NCBI GenBank assembly: GCA_021785065.1
Contig: JAJYGQ010000011.1
Location: 1 to 40,464 of the forward strand
DNA length: 40,464 nucleotides
Direction: 5' to 3'
From: a bacterium
GTDB taxonomy: Bacteria > Patescibacteriota > Minisyncoccia > Phycocordibacterales > JAKAEA01
Numbering within the stretch: position 1 is the first letter of the stretch; every line of letters begins with the position of its first letter. The notes under the pieces were generated by a model. The model saw only the letters and a list, made by a program, of their open reading frames with translations. It made no database searches and was not told the DNA's origin. This document shows positions 1-40,464 of this stretch, in pieces. The translations under genes were made by a program, and so were the position numbers.

Positions 1-480
1 TCCGATCTGGATATTAAAATTCTTATAAATAAAAACCAAATCGCTTTTGAGGATGAAAACGGTTTATACTTAACCTCCCGACTTGTTGATGGTACTTTTC
101 CTGATTATAAACAGATTATTCCTAAGGAGGTAAAAACTACCATTACGCTTTTAAAACAAGATTTGATTTCAAGTCTAAAAATAGCGACTATTTTTTCTGA
201 TAAATTTAATAAACTATCATTTTCTATATATCCTGGAAAGAAAAAATTTATTATTATTGCCCAAAATCCTGATGTGGGGGAAAATTCTAGTATTCCAGAC
301 GCGGTATGTGAAGGTGAAGATTTAAATATTAATTTTAATCATAAATATATTACCGACTCTTTGGGTTCTATTGAGTCTGACAGTGTCTCTCTTGAGTTTA
401 ATGGTCTTGCTCGGCCACTTATTATGCGAGGGGTTAACGATCATTCTTTTTTATATTTAGTGATGCCGATCAATAAATAA
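1..480 (+). CDS. dnaN: DNA polymerase III beta sliding clamp, C-terminal part
   Basis: The reading frame is open from the first base, so the 5' part of the gene lies outside the window. About 159 residues remain. They show the clamp-family signature GTFPDY followed by IIP, and the usual C-terminal YLVMPINK that ends the third clamp domain. The clamp is a ring that tethers the replicative polymerase and other factors to DNA. The next gene starts 4 nt downstream, so the two are probably co-transcribed. The family call rests on the domain-2/3 motifs and the C-terminus; the missing N-terminal domain could not be checked. Confidence 0.9.
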   Translation, partial: SDLDIKILINKNQIAFEDENGLYLTSRLVDGTFPDYKQIIPKEVKTTITLLKQDLISSLKIATIFSDKFNKLSFSIYPGKKKFIIIAQNPDVGENSSIPDAVCEGEDLNINFNHKYITDSLGSIESDSVSLEFNGLARPLIMRGVNDHSFLYLVMPINK

Positions 481-484
481 AAAT

Positions 485-739
485 ATGTCAATTGGTGATG
501 ATTTTTTTGCTAAATTAAAAAAAATTTTATCGGTAAGTTTTGAAAATAAAGAAAAGTTTATTGCGATTTGTAATGGTATTTATCATATACCACTCACTGA
601 ACAAGAAATTGTCTTAAAAGATGGTATTGTAAAAATAACCTCAAATCAGGCGCTAAAAAGTAAGATTTTTCTCATTAAAAAATCCCTTTTACAAGAACTT
701 CAACGACAAAATATTGCCATTAAAGATATTCGCTTTTAA
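485..739 (+). CDS. DUF721/DciA-like small protein
   Basis: 84 aa, starting 4 nt after dnaN. The second half reads like the DUF721 (DciA) core: a short beta strand (KDGIVKITS), then NQALKSKIFLIKKSLLQEL, and an IKDIRF ending, close to the family pattern of S..L..EL...K..LL..L...v.diRf. DciA proteins load the replicative helicase DnaB in bacteria that lack DnaC, and DUF721 genes are often found near dnaN/recF/gyrB, which fits this position. Its TAA stop overlaps the stop of the convergent penicillin-binding protein gene. The family assignment is made by eye on a short protein. Confidence 0.55.
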   Translation: MSIGDDFFAKLKKILSVSFENKEKFIAICNGIYHIPLTEQEIVLKDGIVKITSNQALKSKIFLIKKSLLQELQRQNIAIKDIRF

Positions 740-3297
740 TTTGAAAGAATTACAGGGATAGAAGTGCTTGTGGTGTTGTTGTACATATCCATAACATCAA
801 CCGTGATGGTGCTATTAGTGGGAGAGGTAGAACTTGCTGTCACTGTAGTAGAAGAAGCAGTGGAAGAGCCTATTTGCGATTGTGGTGTGAATCTAAAGGA
901 AAATGGTGGGGAAGTCTGGGTATCAACTAAACTACCGTTAAAATACAAATCTGCTTGAGTAAGGGGGAAGGTACTGTGGTAGTTAAGAGTGACGTTTACT
1001 GGTTGATTAATAGATATAGTTGAATTGGGTGCAGGAGAGGCTATAGAGACTGAAGGTATTGTGGCAGCAGTATGGAGAGGGTCTGTTTGAGTCGGGGGTT
1101 GGGCTGGGCTTAAATGGAGTTGGCTCATATGAGTAGACACCCACTGTTGAACAGCTGGCTCCCAGAGGTTGTATTGGGGATTTGCGGCAGGATTTTGAGG
1201 TGGTGTGCTGGTTGGATCGCTAGGATTCACCCAGTAAAGAATGCTATGAATATCTGGTATAGAAACCTCTTTTCGGTCTACGGCGGGTGTGTAATCGGTG
1301 GCTAAAAGTCCTGATATTTTATCGATAAAATAAGTTTGATTACCTTGCCAAAAACCTCGCAGAATTGGTTTAAGATTGGGATTTATCGGCGCGGGCTGTT
1401 GAAAGGTTACAGGAGGGAGTTTTGCTAAAACAACATTCATGAAGGCTCGCCACATAGGGGCCGCAATAAGACCCGATATTTGATGCATAGGAGAATTGTC
1501 GTTGTTACCAGCCCAAACGCCAACGACGATTTGAGGAGTGTAGCCGATAGTCCACGTATCCCGATCGTCATTTGTGGTACCAGTTTTTAGAGCAACTTGG
1601 CGATCTTGAAAATCAGTCGGCGCACCTGGTCCGTTAAGGGGCATACGAGCATTGTTGTCGCTGAGAACATTGTTTAGTTCTAGTGTTGGTTGAAGAGGTA
1701 AAACTGTTTGTGGATTTGGTTGATATTGCTCTAAGACGTTTCCATATTTATCCTCAATTTTTAAAATACCAGTATAGGGGTTTCGTACACCATTATCAGC
1801 AAAGACACCATATGCGCTTGTCATTTGCAGAAGAGTGACTTCTCCACCACCCAAAACGAGAGTTAAACCGTATTTATTAGCATCAGCAAGGGTTGAAATA
1901 CCCATATCCTGCGCAGTTTGTAGGGTTTTATCTAACCCTGCTAAGTAAAGCACTTTAACTGAAGGCACATTTCGTGATTGGGCAAGGGCATCTCGAAACG
2001 AAATTGGCCCCAAAAACTTATTATCATAGTTTACTGGAGCGTAACAAGGGGAAGTCCCTGTAGCTGAAGAGAGAGGAATACCCTGCCAAGTGCACGACGT
2101 AGAGAACTGTGTTGGTACATCAAACACAACTGTACTCGGCGTATAACCTTCCTCAAACGCGGTGACGTAAGCAAAAGGCTTAAAAGTTGACCCAGGTTGG
2201 CGAAGGGCGGTGGTTACGTTGTATTGGCCATCAATATTTTTACTAAAATAATTTCTCGAGCCAACCATAACTAAAATTTGACCAGTATTAGGATCAATAG
2301 CAACTAAACCAGCATTTGTAGCGTCAAATTTCTTGACGTTCTCCAGAGCATATTGGTGCACAATTTGTTGGGCTTGTTGTTGGAGATTGTAATCGAGGGT
2401 AGTAATAACTTTTAGACCGTCATTATTAACAACATCTTGGCCGTATTTTTGAATGAGGTAGTTTCTAATAAACATCACAAAAGCTGGCGCTTTTATTCCC
2501 TGATCTTGTTGAGGCTGGAAGGTTACTTTTTCGTTTACTGCCTGAGTGTATTGAGCTTGAGTAATATAGCCATATTGCTCCATTTTTTGAAGGACAAGGT
2601 TTTTTCGAGCGTCTAAAGCGGCTCTATTGGGCCCGTAAGGAGAATAATAGGTTGGTGCCTGGGGAAGAGCGGCGATGTAGGCAGCTTGAGCTATATCAAC
2701 ATGTGCCGAAGAAGTGCCAAAATATGTTTGAGCTGCTTCTTCAACACCGTACAAATTACCGCCATACGGAGAGCTGTTAAGGTATAAGTTAAGGATATTA
2801 TCTTTACTGGTACTGAAATTTAATTTAACCGCCAATATTGCTTCCTCAATTTTTCTAATCAGGCTTTTATTGTCGGTAAGGAGGGTGTTTTTTACTACTT
2901 GCTGAGTTATTGTCGATCCACCCTCTTTAAAACTTCCACTAGTAATATCCACATACATTGCCCGAAGAATAGCCGCCGGTTCGATACCGTAGTTGTTATA
3001 GAAATTAGGATCTTCAATAGCAACTGTTGCGTTTCTAAGATAGGGGGATATTTGATCAAAGGCGACAACCTGCTGTTTGCTGTTTTGATTAAGGTCATAC
3101 AATAAAACACCGTTACGGTCATAAATTTTTGTTGAGCTCGCTAAAGCGCGCTCGGGTATAGTGGAAATACTTGGTAATTTAAGGGAGGCAACCCACAACG
3201 CAAAAATACCAGCACAGATAAAAAAAATGGCGCCAATAATCCCTATTATTCGCCACACCGGACGATGTTTTTTACCATCAGACTGCATATACTTCAT
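736..3297 (-). CDS. Class A penicillin-binding protein (transglycosylase/transpeptidase)
   Basis: About 853 aa. Polymerises lipid II into glycan strands and cross-links the peptides, outside the cell membrane. An N-terminal membrane anchor (about residues 15-37) is followed by a GT51 transglycosylase domain with the catalytic motif EDPNFY and GGSTITQQ. The transpeptidase domain follows, with GSTFKP (nucleophile Ser near residue 370), SRN near 440 and KTGTTND near 570. A proline-rich linker and an Ig-like beta domain rich in Ser/Thr form the last ~100 residues. Two ATGs are adjacent; the second (3297) is preferred because a TAGTAT hexamer lies 7 nt upstream, the spacing seen for other genes here. 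The start at 3300 differs by one residue. Confidence 0.93.
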   Translation of the reverse strand: MKYMQSDGKKHRPVWRIIGIIGAIFFICAGIFALWVASLKLPSISTIPERALASSTKIYDRNGVLLYDLNQNSKQQVVAFDQISPYLRNATVAIEDPNFYNNYGIEPAAILRAMYVDITSGSFKEGGSTITQQVVKNTLLTDNKSLIRKIEEAILAVKLNFSTSKDNILNLYLNSSPYGGNLYGVEEAAQTYFGTSSAHVDIAQAAYIAALPQAPTYYSPYGPNRAALDARKNLVLQKMEQYGYITQAQYTQAVNEKVTFQPQQDQGIKAPAFVMFIRNYLIQKYGQDVVNNDGLKVITTLDYNLQQQAQQIVHQYALENVKKFDATNAGLVAIDPNTGQILVMVGSRNYFSKNIDGQYNVTTALRQPGSTFKPFAYVTAFEEGYTPSTVVFDVPTQFSTSCTWQGIPLSSATGTSPCYAPVNYDNKFLGPISFRDALAQSRNVPSVKVLYLAGLDKTLQTAQDMGISTLADANKYGLTLVLGGGEVTLLQMTSAYGVFADNGVRNPYTGILKIEDKYGNVLEQYQPNPQTVLPLQPTLELNNVLSDNNARMPLNGPGAPTDFQDRQVALKTGTTNDDRDTWTIGYTPQIVVGVWAGNNDNSPMHQISGLIAAPMWRAFMNVVLAKLPPVTFQQPAPINPNLKPILRGFWQGNQTYFIDKISGLLATDYTPAVDRKEVSIPDIHSILYWVNPSDPTSTPPQNPAANPQYNLWEPAVQQWVSTHMSQLHLSPAQPPTQTDPLHTAATIPSVSIASPAPNSTISINQPVNVTLNYHSTFPLTQADLYFNGSLVDTQTSPPFSFRFTPQSQIGSSTASSTTVTASSTSPTNSTITVDVMDMYNNTTSTSIPVILSN

Positions 3298-3358
3298 CAT
3301 ATATATACTATCATATAAAACATTCTATCCTATACGAAAGTGTGATAAAGTTTGGTGA

Positions 3359-4552
3359 ATGAAAAGCAAGATCGATACATCACCAGAAAAAATCAACAAT
3401 CTTCTTTCGCGGGGTGTGGAAGAGGTTTTTGTTGCCGAACATCTTAAAAATGCTCTGCTCTCGGGGCGAACATTACGAGTAAAGTTTGGTATTGATCCAA
3501 CAAGCGACACTATTCATATTGGCCGGGCGATTGTGTTGAGGAAACTACGAGAATTTCAAGACTTGGGGCATACGATAGTTTTAGTCATTGGCGACTTTAC
3601 TGCGCAAATAGGTGATCCTTCAGATAAATTAGAAAAGCGCCCCATGCTTTCTGAAAGCGAAGTAAAAAAGAACCTCAAAAGATACAAAACGATCGCGGGA
3701 AAGATTTTAGATATGAAAAAAGTGGAGTTCGTGTATAACAGCCGCTGGCTCACCAAACTGAATTTTAAGGAAGTAAGCAAGCTCGCGGAAACATTCTCGG
3801 TACAGCAAATGATTTCCAGAAGGAATTTTCAGGATCGCTTGGAAAAGGGCCAAGAAATATCGCTTCGTGAGTTTCTATATCCAATTATGCAAGGCTACGA
3901 TTCTGTTGCGGTGCGCGCCGACGTTGAGCTCGGGGGGACCGACCAATTGTTTAACTTAAAAGCAGGAAGAACTATCCAGAAGTTTTTTGGGCTACCCGAG
4001 CAAGACATTCTCATGACCCAAATGCTCGAGGGTACGGATGGAAGAAAAATGTCGTCAAGTTGGGGAAATATTATTGCTATTACTGACGAACCAAGCGATA
4101 TGTATGGAAAAATTATGGCTCTACATGACAATCTTATCGAAAAATATTTTACTCTATGCACCAAACTTTCTCTTGAGGAAATTGCCTCTATACAAAAAGA
4201 GTTAGCAAACGGTGCAAATCCTCGAGATAGTAAAATGCGACTCGCAAGAGAGATTGTAGCCCTCTACTATGGCGATCATGAAGCGCTAAATGCGGAAAAA
4301 AATTTTATAGAAACTTTTTCTCGCGGTGGTGTTCCGGAAAATATAGAGACTATTAAGGGTGACCCGGTAAATCTTTTAGGTGATACGCTGATCGCTGCAA
4401 AGATTCTTCCTTCTAAAGCTCAGTGGCGACGACTTGTACTTGAGGGGGCGGTGGTAAATATTGAAACTAATCAAAAAGTGACCGATCCATTTGCTGCAAC
4501 ATCTGCCGGTACCTACCGCATCGGCAAAAAAACCTTTATTCGCATTGAATAA
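3359..4552 (+). CDS. tyrS: Tyrosyl-tRNA synthetase
   Basis: 397 aa. Charges tRNA-Tyr with tyrosine. Class I synthetase signatures are visible: the HIGH-type motif as IHIGR near residue 43, GDFTAQIGDPS, the tyrosine-specific GGTDQLFNL, and KMSSS near residue 229. The C-terminal ~65 residues form an S4-like RNA-binding domain (AKILPSKAQWRRLVLEGAV). No ribosome binding site precedes the ATG, but TAAAGT lies 7 nt upstream as part of TGTGATAAAGT, an extended -10, suggesting a leaderless message. The stop codon sits inside the terminator hairpin. Confidence 0.95.
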   Translation: MKSKIDTSPEKINNLLSRGVEEVFVAEHLKNALLSGRTLRVKFGIDPTSDTIHIGRAIVLRKLREFQDLGHTIVLVIGDFTAQIGDPSDKLEKRPMLSESEVKKNLKRYKTIAGKILDMKKVEFVYNSRWLTKLNFKEVSKLAETFSVQQMISRRNFQDRLEKGQEISLREFLYPIMQGYDSVAVRADVELGGTDQLFNLKAGRTIQKFFGLPEQDILMTQMLEGTDGRKMSSSWGNIIAITDEPSDMYGKIMALHDNLIEKYFTLCTKLSLEEIASIQKELANGANPRDSKMRLAREIVALYYGDHEALNAEKNFIETFSRGGVPENIETIKGDPVNLLGDTLIAAKILPSKAQWRRLVLEGAVVNIETNQKVTDPFAATSAGTYRIGKKTFIRIE

Positions 4553-4561
4553 AGGTTTTTT
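4526..4561 (+). terminator. Terminator overlapping the 3' end of tyrS
   Basis: A near-perfect stem (AAAAAACCTTTATTC pairing with GAATAAAGGTTTTTT, 5-nt loop) ends in a T run. It contains the tyrS stop codon at 4550-4552. The A run on the left means it can also serve the convergent genes on the minus strand. Confidence 0.85.
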
Positions 4562-4585
4562 GCTTCTAAAATTTAATTGCTGACG

Positions 4586-4837
4586 CTATAAACTCTCGTC
4601 GGGGTTGTCCATATCAAACGTGTGCCACCCCTGCTCCTCATCGTCAAAATTTTCGACGTCGTCCTCTCCGTCTTCTTCGTCATTATTATATTCATCCTCC
4701 TTATCATCGTGCGGTAGTAATTTATCGTCTTCTCCTTGCTCGGTCACTTCATCATCATGATGATGTTTAGGGTTTCTAAATCCGATATCATTTTCTTCCT
4801 CTTCATCGAGAAAACCTTTCCCTTTTTTTCCACTCAT
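4586..4837 (-). CDS. Highly acidic small protein of unknown function
   Basis: 83 aa from the ATG at 4837 (start MSGKKGKGF); an upstream in-frame ATG would add 16 residues of a different, hydrophobic character. After a short basic head the protein is dominated by Asp and Glu (for example DDKEDEYNNDEEDGEDD), with a HHH cluster, and is probably disordered. TATAAC lies 7 nt before the chosen ATG, matching the leaderless pattern of neighbouring genes. It is downstream of ruvC on the same strand. No family is recognised. Such a tail could bind metals or basic proteins, but nothing in the sequence decides this. Confidence 0.6.
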   Translation of the reverse strand: MSGKKGKGFLDEEEENDIGFRNPKHHHDDEVTEQGEDDKLLPHDDKEDEYNNDEEDGEDDVENFDDEEQGWHTFDMDNPDESL

Positions 4838-4909
4838 ATGTATCGTTATAAAATTTACTACTAGTAATTGGCTCATTTGTATCAAAAGCCCAAAAAATTT
4901 GCAATTCTT

Positions 4910-5398
4910 TTATTGAGAAGCTGTGGAAAAACGTTGCTCGTGGGCAAAAAAGGTTAAACCAATGGCAATAGCGTCATATTCATCGTCATATTTTGGCTTT
5001 TTAGGTAGCCGTACTAATTTCTCAACAAGCTGGGCCACCTGTTTTTTATCGCTTGCTCCATAGCCGGTCACAGCTATCTTGATTTGTGCTGGAAAATATT
5101 CATAAATATGTAGCCCTTGGCTTTCTGCTAGGGCCAGTATGACCCCTCGCACTTCCGCAACGGCGAGGGCGGTTTTCTGGTTTTTACTGAAGAAAAGTGC
5201 TTCTGTTGCTAGGGCGGCGGGTGAATATGTTTTTATAATTCTAAGTATTTCTTTTTGTACTGCCGCCAGCCGCGCCGGATGAGAAAGTTTTTTTGCTGTT
5301 TGAAAACACGTCGAGTACACAACTGTTTCTGGTCGACCACTTTCCATAACGGCGACGCCAAGGCGTTCATATCCTGGGTCAATAGCAATAATTTTCAT
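4910..5398 (-). CDS. ruvC: Crossover junction endodeoxyribonuclease RuvC
   Basis: 162 aa, close to the usual RuvC length. Resolves Holliday junctions by paired nicks. The RNase H-like fold is marked by the first catalytic Asp in IAIDPGYERLG (residues 4-14), the acidic ATEALFFSKN segment (Glu near 66), and the C-terminal DDEYDAIAIG carrying the last catalytic acids. It follows yebC by 9 nt and belongs to the ruvB-yebC-ruvC unit; ruvA is separate at about 20 kb. Confidence 0.94.
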   Translation of the reverse strand: MKIIAIDPGYERLGVAVMESGRPETVVYSTCFQTAKKLSHPARLAAVQKEILRIIKTYSPAALATEALFFSKNQKTALAVAEVRGVILALAESQGLHIYEYFPAQIKIAVTGYGASDKKQVAQLVEKLVRLPKKPKYDDEYDAIAIGLTFFAHEQRFSTASQ

Positions 5399-5407
5399 TA
5401 GGCATCA

Positions 5408-5950
5408 CTACTCGGCATTAGTAAAAACTTCTTGCACCTCGTCGTTGCTTTCGAGCTCATCAATGAGCTGGCCGATTTTTGAACCTTCTTCTTCGCTAAC
5501 GGGTACGGGGGTTTTTGCGAGCCAACCATCGGCGTTTTTTTCAAAGGCCCAGGTTGCTGATCCGGGTGCGGCAAGTGTAATATTATGTTTTGCTAAAATC
5601 GCTTTAATTTCCTGGGCGGCTTTGTTGCGGTTGCTTGTTAAGGCTTCTATAACAAGAGCAGAACCCCCTGGCCCATACGCTTCGTAGGTAATTGATTCCA
5701 TCGCCGCATCCTCGCTCGATTTTTTTACGGCCCGTTCAATGGTGTCATTGGGCATATTTGCTTCACGAGCTTTGCGAATAGCAGTTTCTAAGCCGGGCGA
5801 AAGGGGGGTGTTTTTAGTGAGAGAACTAGTGCCCGCCTTTTTTGCCTCAACCGTTATAGCCCGCACGAGCTTTCCAAAAAGCTTGCTGCGCGCCGCATCT
5901 TCGGCGCCTTTTTGTCGTTTAATTTTTGACCATTTATTGTGTCCAGACAT
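5408..5950 (-). CDS. yebC: YebC/PmpR family protein, shortened
   Basis: 180 aa, against about 240 in most bacteria. The N-terminal domain is intact (MSGHNKWSKIKRQKG, then AIRKAREANMPNDTIERAVKK). The middle domain is recognisable at YEAYGPGG and ALTSNRNKAAQEIK. The protein then jumps from GSATWAFEKN to the C-terminal segment (EEGSKIGQLIDELESNDEVQEV), lacking roughly 60 residues of the usual alpha/beta domain between. Family members act in translation of difficult sequences or as DNA-binding regulators. It lies between ruvB (4-nt gap) and ruvC, a common arrangement. Confidence 0.9.
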   Translation of the reverse strand: MSGHNKWSKIKRQKGAEDAARSKLFGKLVRAITVEAKKAGTSSLTKNTPLSPGLETAIRKAREANMPNDTIERAVKKSSEDAAMESITYEAYGPGGSALVIEALTSNRNKAAQEIKAILAKHNITLAAPGSATWAFEKNADGWLAKTPVPVSEEEGSKIGQLIDELESNDEVQEVFTNAE

Positions 5951-5954
5951 GTTG

Positions 5955-6983
5955 TTACAATCCTAAATCATTTTGCGACTTTTTCAAGTTGAGGTGACGG
6001 TAGGCAATTTCGGTAGCCACGCGGCCGCGCGGTGTTCGTTCAATCATACCAACTTGCAATAAATACGGCTCATTAAATTCTTCAATAGTAGCCTCTTCTT
6101 CAGAAAGAGAGGTGGCGATGGTTTCTAAACCAACTGGCCCGCCATTGTATTTTTTTATAATTGTTTCAAGCACCGAACGATCAGAAGGGGTAAGGCCGAT
6201 AACATCAATACCAAGTAGACCAAGAGCCGCGATAACCGCCTGCTCATCAATAGGGCGCCGTTCAACTTGAGCGTAATCGCGCACTCGTTTTAAAAGATGG
6301 TTGGCGGTGCGGGGGGTAAAACGGCTGCGCTCGGCAATTGCCCTGGCCGCACCCGCGGCAAGGGCAATGCCAAGCATAGAAGCCGAACGGTGTATGATTT
6401 CAGAAAGTTCTTCGGTAGTGTAAAATTCGAGGCGAAAAATACCACCAGAAAAACGAGAGCGGAGCGGCGAAGAGAGAAGAGCAATGCGGGTTGTTGCTCC
6501 AATGAGGGTAAAAGGCGCCAGTGGTAATTGCACGGTGCGCGCTGACGGCCCCTTTCCAATAAGAATATCAAGTGAGCCTGATTCCATAGCGGGATACAGA
6601 ATTTCCTCAACACTTTTATTGAGTCGGTGAATTTCATCAATAAAAAGAATGTCACCCGCGGCCAGATTAGTAAGAATTGATGCGAGATCGGCAACTTTTT
6701 CAATAGCTGGTCCTGATGTTACTTTTATTTGTGCCGAAAGCTCTTTAGCGATGAGATGGGCCAGTGTCGTTTTTCCCAATCCCGGTGGTCCATAAAAAAG
6801 AATGTGCTCGGGAACGTGGCCGCGCTCGGTGGCCGCGCTCAATAAAATTTTTAGATTGTTTTTAATTGTTTTTTGCCCCACATAGTCATTCCAGCGACTG
6901 GGGCGAAGGGTGGCATCTAAAAAAACATTATTTTCAGTAGCTTCGTCAGTATTTTGGGGTTCGTCTCTAGGGGGTGTTGACAT
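5955..6983 (-). CDS. ruvB: Holliday junction branch migration helicase RuvB
   Basis: 342 aa. AAA+ motor that drives branch migration with RuvA. Seen: the conserved opening RPSRWNDYVGQ, Walker A GPPGLGKTT near residue 66, Walker B FIDEIHRL near 116, sensor ATTR and the arginine finger region LRSRF. The C-terminal winged helix shows GGPVGLETIA and RTPRGR. It is the first gene of the minus-strand ruvB-yebC-ruvC unit. Confidence 0.96.
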   Translation of the reverse strand: MSTPPRDEPQNTDEATENNVFLDATLRPSRWNDYVGQKTIKNNLKILLSAATERGHVPEHILFYGPPGLGKTTLAHLIAKELSAQIKVTSGPAIEKVADLASILTNLAAGDILFIDEIHRLNKSVEEILYPAMESGSLDILIGKGPSARTVQLPLAPFTLIGATTRIALLSSPLRSRFSGGIFRLEFYTTEELSEIIHRSASMLGIALAAGAARAIAERSRFTPRTANHLLKRVRDYAQVERRPIDEQAVIAALGLLGIDVIGLTPSDRSVLETIIKKYNGGPVGLETIATSLSEEEATIEEFNEPYLLQVGMIERTPRGRVATEIAYRHLNLKKSQNDLGL

Positions 6984-7044
6984 AAAAAATATTTTGTGCT
7001 AAGATACTTGCCAGTTCCAACACAAAAGAACATTGTAATGATTT

Positions 7045-7275
7045 CCATCGTACTAGCTCTATTCTAGTATTTTTCTTCCACTTCGGGAATCTCTAGACAA
7101 AGGCCCTTTTAGGGCTTCAGGGTGTTTTCGCGAGGATGCGCTGGTTAGCGCCTCTGGGCGCTTTACTGTCGCTCTCCTTAGGAATTCACTTCACTTTTAG
7201 CGTGCGTGTTAAAAGTCTTGTCTAGAGATTCGCGCAGTGGATTCGTCGGAAAGCACTGTCGAATCTCTTACTATG
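7045..7275. other. Gene-free, strongly self-complementary intergenic segment (possible structured RNA)
   Basis: The 371 nt between ruvB and the next gene hold no convincing protein gene. This part folds extensively on paper: TACTAG/CTAGTA (7051-7069, then five T), AGGCCC/GGGCTT, AGCGCC/GGCGCT, CTTTTA/TAAAAG, and GATTCG (7240-7245) with CGAATC (7260-7265), interlocked with CAGTG (7235-7239) and CACTG (7254-7258). A 14-bp inverted repeat encloses most of it. It could be a non-coding RNA, a small non-autonomous repeat element, or a cluster of hairpins. No known RNA family was recognised on either strand. Confidence 0.4.
7087..7231. repeat. 145-bp unit bounded by a perfect 14-bp inverted repeat
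   Basis: GAATCTCTAGACAA (7087-7100) and its reverse complement TTGTCTAGAGATTC (7218-7231) are perfect. The first eight bases GAATCTCT recur at 7261-7268. No clear target-site duplication is visible at the ends. The pair may be the closing stem of an RNA or the termini of a miniature inverted-repeat element. Confidence 0.6.
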
Positions 7276-7354
7276 TATCGTACCCCTTTTTCTCTGGGGG
7301 TGGCAATAGGTTTTGGGGTTAGGGGAGGGTTTGCTAAGAGTGTCAAGCTGGCTA

Positions 7355-7513
7355 CTAACGACTCACTTTATATCCCGCCCAAATACCCGCAATGCCGCCT
7401 ACGGCACTAAAAATAGTCATTGCAAATAAACCACCACCCCACAAAAGCGGAAGAAAACCACCAGCGGTTGAACCAACAAAGAATCCCAGCCAAATAATTG
7501 ATTTCGTATTCAT
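7355..7513 (-). CDS. Small glycine-rich membrane protein
   Basis: 52 aa from the ATG at 7513. Two hydrophobic stretches (IIWLGFFVGSTAGGFLPLLW and a second FAMTIFSAVGGIAGIWAGY) carry many Gly spaced as in glycine-zipper helices, and the protein ends with the basic YKVSR. It begins 10 nt after the pilB stop and may be co-transcribed with it. No family is recognised; an accessory role with the pilus motor is only a guess from position. Confidence 0.55.
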   Translation of the reverse strand: MNTKSIIWLGFFVGSTAGGFLPLLWGGGLFAMTIFSAVGGIAGIWAGYKVSR

Positions 7514-7523
7514 ATTTTTATCA

Positions 7524-9200
7524 TTACCACTCCTCCTCGAGATCAATGACTCGCTCTACTTCGGCGATTGAGGTAACGCCGTTGATAATTTTTGTTATAC
7601 CGTCTTGGCGCATAGTTAAAATGTTTTGTGCTGCCGCCGCCGCTCGAATTTCTCGGTCGCTCGGGTCTTCGTTCACTACTTTTTCTATTGCTTCGCTGCG
7701 AAGAATTGCCTCATAGAGACCAATACGGCCCTTGTAGCCAGTATTGTTGCATTTGTCGCAGCCGACAGGTTCAAAGATACTTGTCGGCACCGCTGGTTTG
7801 TCACTCGGATCACTAATGCTGCCAACAATTTTCTCAATGAGTGTTCGTGTAGCGCCTTCTAAGGGCACAGGTTTTTTACATACTGGACAGAGTTTGCGTA
7901 CCAGGCGTTGGGCCATAGCCACTGAAAGGGCCGAGGTGATAATTTTCGGATTTACTTTTAGATCGATAAGGCGAGGAAACGTGCCGGCGGCAGAGTTGGT
8001 GTGGAGCGTAGAAAAAACTAAGTGACCAGTGAGGGCGGCATTTACCGCAATAGCCGCAGTTTCTTCGTCGCGGATTTCGCCGACCATAATAACGTCGGGG
8101 TCTTGTCGCAGCGCTGAACGAAGCCCTTCTAAAAAGGTATAATTTTTTTCCTCACTCGTTTGTGTTTGCACAATTCCCGGCAGGTGGTATTCCACAGGGT
8201 CTTCAATGGTGATGACTTTAATATCGGGAGTGTACACTTTTCTTAAAAACGCGTAGAGGGTCGTGGTTTTACCAGACCCCGTAGGACCAGTGGTTAAAAT
8301 CATTCCCTCTGGTTTATTAATTTCCTTAAGTAAAATATTCAGTAATTTAGGGGGAATACCCAGAGCTTCTAGGGGAACAGAAATAGAATTAGGATTTAGA
8401 ACGCGCATCACAATCGATTCGGCGTAGTTTGACGGCAGAATAGAAGAGCGAATCTCAATTTCTGAATTGGTGACAATAATACTAAAACGGCCGTCTTGTG
8501 AGCCGGTAACATTCAGCTTCATACCCGAAAGCAATTTGATTCTCGACAAAAGCAGCTGATACACCTTTGATTCAATTTCTGTGACGACAACAAGCACGCC
8601 ATCGAGACGATAGCGAATCTGCACAGTATTTTCTTCGGGCTCAATGTGGATGTCAGACGCCCCAAGCGCCAAAGCACCCGAAAGAATAATTTCCAAAAGA
8701 TTGGAGATGCGGTAGCCCTTCGTTTCGCCAATGAGTTTAGTAATGAGCTTCTGTACGTCTTCAATGTGGGCGATGCTTTTTTTCAGCTCATCAATTTGTT
8801 CGTTCGAAATATCAATTGCTCCACCGCGAGTTTTCAAAGAATGGGATAGGTCTTCGTAACGCTTCCAAACTTTCCGTAAACTTTCTATTGATGTCATGTA
8901 GGGGGTTATGGCATACCCTTTTTTCTGAAGATTTTCCATCAGGACTTTTACCTGGGGATTTTCCGGGCTAAGCATCGCCATTTTTATCTTTCTATCAAGC
9001 ATATCGAATACCACCGAATTACTAGCTCGGGCGTCTTTTTCGTCAATAACGCGCAGGGCGTCAGCATTAATAGGGGCTATCGTGAGGTCAACGTAATCAA
9101 TGCCGTAGCGAGTAGCCATCGTTTGAGCCAGATCTTCCTCCTCTTTTCGTCGTAGCTCGAGCAACTTTTCTTCTTCTTTTTTATCATCAAAAACAGCCAT
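7524..9200 (-). CDS. pilB: Type IV pilus assembly ATPase PilB (GspE/PilB family)
   Basis: 558 aa from the ATG at 9200; an upstream ATG would add 13 residues, but TATAAT lies 6 nt before 9200. Cytoplasmic hexameric ATPase that powers pilus extension. The N-terminal region is T2SSE_N-like. The motor has Walker A GPTGSGKTTT, an Asp box, and Walker B DPDVIMVGEIRD followed by TGHLVFSTLHTN. Two CxxC pairs (CPVC and CDKC) form the zinc site of extension ATPases, which separates it from PilT. The inner-membrane partners PilM, PilN and PilO are encoded at 23.6-25.8 kb. Confidence 0.93.
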   Translation of the reverse strand: MAVFDDKKEEEKLLELRRKEEEDLAQTMATRYGIDYVDLTIAPINADALRVIDEKDARASNSVVFDMLDRKIKMAMLSPENPQVKVLMENLQKKGYAITPYMTSIESLRKVWKRYEDLSHSLKTRGGAIDISNEQIDELKKSIAHIEDVQKLITKLIGETKGYRISNLLEIILSGALALGASDIHIEPEENTVQIRYRLDGVLVVVTEIESKVYQLLLSRIKLLSGMKLNVTGSQDGRFSIIVTNSEIEIRSSILPSNYAESIVMRVLNPNSISVPLEALGIPPKLLNILLKEINKPEGMILTTGPTGSGKTTTLYAFLRKVYTPDIKVITIEDPVEYHLPGIVQTQTSEEKNYTFLEGLRSALRQDPDVIMVGEIRDEETAAIAVNAALTGHLVFSTLHTNSAAGTFPRLIDLKVNPKIITSALSVAMAQRLVRKLCPVCKKPVPLEGATRTLIEKIVGSISDPSDKPAVPTSIFEPVGCDKCNNTGYKGRIGLYEAILRSEAIEKVVNEDPSDREIRAAAAAQNILTMRQDGITKIINGVTSIAEVERVIDLEEEW

Positions 9201-9206
9201 AGCATT

Positions 9207-9212
9207 ATTATA
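9207..9212 (-). promoter_or_regulatory. -10 element for pilB
   Basis: TATAAT on the minus strand with only 6 nt before the ATG at 9200, which places the expected transcription start at or next to the start codon. Confidence 0.6.
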
Positions 9213-9254
9213 ACAGAACATGAGTTCCGTAAGACCCATGGTATTCTATAGAGC

Positions 9255-9734
9255 ATGTCGTTTCTGATGACATTTACTAAAACGAGTACCTGTGCGGCCG
9301 ATATGGATGCCATCGCAAAGGATTTTTTACATCTCCTTGAAACGCTGCCCCAGCAGTCTCAGGCGACTATTATTGGTCTTTCGGGTGATCTCGGGTCGGG
9401 AAAAACGACATTTGTGCAGGCGGTCGCGCGAGCATTGGGGATCGCCGAGCCAGTGACGAGCCCCACGTTTGTTCTTGAAAAAAAATATTCTATTCCCCCT
9501 ACTGCTAAAAGTATTTTTACGCATCTTGTCCATATTGATGCGTACCGCCTCGCATCGCCTACTGAGCTTGTTACACTTGGATTTTCCGATATTACTGCTG
9601 ATAGTGCGGCTCTTATTTTTATAGAATGGCCAGAGCGTCTCGGTGACCTTTTTCCTCCTAATACACCCACACTCTTTTTTAATCATGCGGATGAAACTAC
9701 GAGAACAATAACAACGGCAAAAAATCTGCTATAG
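9255..9734 (+). CDS. tsaE: tRNA threonylcarbamoyladenosine biosynthesis ATPase TsaE
   Basis: 159 aa, normal family length. With TsaB, TsaC and TsaD it makes the t6A modification of ANN-decoding tRNAs. The P-loop GDLGSGKTT (about residues 44-52) is followed by the family signature VTSPTFVLEKKY, HIDAYRL, and FIEWPERLG. TATTCT lies 7 nt before the ATG and no ribosome binding site is seen; a second ATG at 9267 is possible. It is divergent from pilB and 7 nt ahead of polA. Confidence 0.92.
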   Translation: MSFLMTFTKTSTCAADMDAIAKDFLHLLETLPQQSQATIIGLSGDLGSGKTTFVQAVARALGIAEPVTSPTFVLEKKYSIPPTAKSIFTHLVHIDAYRLASPTELVTLGFSDITADSAALIFIEWPERLGDLFPPNTPTLFFNHADETTRTITTAKNLL

Positions 9735-9735
9735 T
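9730..9735 (+). promoter_or_regulatory. -10 element for polA
   Basis: TATAGT with 6 nt (TGGGGA) before the polA ATG; it overlaps the end of tsaE. This suggests an internal promoter giving a leaderless polA message, although GGGG could also act as a weak ribosome binding site. Confidence 0.45.
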
Positions 9736-9741
9736 TGGGGA

Positions 9742-12159
9742 ATGGCCGAATCTAAAAACCTCCCGAAAAAGCTCGTTTTGCTTGATACGCATGCCATTAT
9801 TCATCGGGCCTACCATGCGCTTCCCGATTTTTCTTCGTCAAAAGGTGAGCCAACCGGCGCGCTCTATGGATTGATCGCCATGCTACTTAAAATTATTGAG
9901 GACGTGAAGCCCGAATATGTGGTGGCGTGCTACGATTTGCCGCAAGCAACTCATCGTCACGAAATTTACAAAGATTACAAAGCTGGTCGGGCAAAAATCG
10001 ACAATGAGCTCGCGGCCCAAATCACCCGGTCGCGCGACGTATTCTCCGCTTTTTCAATTCCCTGGTATGAAAAAGGTGGCTTTGAGGCTGACGATATTCT
10101 CGGCACTATTTGTGAACAACTAAAAAACGCACACGACGTGCAGATTGTTATTGCTTCAGGTGATATGGATACGTTGCAGCTTGTGACGGGCGATCAGGTG
10201 AGTGTGTATACCTTACGGAAGGGTATCAAAGACACGGTTACGTATAACGAGCAAGCCGTTACAAAACGTTTTGGATTTGGTCCCACGCTACTTCCCGATT
10301 ACAAAGGGCTCTGCGGCGATCAATCGGATAATATTATTGGTATCAAGGGCATTGGTGAAAAAACAGCAACCACCCTCATTCAAAATTTTGGCACCATCGA
10401 AGAAATATACGCCGCCCTGAAAAAAGCGGCAGCTAAAAAGAATTTTTCAGCGTTCACTAAAGTTGGCATAACCGCAAGAATCATTAGTCTTTTACAAAAC
10501 GGCGAAGAGGAGGCTCTTTTTTCCAAAATTCTCGCCACGATTCGTCGTGATGTGCCGATTGAATTTACTCTACCCCAAAAAGCCTGGCGAGAAACTATTA
10601 ACCTTAAAGCGGTTGACGCACTGTGCGCGGAGTTGGAATTTCGCACCCTGCCTGCGCGGGTGCGTTCGGTACTCAATCCCGAACCAGAGCAGCATACCGA
10701 AAAAAAAGAAGAAGATGTTCTCGAGACAGTTGATCCAGTAGCTCTTCATGAAACAGCAATAGCGCTCTGGCTGGTTGATTCCAATATTACCAATCCAGAG
10801 CTCGCTGATATTATGCGTTTTTCTCGCGCAAAAAATTTTTCGGATGCTCGGAAAATTATTTTTGCTGAGCTTGCCAAGCGAAACTTAGAAAAAGTTTGGA
10901 AAGATATCGAGCAGCCCCTCATTTCCATTCTGGCCGCAATGCATACCCGCGGCATCACCATCGACGTCGCCTACTTAAAAAAATTAAGCGCGGAATATCA
11001 TAGTGAGCTAGAAAAACTGCAAAAAGAAATTTTACGCTATGCGCACGAAGCCGTTCCTTCGATTGAAAGTTTCAATATTAATTCACCTCGCCAACTCGGT
11101 GAGGTGCTCTTCGTGAAAATGGGCTTGCGGGCGAAGCATCAAAAGAAAACCGAAGGCGGCGCTCTCTCTACGCGCGAATCAGAACTAGAAAAATTGCGCG
11201 ACCAGCACCCCATTATCGGTCTCATTCTAGAATATCGAGAGTTTCAAAAACTGCTTTCAACGTACATCGACAACATCCCTCATTTACTAGCGGCTGATGG
11301 TCGGTTGCATACCACCTTTAGTCAAACAGGCACCACCACTGGTCGAATGAGCTCACAAGATCCTAATCTGCAAAATATTCCCATAAAAACCGAACTTGGT
11401 CGGCGCATTCGGCGAGCATTTGTGGCGGCCTCTGGTAATCAGCTGGTGAGTTTTGATTATTCGCAGATAGAACTACGTGTTGCCGCCATTATTTCTGGTG
11501 ACACGCGATTAATTGAAATTTTTAAAAGCGGTCGCGACGTGCACAGGGAAGTGGCCGCCCAAGTTTTTAACGTGGCCCCGAGTGCCGTTGATCACGAAAT
11601 GCGTCGGAAAGCAAAAGTTATTAATTTCGGCATTCTCTATGGTATGGGCGTTAATGCTCTTCGTACCCAGCTCGGTGGTACGCGAGCGGAAGCTCAAGGT
11701 TTCTACAACGAATATTTTGCAACCTTTACTGGTTTGGCGAGTTATCTCGACCACAGCAAAGCGGAAGCAGATCGGCGAGGCTACACTGAAACGTTGTTTG
11801 GTCGCCGGCGCTACATTGAAGGCATTCATTCCAAGGTGCCTTACATTAAAGCAGCTGCCGAGCGCATGGCTATTAATGCGCCCATTCAAGGCACACAAGC
11901 CGATATGATTAAACTCGCCATGATCGCTATTAATAATGAGCTGCACACGCGCAATCTTTTAGAAAAAGTACATTTGCTTTTGCAGGTGCATGATGAACTT
12001 ATATATGAAATGCCAACTGACCTTGTGGCTCAAGTAGCGCCGATTATAAAAAGAAGCATGCAAGCAACGCTTCCTGTCGAAAAAGCGGCTGGCGTTCCTA
12101 TTATTGCGAATGGCAAAGCGGGTCCTAATTGGGATGAGTTAACAGAGCTCGCACTATGA
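9742..12159 (+). CDS. polA: DNA polymerase I (5'-3' exonuclease plus polymerase)
   Basis: 805 aa. Fills repair gaps and removes primers. The N-terminal 5'-3' exonuclease is clear (LLDTHAIIHRAYHALP, ACYDLPQATHRHE, the acidic FEADDILG and CGDQSDNI). The polymerase has motif A DYSQIELR near residue 572, motif B RRKAKVINFGILYGMG near 620 and motif C VHDELIYE near 748. Between them the usual 3'-5' exonuclease domain is reduced to a short remnant with none of its acidic motifs, so no proofreading is expected. The stop overlaps the next start (ATGA). Confidence 0.96.
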   Translation: MAESKNLPKKLVLLDTHAIIHRAYHALPDFSSSKGEPTGALYGLIAMLLKIIEDVKPEYVVACYDLPQATHRHEIYKDYKAGRAKIDNELAAQITRSRDVFSAFSIPWYEKGGFEADDILGTICEQLKNAHDVQIVIASGDMDTLQLVTGDQVSVYTLRKGIKDTVTYNEQAVTKRFGFGPTLLPDYKGLCGDQSDNIIGIKGIGEKTATTLIQNFGTIEEIYAALKKAAAKKNFSAFTKVGITARIISLLQNGEEEALFSKILATIRRDVPIEFTLPQKAWRETINLKAVDALCAELEFRTLPARVRSVLNPEPEQHTEKKEEDVLETVDPVALHETAIALWLVDSNITNPELADIMRFSRAKNFSDARKIIFAELAKRNLEKVWKDIEQPLISILAAMHTRGITIDVAYLKKLSAEYHSELEKLQKEILRYAHEAVPSIESFNINSPRQLGEVLFVKMGLRAKHQKKTEGGALSTRESELEKLRDQHPIIGLILEYREFQKLLSTYIDNIPHLLAADGRLHTTFSQTGTTTGRMSSQDPNLQNIPIKTELGRRIRRAFVAASGNQLVSFDYSQIELRVAAIISGDTRLIEIFKSGRDVHREVAAQVFNVAPSAVDHEMRRKAKVINFGILYGMGVNALRTQLGGTRAEAQGFYNEYFATFTGLASYLDHSKAEADRRGYTETLFGRRRYIEGIHSKVPYIKAAAERMAINAPIQGTQADMIKLAMIAINNELHTRNLLEKVHLLLQVHDELIYEMPTDLVAQVAPIIKRSMQATLPVEKAAGVPIIANGKAGPNWDELTELAL

Positions 12160-12881
12160 TTTATCTCGTGTACGGTTTGGATACAGCAAAAGTGCGCGCC
12201 AAAGCGCGTGTCCTTGTTGCGTCGCTCGTTGCCAAAAAACCTGATGCTTCAGTTGATCGATATACGGTAGAAAATTTTAAACCAGATATGCTCGATGAGT
12301 TGGTGGCTAGTCAGGGGCTTTTTGTCATTCGACGTATTATTATCCTCGATACACTTCTGGCCGCGGTGCCACTTAAGCGTTGGATCATCGACAATCTTAC
12401 GCAATTTGCCACATCGGAAAATATTTTTATCTTTATAGAAGGGGATATGACCGCGACCGATCTTAAGGCTTTTGAGAAAAAAGCTGAAAAAGTTCAGGAA
12501 TATATTTTACCGGCAAGTGCAACAAAACAGGTAAGTAAAAATGTGTCGCCGTTTGTGCTTGCCGATGCTTTGGGCCGCCGCGATAAAAAAATGCTTTGGG
12601 CCGAGTATCTTGCCCAGCGCGCAACAGGATCTGTGGCTGAAGAGCTCCACGGTCTATTGTTTTGGCAAGTAAAAACAATGCTCGCGGCGGCCTCGGCTCC
12701 CTCGGCCGCCGCTGCCAACCTTAAGCCTTTCGTCTACACTAAAGCCAAAACATCCGCTAAAAATTTTTCTTCCGACGAGCTCCGCACCCTTTCGCATAAT
12801 TTAGTTACTATCTATCACAATGCTCACCGCGGCCTCGGCTCTCTCGACCTGCTCCTCGAAAAATTAATTTTAGAATTGTAG
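12156..12881 (+). CDS. holA: DNA polymerase III delta subunit-like protein
   Basis: 241 aa, much shorter than the usual ~340. Delta opens the sliding clamp in the clamp loader. The start resembles delta (IYLVYGLD), followed by SQGLFVIRRIIILD, FIFIEGD, the family-typical LADALGRRDKKMLWAEYL, and EELHGLLFWQVKTML. The C-terminal helical collar is recognisable (LVTIYHNAHRGLGSLDLLLEKLIL). It overlaps polA by 4 nt, so translation is probably coupled. The match is by pattern; loss of part of the N-terminal AAA+ module explains the length. Confidence 0.75.
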   Translation: MIYLVYGLDTAKVRAKARVLVASLVAKKPDASVDRYTVENFKPDMLDELVASQGLFVIRRIIILDTLLAAVPLKRWIIDNLTQFATSENIFIFIEGDMTATDLKAFEKKAEKVQEYILPASATKQVSKNVSPFVLADALGRRDKKMLWAEYLAQRATGSVAEELHGLLFWQVKTMLAAASAPSAAAANLKPFVYTKAKTSAKNFSSDELRTLSHNLVTIYHNAHRGLGSLDLLLEKLILEL

Positions 12882-12931
12882 CTCTTTATTAAAAAAATCT
12901 TAATAAACGTATATAGGGACAATACTTAAGG

Positions 12932-13003
12932 TGCTCCCAGCAGGAATTGAACCTGCATCACGAGCTTCGGAGGCCCGCGTTCTATCCGTTAAACTATGGG
13001 AGC
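12932..13003 (-). tRNA. tRNA-Arg (anticodon CCG)
   Basis: A 72-nt cloverleaf: acceptor GCTCCCA/TGGGAGC, anticodon stem CGGGC/GCTCG with loop CTCCGAA, and T-arm GCAGG-TTCAATT-CCTGC. Reads CGG. The arginine-typical A is present in the D-loop (GGATAGAAC). CCA is not encoded. Confidence 0.93.
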
Positions 13004-13093
13004 GTGTGACGTGTGCTAAGGCGGTGTCGGATAAGCGTTTTGATTATAGGTGTTTTTTTGCTAAAGTAAACTGACTATATAAAATAAAACGTA

Positions 13094-14152
13094 ATGTTTA
13101 AATCAAAAATTGCCGAGAGGCCACAGACGTACAAAGATATGAAAAGCGAGACGGGGTTGGTTATTAAGTATGTTCCCGATGAGTGTGGTGGTGCCGCGGT
13201 GCAGGTGATAGACGAGCAGGGTGCGACGGTAGCCGAAGCAGCATTTGCGGCGACGCGCATCGACGAGGCACATATTTTGTATATGGAAGTGACTGAGCTT
13301 TTGCGTTCGCGGGTGATGATGAAGCAGGATCGCTCGACGATTCAGCAAGCGGCGGAAAAACTGCTTGCGCTTTTTCGCGATGAGAAAGTTGATTTCAGTG
13401 CTGGCTTGTCTGCGCCGGCGGCAGCTCGTGCTCCATCGGGCGACTTCGTTGCCAATCCCGGTAAAAAAATTGACATTGATGTTGATGGCGTCACCTATCA
13501 GCGTTTGCCGGTACGTACTCGCCTCATCACTATGCGCGATACCGACCTCCTGCCAATTTTAGAAGAGTATGTGAAGCCATATTTGAAACCAGGTGACTCA
13601 CTCTATGTGAGTGAAAAGGCGCTTACGATTGTTCAGCAGCGCATCGTGAGTATGAGCGACATTAAGCCCTCAGCATTAGCACGATTTTTTGGTCGCAATG
13701 TGGGTAATTATTATGGCTCTACCGACTTTCATGGCTTCGGTCACGGCACGGCGATAGCCATGCAACTTTTTATTGAAGAGGCTGGTTTGCCGCGCGTTTT
13801 GTTTGCGGCGATTGTCTCCGCGCTCACCCGGCCGCTCGGTATCCGCGGCCTCTTCTATCGCATTTGCGGCAAGCGCGCCAAGTCTATCGACTGCCCAATG
13901 TCGTTTCTTATTTTGGAATATGCCCACTCGGCCAAGCTCGCGCCCAATCAACCTTCGGCTGCCGCGCGACGCTTTAAGCAAGCTCTCGGTTGTGACGTCA
14001 TCATTCTCGATGCCAACTATCGCGGCGCGTTTTCGCTCGGTAAATCCACGAGCGCAATTTCCGAAGACTTCATTGGCAAACTATTTCGCGACAATCCGCT
14101 CGGTCAGAGCGACGAGATGACCCCGTTTTGCATTGTGCGTAAGGTAGCGTAA
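13094..14152 (+). CDS. CofE-like (F420-0:gamma-glutamyl ligase family) protein
   Basis: 352 aa. From about residue 135 on it matches the CofE fold: LPVRTRLITMRDTDLLPIL, GDSLYVSEKALTI, MSDIKPSALARFFG, and near the end the family-typical DNPLGQSDEMTPF. CofE adds glutamate by GTP-driven peptide bond formation to coenzyme F420. No other F420 gene is visible, so the real acceptor is unknown. The first ~130 residues are an extra domain not recognised, joined by an Ala/Pro-rich linker. The gene directly precedes a PanD-like gene (9-nt gap). Amide-bond ligase is the safe reading. Confidence 0.65.
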   Translation: MFKSKIAERPQTYKDMKSETGLVIKYVPDECGGAAVQVIDEQGATVAEAAFAATRIDEAHILYMEVTELLRSRVMMKQDRSTIQQAAEKLLALFRDEKVDFSAGLSAPAAARAPSGDFVANPGKKIDIDVDGVTYQRLPVRTRLITMRDTDLLPILEEYVKPYLKPGDSLYVSEKALTIVQQRIVSMSDIKPSALARFFGRNVGNYYGSTDFHGFGHGTAIAMQLFIEEAGLPRVLFAAIVSALTRPLGIRGLFYRICGKRAKSIDCPMSFLILEYAHSAKLAPNQPSAAARRFKQALGCDVIILDANYRGAFSLGKSTSAISEDFIGKLFRDNPLGQSDEMTPFCIVRKVA

Positions 14153-14155
14153 AAT
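14150..14155 (+). promoter_or_regulatory. -10 element for the panD-like gene
   Basis: TAAAAT, overlapping the TAA stop of the CofE-like gene, with 6 nt before the ATG at 14162. Same geometry as other leaderless starts in this window. Confidence 0.4.
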
Positions 14156-14161
14156 ACCGAC

Positions 14162-14539
14162 ATGAATATTCGCGTCTGCATGGCAAAGCTGCATAATGTC
14201 ACGGTGACTGAGGCTAATCCTAATTATAAAGGTTCAATAACTATCGGTCGCAACCTACTCGAAGCCTCGGGCATTAAGCCCTATCAAATGGTCATTATCA
14301 ATAATGGCCGCAATGGTGACACTTGGCAGACCTACGTGATCCCCGGCAAAACGGGCGAAATTTGTCTCAATGGTCAGCCGCCGGCGCATCACTTTAAGCC
14401 TGGCGACGTGGTGATTATTCTTGCTGAAGCGTTTGTGACAGCTGAGGAACATGCGGCGTTCATCGCCAAAGCGGTATTTGTTGACGGAAAAAACAACGTC
14501 ACGAGCGTTGAGTCACACCTGCTTGGCCAGGAACTTTAA
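14162..14539 (+). CDS. panD: PanD-like pyruvoyl-dependent decarboxylase
   Basis: 125 aa, aligning without gaps to residue 60 with Escherichia coli PanD, which makes beta-alanine from aspartate. Kept: Lys9, Tyr22, the self-cleavage site Gly24-Ser25 (YKGS), Thr57-Tyr58, and the NG motif near residue 72. Changed: Arg54, which binds the substrate carboxylate in the known enzyme, is Thr here. Self-processing to a pyruvoyl enzyme is therefore likely, while the substrate may not be aspartate. It sits right after the CofE-like gene. The symbol refers to the family. Confidence 0.8.
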   Translation: MNIRVCMAKLHNVTVTEANPNYKGSITIGRNLLEASGIKPYQMVIINNGRNGDTWQTYVIPGKTGEICLNGQPPAHHFKPGDVVIILAEAFVTAEEHAAFIAKAVFVDGKNNVTSVESHLLGQEL

Positions 14540-14558
14540 TAAGGAGAATTTTTCCAAA

Positions 14559-14596
14559 GAAAAAGCGCGAGTCAGTTCAACTGATTCGCGCTTTTG
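14559..14596. terminator. Bidirectional terminator
   Basis: A long hairpin (AAAAGCGCGA, TCAGT, 3-nt loop, ACTGA, TCGCGCTTTT) lies between the convergent panD-like and PLP-enzyme genes, with A and T runs on either side that suit both directions. Confidence 0.85.
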
Positions 14597-14597
14597 T

Positions 14598-15593
14598 TTA
14601 AAAGTTTAGCAGATCCTCTACCGGTTCATAGTCGGGTAGATGGGTAGTATATTTGTCTAGATAGGGAAGATGTGAATCTGGACAAATAAACACCGCCACG
14701 ATATTGTCTTCCTTGTTTCGATATGTGTCGAGCTCGTTTGTGCGTTCAGCCTTTTTAAGAAAACGAAGAAGCGCATAGCAAGCTAACCCCGATGTGGGAC
14801 CAACTGGTATACCATGTCGATTGAGTAGGGCGCTCATACTAAATGCATGAGGTGCGGAAATGTCGTGTTCAATGGGAAACGGGGCTTTCGAGCAATCAAA
14901 CCCAATCGCCATAAGCTTTTTTACGTTGCGTGCACCAGGAACATTGCCATTTGAATCACATATTGCGCCCACGAGTTGGGGTGGTTGCGTAACCGTTTGA
15001 AAAAAATTTTTAGAACCCAATAGAGTTCCTGTTGTTCCCAACGTGGCGCAAAAAACAGTTAACTGGCCGTCAGTTTGTTGCCAAACTTCTGGTGCCAACC
15101 ATTTTTCAAATGCTTCCCAATTGTGACGATTGGTGTACTGATCTATATCCCACCAACCAGGCTGCTCTCCTAATTCTCGAGCAAGTGCATTAGCTCCACC
15201 TTTTTTAGCATATGTAACTGTTGCACCCAGAATGTGAAGAATTTGAAGTTTGCCTGGAGCAATGTCTTCTGACACAACCGCAACGACGTGTTCAATGCCA
15301 AAAAATTTAGCTAGGGTAGCCAGTGCCGCAACAGTATTACCCGAGCTTGCGCAACATATGGTATGAATACCATCTAATTTTTTTTGCTCTTGAGCACGCG
15401 TGAGCATATTCCAGACCGGCCAAAACTTAATGTTGCCGTGGAGGGGCAGCTTTGCCAGTATGGTGATATTGCGTTTTGAGAATTCAGGAAATACAGAAGA
15501 AACATCAATAAGCGGTGTTGGTGGTTGCTGAGTTGGATCGTAAAACGGCTGGAAATTCCCAGCTTTTTTCCATTGATGAGGTGTTGTTGACAT
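14598..15593 (-). CDS. PLP-dependent enzyme, fold type II (cysteine/threonine synthase-like)
   Basis: 331 aa. The tryptophan-synthase-beta fold is shown by the likely PLP lysine in LHGNIKFWP (near residue 57), the phosphate-side loop CCASSGNTVAALATLAK and the Gly-rich cofactor loop GTTGTLLGS. VGPTSG and FICPDSH follow near the C-terminus. The family includes cysteine synthase and threonine synthase; the lysine motif here differs from the usual GSxKDR, so the substrate is open. A strong Shine-Dalgarno (AAAAGGAG, 7 nt) supports the start. Confidence 0.8.
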   Translation of the reverse strand: MSTTPHQWKKAGNFQPFYDPTQQPPTPLIDVSSVFPEFSKRNITILAKLPLHGNIKFWPVWNMLTRAQEQKKLDGIHTICCASSGNTVAALATLAKFFGIEHVVAVVSEDIAPGKLQILHILGATVTYAKKGGANALARELGEQPGWWDIDQYTNRHNWEAFEKWLAPEVWQQTDGQLTVFCATLGTTGTLLGSKNFFQTVTQPPQLVGAICDSNGNVPGARNVKKLMAIGFDCSKAPFPIEHDISAPHAFSMSALLNRHGIPVGPTSGLACYALLRFLKKAERTNELDTYRNKEDNIVAVFICPDSHLPYLDKYTTHLPDYEPVEDLLNF

Positions 15594-15626
15594 AATATTA
15601 CTCCTTTTAAAAGTACGTCTGTAGGT

Positions 15627-15654
15627 ATCCTACTCTACTACATTAAAATGGCAA
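15627..15654 (-). promoter_or_regulatory. Promoter for the PLP enzyme gene
   Basis: On the minus strand TTGCCA and TAGGAT are 16 nt apart, upstream of a leader of about 30 nt that carries the Shine-Dalgarno. This is the classical layout, unlike the leaderless genes nearby. Confidence 0.5.
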
Positions 15655-15662
15655 GTATCTAT

Positions 15663-15698
15663 AAAAAAGCCCCCTTGTAATATTCTTACAAGAAGGCT
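15663..15698 (-). terminator. Terminator after the DUF805-like gene
   Basis: Read on the minus strand: AGCC, a short bulge, CTTGTAA, 5-nt loop, TTACAAG, GGCT, then a run of six T. It lies just before the promoter of the PLP enzyme gene, separating the two units. Confidence 0.85.
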
Positions 15699-15717
15699 CA
15701 AACGTTTTTAGACCAGT

Positions 15718-16239
15718 TTAGTTATCTAGATGGAAGAAGACTATTAGAACGATAATGAGGACGACGAGAGATATTCCTACTAAAGTAAAAAAACTCCACA
15801 TTGCTGCTTCCCAGCCCCCTTTTAATCCGTACGCAAGGGAAGTGATACATATTGGCAACCAATAAGCTGGAAAAAATACAAGGGTAAAAGGACTAAACTC
15901 CCTATCCTCGCCTTTTGTGTCGGTCATTAAGAAACAGTTTTTCCACGACCAATACTTGTATGTGTCTGACAGATCTACAACATCAAGCGTGCTACAGGAG
16001 AATGGGTGCATGATCGCTGTAAATTGTATGCCCCGCCTAGCCACAATAAGCGAGAAAAAAGCGCACAATGCTCTGGTAGTTACCACGAGAGCTATCCAGA
16101 GCGCTATAGTTGGCGGTTGAATTGTATAGGCGATTAAACATCGCCACCAATATTCACTCCGGGTACGAGCGGGTGTCGCATGCCATAAGTTTACCCAGCG
16201 TATTTTCCATGACTTGGTGCTGTCAATCAGGTGTGTCAT
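15718..16239 (-). CDS. Membrane protein, possibly DUF805-like
   Basis: 173 aa with about four hydrophobic segments (residues roughly 35-70, 120-140 and 148-168). The N-terminal ARTRSEYWWRCLIAY resembles the GR.sR.EYW signature of DUF805 membrane proteins, but the middle, with several Cys and charged residues, is not typical. A strong Shine-Dalgarno (AAAGGAG) precedes the ATG at 16239, and a terminator follows. Function is unknown. Confidence 0.55.
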   Translation of the reverse strand: MTHLIDSTKSWKIRWVNLWHATPARTRSEYWWRCLIAYTIQPPTIALWIALVVTTRALCAFFSLIVARRGIQFTAIMHPFSCSTLDVVDLSDTYKYWSWKNCFLMTDTKGEDREFSPFTLVFFPAYWLPICITSLAYGLKGGWEAAMWSFFTLVGISLVVLIIVLIVFFHLDN

Positions 16240-16308
16240 GTTACTACTCCTTTAAAAACAAAGAACAAACCAGATTGCACTGTAATACTTTTTTATAAAA
16301 AGTAAAGA

Positions 16309-16384
16309 TGGTCCGCCCAGCAGGATTCGAACCTGCGACCCTCTGCTTAAAAGGCAGGTGCTCTACCAACTGAGCTATGGGCGG
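16309..16384 (-). tRNA. tRNA-Lys (anticodon TTT)
   Basis: Acceptor CCGCCCA/TGGGCGG, D-arm GCTCAGTTGGTAGAGC, anticodon loop CTTTTAA (TTT), T-arm GCAGG-TTCGAAT-CCTGC. The outermost anticodon-stem pair is a C-A mismatch. It is the only tRNA here followed by CCA in the DNA, which may be chance. Confidence 0.93.
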
Positions 16385-16460
16385 GTCGGCCGCCGTTCTC
16401 TAAAAGAGTCCGCGGTGTTTCAAAAATATACCAGAAAATTGCAAAAAGTCTATGGCGGAG

Positions 16461-16466
16461 TAGGAT
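16461..16466 (+). promoter_or_regulatory. -10 element for the SpoU methyltransferase gene
   Basis: TAGGAT with 6 nt (GGGGCC) before the ATG at 16473; no ribosome binding site of the usual kind. Confidence 0.4.
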
Positions 16467-16472
16467 GGGGCC

Positions 16473-16952
16473 ATGAAAAAGGCGTCAATTTTTCTTTTAC
16501 TGCACGATATTCGCAGCGCCCATAACGTGGGGGCGATGTTTCGTACCGCTGACGCGGCGGGTGTCGCGAAGGTTTTTTTGAGTGGCACGACGCCGGCGCC
16601 GGTGGATCGTTTCGGCCGGCCGGTTAAAGAAATTATTAAAACGGCGCTCGGTGCGGAGAAAAGTGTGACGTGGGAGCAGGTGGCTAACGCGGCGAAATTT
16701 CTCGGCGATTTTAAAAAAGATGGTGGGCGAATTGTCGCTATTGAACAAGATAAAAAAGCTCTGGACTATAAAAAGATTACTTTGTTGAAAGGTCCGACAC
16801 TTTTTATTGTTGGTAATGAAGTGGCGGGGTTGCCGCGGAGAATTTTACAGCAGTGTGATGTGGTTGCTGAAATTCCGATGCGTGGCAGCAAAGAGTCGCT
16901 CAATGTGTCGGTGGCACTAGGCGTGGCGCTGTTTAGGATTTTGAATATTTAA
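16473..16952 (+). CDS. SpoU (TrmH) family RNA 2'-O-methyltransferase
   Basis: 159 aa, the minimal catalytic domain. Methylates ribose in tRNA or rRNA with SAM bound in a trefoil knot. All three SpoU motifs are present: DIRSAHNVGAMFRTADAAGV (residues ~11-30), LFIVGNEVAGLP (~110-121) and IPMRGSKESLNVSVALGV (~133-150). The absence of an N-terminal RNA-binding domain fits TrmL-like enzymes, but the exact target cannot be read from sequence. A single-gene unit closed by a terminator 29 nt downstream. Confidence 0.9.
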   Translation: MKKASIFLLLHDIRSAHNVGAMFRTADAAGVAKVFLSGTTPAPVDRFGRPVKEIIKTALGAEKSVTWEQVANAAKFLGDFKKDGGRIVAIEQDKKALDYKKITLLKGPTLFIVGNEVAGLPRRILQQCDVVAEIPMRGSKESLNVSVALGVALFRILNI

Positions 16953-16980
16953 AATACTGTACGCAGAGTAAATATATAAT

Positions 16981-17011
16981 CAAAAACCCCGCATTCATTG
17001 CGAGGTTTTTG
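16981..17011 (+). terminator. Terminator after the SpoU gene
   Basis: CAAAAACC and CGC pair with GCG and GGTTTTTG around a 7-nt loop, with one bulged base on each side; a T run is included in the right arm. Confidence 0.8.
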
Positions 17012-17024
17012 ATTGATCACTTTC

Positions 17025-17050
17025 AGTGGTTCCGATCTGCACTGCTAAGC
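17025..17050 (+). repeat. Partial inverted copy of the tRNA-Ser(GCT)-like gene
   Basis: AGTGGTTCCGATCTGCACTG and the following CTAAGC match the D-arm and anticodon arm of the gene at 17120-17190 (minus strand), with GATC-Y-GCACTGCTAAGC shared except for one base. The copy has no acceptor or T-arm and points the other way, about 100 bp off. Confidence 0.6.
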
Positions 17051-17119
17051 TTAAAGTAAGTGTATATTAATGTATCTAATAATACAACTTCCCCTGTAAT
17101 AAATTATGTGCTGCGGTGA

Positions 17120-17190
17120 AGCCGGCGGAGGGGATTGAACCCTCAGGATCTGCTTAGCAGTGCGGATCCTCGGAAACCACCGACGCCGGC
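17120..17190 (-). tRNA. tRNA-Ser(GCT)-like gene with unusual structure
   Basis: Acceptor GCCGGCG/CGCCGGC (7 pairs) and T-arm GAGGG-TTCAATC-CCCTC are perfect. Between them lie a short D-arm (TCGG-TGGTTT-CCGA) and an extended anticodon arm (GGATCCGC/GCAGATCC with one C-A mismatch) closing an 8-nt loop ACTGCTAA that contains GCT. A normal tRNA-Ser has a long variable arm and is about 88 nt; this has 1 nt there and totals about 71. It may be a degenerate gene or a truly odd serine tRNA. Confidence 0.5.
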
Positions 17191-17193
17191 GTC

Positions 17194-17217
17194 CCAATGT
17201 CTGACAAAAGACATTGG
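17194..17217. other. Hairpin between mutM and the tRNA-Ser-like gene
   Basis: CCAATGTCT and AGACATTGG form nine perfect pairs around a 6-nt loop. There is no T run on the minus strand after it, so it is not a classical terminator for mutM; it may be a processing signal. Confidence 0.5.
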
Positions 17218-17275
17218 AAGCGTATAGTCTAGCGAGTCGGTGTTAAAATTCTCGTAAACTTTTCTTAAAGCTTTA

Positions 17276-18193
17276 TTAAAAAAGTTTTTGGTGAGTGTCG
17301 CAGAAGTGAGCGCCGCGGCCGGCGAGGGCGAGGCGGCGGATGGTGCCGGGGCAGCCGCGGCGCGGACAGGGCTTGCCGGTGCGACGATAAGCATTATGCG
17401 TACTTTGAAATTTTCCGGGCTTACCGTAAATATTGCGATAATCAGAATCAGAGTCGCCCCCGAAATCAATGCCCTTACGTAGTACGTCACGCATTGCCGC
17501 GTAAAGTTTTTTGAGCACAGCTGGCGGAATTTTACCAACCCTTGCCAAGGGATGGATACCGGCAATCCAGAGCATTTCGTCGGAATAAATATTGCCGATG
17601 CCAGCAATAATTTCCTGATCCATTAATACCTGTTTAATTTTTCCTTGGGGTCGCCGGGCCAGGCGCTCGCACATTTTCTGAAATGTAAAATCGTGAGCAA
17701 GCGGCTCAGGACCAAGATGAGAGAGATCGTCGAGCGTACTCGCATCAGCAGTTTTAAAAAGATAGACCGTGGCAAATTTTCGCAGGTCAGAAAAAACCAA
17801 ATGTTTTTTATTGGAAAGCGTAAAGACAAGGTGAATATAACGATTGAACGGATCGGTAAGCGGCCCGCGCGAAATTTTTGGCCGCCATATTTTTTCTTTC
17901 GCACTAAATACATAGGTACCCACCATGAGATGTCCCGTCATCTTCATATGAATTAATATTGTGTGGCCACGCTGTAAATGAATGAGTACATTTTTACCAC
18001 GGCGCTCGGCACCAAGAATTTTCGCACCGCGAACAGCGTTTCTAAACCGAGCAAAATAGCGCGGATTTTTAATATTTTCTTTGGTGGCATGAAAGGAGCT
18101 GCGATAGTCAGTCCACACCTCGACAATTTTTTTGCCGCGCACGAGAGCATTCAAACCATCGACTGTTGTTTGAACTTCAGGTAATTCAGGCAT
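17276..18193 (-). CDS. mutM: Formamidopyrimidine-DNA glycosylase
   Basis: 305 aa. Removes 8-oxoguanine and nicks the DNA. The catalytic N-terminus MPELPEVQT with Pro2 and Glu3, RRGKNVLIH carrying the conserved Lys, HMKMTGHL, and the helix-two-turn-helix segment MDQEIIAGIGNIYSDE are all visible. The C-terminal zinc finger has CPRRGC and then FCDTHQ: the fourth ligand is His where most family members have Cys. The ATG shares a base with the TAA of the upstream murE-like gene, so translation is probably coupled. Confidence 0.95.
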   Translation of the reverse strand: MPELPEVQTTVDGLNALVRGKKIVEVWTDYRSSFHATKENIKNPRYFARFRNAVRGAKILGAERRGKNVLIHLQRGHTILIHMKMTGHLMVGTYVFSAKEKIWRPKISRGPLTDPFNRYIHLVFTLSNKKHLVFSDLRKFATVYLFKTADASTLDDLSHLGPEPLAHDFTFQKMCERLARRPQGKIKQVLMDQEIIAGIGNIYSDEMLWIAGIHPLARVGKIPPAVLKKLYAAMRDVLRKGIDFGGDSDSDYRNIYGKPGKFQSTHNAYRRTGKPCPRRGCPGTIRRLALAGRGAHFCDTHQKLF

Positions 18194-19485
18194 TATGCGC
18201 TCAAAACATTTTCTAATTCTTCGCGAGCCACAGTCGCGTCACTCCAAGGAATTTTGCTGCCGTTCGGACCCATAATATATGGATCGGTGCCTTTGCCCGT
18301 GATGAGCACGGTATCGTTCGGCTGGGCCATCGCAAGAGCCTGATGAATCGCTTGGCGGCGATCCATAATAACTTCATGAGGAGTGGTGGTGATGCCAGGC
18401 AACATCTCGTTGATAATAGCTTGCGGGTCTTCGTCGTAAGGATCTTCATTGGTAAGAATAATGCGCCAGCAATTGTCGTTGGCGATTTTCGCCATTTCGG
18501 GACGTTTCCAGCGATCGCGACCGCCACCGGTATTGCCAAGCACGCAGATTTTTCGACTGTCTTTGAAAACTCCATACACTTTTTCGAGAGAATCAGCAGT
18601 GTGAGCATAGTCTACGACTACCGTAAATGTTTGTCGTTTGGCAAGCAGATGTCCTTCTGGCAGGGTGATTTTTTGCACCCGGCCGACAATAGTGGAAAGT
18701 GTAGCTAAGCCTCGCTCTACATCTTGAGTAATCACACCTTGGGTCGTTGCGTATGCAATTGCCGCCAAAATATTGCTGATATTAAAAACCCCCTGCAAAT
18801 GTGAACGGATATTTTTACCGTTCAAGGTGAAATAGAGACCAAAATGATCAAATGAATATGGCTCGGCATCGGCGAGGGTAAAATGTCGTACCTCGGCACT
18901 CGGCGCCGCGTCCTCAAATTTTTTACTCTCTTTGTCGTCAGCATTAGTCACCAAAATTTTTTGCTTCTTAGACGAATGCTCTAAAGCCGTGGCGAGTCGA
19001 AGTTTTGCTGCCAAATATTTTTCGAAGCTACCGTGTGATTCAATGTGCTCGGGGGAAATGTTGAGAAAAATGAGGGCATCAAAATCAATGAAGAGGTGAC
19101 GATACTGGCGCGCGGCCTCGGACGTCATTTCGAGAATAGCGTATTCGCAGCCTGCAGCAACTGCTTGACGCAAAAAGCGTTGTACAAAAAAGCGACCAGG
19201 CATTGTCATTTTATAAAGATTGGGCCGGGTAGTATCGTCAATTTTAAAGCGAATAGTGCCGGCAAGCGCCGTTTTCTTTCCCGTCGCTTCTAAGATGGCA
19301 TTTAAAATTTCAGCAGTGCTGGATTTTCCTTTGGTGCCAGTGATGGCAACCACCTTAAGTTCGCGAGCAGGGAAGTGATAGAGTAGAGCGCCACCAAGTG
19401 CAAGGAAATAATGATATATCGGTGCGGCGGCATTAAACAACCGGCGCGGTATAAATTTTTTTACAGTTCGCAAAAAAGTTTCCAT
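18193..19485 (-). CDS. murE: MurE-like muramyl-peptide ligase
   Basis: 430 aa. Mur ligase that adds an amino acid to the UDP-MurNAc peptide. ATP loop ITGTKGKSST (K in place of the usual N), LEMTSE, NISPEHIESHGSFEKYLAAK (with the Lys that is carbamylated in the family), VDYAHTADSLEKV and GNTGGGRDRWKRPEM support MurE rather than MurD or MurF. The substrate motif, DNPR in diaminopimelate-adding enzymes, reads EDPY here, so the third amino acid may be other than meso-DAP. The N-terminal UDP-binding domain is reduced. It follows ruvA by 4 nt. Confidence 0.85.
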   Translation of the reverse strand: METFLRTVKKFIPRRLFNAAAPIYHYFLALGGALLYHFPARELKVVAITGTKGKSSTAEILNAILEATGKKTALAGTIRFKIDDTTRPNLYKMTMPGRFFVQRFLRQAVAAGCEYAILEMTSEAARQYRHLFIDFDALIFLNISPEHIESHGSFEKYLAAKLRLATALEHSSKKQKILVTNADDKESKKFEDAAPSAEVRHFTLADAEPYSFDHFGLYFTLNGKNIRSHLQGVFNISNILAAIAYATTQGVITQDVERGLATLSTIVGRVQKITLPEGHLLAKRQTFTVVVDYAHTADSLEKVYGVFKDSRKICVLGNTGGGRDRWKRPEMAKIANDNCWRIILTNEDPYDEDPQAIINEMLPGITTTPHEVIMDRRQAIHQALAMAQPNDTVLITGKGTDPYIMGPNGSKIPWSDATVAREELENVLSA

Positions 19486-19489
19486 AAAA

Positions 19490-20071
19490 TTATTTTTTTG
19501 TTGTATTTTTACTGAGCATTTTTAGCGCCGCGCGAATGCGCTCGGCGACATCACCCACATCCGCAGGTACTTTCTTCAATGCTTCACGCGCATCACGCTC
19601 GGCGTAGCCCAATGCAGTGAGCGCTTCCAGGGCATCCGATGCCTCCAGGGCTTCGGGCGCGTCAACATCGTCAAGGCCCAAAAACTTATCCTTCAAGTCC
19701 AAAACAATTTTTTCAGCATGCTTGCGACTAATGCCAGAAACTTTGTGGAGATATGCCGGATCGTCGCCCGCGACCGCTTTTTTAATAGTGGCTGGGTTTG
19801 CAGCGTTTAAAATTGCGAGTGCCGTTTTTGGACCGATGCCAGAAACGCCGAGCAGTAGCTCAAACATCTCCCGCTCAGTTTTTTCACCAAAACCGTATAA
19901 ATCTAGAGCGTCGTCGCGCACGGCGAGATAGGTCCAAAATGTTGCTATTTGGCCACGCTCTCGCTCGAGCATACCGGCTGTGGTGAATATTTTATAGCCG
20001 ACACCGCCAACGTCAACAATAAGTGAGCGCGCATCGCCGTCGACAACTTTACCGGTAATGAGGGCTATCAT
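19490..20071 (-). CDS. ruvA: Holliday junction DNA helicase subunit RuvA
   Basis: 193 aa, normal length. Binds four-way junctions and recruits RuvB. N-terminal OB fold (MIALITGKVV, VGGVGYKIF), two helix-hairpin-helix motifs (VSGIGPKTALAIL and VSGISRKHAEKIV) and a C-terminal UBA-like domain (ALTALGYAERDAREAL). First gene of the minus-strand ruvA-murE-mutM unit; TATTAT lies 8 nt before the ATG. Confidence 0.95.
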   Translation of the reverse strand: MIALITGKVVDGDARSLIVDVGGVGYKIFTTAGMLERERGQIATFWTYLAVRDDALDLYGFGEKTEREMFELLLGVSGIGPKTALAILNAANPATIKKAVAGDDPAYLHKVSGISRKHAEKIVLDLKDKFLGLDDVDAPEALEASDALEALTALGYAERDAREALKKVPADVGDVAERIRAALKMLSKNTTKK

Positions 20072-20131
20072 TACGCTCTATAATACGCCGCGCATTGCTT
20101 TTTCGCCAGCATTCGGTATACTAAGCGCATT

Positions 20132-20398
20132 ATGGCAATCACATCATCAGCAAAGAAAGCGTTGCGCGTGTCGCGCCGCCGTCGCGTCGTTAATCTGCAT
20201 CGTAAAGAAGCGATGCTTGATGTTATCAAGCGCGTCAAAAAATTTGTCACTGATAAAAACACCGCTGAGGCAGTGAAGCTTTTGAGCGAAGCCTACAAGG
20301 CAATTGATAAAGCAGCAAAAAACGATCTCATAAAAAAGAACACCGCCGCTCGAAAAAAATCTCGCCTCTCCAAGCTCGTTAAAAAATCACGTAGCTAA
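20132..20398 (+). CDS. rpsT: 30S ribosomal protein S20
   Basis: 88 aa, typical S20 length. A very basic, helical protein that binds 16S rRNA. The usual head (AITSSAKKALRVSRRRR) and tail (LIKKNTAARKKSRLSKLVKK) are clear. TATACT stands 9 nt before the ATG. A terminator hairpin follows within 12 nt. Confidence 0.95.
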   Translation: MAITSSAKKALRVSRRRRVVNLHRKEAMLDVIKRVKKFVTDKNTAEAVKLLSEAYKAIDKAAKNDLIKKNTAARKKSRLSKLVKKSRS

Positions 20399-20409
20399 AT
20401 TTACATTAC

Positions 20410-20452
20410 AAAAAGTCCGTGCCGCGCTCCACGTATTCACGGACTAATTTTT
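20410..20452. terminator. Bidirectional terminator between rpsT and the next gene
   Basis: AGTCCGTG and CACGGACT pair around a 15-nt loop, with an A run to the left and a T run to the right, so it serves both convergent genes. The stop codon of the minus-strand gene lies within it. Confidence 0.75.
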
Positions 20453-20757
20453 CGTCGCATTTTTGATGCCACTCTGATACTGCGAGCAGCTCGTGGACAC
20501 AACAAACCGCATTCCTGAATAAGGCGTTTTGCTAGTCTAAATAACTCCTTCTTGTGTTGTTTCCTCCATACGAGGAGTTTTTCAGGCCAATCAATTAAGC
20601 CGCGATAGTGTCTGTTGTGTTTGCGACAGTCGTCCTTAACTTGTTGCTTAAAGGATTCTTTTAAAACCCAAAAGACTTTAGCTTGTGCTTTTAAAAGTTT
20701 ATGCACACGAGCCATCTCTTTTAAGTTTAAAGATATACGTGTCACCGGTCTATACAT
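20437..20757 (-). CDS. Basic orphan protein
   Basis: 106 aa starting MYRPVTRISLNLKEM. The start at 20757 is set by a strong Shine-Dalgarno (AAAGGAGG) 7 nt upstream; an upstream in-frame ATG would overlap the flavin reductase gene. It is rich in Lys and Arg, predicted mostly helical (KEMARVHKLLKAQAKVFW, then KKELFRLAKRLIQE), and could bind nucleic acid. No family is recognised. It is a single gene with its own terminator. Confidence 0.6.
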   Translation of the reverse strand: MYRPVTRISLNLKEMARVHKLLKAQAKVFWVLKESFKQQVKDDCRKHNRHYRGLIDWPEKLLVWRKQHKKELFRLAKRLIQECGLLCPRAARSIRVASKMRRKISP

Positions 20758-20809
20758 ATAACACCTCCTTTCTAAAGGTATTGTGACACCAAAGGTAAGT
20801 ATATCACTA

Positions 20810-21352
20810 TTACAATATTCTGCTTGTCGCAAGAGTAGATAATAGCTCGTCTATTTTCTTTTTAGTTATCTCGTCGATAAGTGTGCCGTTCTCGTCAAAT
20901 TTTTCTTGTGCCATACCAAGATAAAATTCCGGGTTTCCTACCACGCGAACATTCATACAAAGTAGTGATTGTTTCAGAACATACTGAGCTGCTATAGTGC
21001 CGGTTATGCCATTGGTAGCGCCTACGGTTGCTACTAATTTTCCATTCCACACATTGTCGTCTTTGGGTCGTGATGTCCAATCAATTAAATTTTTTAAAAC
21101 ACCGGGTACCGAGCGATTATATTCTGGTGTAGCAATAATGACCGCGTCAGCCGATTTAATTTTATTTTTAACCACAGTTACGGCAGTAGGATAATTGGCG
21201 AGCAAATCCTGATTAAAAAGGGGCACATCTTTAAAATCAGCTATCTCTAATTGCAAGCCTTTTGCTTCCGCACGTTCTTTAATGGCAGCCATCAGCATGC
21301 CGTTCAATGATCCTTTGCGAAAACTGCCCACAATACCAAAAATATTTTTCAT
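20810..21352 (-). CDS. NADPH-dependent FMN reductase-like flavoprotein
   Basis: 180 aa, flavodoxin-like. The FMN phosphate loop GSFRKGSLN (residues ~9-17) and the flavin-ring loop TPEYNRSVPGVLKNLIDW (~75-92) are diagnostic of the family that includes chromate and azo reductases. It reduces FMN or quinones with NAD(P)H; the natural substrate is not predictable. TAGTAT lies exactly 6 nt before the ATG with no ribosome binding site. Confidence 0.9.
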   Translation of the reverse strand: MKNIFGIVGSFRKGSLNGMLMAAIKERAEAKGLQLEIADFKDVPLFNQDLLANYPTAVTVVKNKIKSADAVIIATPEYNRSVPGVLKNLIDWTSRPKDDNVWNGKLVATVGATNGITGTIAAQYVLKQSLLCMNVRVVGNPEFYLGMAQEKFDENGTLIDEITKKKIDELLSTLATSRIL

Positions 21353-21358
21353 GCACCT

Positions 21359-21364
21359 ATACTA
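21359..21364 (-). promoter_or_regulatory. -10 element for the flavin reductase gene
   Basis: TAGTAT on the minus strand, 6 nt (AGGTGC) before the ATG at 21352. Confidence 0.45.
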
Positions 21365-21441
21365 CTATATTTCAGTTGATTGGCGAATTATAATTGTATA
21401 TAGTTGAGCAAGAGTTTGCTTGAAAATAGAAAGGAGTTTTT

Positions 21442-21786
21442 ATGCCTACGTATGCTACTAACGTTCCGTGTCCTCACTGTAAAAAGGGTCTGATTGTGGC
21501 CGATACCACAATCGCTGAAGAAAAATGGGACGGCTTCATAGGGCCCCGTGCTTCACCTCCTCGGTTACATATTGATGTCGTATTCTATTGTAACAATTCT
21601 CGATGCTGTGTCGTTTTTCATCATCCTCCCGGTCAACCAAGTTTGGAGAAAAAAATCAAGGAAAGAATTCTTGAAAAGCAACAACGAGACTGGGAAAAAA
21701 CACGACCACCTTATTTTACCGCTCCCATAATTACCCCTGTTGCTAAGCGACAACTCGACAGGGCAATACGACAACGTCGGTCTTGA
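21442..21786 (+). CDS. Small zinc-ribbon-like orphan protein
   Basis: 114 aa. Two metal-binding pairs, CPHC near residue 10 and a CNNSRC cluster near 50, suggest a zinc ribbon in the first half; the second half is charged and helical (LEKKIKERILEKQQRDWEK) and ends in basic residues. The Shine-Dalgarno GAAAGGAG precedes the ATG by 6 nt. A single-gene unit with its own terminator. No known family is recognised. Confidence 0.65.
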   Translation: MPTYATNVPCPHCKKGLIVADTTIAEEKWDGFIGPRASPPRLHIDVVFYCNNSRCCVVFHHPPGQPSLEKKIKERILEKQQRDWEKTRPPYFTAPIITPVAKRQLDRAIRQRRS

Positions 21787-21802
21787 TATCTTGTAATCCT
21801 TT

Positions 21803-21843
21803 CGCCACCATTCTCGAAATGAGGGGTGGCGATTTTATTTTTC
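21803..21843 (+). terminator. Terminator after the zinc-ribbon gene
   Basis: CGCCACC and GGTGGCG form seven perfect pairs around a 15-nt loop, followed by ATTTTATTTTT. Confidence 0.85.
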
Positions 21844-21859
21844 TTCCCTATAATTTTAT

Positions 21860-22288
21860 ATGCTTTCTAAAATAAGCGCAGGTCTTGCTTTGTATCGGAC
21901 ACGTGCCGGAAATGTTGAAATATTACTTGTTCATCCTGGTGGCCCCTTTTGGAAACATAAAGATGCTGGTGTCTGGAGTATTCCTAAGGGTGAAATTAAA
22001 GAAGGCGAAATCGATCTTCTTGGGGTAGCACAGCGTGAATTTCAAGAGGAGACAGGTTTTATACCTACTGGCACATTCACTACACTTGGTTCAGTAAAAA
22101 ATAATAAGACTGGAAAAATTCTTCATGCCTGGGCTTTTGCTGGTGACTGTGATCCTACACAACTTAGAAGTAATACCTGCTTTATCGACTGGCCACCGCG
22201 TTCAGGCAAGGAGCTTGAAATTCCTGAAGTTGACCGCGCTGAGTTTTTTACGCTCACCGCTGCGCGAAGCGCGAAAAAATTTTCCTGA
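21860..22288 (+). CDS. Nudix hydrolase
   Basis: 142 aa. Hydrolyses nucleoside diphosphates linked to another group. The Nudix helix runs from GEIKEGE to REFQEETGF with IDLLGVAQ between, one residue more than the standard seven-residue spacing. It resembles the group that includes diadenosine polyphosphate hydrolases (KDAGVWSIPKGE). The C-terminus stops soon after AEFFTLTAAR, before the usual final helix, and the remaining DNA runs into tRNA-Arg(GCG) 24 nt downstream. TATAAT lies 5 nt before the ATG. Confidence 0.88.
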   Translation: MLSKISAGLALYRTRAGNVEILLVHPGGPFWKHKDAGVWSIPKGEIKEGEIDLLGVAQREFQEETGFIPTGTFTTLGSVKNNKTGKILHAWAFAGDCDPTQLRSNTCFIDWPPRSGKELEIPEVDRAEFFTLTAARSAKKFS

Positions 22289-22311
22289 AACTGACCTTTG
22301 TACTTTTTGGG

Positions 22312-22383
22312 TGCCCCCAGCAGGAATCGAACCTGCATTACGAGATCCGCAATCTCGCGTTCTATCCATTAAACTATGGGGAC
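22312..22383 (-). tRNA. tRNA-Arg (anticodon GCG)
   Basis: A 72-nt cloverleaf with perfect anticodon stem CGAGA/TCTCG and loop TTGCGGA. Acceptor GTCCCCA/TGGGGGC has one T-G wobble; T-arm GCAGG-TTCGATT-CCTGC. Its D-arm and T-stem are almost the same as in tRNA-Arg(CCG) at 12932. GCG is unusual for bacteria, which normally read CGY/CGA with an ACG anticodon edited to inosine. Confidence 0.9.
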
Positions 22384-22432
22384 GAAAAAACGACGCGGCA
22401 GCCTCAAAGATACAAGAAAAAAAGGCGTTTGT

Positions 22433-22897
22433 CTATAAACCAATTTGTTCCATAAGTTTATGGAGAAACGTTTCTTCTCCCTTCACTTGTGGAATATGGG
22501 GAAGTAGATATTCGATTATTTCAATAGGATGTGTAGCGTCGTCAACGGGAATAATAATATGGGTCGAAAGAATCTTTTTCGATAGTAATACTATTTTAGT
22601 GTGTGGGTGATTATCATCAACCCAAAACGATTTTATGTCGTTATAGTCATAAAACATTGTTCCTGCCAGAATACCGAGTGGTTGGAGTTCACAATGAATA
22701 ATGTCGGGTGTGCGGGCGGCGTAGTAACCAGCTAAGATGCCGATGAGAATAATAAAAATCGCGAAGAGAACATTGCTGAAAAGTACAGAGAGGACGGCTA
22801 CCGAAATAACTATAATTCCATAGGACCAGAACCAGTCAGCGCTTCGTGGCTGGTGATAATATTCTGGCGCATCCCACTGGATAATTTCATATTCCAT
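22433..22897 (-). CDS. Membrane protein with a possible PH-like domain
   Basis: 154 aa. The N-terminus has the aromatic pattern EYYHQPRSADWFWSYG leading into two membrane helices (about residues 25-60). The soluble C-terminal half (IIHCELQPLGILAG, YNDIKSFWVDD, KIVLLSKK, then IIIPVDD) has the strand order of bacterial PH-like domains, followed by a helix. The call is by pattern only. TATACT lies 6 nt before the ATG. Confidence 0.55.
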   Translation of the reverse strand: MEYEIIQWDAPEYYHQPRSADWFWSYGIIVISVAVLSVLFSNVLFAIFIILIGILAGYYAARTPDIIHCELQPLGILAGTMFYDYNDIKSFWVDDNHPHTKIVLLSKKILSTHIIIPVDDATHPIEIIEYLLPHIPQVKGEETFLHKLMEQIGL

Positions 22898-22903
22898 AGT
22901 GAT

Positions 22904-22909
22904 AGTATA
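22904..22909 (-). promoter_or_regulatory. -10 element for the PH-like membrane protein gene
   Basis: TATACT on the minus strand, 6 nt (ATCACT) before the ATG at 22897. Confidence 0.5.
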
Positions 22910-22968
22910 CTATATTTATATGGCTTCCACTGTTCTTATGCTCGTTTTTTTGTTAGGCTGAGGGCCTT

Positions 22969-23055
22969 GGATGGGTGGCTGAGTGGTTTAAGGCACCAGT
23001 CTTGAAAACTGGCGAGTCCGAAAGGGCTCCGTGAGTTCGAATCTCACCCCATCCG
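22969..23055 (+). tRNA. tRNA-Ser (anticodon TGA)
   Basis: 87 nt, class II. Acceptor GGATGGG/CCCATCC with discriminator G, anticodon stem CCAGT/ACTGG with loop CTTGAAA, long variable arm GAGTCC-GAAA-GGGCTC, T-arm GTGAG-TTCGAAT-CTCAC. A fully normal serine tRNA, in contrast to the one at 17120. Confidence 0.96.
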
Positions 23056-23164
23056 CTTGGTATAATAATAATTTCTAGGAAGTTGGTTGTGTTCATGACT
23101 AATCCGTCGATGATGCAAATTGGCGAGGTTGCTAAACAAATAACATTATATCTCTACTAATACT

Positions 23165-23569
23165 ATGCATTTTCTTGGAATTGATTACGGTACAAAGCGA
23201 GTCGGTGTCGCCATAGCACACGAGCCGAGTAATATAGCAACCCCGCTTACCGTGCTTTGGATTGCCCATGAGACACCTGAAACGATTGCTCACAAGATTG
23301 CCGAGCTTGCGCGGAAACATACTATAAACACAATCGTTATTGGTGAGTCGAAGGATTTTCAAGGTGTGGACAATCCAGTTATGAAAAAAGCGCGAATGTG
23401 TGCAGAATTTTTAGCAAAAGAACTCACCGACACGGCGCGCATTGTTTTTGAGCCAGAATTTTTAACAACTCAGCAAGCACAACGTATTCAAGGTGATCAC
23501 TCACTTATTGATGCTTCAGCGGCTGCACTCATCCTCCAAAGCTATCTCGATCGCTTGCGCACAGTTTAA
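23165..23569 (+). CDS. ruvX: Putative pre-16S rRNA nuclease / Holliday junction resolvase YqgF
   Basis: 134 aa, normal length. RNase H-like fold with GIDYGTKRVGVAIAH at the N-terminus (catalytic Asp near residue 7), VIGESKDFQG with the central Glu, and the C-terminal DASAAALILQSYLD carrying the last Asp. In E. coli YqgF matures the 5' end of 16S rRNA. It leads into the pilM operon, 30 nt downstream. Confidence 0.93.
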   Translation: MHFLGIDYGTKRVGVAIAHEPSNIATPLTVLWIAHETPETIAHKIAELARKHTINTIVIGESKDFQGVDNPVMKKARMCAEFLAKELTDTARIVFEPEFLTTQQAQRIQGDHSLIDASAAALILQSYLDRLRTV

Positions 23570-23586
23570 TACGTAGGCAAATTTGT

Positions 23587-23592
23587 TATACT
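23587..23592 (+). promoter_or_regulatory. -10 element for pilM
   Basis: TATACT, 7 nt before the ATG at 23600; supports this start over the in-frame ATG at 23669. Confidence 0.45.
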
Positions 23593-23599
23593 TATAAAC

Positions 23600-24685
23600 A
23601 TGTTACGTGCTCAGACTGGTCGTAATAGCCTGTTCTTTAGACTCTTTCCACCGCCAAAGTTTTTGACTATGCCGGCGGTCGGTCTTGATATTTCTGATAA
23701 GGTAATACGCTTTGCTGGTCTTGGCGCTGGTCGGCACGGTCTCGAACTGACCGTGTTCGGAGAAATGCCGCTTCCTAACGGCGCTATCGAAGAGGGGTTT
23801 ATAAAAAACAAAGACTCGGTTATAAGTGTTTTAAAAGTTCTTCGTCAAAAGCACAATCTTCATTATGTAAATGTCTCTTTACCTGAAGAAAAAGCTTACT
23901 TATTTAATATTGAATTGCCAGCGATGGAGGTTAAGGATGTTCGCAGTGCGCTTACTTTTAAAATCGAGGAAAACGTTCCCGTTAAACTTGCTGATGCCAT
24001 TTTTGATTATTACTTCATTGCCCCGCCGGTTTCTGGTCAACCACTTCGGGTGGGAGTTGCGGTAACGCATACAAAAGTGGTGCAAAGTTATATGGATGTA
24101 GTAATGGGAGCAGGGCTCGTACCACTTTCTTTACAAGTTGAATCTCAAGCGGTCGCACGAGTAGCTATTCCTACACCTTCTCGGATTCCTGAACCTAGTG
24201 CGCACATTGTGGTAACGGTTCGTGATACAAAAACAGTATTTGCCATTGTCGCTTCAAGTACTATTAGATTTTCCTCAACCCTCGCTATCGGTAGTCAGGC
24301 AATTGCGCAGTCTATAGCAAAAAGTTTTTCTGTTGATGCGACTGAGGCGGAAAATATTCGCAAAGGAAAAGAAAATCGTGAGCGCGACGAGCTTTTCTTC
24401 TCGCTCATCAACGCTGCATCAGTTATTCGTGATGAAGTAGGGCGATTGCTAACCTATTGGGAAAGCCACGGTGATCCGGTGAGTCATTCAATTAGCGACA
24501 TTGCGTTAACAGGAGGCGATGCACTTCTAGGACTAAATGATTATCTCTCTCGCTCATTTGAATTACCAGTCCGGATTGCTAACGTGTGGCAAAATATTCA
24601 ATCACTTGAAACAATGGTGCCGCCGATGACGTATCGCGAGTCACTCGATTACGCGCCAGCACTCGGCCTCGCGCTCGCGTTTTAA
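23600..24685 (+). CDS. pilM: Type IV pilus assembly protein PilM
   Basis: 361 aa, actin-like. Cytoplasmic adaptor that links the pilus motor to PilN in the inner membrane. Seen: the first phosphate loop VGLDISDKVIRFAGL, the family pattern LPEEKAYLFNIELP, SALTFKIEENVPVKLADAIFDY, and the second phosphate loop IALTGGDALLGLN. The first ~23 residues before PAVGLDIS are an extension. It opens the pilM-pilN-pilO unit (gaps of 5 and 8 nt). Confidence 0.92.
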   Translation: MLRAQTGRNSLFFRLFPPPKFLTMPAVGLDISDKVIRFAGLGAGRHGLELTVFGEMPLPNGAIEEGFIKNKDSVISVLKVLRQKHNLHYVNVSLPEEKAYLFNIELPAMEVKDVRSALTFKIEENVPVKLADAIFDYYFIAPPVSGQPLRVGVAVTHTKVVQSYMDVVMGAGLVPLSLQVESQAVARVAIPTPSRIPEPSAHIVVTVRDTKTVFAIVASSTIRFSSTLAIGSQAIAQSIAKSFSVDATEAENIRKGKENRERDELFFSLINAASVIRDEVGRLLTYWESHGDPVSHSISDIALTGGDALLGLNDYLSRSFELPVRIANVWQNIQSLETMVPPMTYRESLDYAPALGLALAF

Positions 24686-24690
24686 ATTTT

Positions 24691-25233
24691 ATGATCAATC
24701 TTTTACCCGAAGCATACAAAGTACGTTTTAGTCGCGAGTACCGTTGGCGAGTGGTGGTGGCTCTGTTGATTTTTATTGACGCTATTATCATCATTGGTGT
24801 TATTCTTTTGGGGCCGGTATATATTGCCTCGGTGTCGCAGGCCAACGCGGTTACCAGTCAAACTCAAGCGTTAGAAAAGAAAAACGATTTACACTCTAAT
24901 CTTATTGCTGAAACCACAACACTTTCAATCACGCTAAAAGCACTTAATAGCACCTCACCAGCGTCAATGCTTTTTACTGATATTATGCCCATTATCAGTA
25001 GGGATAAAACTTCAAGTATTAGTATTACGAATATTACCTATGCTCTTAGTTCTGCAAAAAATACAAAAACAATTACTCTAGAGCTAACCGGTGTTGCGAC
25101 TACCCGCGATAGTCTCGCTTCTTTTATAAATATCCTGAAGGGGGAACCAAGCATTTCAAGTGTCACGATTCCTATTTCTGATTATGCGGCTGACACTAAT
25201 GTTCCCTTTACCATCACTATTATTGCGTCATAA
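24691..25233 (+). CDS. pilN: Type IV pilus inner-membrane protein PilN
   Basis: 180 aa. Begins with the PilN-type cytoplasmic motif INLLPEAYK that docks on PilM. One membrane helix (about residues 20-45) follows, then a coiled stretch and a small alpha/beta domain (TITLELTGVATTRDSLASFI) of the PilN/PilO ferredoxin-like type. Together with PilO it makes the alignment complex in the membrane. Confidence 0.85.
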   Translation: MINLLPEAYKVRFSREYRWRVVVALLIFIDAIIIIGVILLGPVYIASVSQANAVTSQTQALEKKNDLHSNLIAETTTLSITLKALNSTSPASMLFTDIMPIISRDKTSSISITNITYALSSAKNTKTITLELTGVATTRDSLASFINILKGEPSISSVTIPISDYAADTNVPFTITIIAS

Positions 25234-25241
25234 TTACCTCT

Positions 25242-25829
25242 ATGCGTACAAAAACTTTTTTTATCATTCTGCTCATCGTTGCCCTCGGGGGTATGGGGGC
25301 GTGGTATGTGTTGTATGGAAAAATTGTTGGTGAAGCAACCATAATAAGCCAAGCGCTCGCAAAGCAACAAGAGAGTCAAAGTATGCAACAGCAGGATCAG
25401 TCACTCGCGTCATTTTTAAGCACGGCAAGTTCAACGGCCGCAACACTCCTTTCCCGAATTGTACCCGCTAACGACTCCGTGTCGTTTATCAGTATGATAG
25501 AAGCATTAGCAAAGCGTGTGCCAGTGGGCTTGCAAGTGCAAAACGTAAGCATATCATCAGCCGCTACGATTTCTGCAGAAGCTCCCACTGCAAACTTTGA
25601 TACCCTTACTCTTTCGCTTTCCGCGCAAGGATCATGGAATCAGGTGTACACATTTATTTCGATGTTGGAAACCTTGCCGTACAAGGTTCGTTTGAACAAT
25701 ATCGTGCTCAGTCAATCGGTGTTTTCTGGGCCAGGTTCTTCGGCCGGACAAAAACCCCAATCATTTTGGACCGGCACACTCTCTCTTTCAGTACTTAAAA
25801 ACATAGCCCCAGGAGATTTATCACAATGA
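25242..25829 (+). CDS. pilO: Type IV pilus inner-membrane protein PilO-like
   Basis: 195 aa. One membrane helix at residues 5-27, a Gln/Ser-rich coiled segment, then an alpha/beta domain with ISMIEALAKRVPVGLQVQNV and LTLSLSAQGSWNQVYTFISMLETLPYKVRLNNI, the usual PilO pattern. Position after pilN supports the call. Its stop overlaps the next start (ATGA). Confidence 0.8.
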   Translation: MRTKTFFIILLIVALGGMGAWYVLYGKIVGEATIISQALAKQQESQSMQQQDQSLASFLSTASSTAATLLSRIVPANDSVSFISMIEALAKRVPVGLQVQNVSISSAATISAEAPTANFDTLTLSLSAQGSWNQVYTFISMLETLPYKVRLNNIVLSQSVFSGPGSSAGQKPQSFWTGTLSLSVLKNIAPGDLSQ

Positions 25830-26185
25830 TAGCGTATACTAACACTATGAAATTTTCACCATCATTTTCTAAAATACTCTCTCGCGTACAAATTAAAAGC
25901 AAAGACATTGATATTGTTCGAGATCCATACAAGGTGTGGCTCTGTTTGAGTATTTTGTTTGGTATCGCGCTCATCATTGTCGCGCTTTATGATTTTTCTA
26001 TTTCACAAAAATTACAAGCGGGGACGCTTGTGTCAGCGGCATCGCAAAGTCAAGCATCGACTCCTCTTATTAGTGAAACCGAACTCACGAACACTGCTCA
26101 GATATATACTAATCGAGCGGCCGCCCTAGCGGCTCTGGTGTCTGGTCAAAATACCCCCTCTCCGGTTGTTGACCCGTCCCAGTAG
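25826..26185 (+). CDS. Small membrane protein at the end of the pil operon
   Basis: 119 aa. One membrane helix (about residues 44-64, VWLCLSILFGIALIIVAL), a basic cytoplasmic head and a Ser/Thr/Ala-rich outer part. It overlaps pilO by 4 nt, which favours the start at 25826; an in-frame ATG at 25847 gives the more compact MKFSPSFSK. It sits where PilP is often encoded but shows no PilP lipobox or fold, so the function is unassigned beyond a probable link to the pilus. Confidence 0.65.
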   Translation: MIAYTNTMKFSPSFSKILSRVQIKSKDIDIVRDPYKVWLCLSILFGIALIIVALYDFSISQKLQAGTLVSAASQSQASTPLISETELTNTAQIYTNRAAALAALVSGQNTPSPVVDPSQ

Positions 26186-26224
26186 ACGTGTCACAATGGC
26201 TACGCGCTAAACGCTAAACGCATC

Positions 26225-26296
26225 GCCTCCGTAGTTCAATGGATAGAACACCGGACTTCTAAGCCGGTTATGTGGGTTCGATTCCTACCGGAGGCA
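26225..26296 (+). tRNA. tRNA-Arg (anticodon TCT)
   Basis: 72 nt. Acceptor GCCTCCG/CGGAGGC, D-arm GTTCAATGGATAGAAC with the arginine A, anticodon loop CTTCTAA, T-arm GTGGG-TTCGATT-CCTAC. The innermost anticodon-stem pair is an A-G mismatch. Confidence 0.92.
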
Positions 26297-26312
26297 CTAC
26301 AGCATACTATGA

Positions 26313-26318
26313 TATAAT
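26313..26318 (+). promoter_or_regulatory. -10 element for the gene at 26326
   Basis: TATAAT, 7 nt before the ATG at 26326; it fixes this start over one that would overlap the tRNA. Confidence 0.55.
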
Positions 26319-26325
26319 TTCTATT

Positions 26326-27018
26326 ATGAATAATCTTGAGACACCACAGTCCATAGAAAGTGATCAATCGGAATCGTTATCAGCGGGTAAACGTTTAGAA
26401 AAACAAGTTTTTGCAGATGTAGATTGCGCTTGGAATGGAAAGCAGTGGATTGAAATACGTAAGCAAGATAAGCAAGAAGCTTTTAAGAGGCTTGATGAAT
26501 GGGCTAAAAAACAACCAATCAGTGGATGGTTTGAAACTAGAGATATTTCACAAAAAAAGCAACTTTTGTTGAGCTGGGTAAAAAAACACCAACCTTGGAA
26601 CCCTACAGAGCCCGGTAAAATATCTTTTACGGAAAGACGTGGTTTGGGAAATTTAGGAAAAGATGTTGTTGTTGAGAGTACTGTTCCGATAGATCTACAT
26701 TATCTTGTTGCTGAGGATCTTGGTCTTGAAGATTATCGTAAACTTGCTTTTTATACATCTGCTGATACTCCTTTAGATACGGTGTATGGTATTGATGGGT
26801 TTATGGAGTGGAATGGTACTATGCTTACACTTGATATTACAAAAAATGACGAGAAGCTCGAAAATCAAAGATTAACGGAAGATAAAGCAGATTTTATTTT
26901 TACTTTTCATGATGTTGATGAAGAGGGGTCTTTTCAGAAAATACCACCACATGAAATTGAATTAGTGGCTAGTAATATAGCTCGTGCTCTTAAAAATAAT
27001 GCGCGCAGGAGAATATAG
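26326..27018 (+). CDS. Orphan soluble protein
   Basis: 230 aa starting MNNLETPQSIES. The sequence is hydrophilic with an acidic N-terminal linker, a helical region (KQDKQEAFKRLDEWAKKQ) and a more strand-rich middle with YGIDGFMEWNGTMLTLDITK. That D...D-x-T-K arrangement recalls nuclease-like folds, but not strongly enough to name one. The C-terminal helix is basic. It is placed between tRNA-Arg and a zinc-ribbon gene. No family is recognised. Confidence 0.6.
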   Translation: MNNLETPQSIESDQSESLSAGKRLEKQVFADVDCAWNGKQWIEIRKQDKQEAFKRLDEWAKKQPISGWFETRDISQKKQLLLSWVKKHQPWNPTEPGKISFTERRGLGNLGKDVVVESTVPIDLHYLVAEDLGLEDYRKLAFYTSADTPLDTVYGIDGFMEWNGTMLTLDITKNDEKLENQRLTEDKADFIFTFHDVDEEGSFQKIPPHEIELVASNIARALKNNARRRI

Positions 27019-27083
27019 TTGCTTTTTTTAAAAAGTGTGTTATTATATACAAAGATTCCAATTCCTTTTGAAAGGAGGTAATT

Positions 27084-27572
27084 TTGGAAAGTTTTATTTT
27101 CAATTGCAAGTGGTGTGGAGAACGTTCTGTCACAAGGCAGGAGTTTTTTGCGATTTTGCCGGCTACGGTATCGCAACGACTTCAGGCAAAGTTGGAGGAG
27201 GGCAATTCCGGAGCTCAAATTGATTTTGAGACTCGTTGTGGTTCTTGTGTTGGCACCTTCACTAATTGGAAAGGAAGAATATTTATCCTTTCTGAGAGGA
27301 GGATGTCCCATGTCAATTTTTTTGTGAAGTGTCCCCGTGGGATGCATAGCGTATCCCAAGACACTTTTCAAGGTCTGATGTCCTCAGATGAATGGAAGGC
27401 CTTTGAGAAGGCTTTTGAAGGGGGAGCCACAGTTGGGATCCTTGAGTTTCTGGGGGAATGTCCTCGATGTTCGGGTACCCCACAGAAACCATTTCAAGGT
27501 CGGGTCTGTTGGAGAAACGGCAGACCCAAAGCCAGAAGCACGATGTTTTTACGCTCAGCCGATCAGCTATGA
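27084..27572 (+). CDS. Zinc-ribbon-like orphan protein with a TTG start
   Basis: 162 aa. TTG is chosen because a perfect GAAAGGAGGT lies 5-6 nt upstream and the first residues (SFIFNCKWCGER) open a Cys pair. Further Cys pairs are CGSC, a CPRG, and CPRC, so two zinc ribbons are likely. The middle (WKAFEKAFEGGATVGILEF) is helical. Function is unknown. It has its own terminator, whose hairpin overlaps the last codons. Confidence 0.65.
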   Translation: MESFIFNCKWCGERSVTRQEFFAILPATVSQRLQAKLEEGNSGAQIDFETRCGSCVGTFTNWKGRIFILSERRMSHVNFFVKCPRGMHSVSQDTFQGLMSSDEWKAFEKAFEGGATVGILEFLGECPRCSGTPQKPFQGRVCWRNGRPKARSTMFLRSADQL

Positions 27573-27586
27573 TCGGCTTTCTTTTT
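27557..27586 (+). terminator. Terminator after the TTG-start gene
   Basis: AGCCGATCA and TGATCGGCT pair perfectly around GCTA, followed by TTCTTTTT. Confidence 0.9.
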
Positions 27587-27661
27587 ATTTGAAACAGTAA
27601 CGCAAACAGCGTATACTGCTCTAGCTGTCTCTATAATGTCGTAGTTTATTAAACTACGTAC

Positions 27662-27734
27662 GGGCGATTAGCTCAGTTGGTAGAGCAATCCGTTTACACC
27701 GGAAAGGTCGGGGGTTCGAGTCCCTCATCGCCCA
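27662..27734 (+). tRNA. tRNA-Val (anticodon TAC)
   Basis: 73 nt. Acceptor GGGCGAT/ATCGCCC, D-arm GCTCAGTTGGTAGAGC, anticodon stem ATCCG/CGGAA with loop TTTACAC, T-arm GGGGG-TTCGAGT-CCCTC. The 157 nt from here to the next gene hold only a leader with TTTACA and TACTTT 17 nt apart. Confidence 0.95.
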
Positions 27735-27891
27735 CATCAACTTTCCATCCTTATTTCTCAACGTTTTTAATTTCTACCCATAAGTGATTTCGGAACTGGG
27801 GCCCACCCTGGTTCGTTTAGTATTCAATATCTTTACAAGTACTCAATAGTGCAGTACTTTTACTGAAGGTTCTTTTATAAGGAGATTATGT

Positions 27892-28410
27892 ATGGAAGAA
27901 TACTGGACACCTGAGGAAAAAAGGCGCCTGAAAGAGGCAGGCAAGATATCAGAATTAGCGGACATAGCTCTCGTTGTTCTCGATCGTATGTCTGTGTCGA
28001 GTGATAATAGAGAAATCACTCAGATCTGTGGTCCTATGACTACGGGCGGTCTCGGTAACCTCCGCGACAACATGGCTTTATTCGAATACGCTATTACAGT
28101 GGCGGGCGAAAATGGTTTCTATGTTTTCAATCAACTACCTTTTCAGGATGGGATGGTACGTATTCTAAACTGGGCGCCCGGTCAGAAGGTGTATCGTCAA
28201 GAAATTCTCGAAGAATTTTACCGGCCAATTTTTGCATCAGGTAAGGTGCAGAAAACGCTTTTCCTTCCCGATTGGCAAAGCTCGCATGGTGCGAGTTGGG
28301 AATTTGGGCTTCTCGGCGAGCTCGGTATTCCGCGGAACGACTTTCCGATTGAATTACTCACGAGTGCTCGGATTGTCAATCATTCCTCGGAATTGGGAAT
28401 GAAAAGATAG
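27892..28410 (+). CDS. DUF4406 / nucleoside deoxyribosyltransferase-like protein
   Basis: 172 aa. The first motif ICGPMTTGGLGNLRDNMALF matches the GPM..G....N...F start of DUF4406 proteins, and PDWQSSHGASWEFGLLGELG matches their second motif (W..S.GA..E...). These folds bind nucleotides or deoxynucleosides and often occur in phages and mobile elements. Residues 1-40 are an added helical head. A good Shine-Dalgarno (AAGGAG, 8 nt) and a terminator frame the gene. The substrate is unknown. Confidence 0.6.
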   Translation: MEEYWTPEEKRRLKEAGKISELADIALVVLDRMSVSSDNREITQICGPMTTGGLGNLRDNMALFEYAITVAGENGFYVFNQLPFQDGMVRILNWAPGQKVYRQEILEEFYRPIFASGKVQKTLFLPDWQSSHGASWEFGLLGELGIPRNDFPIELLTSARIVNHSSELGMKR

Positions 28411-28422
28411 CGGGAGCTCCTG

Positions 28423-28478
28423 ACGGCTTGGTATCGTTCACTTTCCAAGAAGGTTCGATGGCCAGGCCGTTTTTTTTA
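28423..28478 (+). terminator. Terminator after the DUF4406-like gene
   Basis: ACGGCTTGGTATCG pairs, with two mismatches or bulges, with CGATGGCCAGGCCGT, and eight T follow. Confidence 0.8.
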
Positions 28479-28523
28479 TTGCTTTTTTTCTTCAGCAATT
28501 TTTTATGCTACTATCCCGACTGT

Positions 28524-28802
28524 ATGAAAGAACTTTACTGTAAAGTGTACGGCGAGGTGCAGGGCGTTTTTTTCCGAGCTTTCGCGCAAGAGGAGGCGCG
28601 CCGTTTGCGGGTGACTGGTTTTGCGAAAAATCTTCCTGAAGGCGTGGTGGAGGTGGTGGCGCAGGGCGAGGAGGAAAAACTGCGAGAATTTTTGGCGAAA
28701 ATTTCGAGCGGGCCGGCGGAAGCGGCGGTGGAAAGCGTCGATGCAAATTGGGGGCCAATCGGTCCCGATGACGAGCGGTTTTCCGATTTTGCGGTTTTGT
28801 AA
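28524..28802 (+). CDS. acyP: Acylphosphatase
   Basis: 92 aa, family length; a longer frame from 28428 would run through the terminator and is rejected. Hydrolyses acyl phosphates. The catalytic Arg lies in VYGEVQGVFFRAFAQEEA (residues ~6-23) and the catalytic Asn in VTGFAKNLPEGVVEV (~30-44), both intact. TACTAT is 9 nt before the ATG. Confidence 0.95.
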   Translation: MKELYCKVYGEVQGVFFRAFAQEEARRLRVTGFAKNLPEGVVEVVAQGEEEKLREFLAKISSGPAEAAVESVDANWGPIGPDDERFSDFAVL

Positions 28803-28834
28803 TTTTGTGAATTTTTATAAATTTTTTGCGCGCC

Positions 28835-29557
28835 ATGAACATCCCTATTCTTTTTGAAAATAACGAGTACCTGATCGTCAATAAGCCGGCGGGGCTTTTG
28901 GTGCATCCCGATGGTCATGCCACTGAGCCGGCGCTTTCTGATTGGCTGGCGGAAAAATATCCGGCGCTTAGCGAGGTAGGGGAGCCGCAGCGTTTGGCCA
29001 ACGGTGAGGTGGTGGCGCGGCCGGGCATTGTGCATCGGCTCGATCGCGACACGTCGGGCGTGCTCGTGGTGGCAAAAACGCCCGCCGCTTTCTCCTATTT
29101 AAAAGAGCGTTTTGCTGGACGCGAGGTGGAGAAGCACTACGACGCATTCGTCTATGGGCGCGTAAAGGATGAGGAGGGGCGGATTGATCGACCTATTGCA
29201 CGCTCGCGTTCTGACTTTCGCCGCTGGTCGGCGCAACGCGGTGCGCGCGGTCAAGCTCGCCCGGCGGTGACCGATTACCACGTGCGCGGCCGCCTCGGCG
29301 CCGAAGCGACCTTCCTTGAGCTCGAGCCGCACACTGGCCGCACCCATCAAATCCGCGTGCACCTCAAAGCCATTAATCATCCGGTGGTGTGCGACGCGCT
29401 ATATGCTCCCAATCATCAGCCGTTGCTTGGTTTCGATCGACTGGCGCTTCATGCGCGGTCGATTCGTTTTACCGACGCCGCCGGGCAAGAAATCGCTGCC
29501 CAGGCGCCGTACCCGGCCGATTTTCAGGCGGCTATTGCGAAAATCGCGGATGCGTGA
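28835..29557 (+). CDS. RluA family RNA pseudouridine synthase
   Basis: 240 aa from ATG at 28835 (MNIPILFENNEYL); a TTG nine bases earlier is possible. Isomerises uridine in rRNA or tRNA. The catalytic Asp is in HRLDRDTSG (near residue 70), with VNKPAGLLVHP at the start and the second motif LEPHTGRTHQIRVHL near 170. No S4 domain precedes the catalytic part, so the exact target is uncertain. It is 32 nt after acyP. Confidence 0.93.
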   Translation: MNIPILFENNEYLIVNKPAGLLVHPDGHATEPALSDWLAEKYPALSEVGEPQRLANGEVVARPGIVHRLDRDTSGVLVVAKTPAAFSYLKERFAGREVEKHYDAFVYGRVKDEEGRIDRPIARSRSDFRRWSAQRGARGQARPAVTDYHVRGRLGAEATFLELEPHTGRTHQIRVHLKAINHPVVCDALYAPNHQPLLGFDRLALHARSIRFTDAAGQEIAAQAPYPADFQAAIAKIADA

Positions 29558-29578
29558 TAGATTACTCCCACTAAACCA

Positions 29579-30076
29579 ATGGCTGGAGCAGCACCAAAAG
29601 CAAAAAAAGGAGACAAAGACGCCGGACCGGCCGTTTTGAAATTGCCGCCGGTTAATGTTGAGCAACGCAAGAAAATCGATCTTCGCGCCGGTGACACTGT
29701 TAAAGTTTCTCAAAAAATTCTCGAAGGCGGCAAAATCCGCTCGCAGGCATTCGAAGGGCTGGTGCTTGCTCGCAAGCATGGCACCGAAGCCGGCGCGACC
29801 TTTACCGTTCGCAAAGTAACGAGCGGCATCGGCGTAGAAAAAATCTTCCCACTCTATTCGCCCTCTATCGAAAAAATTGAAATCATCCGCCGCGCTAAGG
29901 TTCGCCAAGCTAAGCTCTATCACATTCGCAAAAAGGCCGCGAAGGAAATCAGCCGCGAGATGCGCCGCGTCCAGCAAATTCGCACTCCTGAAGTTGTGGC
30001 CGAGCCAGCTGCTCCCGCCGAAGCTTCCGCTCCCCAAGCTTCTGCTCCTGAAGCGCAAGCCGTAGCCGCTTCTTAA
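29579..30076 (+). CDS. rplS: 50S ribosomal protein L19
   Basis: 165 aa. The core is standard L19 ([65 protein letters not shown]). It carries an unusual Lys-rich N-terminal head of about 25 residues and an Ala/Pro-rich tail of about 30, making it longer than the usual ~115. Adjacent to the LAGLIDADG gene. Confidence 0.95.
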
Positions 30077-30112
30077 AAGACACTCCTTTATTTTTTCTTT
30101 ATCTCTGTCTGC

Positions 30113-30118
30113 TATATT
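30113..30118 (+). promoter_or_regulatory. -10 element for the LAGLIDADG gene
   Basis: TATATT, 6 nt (TGGCGG) before the ATG at 30125. Confidence 0.45.
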
Positions 30119-30124
30119 TGGCGG

Positions 30125-30823
30125 ATGAGGAAGCGCGGACCGAAACCTAAAAACACTATATCTACAATCTGGTCTGCTAATTTAGCGTATGCTCTAGGTC
30201 TCATTACAACAGACGGTTGTCTTTCTCGCGATGGTAGGCATATCATTTTTGTTTCTAAGGAAATAGAACAGCTTCAAAATCTCGCTAAATGTCTCAATAT
30301 AAAAGTCGTACATGGTAAGACTGTTTCTGGTACTGGTGTGGTCACATATCGTATTCAGATCAGTAGCCAGCTGTTCTATAAATTTTTAATATCAATCGGA
30401 TTAACTCCGGCAAAATCACTTACGCTTGGTGCGTTAAAAATACCCGATAAATTTTTCTTTAATTTTGCTCGCGGTTGCTTCGATGGTGATGGCTGCTCAT
30501 ATTCGTATTTAGATCCTCGATGGAAATCTAGTCTCATGTTCTATCTTTGTTTTGCATCAGGTAGTTACTCATTTATTCATTGGTTGAGCGCGACAATAGA
30601 GCGGCTAGCTGGTATTCGCGGATACATCTCTATCAGCAAAAAGCGAGAGGGAAAGAATAATTATTACCAACTTAGATTTTCCAAATACAAAGCGTTACGA
30701 TTAATCACCTTTCTCTACACCTCAGATTCAGCACCATATCTAACAAGAAAGCGCTTGAAAATAGAGAAAACATTAGATACAATACGCCGGCATAAGGGTA
30801 AGGTATTCAAGAGCACCCTATAA
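30125..30823 (+). CDS. LAGLIDADG homing endonuclease, freestanding
   Basis: 232 aa. Two LAGLIDADG helices are visible: LAYALGLITTDG (residues ~19-30) and FNFARGCFDGDG (~113-124), each ending in the catalytic Asp-Gly, so a single chain forms both halves of the active site. The basic tail (LTRKRLKIEKTLDTIRRHKGK) probably contacts DNA. It is not inside an intron or intein: rplS ends 48 nt upstream intact and tRNA-Leu starts 6 nt downstream intact. The likely target is a site nearby in alleles that lack it. Confidence 0.88.
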   Translation: MRKRGPKPKNTISTIWSANLAYALGLITTDGCLSRDGRHIIFVSKEIEQLQNLAKCLNIKVVHGKTVSGTGVVTYRIQISSQLFYKFLISIGLTPAKSLTLGALKIPDKFFFNFARGCFDGDGCSYSYLDPRWKSSLMFYLCFASGSYSFIHWLSATIERLAGIRGYISISKKREGKNNYYQLRFSKYKALRLITFLYTSDSAPYLTRKRLKIEKTLDTIRRHKGKVFKSTL

Positions 30824-30829
30824 AATTAC

Positions 30830-30913
30830 GCGCGGGTGGTGAAATTGGCAGACACGCAGCCTTGAGGTGGCTGTGCCCGCAAGGGCGTGCAGGTTCAAGT
30901 CCTGTCCCGCGCA
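30830..30913 (+). tRNA. tRNA-Leu (anticodon GAG)
   Basis: 84 nt, class II. Acceptor GCGCGGG/CCCGCGC, anticodon stem CAGCC/GGCTG with loop TTGAGGT, variable arm TGCCC-GCAA-GGGCG, T-arm GCAGG-TTCAAGT-CCTGT. Reads CTC/CTT. It marks the left side of a mobile region. Confidence 0.95.
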
Positions 30914-30968
30914 CAGTGTTGTGAGACTGACCGAGGGCCCTAAACGAAGCAGTATTTACGTATCGTCA

Positions 30969-30980
30969 AGGTTCAAGTCC
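30969..30980 (+). repeat. Direct repeat of the tRNA-Leu T-arm (att-like)
   Basis: AGGTTCAAGTCC repeats bases 30891-30902 of tRNA-Leu, 78 bp downstream. Tandem copies of a tRNA 3' segment commonly mark integration sites. No further copy was seen between here and the window end. Confidence 0.45.
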
Positions 30981-30990
30981 ATAAGGGGTT

Positions 30991-32508
30991 ATGAAAGGGG
31001 AAAAGAGTAACAAAATAGGCAGAAACGATCCCCGTCCATGCGGAAGGCTTAAGCCTAATGGTAGACCTTTAAAATATAAAGATTGTCATCTAAACATGGG
31101 CAGTGAATCTCTCAATACTCCTCCGCGTCGTTATTTTCATCCAGCATCGGGAATCGTCTTCGGGGGTGACGCTAATAGCTTGTCTCTTTATGAACGTAAT
31201 ACCCGTTTAATTGAGGGTATTGTCAGCATTTTTTCTATAAACAGTAAAAAGAATTGGCTAGAAATTAAGGATGGAATTACCCGCGACCACGTTAAAGAAT
31301 TGTATAGATTGATCACTTGGTTATGGCCATATGATACAGATATAAAAACGCTTTATCCCAAGCCCGAAAATAAGCTTCGGAGTTTGTATCTTGGTTGGAT
31401 GAGACCGGAATCCGTCCTGGATAGCGTTGTTCGATATTCCCTATACTGCGATGAAATATTGGTCATGAATCCGTTTCTTAATCCATGGACTATTGTTGAA
31501 GAATATAATCCTTTAGTACATCCCGAAGATTACGTTGCGGATACTGTTAAGTGGTTGTTTTTCATACTCCAAATATCGCCCTGGATATTAAGTGGTCATG
31601 TAATTTTATTACCTCACCCAGCTGATTTCGACTACAAATTTCGTCTAGAGACATGGAAACTGGCAGAGGAAAGAATGAAAAAGAAGACTAAGGCCGAGCA
31701 GCAGGAGTTGGTGGATGATCCGCAGTTTAAAAAATATTCCGACGCGGATTTTAAACGGATGTGGCTCAGTACTCCAACAGAAGCAATGAGAGTAAAGATA
31801 AAAGACCGCAATCCAGAACTTACTGAACAGCAAGTTCAGGAGATGCTAGATTATGTTCATAAATTAAAAAAATCTGATCCCTTGTATGCCAGTAATCCTA
31901 ACGAAAAAGGTAGTTTTGGAATGCACATATCTTCCTTGGGCGAAAATCTAGAGACGGGTCTGTATATAGCCCAAATCACTGGTTCTTATCTGTATACGGA
32001 TTTTAATTGGAGGTGGAAAGAAATTCTTTCTACAGCACAGGAAACGAAAAACGATTCTTTAAAGGATTGGAGTTTCATCACGCACGGTTTCCAAAAACTT
32101 GATTTTAAATTTTTAAATAATACGACCCCGCAATTTGCCAATCGAATTCGAGAAGAGGGAAGACTGGCAAGTATGCGAAATTTTTTACGCAAGACGTGGT
32201 TGGACATCTCGGGCAATCAAGATCAACGTTCCTTTGAGCAGATGTCTTTGAACTTCAAAGACGAATTAATCGAAGAGTATGGTAAAGCAGAAGTCGAATG
32301 GGAGAAAATTGATAAAAATCTTTTGAAGTGGGTGACCGGTGAGGGTGGGGTGGGTTCCATTTTGACTGCGGCTATGGATTGGAAACTACCAGCTCTAGGA
32401 TTCGCGATTGGGGCCATTGGCAATCTAATTTCCGCACAATATAATAGAAAAGAATACAAGAAAAACGTTCCGTTATCCGTGTTTGTCGATCTGAATAGAA
32501 AACGCTAA
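30991..32508 (+). CDS. 505-aa orphan protein with a degenerate SEC-C-like motif
   Basis: The N-terminus IGRNDPRPCGR followed by LKYKDCH resembles the SEC-C zinc motif (GRNDPCPCGSGKKYKKCH) with its first Cys replaced by Arg and a six-residue insertion. The remaining ~470 residues are not recognised: they are rich in Trp and Tyr, contain a charged helical region (KLAEERMKKKTKAEQQELV), and end with a Gly-rich hydrophobic segment (ALGFAIGAIGNLISAQ) and a basic tail. It is convergent with the serine recombinase (9-nt gap), so it is probably cargo of that element. SEC-C proteins are frequent in mobile and defence loci, but no function is claimed. Confidence 0.7.
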   Translation: MKGEKSNKIGRNDPRPCGRLKPNGRPLKYKDCHLNMGSESLNTPPRRYFHPASGIVFGGDANSLSLYERNTRLIEGIVSIFSINSKKNWLEIKDGITRDHVKELYRLITWLWPYDTDIKTLYPKPENKLRSLYLGWMRPESVLDSVVRYSLYCDEILVMNPFLNPWTIVEEYNPLVHPEDYVADTVKWLFFILQISPWILSGHVILLPHPADFDYKFRLETWKLAEERMKKKTKAEQQELVDDPQFKKYSDADFKRMWLSTPTEAMRVKIKDRNPELTEQQVQEMLDYVHKLKKSDPLYASNPNEKGSFGMHISSLGENLETGLYIAQITGSYLYTDFNWRWKEILSTAQETKNDSLKDWSFITHGFQKLDFKFLNNTTPQFANRIREEGRLASMRNFLRKTWLDISGNQDQRSFEQMSLNFKDELIEEYGKAEVEWEKIDKNLLKWVTGEGGVGSILTAAMDWKLPALGFAIGAIGNLISAQYNRKEYKKNVPLSVFVDLNRKR

Positions 32509-32517
32509 GCTGGGGGT

Positions 32518-33780
32518 CTATTCCATTTTTATTTGCTTATCTCTCATCACCACTCTGCTTCGGAGACATAACAATATCTCCCGTTTCTCGAAGATGCTGC
32601 CTTCTCGCAGAATGTGTTTGGTGTAGTTGCGGATATCGATATCGGTTGCCTTGATCACTCGCGGTTTTTCGCCCAGTAGCCCTGACTGAAATTTTTTGTG
32701 GCGTTCTATCTCGGCTTTGAGTTTTTCTTTGATGCCGATTTCGTCCAAATCTATTTTATCCATAAGCACGACTAGCTGCTCGACAAGGTCTTCTTCCCGC
32801 AGGTATTTCGCCTCGCAGCTTTTATCATGATATTTTGAGCAGATATAGTAGACGTAGCGGTGAATATTGCCGTTTTTTTGATGTTTCCATTTCTCGCAGG
32901 CGGTGATGCCGGATCCACAGTGGCCGCAGGTCATAAGGCGGGTGAAGGCGAATTCCTTACCGTAGGTACTCATGCTGTAGCTGTTTAAATTTTCTTGTAC
33001 TTTGTCGAAAAGCTCTTTGGTGATGATCGGCACGTGTTTGCCCTGATACCATTGACCGCCGCCGCGAGGATACTCGAATGAGCCGTAGTAGAAGGGATTG
33101 CGGAGCGCCATATACAGATTGCTCAAGGTTAGCGTCTTGCCATTGCGACCGGTGAATTTCAGGTCGTCCTTGAGCCAAGCATACACTTTTCGGCCCGACC
33201 ATCCTTCGTAGCCGACTTTCTCAAACAACTTTTTCATGATTGGTGCTCTATGCGGATCTATTGATACTTTGCATTTCTCATCTTTGTTTCGGCTGTTGAG
33301 GTAGCCGGTCGGCGCCACGCCCGGCCAGAGGCCCATCTCGCATCGCGCCCGCAGGCCGCGTTTGACGTTGATGACCTTGTTATCGTTTTCTAGCTTGGCT
33401 TGGCTGCCAAGAATCATCAGCAGGAATTTCTCGTTCGGGTTATTACTGAATTTCTGCCCGCCGTAGGTACGGATTTCTTTGAGAAGGCCTTGATCCATAA
33501 GATCGACGATTCTGCCCAGGTCACCGGCGTTGCGGCTGATGCGATCGGGTGCCCATGTCAGGATGCCATCAAACTTTCCCTGCTTGATTTCGTCGACGAT
33601 CTCGTTGAAGACCGGTCGCTGACCGGCTTCCTTGGCCGAATGCGACTCTTGTTTCGTCACGACGATATCAAGGTCGTTTTCCTTCGCCATCTTCTCCATT
33701 TCCTTGATTTGGCTCCCTATGGAGAGGATCTGCTTGTCTTCCTCCTCGGTGCTTTTACGGGCATAGAGGCAGTATTTAAT
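32518..33780 (-). CDS. Large serine recombinase without a canonical start codon
   Basis: About 420 aa if read from ATT at 33780. Site-specific recombinase. The catalytic motif YCLYARKSTEEE, with the nucleophile Ser codon at 33753-33751, lies upstream of the first ATG (33699), which would cut it off. The frame stays open to a TAA at 33900 but offers only ATT, ATA or CTG. Then come the resolvase core (GILTWAPDRISRNAGD), the recombinase domain (LYMALRNPFYYGSFEYP) and a zinc ribbon (CGHCGSG ... YYICSKYHDKSC), followed by a charged helical tail. Likely mobilises the neighbouring 505-aa gene. Confidence 0.85.
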   Translation of the reverse strand: MKYCLYARKSTEEEDKQILSIGSQIKEMEKMAKENDLDIVVTKQESHSAKEAGQRPVFNEIVDEIKQGKFDGILTWAPDRISRNAGDLGRIVDLMDQGLLKEIRTYGGQKFSNNPNEKFLLMILGSQAKLENDNKVINVKRGLRARCEMGLWPGVAPTGYLNSRNKDEKCKVSIDPHRAPIMKKLFEKVGYEGWSGRKVYAWLKDDLKFTGRNGKTLTLSNLYMALRNPFYYGSFEYPRGGGQWYQGKHVPIITKELFDKVQENLNSYSMSTYGKEFAFTRLMTCGHCGSGITACEKWKHQKNGNIHRYVYYICSKYHDKSCEAKYLREEDLVEQLVVLMDKIDLDEIGIKEKLKAEIERHKKFQSGLLGEKPRVIKATDIDIRNYTKHILREGSIFEKREILLCLRSRVVMRDKQIKME

Positions 33781-33862
33781 CCTTACGGGGCTTGTTGGTT
33801 TCGCCGTCAGCCCTACCGGCGTTGGTTGTATTGTTTGTATACACCCAAGTAATGACGCAACC

Positions 33863-33882
33863 CCTCCTGGGAGTCCAGGAGG
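33863..33882. repeat. Perfect 8-bp inverted repeat upstream of the recombinase
   Basis: CCTCCTGG and CCAGGAGG around GAGT. It lies within the open upstream frame of the recombinase. It could be part of the crossover or accessory site, or a hairpin in the leader. Confidence 0.4.
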
Positions 33883-34020
33883 AGTGGAGTTGGTAACTTA
33901 TAGCCCATTCTTCAGACGCTAACCTTGTTTCCTGAATTGTATGTCACGGACGTATCTGATTTTCCCATTAGGCACACACAAGGCCGATGCGGGGGGTTCC
34001 ATTTGTGGTGATCAAAAACG

Positions 34021-34511
34021 CTAAAAAATTTCGGTATTATTCCAAAAGTTTATACCAGCGAAAAATAAAATAAACACTATACCCAACACAAGAAAAAAAT
34101 TGAGCAAAATCTTGCGTATCTGGCCCACTTGTCATATTTTTTCACTTTTGGGTCTTGGCTAGTATCCATATTCTCTTTTATCGAACCAACCAATGAAGGA
34201 GAAGGTTTTCCTTTTGTTTCTCTGTAATGATTTATCAAATGTTGGCACCGTATAGAACCCCAAGCATTGAATAGATGTAATCCTGTACATGAACAAATTG
34301 AGAAAAGAAAAAATGTCCACGATGCAAGAATTATTTCCCAATCTATTATTTGCCCTCTCATAAAACTTAGAAAGGCGATTGATATTCCAAATGCTCCCGT
34401 AGATACCAGCAATACAATATGGTCTATCTCTTTCAGAGAATCTGTTTTTATTTTGTGATGCATATCCCAATTTTTCAGAGATAAATCGTCTCTTCTTTCG
34501 TCTTCGTTCAT
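34021..34511 (-). pseudogene. Small membrane protein gene with a probable frameshift
   Basis: Read simply, the protein is 144 aa (34077-34511) and stops within a membrane helix (ARFCSIFFLCWV). A one-base shift at the seven-base homopolymer 34093-34099 continues the helix as LVLGIVFILFFAGINFW and ends at 34021. Two earlier membrane helices are at about residues 30-50 and 58-82, with a soluble charged loop between 83 and 125. Either an assembly error, real decay, or programmed slippage. No family is recognised. Confidence 0.5.
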
Positions 34512-34712
34512 TACTATCTATAGTATCAAAAAAAGAGATACATACAATGAGGTGATAATTATTAGCTTTAATAAGAGGCGCAAAAACACAAAAAGAAATA
34601 AGTAGGTTTTAAGTAGCAACTTTTCTTTGGAATTCCTGAAAAAATCTTCAAAACTGGTAAACCTGATTCCAGTCCGCGATAACGTGGTCATTTGAACGCA
34701 TTTTGTCGCGCT

Positions 34713-34739
34713 ACCCGTCTTTTTTTAGGCGGGACGGGT
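34713..34739. promoter_or_regulatory. Inverted repeat upstream of the TrmB-like regulator
   Basis: ACCCGTC and GACGGGT, 13 nt apart, about 75 bp before the regulator start. Could be an operator or a decayed hairpin; evidence is limited to symmetry and position. Confidence 0.3.
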
Positions 34740-34814
34740 GGGTATAAAATTTCCGCAACTCACTATAGCGATGCTTGCCCAATCACTCAGGATGATATAT
34801 TGTTTGTCTCAAAC

Positions 34815-35492
34815 ATGACAACATTGGCGACAATTAACCACCTGAAAGCGGCAGGGTTCACGGACAACGAGGCCAATATCTATACGGCGCTCTTGGAGTT
34901 AGGACCGTCGGTCGCCAACGTCGTCGCCAAAAAGACCAAGATAAACAGAAGCACGACGTATGTTACTTTGGAGGCGCTTGTAAAAAGAGGGATTGTAAGT
35001 GTCTCCGACCAAAAGAAAGTGAGGATATATGGCGCTCAACCGGAGTATCTTGTCAGGTCCACCGAAGAATCGGCCAAATGTTATTCAAAGCTGGCCGATG
35101 AACTGAAAAAGTCTATATCCAAAATCCGCCGGATACGCGCCGGTGGTTCCCCGACGATTCAGACACTTGAGGGCGATAATGGTGTTGAAGCGGCCTACCA
35201 AGTGATATTTACGCAACGGAAAAGAGTGACTGGGATCTTACCCGACACTCCCGACTCTCGCGACAAGTTCAAGATGCTCGCTCACAAAGCCGACAAAGCC
35301 ATCTACCTCGGAAAAAAGCACAGGCCATTCTCGGCCGAAATATACATTTACGGCGATAATGTCGCGCTTGTTTCCAGTGAAGTAAAATCAGCTGTTATGA
35401 TAGAGAACAAAGGCATGACCGATCATTTCAGAACCCTCTTTGATTTGGCAAGTGCGAGGTTAGAAAGAACGGCAAGGAGAGGGAAAAAATAA
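34815..35492 (+). CDS. TrmB-family transcriptional regulator
   Basis: 225 aa from ATG at 34815 (MTTLATINHLKAAGF); the frame is open further up but those residues are unlike the family. The N-terminal winged helix is the TrmB type (LKAAGFTDNEANIYTALLEL, then KINRSTTYVTLEALVKRGIV). A helical linker follows, then a sensor-like domain (QTLEGDNGVEAAYQVIF, ITGILPDT-like, ending ENKGMTDHFRTLFDLAWK-like). The family in bacteria and archaea usually controls genes next to it, so the biosynthetic run 72 nt downstream is the probable target. Confidence 0.8.
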   Translation: MTTLATINHLKAAGFTDNEANIYTALLELGPSVANVVAKKTKINRSTTYVTLEALVKRGIVSVSDQKKVRIYGAQPEYLVRSTEESAKCYSKLADELKKSISKIRRIRAGGSPTIQTLEGDNGVEAAYQVIFTQRKRVTGILPDTPDSRDKFKMLAHKADKAIYLGKKHRPFSAEIYIYGDNVALVSSEVKSAVMIENKGMTDHFRTLFDLASARLERTARRGKK

Positions 35493-35563
35493 CTTTGTTC
35501 AGCTTCGTATTTTGTGATACTATAAAAACGTTTGCAATTAGATAGTGCAGTAATTCGGCTTAA

Positions 35564-37171
35564 ATGACTTTCATGTCTCGCCTACGTTACACCAAAACAA
35601 AACAGCGAGTAACGGTACCCGAGATAGTCTTGGAGCCGAACATTCGACGAGATTCCGCCATAGTTTTAGAGCCCTCAAAAATGGATACGGCTGTGGCCGA
35701 CGCAGTGTTTAAAGACCTCAAAGAAAAGACCTGCGACGATTGGAAGAAAGAGGCGGAAAAAACATCGCTCGACGTCTTCCGCAAAGCGGCCCACGAAGTT
35801 CCCGCGTATAACGATTTTCTTATAAAAAATAAGGTAAATCCCGACGATATAAACACGATAGAAGATTTTAAAAAAATTCCGTCAATCAGCAAGAAGGACT
35901 ATCTCCGCGTCTACAAATCAAAAGATCTGCACTGGAACGGCACGCTACACGTGCCGCTTGTTTTTACTTCCACCTCCGGCTCGACCGGCGAGCCATTCTA
36001 TTTTTCCAGGCAGGAGAACCTCGATTGGCAAACATCCATAATACACGAATTGTTTTTTAACAACGGCGACCCGAAGAAATCGACGTTGGTAATCATCGGG
36101 TTCGGTATGGGTGTGTGGATCGGCGGCACGATAACCTTCAGAGCTTACGAAATACTCGGACATCGTCGCAATTACCCAATCGCCATACTGCCGACCGGCA
36201 TCAATAAAAAAGAGATTTTCAATGCGTTAAGAAATCTGGCACCCAATTTTGAACAAACCATATTGATAGGGTACCCGCCGTTCATAAAAGATATCGTTGA
36301 CGAAGCGTCGGAATGGGAAGTTGATCTGAAAAAACTTAACGTAAGAATGACCTTCGCCGCCGAGGCTTTCACCGAAAAATTCAGGGATTATTTGGCGAAA
36401 AAAGTCGGTATGAAAAATCCTTGTTTAGACACGATGAATATCTACGGCACGGCGGATATCGGATCGGTGGCATTTGAGACTCCGCTCAGTATCCTAATTC
36501 GGAGAATCGCGATAAAAAAACCTGATCTATTTAAGGACATATTTAGCGATATACCGAAAACGCCGACACTTGCCCAATATCTGCCGCAATTCATAAACAT
36601 TGAATCCGTTAACGGCGAAATATTACTTACCGGCAACAACTCCGTGCCGCTGGTTCGGTATGCCGTCGGCGACCACGGTGGCGTTTACACCCACGATGAG
36701 CTTATGGCGAGACTGGAAAAGCACGGAGTCAAAATAAACGAAGAGATAGAAAAGGCCGGAATCGCCGGAACAATAAGTAAGTTACCGTTCGCGTTCGTCT
36801 ACGAGCGGAACGACATGTCCACCACGCTCTACGGACTTCAGATTTATCCGGAAACGATTCGCGAAATTCTCATTAAGTCCCCGTTCAGCAAGTACTTTAC
36901 GGGCAAGTTTACGCTCATGACGAAATTTGACGGTAATCAAGACCAGTATCTTGAAATAAACCTTGAGCAAAAGAAGAACGTCAAAGCGAGCAAGCTCATT
37001 CAATCACGCCTGCAAAATAAAATCATAAAAAATCTGCTTGAAAAAAATTCCGAATATAGGGAATTGCATAGATTCTTGGCCGACCGAGCGCATCCCAAAC
37101 TCGTTTTGTGGCCGGCGGAAGACCCTCTGTATTTCAAGCCTGGCGTTAAGCAGGCGTGGGTTAAGAAATAA
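35564..37171 (+). CDS. PaaK-like adenylate-forming ligase
   Basis: 535 aa. Member of the phenylacetate-CoA ligase branch of the ANL superfamily, which activates a carboxylic acid as its adenylate and passes it to CoA or another thiol. Seen: FTSTSGSTGEPFYFSR (P-loop-type core, residues ~127-142), AAEAFTEKFRDYLAKKVG, the adenine-side NIYGTADIGS (~289-298), and LVRYAVGDHGGVY (~364-376). The N-terminal ~40 residues are an extra head. The carboxylic acid and acceptor are unknown. First gene of a run spaced 23, 2, 0 and 4 nt. Confidence 0.82.
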   Translation: MTFMSRLRYTKTKQRVTVPEIVLEPNIRRDSAIVLEPSKMDTAVADAVFKDLKEKTCDDWKKEAEKTSLDVFRKAAHEVPAYNDFLIKNKVNPDDINTIEDFKKIPSISKKDYLRVYKSKDLHWNGTLHVPLVFTSTSGSTGEPFYFSRQENLDWQTSIIHELFFNNGDPKKSTLVIIGFGMGVWIGGTITFRAYEILGHRRNYPIAILPTGINKKEIFNALRNLAPNFEQTILIGYPPFIKDIVDEASEWEVDLKKLNVRMTFAAEAFTEKFRDYLAKKVGMKNPCLDTMNIYGTADIGSVAFETPLSILIRRIAIKKPDLFKDIFSDIPKTPTLAQYLPQFINIESVNGEILLTGNNSVPLVRYAVGDHGGVYTHDELMARLEKHGVKINEEIEKAGIAGTISKLPFAFVYERNDMSTTLYGLQIYPETIREILIKSPFSKYFTGKFTLMTKFDGNQDQYLEINLEQKKNVKASKLIQSRLQNKIIKNLLEKNSEYRELHRFLADRAHPKLVLWPAEDPLYFKPGVKQAWVKK

Positions 37172-37194
37172 TATTATTAATCATAAACACCAAC

Positions 37195-38316
37195 ATGAAG
37201 CCAATCGTATGGGATCCTAAAGATGAGAGCTTAGAGGAATTTAAGAAAAAACATGTCGTAAACGAAGTAGTGGATAGATACGACGAACTTCTGGAGGATC
37301 TCTTTTTAATCAGAAACCCAAGATTTAAATTCAATAAGGAATATAAAACGGAACTGGGAAAATTTATCGCGGACTATAAAGACGATAAGGACTTGAAAGG
37401 TTGCGGCCACTGGTTTTATTTTCCGTTCAGTAAAATACTCTGCCACTATTTGCCGGATAACGAGCATCAAGAAATCCGCACTGCCAGAAACAAAAATTTA
37501 ATAACCAAAGATGAGCAGGAAAAATTGTATAACGCGCGTGTCGGTATCACCGGTATGAGCGTTGGGAGCCACGCCGTGCTAACGTTAAGTCTTATTGGTG
37601 GTGGAAAATATCTCGCACTCGCCGATTTCGATGTTATTTCAGCGTCCAATCTGAACCGTATCCGATTTGATTTTACAAAAATAGGGAAAAGCAAGTGTTT
37701 AGTTGTCGCCGATCAGCTGTATAGAATGAATCCGTATGCGGAAATCAAAGCGTACGACAAGGGGTTAAGCGTTGAGAACCTGGACGAGTTTATGAATGGA
37801 TTAGACGTAATCGTGGATGCTCTCGATAATCTTGAGCTTAAAATACGAATGCGACTCAAGGCGAAAGAGCTGGGTATCCCGGTAATTATGGCCACCGACA
37901 ATGGCGACAATATCATCATTGACGTTGAGCGATACGATTTAAATAAAGATACCGAACTGTTCAATGGCGCCATCGGTCATGTTACGCTTAAAGAATTTCA
38001 AAATTTCAGGCCACAAGATTTGCCGAAGCTAGCCACGAAAGTTGCTGGCGCGAACGTGGTTGTGCCCAGAATGCTCGCTTCGATTTTAGAAGTTGGCAGA
38101 ACGATTTATTCTTGGCCGCAGCTCGGCGATGCCGCAACGCTTGCTGGCGTGGCCACGGCCTACGCGATTAAAAGAATTGCTTTGGATCAACCGGTAAAGA
38201 CAGGTAAATTTGAAGTGAATTTGGATGCGGTTTTTGACCCGGAATACGACGATAAGAAAGTGGCGGAACAGCGGGAAGCGGAACGGCGCAAATATCTTAG
38301 TGTTATTGGGTTGTAA
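37195..38316 (+). CDS. E1-like (ThiF/MoeB family) adenylyltransferase
   Basis: 373 aa. ThiF/MoeB/E1 enzymes adenylate a C-terminal carboxylate. Rossmann loop VGITGMSVGSHAV (residues ~117-129), LADFDVISASNLNRIRF (the DxD and R that hold ATP), GKSKCLVVADQL, and VIVDALDNLELKIRMRL. No zinc-binding Cys pairs are seen and no obvious catalytic Cys loop, unlike MoeB. The first ~105 residues are an extra domain. In some bacteria (for example mycobacterial MoeY) this module is fused to a nitroreductase; here the nitroreductase is the next gene, 2 nt away. Confidence 0.88.
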   Translation: MKPIVWDPKDESLEEFKKKHVVNEVVDRYDELLEDLFLIRNPRFKFNKEYKTELGKFIADYKDDKDLKGCGHWFYFPFSKILCHYLPDNEHQEIRTARNKNLITKDEQEKLYNARVGITGMSVGSHAVLTLSLIGGGKYLALADFDVISASNLNRIRFDFTKIGKSKCLVVADQLYRMNPYAEIKAYDKGLSVENLDEFMNGLDVIVDALDNLELKIRMRLKAKELGIPVIMATDNGDNIIIDVERYDLNKDTELFNGAIGHVTLKEFQNFRPQDLPKLATKVAGANVVVPRMLASILEVGRTIYSWPQLGDAATLAGVATAYAIKRIALDQPVKTGKFEVNLDAVFDPEYDDKKVAEQREAERRKYLSVIGL

Positions 38317-38318
38317 CT

Positions 38319-39371
38319 ATGGAGAAAACGCTGCGTGAAATAATTGATTATGCCGTTTGGGCCCCCTCCGGCGACAACTCGCAGCCCTGGTTTTTTAAAA
38401 TAAAGGGCGAGACGATCGAGCTCTATATCGACCCCGACAAAGATAATCCGATACTTAATTTTAAATTAAGCGGCACGTATATCTCCGCCGGTGCGGTCTT
38501 GGGAACCATTAAAATAGCCGCGACCCACTACGGATTGGAAGCTGAATTCAGACTATTTCCTAATCCTCAAGACAAAACTTTTATTGCTTCTATAAATTTT
38601 GTAAAAAGTTCTGCACAAGAGGACGAGCTTTTCCGATTTATAAAAGAGAGGTGCACCAATCGCAAGCCGTATAAAAACGTGTCGCTATCCTCCGAACAGA
38701 AACGGAAATTGTTTGATAGCGCCACAAATATTTCAGAAGCGAGGTTGGTAATTGTTGATGAAGCTCAAAAAGTAAAAAGCATCGCGAAAGCTTGCAGTAC
38801 AACAGAAAAAATTGCCCTTGAAACTCCGGCGCTTCATAGATTATTTTTTAAAAATCTTGTATGGAGCCGCGAAGAAGAACAGAAAAAAGGTATTGGACTG
38901 TACATTGTGACGCTTGAACTTCCGCCTCCCATCAGGCTTTTATTTAAAGTCTTGAAACATTGGAGCGTCGCGAAACTGCTTAATAAAATAGGATTTTCAA
39001 AAATTGCCGCAAAAGGTAATGCACGAACATACGCAAAGTCAGCGGCGCTTTGCGCGATAGTTATAAAAAATCACACGCCGCAAGAATTTATTAATGCTGG
39101 AAGATTGACACAGCGAGTCTGGCTTACTGCCACAGCACTAGGCTTAAGTGTACAACCAGTTACGGGCATTTTCTTTTTTATCACTAGATGGAAAAAAGGA
39201 GATGTGTCAGATTTTCTACCCAAGCATTTGCCGGAAATTCAAAAGGCGTACGAAATTGTTTACCCTGCTTTTGGTTTGGAAAATGAGACCATTGCCATGC
39301 ATTTGCGCCTTGGTATGACCAATAAGCCAACAGCAAGATCGTTGAGAGTAGAGCCGAAGATTGTTGTGTAG
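38319..39371 (+). CDS. Nitroreductase family protein (Acg-like)
   Basis: 350 aa, long for the family. The opening IIDYAVWAPSGDNSQPWFF is the nitroreductase FMN-binding start. CTNRKPY and LTQRVWLTATALGLSVQPVTG (residues ~265-285) match the Acg-type double-domain members. Family enzymes use FMN to reduce or oxidise ring systems, including oxidation of heterocycles in peptide natural products. The neighbour is an E1-like enzyme, a pairing seen as a fusion elsewhere. The stop is immediately followed by the next ATG. Confidence 0.82.
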   Translation: MEKTLREIIDYAVWAPSGDNSQPWFFKIKGETIELYIDPDKDNPILNFKLSGTYISAGAVLGTIKIAATHYGLEAEFRLFPNPQDKTFIASINFVKSSAQEDELFRFIKERCTNRKPYKNVSLSSEQKRKLFDSATNISEARLVIVDEAQKVKSIAKACSTTEKIALETPALHRLFFKNLVWSREEEQKKGIGLYIVTLELPPPIRLLFKVLKHWSVAKLLNKIGFSKIAAKGNARTYAKSAALCAIVIKNHTPQEFINAGRLTQRVWLTATALGLSVQPVTGIFFFITRWKKGDVSDFLPKHLPEIQKAYEIVYPAFGLENETIAMHLRLGMTNKPTARSLRVEPKIVV

Positions 39372-40328
39372 ATGGCAATATATATTTGGTACAGAAATAA
39401 ATTACACTATATCATTATGACCAACAGATTAAAAAAAGTTAATGAAATACTTGCCAAACTTCACCAATTAAAACTGGAAACGACTGACGCAAAAACGATT
39501 TACGCTATTAATGCGAATATTGATTTCTTCGAATCGCTTAAATCAATACCAAGATATATCACGTGGATTTTAAAAACCACACCAAAGCTTGATCCAGCTC
39601 GTTTATTGGAGTTGACCGATTTTTCATTTCCAGAATATGACGACCAGATGCACACAAAACTTATTGAAATGGAGAGAAAGGAATTTCCTGGTCTCATTAA
39701 GTTGTCAGTGAATGCTATCTATAATTTTATCGTTGAAAAACAACATGTTGTACTAGCTAGTTTAGGTGGCGGAGCCATGGAACTTGAAAGACAAGTTATC
39801 GAAAGATTAAAAAGAAATAATTTTCAAGGCAATGTGACATTTTTCGCTATTGATTTATCTAAATCAGCAATCGGTGTGGCTAAGAATAATCTTAAGAGTC
39901 TAGTTATTCCTATGCGAGACATTGCAAAGGTAAACGATGGAGAAATTAGAAAAGCCAAGAATTTTCAAGGTGTATTCCAGATAATCTTCTGCCAAGAGGA
40001 TATATTCCACCTTAACAATGCTGTGCTAACAGTTAAGTTTGACGCCGTGTACCATACTCTTTTTAAACACCACTTAACCTTAGAACAGAAAAATTTACTT
40101 GATGAAATGACCAGAAAAATTTCCGATAACACTTTTGAATATGATGGCTATCGTAGTTTTTTCGCGATGATCCCGCAAACGATTATTGGCTGGAGCAATC
40201 CGGTATTTTTAAATGCGGAAATTTTCTCCAATTTGCGCTTTGAGAAGAAAAAGGAGATCAAAAGTACTCGTGGCAATAAGGGGACACTGATATTCCACAA
40301 AGCCGGCTATTATTTGTTAAAATACTAA
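39372..40328 (+). CDS. SAM-dependent methyltransferase-like protein
   Basis: 318 aa from ATG at 39372, directly after the nitroreductase stop; an ATG at 39417 (MTNRLKKVNEIL) gives a more compact start. The first ~110 residues are helical. The Rossmann segment VVLASLGGGAMELERQVIE (SAM motif I) is followed by VTFFAIDLSKSAIGVAKNNL with the acidic residue that usually binds the SAM ribose, then QIIFCQEDIF. The C-terminal part is less clear. Substrate unknown; probably tailors the product of this gene run. Confidence 0.65.
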   Translation: MAIYIWYRNKLHYIIMTNRLKKVNEILAKLHQLKLETTDAKTIYAINANIDFFESLKSIPRYITWILKTTPKLDPARLLELTDFSFPEYDDQMHTKLIEMERKEFPGLIKLSVNAIYNFIVEKQHVVLASLGGGAMELERQVIERLKRNNFQGNVTFFAIDLSKSAIGVAKNNLKSLVIPMRDIAKVNDGEIRKAKNFQGVFQIIFCQEDIFHLNNAVLTVKFDAVYHTLFKHHLTLEQKNLLDEMTRKISDNTFEYDGYRSFFAMIPQTIIGWSNPVFLNAEIFSNLRFEKKKEIKSTRGNKGTLIFHKAGYYLLKY

Positions 40329-40332
40329 TGTT

Positions 40333-40464
40333 ATGGGCTTACTGCAAAATATTGATTTGCTATCCGTTAGTGTCGTCCTGGCCGGCATTGTAATTCTGGG
40401 CTTTACGGTCTATTTCAATAACAGAAAGAGCATTACAAATACCAGCTTTTTGTATCTGGCAATA
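40333..40464 (+). CDS. N-terminal part of a membrane protein, possibly a sensor kinase
   Basis: 44 residues before the window end. A membrane helix (VSVVLAGIVILGFTVYF) is followed by NNRKSITNTSFLYLAI, a pattern typical of the N-terminal multi-helix membrane region of some histidine kinases. It begins 4 nt after the methyltransferase stop and is probably co-transcribed. The kinase part lies outside, so this is an inference from a short piece. Confidence 0.45.
   Translation, partial: MGLLQNIDLLSVSVVLAGIVILGFTVYFNNRKSITNTSFLYLAI

Follow-up and report, generated by a model that had tools for sequence, protein, structure and literature searches.

A PanD-like decarboxylase lacking Arg54, linked to a CofE-like ligase and a PLP enzyme, in a few Patescibacteria

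The window analyzed here is a 40,464-nucleotide stretch of DNA from contig JAJYGQ010000011.1 of a patescibacterial genome (G000) of 566 kb that is 92% complete; the genomes related to it in the database are small as well. The initial annotation had placed a CofE-like and a PanD-like gene side by side at 13094-14539. Both open reading frames are found there and are syntenic in a sister species (G001); they lie on the same strand, with the CofE-like frame ending 9 bp upstream of the PanD-like one. A third gene, which the initial annotation overlooked, encodes a PLP enzyme and completes what we call the trio. The features are as follows.

13094-14152, + strand: CofE-like amide ligase of 352 aa, with residues 121-352 as the predicted CofE-fold domain (Pfam F420_ligase, Foldseek, profile alignment)
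13094-13453, + strand: additional N-terminal segment of about 120 aa in the CofE-like protein, present only in G000, G001 and G075 and with no Pfam match
14162-14539, + strand: PanD-like pyruvoyl decarboxylase of 125 aa, W55/PPA subfamily, Arg54 replaced by Thr (ORF, profile, structure search, tree)
14231-14236, + strand: Gly24-Ser25 codons, self-cleavage site forming the pyruvoyl group (sequence; E. coli PanD alignment)
14321-14323, + strand: codon 54, Thr where canonical PanD has Arg54 (sequence; alignment)
14378-14383, + strand: Pro73-Pro74 codons, at the place of Ala74-Ala75 when numbered as in PanD of E. coli and M. tuberculosis (sequence; alignment)
14598-15593, - strand: PLP fold-type II enzyme, CysM/CysK/SbnA-like, convergent to the PanD-like gene (Pfam PALP, 120 bits; neighbors in L003, L045, L047 and L048)

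Elsewhere in the window, ORFs that by eye appear to be of the LAGLIDADG endonuclease and serine-recombinase types occupy 30125-30820 and 32521-33699.

The PanD-like protein scored 112 bits against Pfam Asp_decarbox (PF02261; cut-off 25) and 96.2 bits against the panD equivalog TIGR00223, under its cut-off of 106. TIGR00223 fails to separate the variant PanD clade, however, because the relative in L047 passes at 118.3 bits. An AlphaFold2 model of the window protein (pLDDT 87) gave aspartate decarboxylases as its first structure matches. When 99 PanD sequences are aligned, the window protein keeps Lys9, His11, Tyr22, Gly24-Ser25, Thr57, Tyr58 and Asn72, all of which are conserved throughout save His11, which has one exception. 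Retention of the Gly-Ser cleavage site and Lys9, and the presence of Thr at the position of Arg54, had been read from the letters alone in the initial annotation, and the alignment bears out all three. It also reveals Phe55 to Trp and, unremarked in the initial annotation, Ala74-Ala75 to Pro-Pro. Proline has no backbone NH to donate. The M. tuberculosis enzyme uses the guanidinium of Arg54 and the backbone amides of Ala74 and Ala75 to hold a ligand carboxylate that overlies the gamma-carboxyl of isoasparagine, and its R54A mutant is inactive (PMC6969166). Both arms of the clamp for the aspartate side-chain carboxylate, Arg54 and the Ala74/Ala75 NH groups, are gone from the window protein.

An enzyme of this kind might still decarboxylate aspartate, using a rebuilt carboxylate pocket, its beta-alanine being ligated by the CofE-like enzyme to another molecule, or exported or exchanged with a host, and not destined for pantothenate. 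All catalytic residues are kept, and the proteins of G000 and G001 carry basic Lys23 and Arg50, missing in other members of the clade, which might compensate for Arg54. Against this stand the loss of both clamp arms and the inactivity of R54A, the variability of residue 54 (Thr, Ser, Phe or Leu), which fits an altered specificity, and the linked PLP enzyme, which would be unnecessary for making aspartate.

For the CofE-like protein, Pfam F420_ligase (PF01996) gave 23.7 bits (cut-off 25) over residues 141-199 only, although relatives reached 44-45 bits, above the cut-off; no NCBIfam model matched the window protein. A Foldseek search with its AlphaFold model (pLDDT 57, a low confidence that probably arises because only four sequences entered the model) returned A. 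fulgidus CofE structures (2g9i, 2phn, 7uld) as the top five matches, with E values of 1.7e-4 to 1.2e-3, and the N-terminal part of CofE and its DTN/DAN motif align weakly with the profile. The window ligase likely has the CofE fold. The initial annotation described this neighbor as a gamma-glutamyl-ligase-type enzyme; likeness to CofE is no proof that glutamate is used. Trio-type CofEs form one clade (91/100, disregarding the L003 row, which was wrongly extracted) with a signature of its own, a GFGHGT insert and DANY replacing DAND. CofE-like genes of Sulfobacillus-type genomes, considered as added cases of co-occurrence, were rejected as lying outside this clade; their neighbors, where readable, are aldolase-like and leucine-dehydrogenase-like genes. 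Members of the broader patescibacterial CofE-like family are often found by eye beside surface-glycan-type genes (L169, L172, L174, L168, L221), apparently encoding an O-antigen ligase, a flippase, a glycogen synthase and a GH57-like protein.

The PLP enzyme has a PALP domain with the catalytic Lys, the SGNT loop and a glycine-rich phosphate loop. Its best NCBIfam models were cysM and SbnA, at about 60-148 bits where the cut-offs are about 340-413, and it scored about 100 bits against the CysK/CysM equivalogs, whose cut-offs are 394-413. A profile of the enzyme gave strong full-length matches in five genomes, including G000 and G264. The gene was present in 6 of the 7 variant-PanD carriers, and none of the trio kind was found in the seventh, G075; relatives without PanD occur in G286, G064 and G444. 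The PLP gene is thus linked to the module but neither strictly required nor exclusive to it. In G286 and G064, the relatives have a C-terminal extension and lie, by eye, close to genes for a CooC-like ATPase and a Fur-like regulator (L222:4665-7569, L223:6029-9914). In G477 (L221:4724-7766), PAP2-like, PLP enzyme and CofE-like genes are neighbors in the absence of PanD, the last two being divergent.

The initial annotation had proposed surveying how often the CofE-like and PanD-like genes co-occur. Among 380 Patescibacteria genomes, variant PanD was found in three (G000, G075 and G264); seven other PanD matches were of the Arg54 kind where read. With a CofE-like profile made from trio members, excluding G075 and G264, the top three genomes of the 380 were the same ones, at 461, 389 and 378 bits, followed by a next score of 274. 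The two genes go together even when they are not adjacent. In G264 the trio is dispersed, the PLP gene lying two genes from the PanD-like gene and the CofE-like gene about 60 kb off, and in G075 the PanD-like and CofE-like genes are on separate contigs. Both genomes have a PAP2 phosphatase gene near the PanD-like one (L004:2275-2733, L165:7663-8184). All three genes are adjacent in five genomes and three arrangements: that of the window, shared by G000 and G001, and two other gene orders, in L045 and in L047/L048. Compared with the sister species, dN/dS is about 0.03 for the PanD-like and 0.06 for the CofE-like gene, with dS near saturation; constraint on the PLP enzyme is weaker than on either, with 58% identity between the sister species. 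The PanD-like gene is kept across large distances, at 54-65% identity.

These data can be set against a reading without joint function, in which a laterally acquired PanD happens to sit beside unrelated genes. The reduced genome, the separation of the genes in G075 and G264, and the faster evolution of the PLP gene are in its favor. It is harder to reconcile with the low dN/dS of both genes, their retention across large distances and the recurrence of adjacency in different orders, and we regard it as the least probable of the readings considered. Given synteny in the sister species and low dN/dS, the PanD-like and CofE-like genes are under purifying selection and their pairing is not due to chance.

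We then consider what these genomes lack. PanB and PanC were found in none of the seven variant-PanD Patescibacteria, and CofD reached its cut-off in none of them; in the window's own genome, the panB, panC and cofD search suggested by the initial annotation found none at the sensitivity used. This agrees with its proposal of a small pathway other than pantothenate or F420 synthesis. In phmmer searches of G000 with E. coli queries, coaE, coaD, coaBC, cysE, folC and gshB were not found, in a genome that is incomplete and where divergent versions could escape, and the controls pgk, gpmM, glyA, folD, thyA and folA were found.

Since G000 has folA, thyA, glyA and folD but folC was not detected, the CofE-like protein could instead be a folate gamma-glutamyl ligase replacing FolC, as reportedly proposed for a CofE-family protein of Chlamydia, with the adjacency of the PanD-like gene incidental. 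The NCBIfam putative folate ligase model TIGR04132 matches CofE-like relatives weakly, at 14-15 bits. A general FolC substitute would not be expected to be so rare (about 24 of the 380 genomes have a full-length CofE-like gene). The sharing of trio-type CofE and variant PanD by the same three genomes, adjacency kept across three arrangements, and the clade's own signature also speak against this reading, which we judge improbable.

In the PanD tree, W55/PPA sequences form a clade of 22 (support 98/85) common to Patescibacteria and acidophile Firmicutes, and the window protein falls within a subclade of 11 that lacks Arg54 (97/91). The seven patescibacterial rows form one group (88/82, unstarred) inside sequences of Sulfobacillus thermotolerans and other Bacillota, and the canonical PanDs with Arg54 that other Patescibacteria carry are placed in other parts of the tree. 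This nesting suggests that the patescibacterial variant gene was acquired horizontally from acidophilic Firmicutes. Several of the MAGs bear sample names suggestive of a single acid-mine series. Sulfobacillus-like genomes also have another PanD variant, in which His54 is combined with Gly-Thr-Ala-Ala (L178:3084-3437, L179:2599-2991).

The strongest argument that the variant enzyme acts on aspartate comes from this part of the tree. S. thermotolerans (G522) has PanC and a single PanD, the Leu54 PPA form, so that either the Leu54 enzyme makes beta-alanine there or another source exists. PLP decarboxylases of G522 and G524 were examined as such a source and rejected, both being glutamate decarboxylases. 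Weighing this against the rebuilt clamp, we consider continued aspartate decarboxylation unlikely, though it is the most serious of the rival readings.

A comparable arrangement occurs in Paenibacillus, where a PPA-type PanD, a YheC/D ATP-grasp protein and a ThrC-like (threonine-synthase-like) PLP enzyme are encoded together in an operon-like cluster (L052, L054, L058, L059, L060, L182). In the Paenibacillaceae tested, this PanD is a second copy, and a canonical PanD beside PanC is also present. The Paenibacillus PPA branch retains Arg54, and its substrate may therefore differ. Synthesis of taurine via cysteate was considered for this cluster and rejected: the PLP enzyme scores as a threonine synthase (433-449 bits) and falls far under the cysteate synthase cut-off.

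The substrate of PanD, aspartate, is beta-carboxy-alanine, and CysM/SbnA-type enzymes yield beta-substituted alanines. A PanD that has lost its carboxylate clamp and is linked to a CysM/SbnA-like enzyme and an amide ligase fits a route in which a beta-substituted alanine is made, decarboxylated and conjugated as its amine; we hold it about evenly balanced whether the trio forms such a three-enzyme pathway in these few Patescibacteria. First, the CysM/SbnA-like PLP enzyme would convert serine or an activated serine to a beta-substituted alanine, such as cysteine or 2,3-diaminopropionate. Second, the PanD-like protein, after self-cleavage at Gly24-Ser25 to form the pyruvoyl group as in PanD, would decarboxylate this product to a beta-substituted ethylamine, which would be cysteamine if the substrate is cysteine. 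Third, the CofE-like ligase would use GTP or ATP to activate a carboxylate, which the analogy to CofE suggests is that of a glutamyl group, and couple the amine to it. We infer these steps from enzyme families and gene context. The interpretation in the initial annotation, an amine made by decarboxylation and joined to a glutamyl group, is partly supported; the order of those two events is one that we infer.

Several observations count against the three-enzyme reading. G075 has no PLP gene of the trio kind, G286, G064 and G444 have PLP relatives but no PanD, and the PLP enzyme is under lower constraint. The failure to find cysE in G000 bears on the donor step of the PLP enzyme, the Paenibacillus PPA enzymes keep Arg54, and the PPA enzyme of S. 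thermotolerans, with PanC and no second PanD, may make beta-alanine there. Conversion of cysteine to cysteamine would be the simplest case of the proposed route. A more specific version, which we think rather unlikely, has the trio turn a beta-substituted alanine, once decarboxylated, into an amide within a cell that seems unable to make CoA; a low-molecular-weight thiol containing cysteamine would be one such product.

PanD is usually regarded as acting on a single substrate, in the synthesis of vitamin B5. A clade with a rebuilt clamp, tied to a ligase and a PLP enzyme in genomes of about 0.6-0.7 Mb without pantothenate or F420 synthesis, suggests that such minimal cells maintain an undescribed small-molecule pathway, and no account of the three-gene module turned up in the literature library searched. 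Automatic annotation as 'aspartate 1-decarboxylase', 'F420 ligase' and 'cysteine synthase' would mask such a pathway. Through the Paenibacillus cluster, cultured bacteria too provide a form of the module.

In relation to known systems, the window protein resembles PanD (PF02261, TIGR00223) in fold, length, cleavage site and the other residues kept in the alignment, and departs from it at Arg54, Ala74-Ala75 and Phe55, in its sub-cut-off TIGR00223 score, and in a genome where the canonical partners panB and panC were not found. The ligase shares with CofE (PF01996, TIGR01916) a probable fold, the N-terminal motif region and the Asp of the DTN/DAN motif, whereas overall sequence similarity is very low, the N-terminal 120 aa are extra, the GFGHGT and DANY features are trio-specific, and CofD, part of the F420 context, was not found above cut-off in carriers. 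The Chlamydia protein is likewise a CofE-family member in a genome without F420; we are not aware of any link between it and PanD-like or PLP genes. The PLP enzyme has the PALP domain, SGNT carboxylate loop, GTTGT phosphate loop and Lys in an N-[IL]-K motif of cysteine synthase B and SbnA, and differs in its far lower scores and an altered C-terminal PYxDKYxTHLP motif. In methanofuran synthesis, MfnA and glutamyl ligase chemistry join a decarboxylated amino acid to a glutamyl group, a parallel in logic only, the enzymes being unrelated to the trio. SpeD, a pyruvoyl family that has neofunctionalized to ornithine or arginine decarboxylases, offers a precedent for a substrate switch with self-processing kept (PMC10407285), although it belongs to another fold family. 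The Paenibacillus cluster matches the trio in its three-part composition but uses a different ligase and a different PLP enzyme, and would represent an independent parallel to the patescibacterial module.
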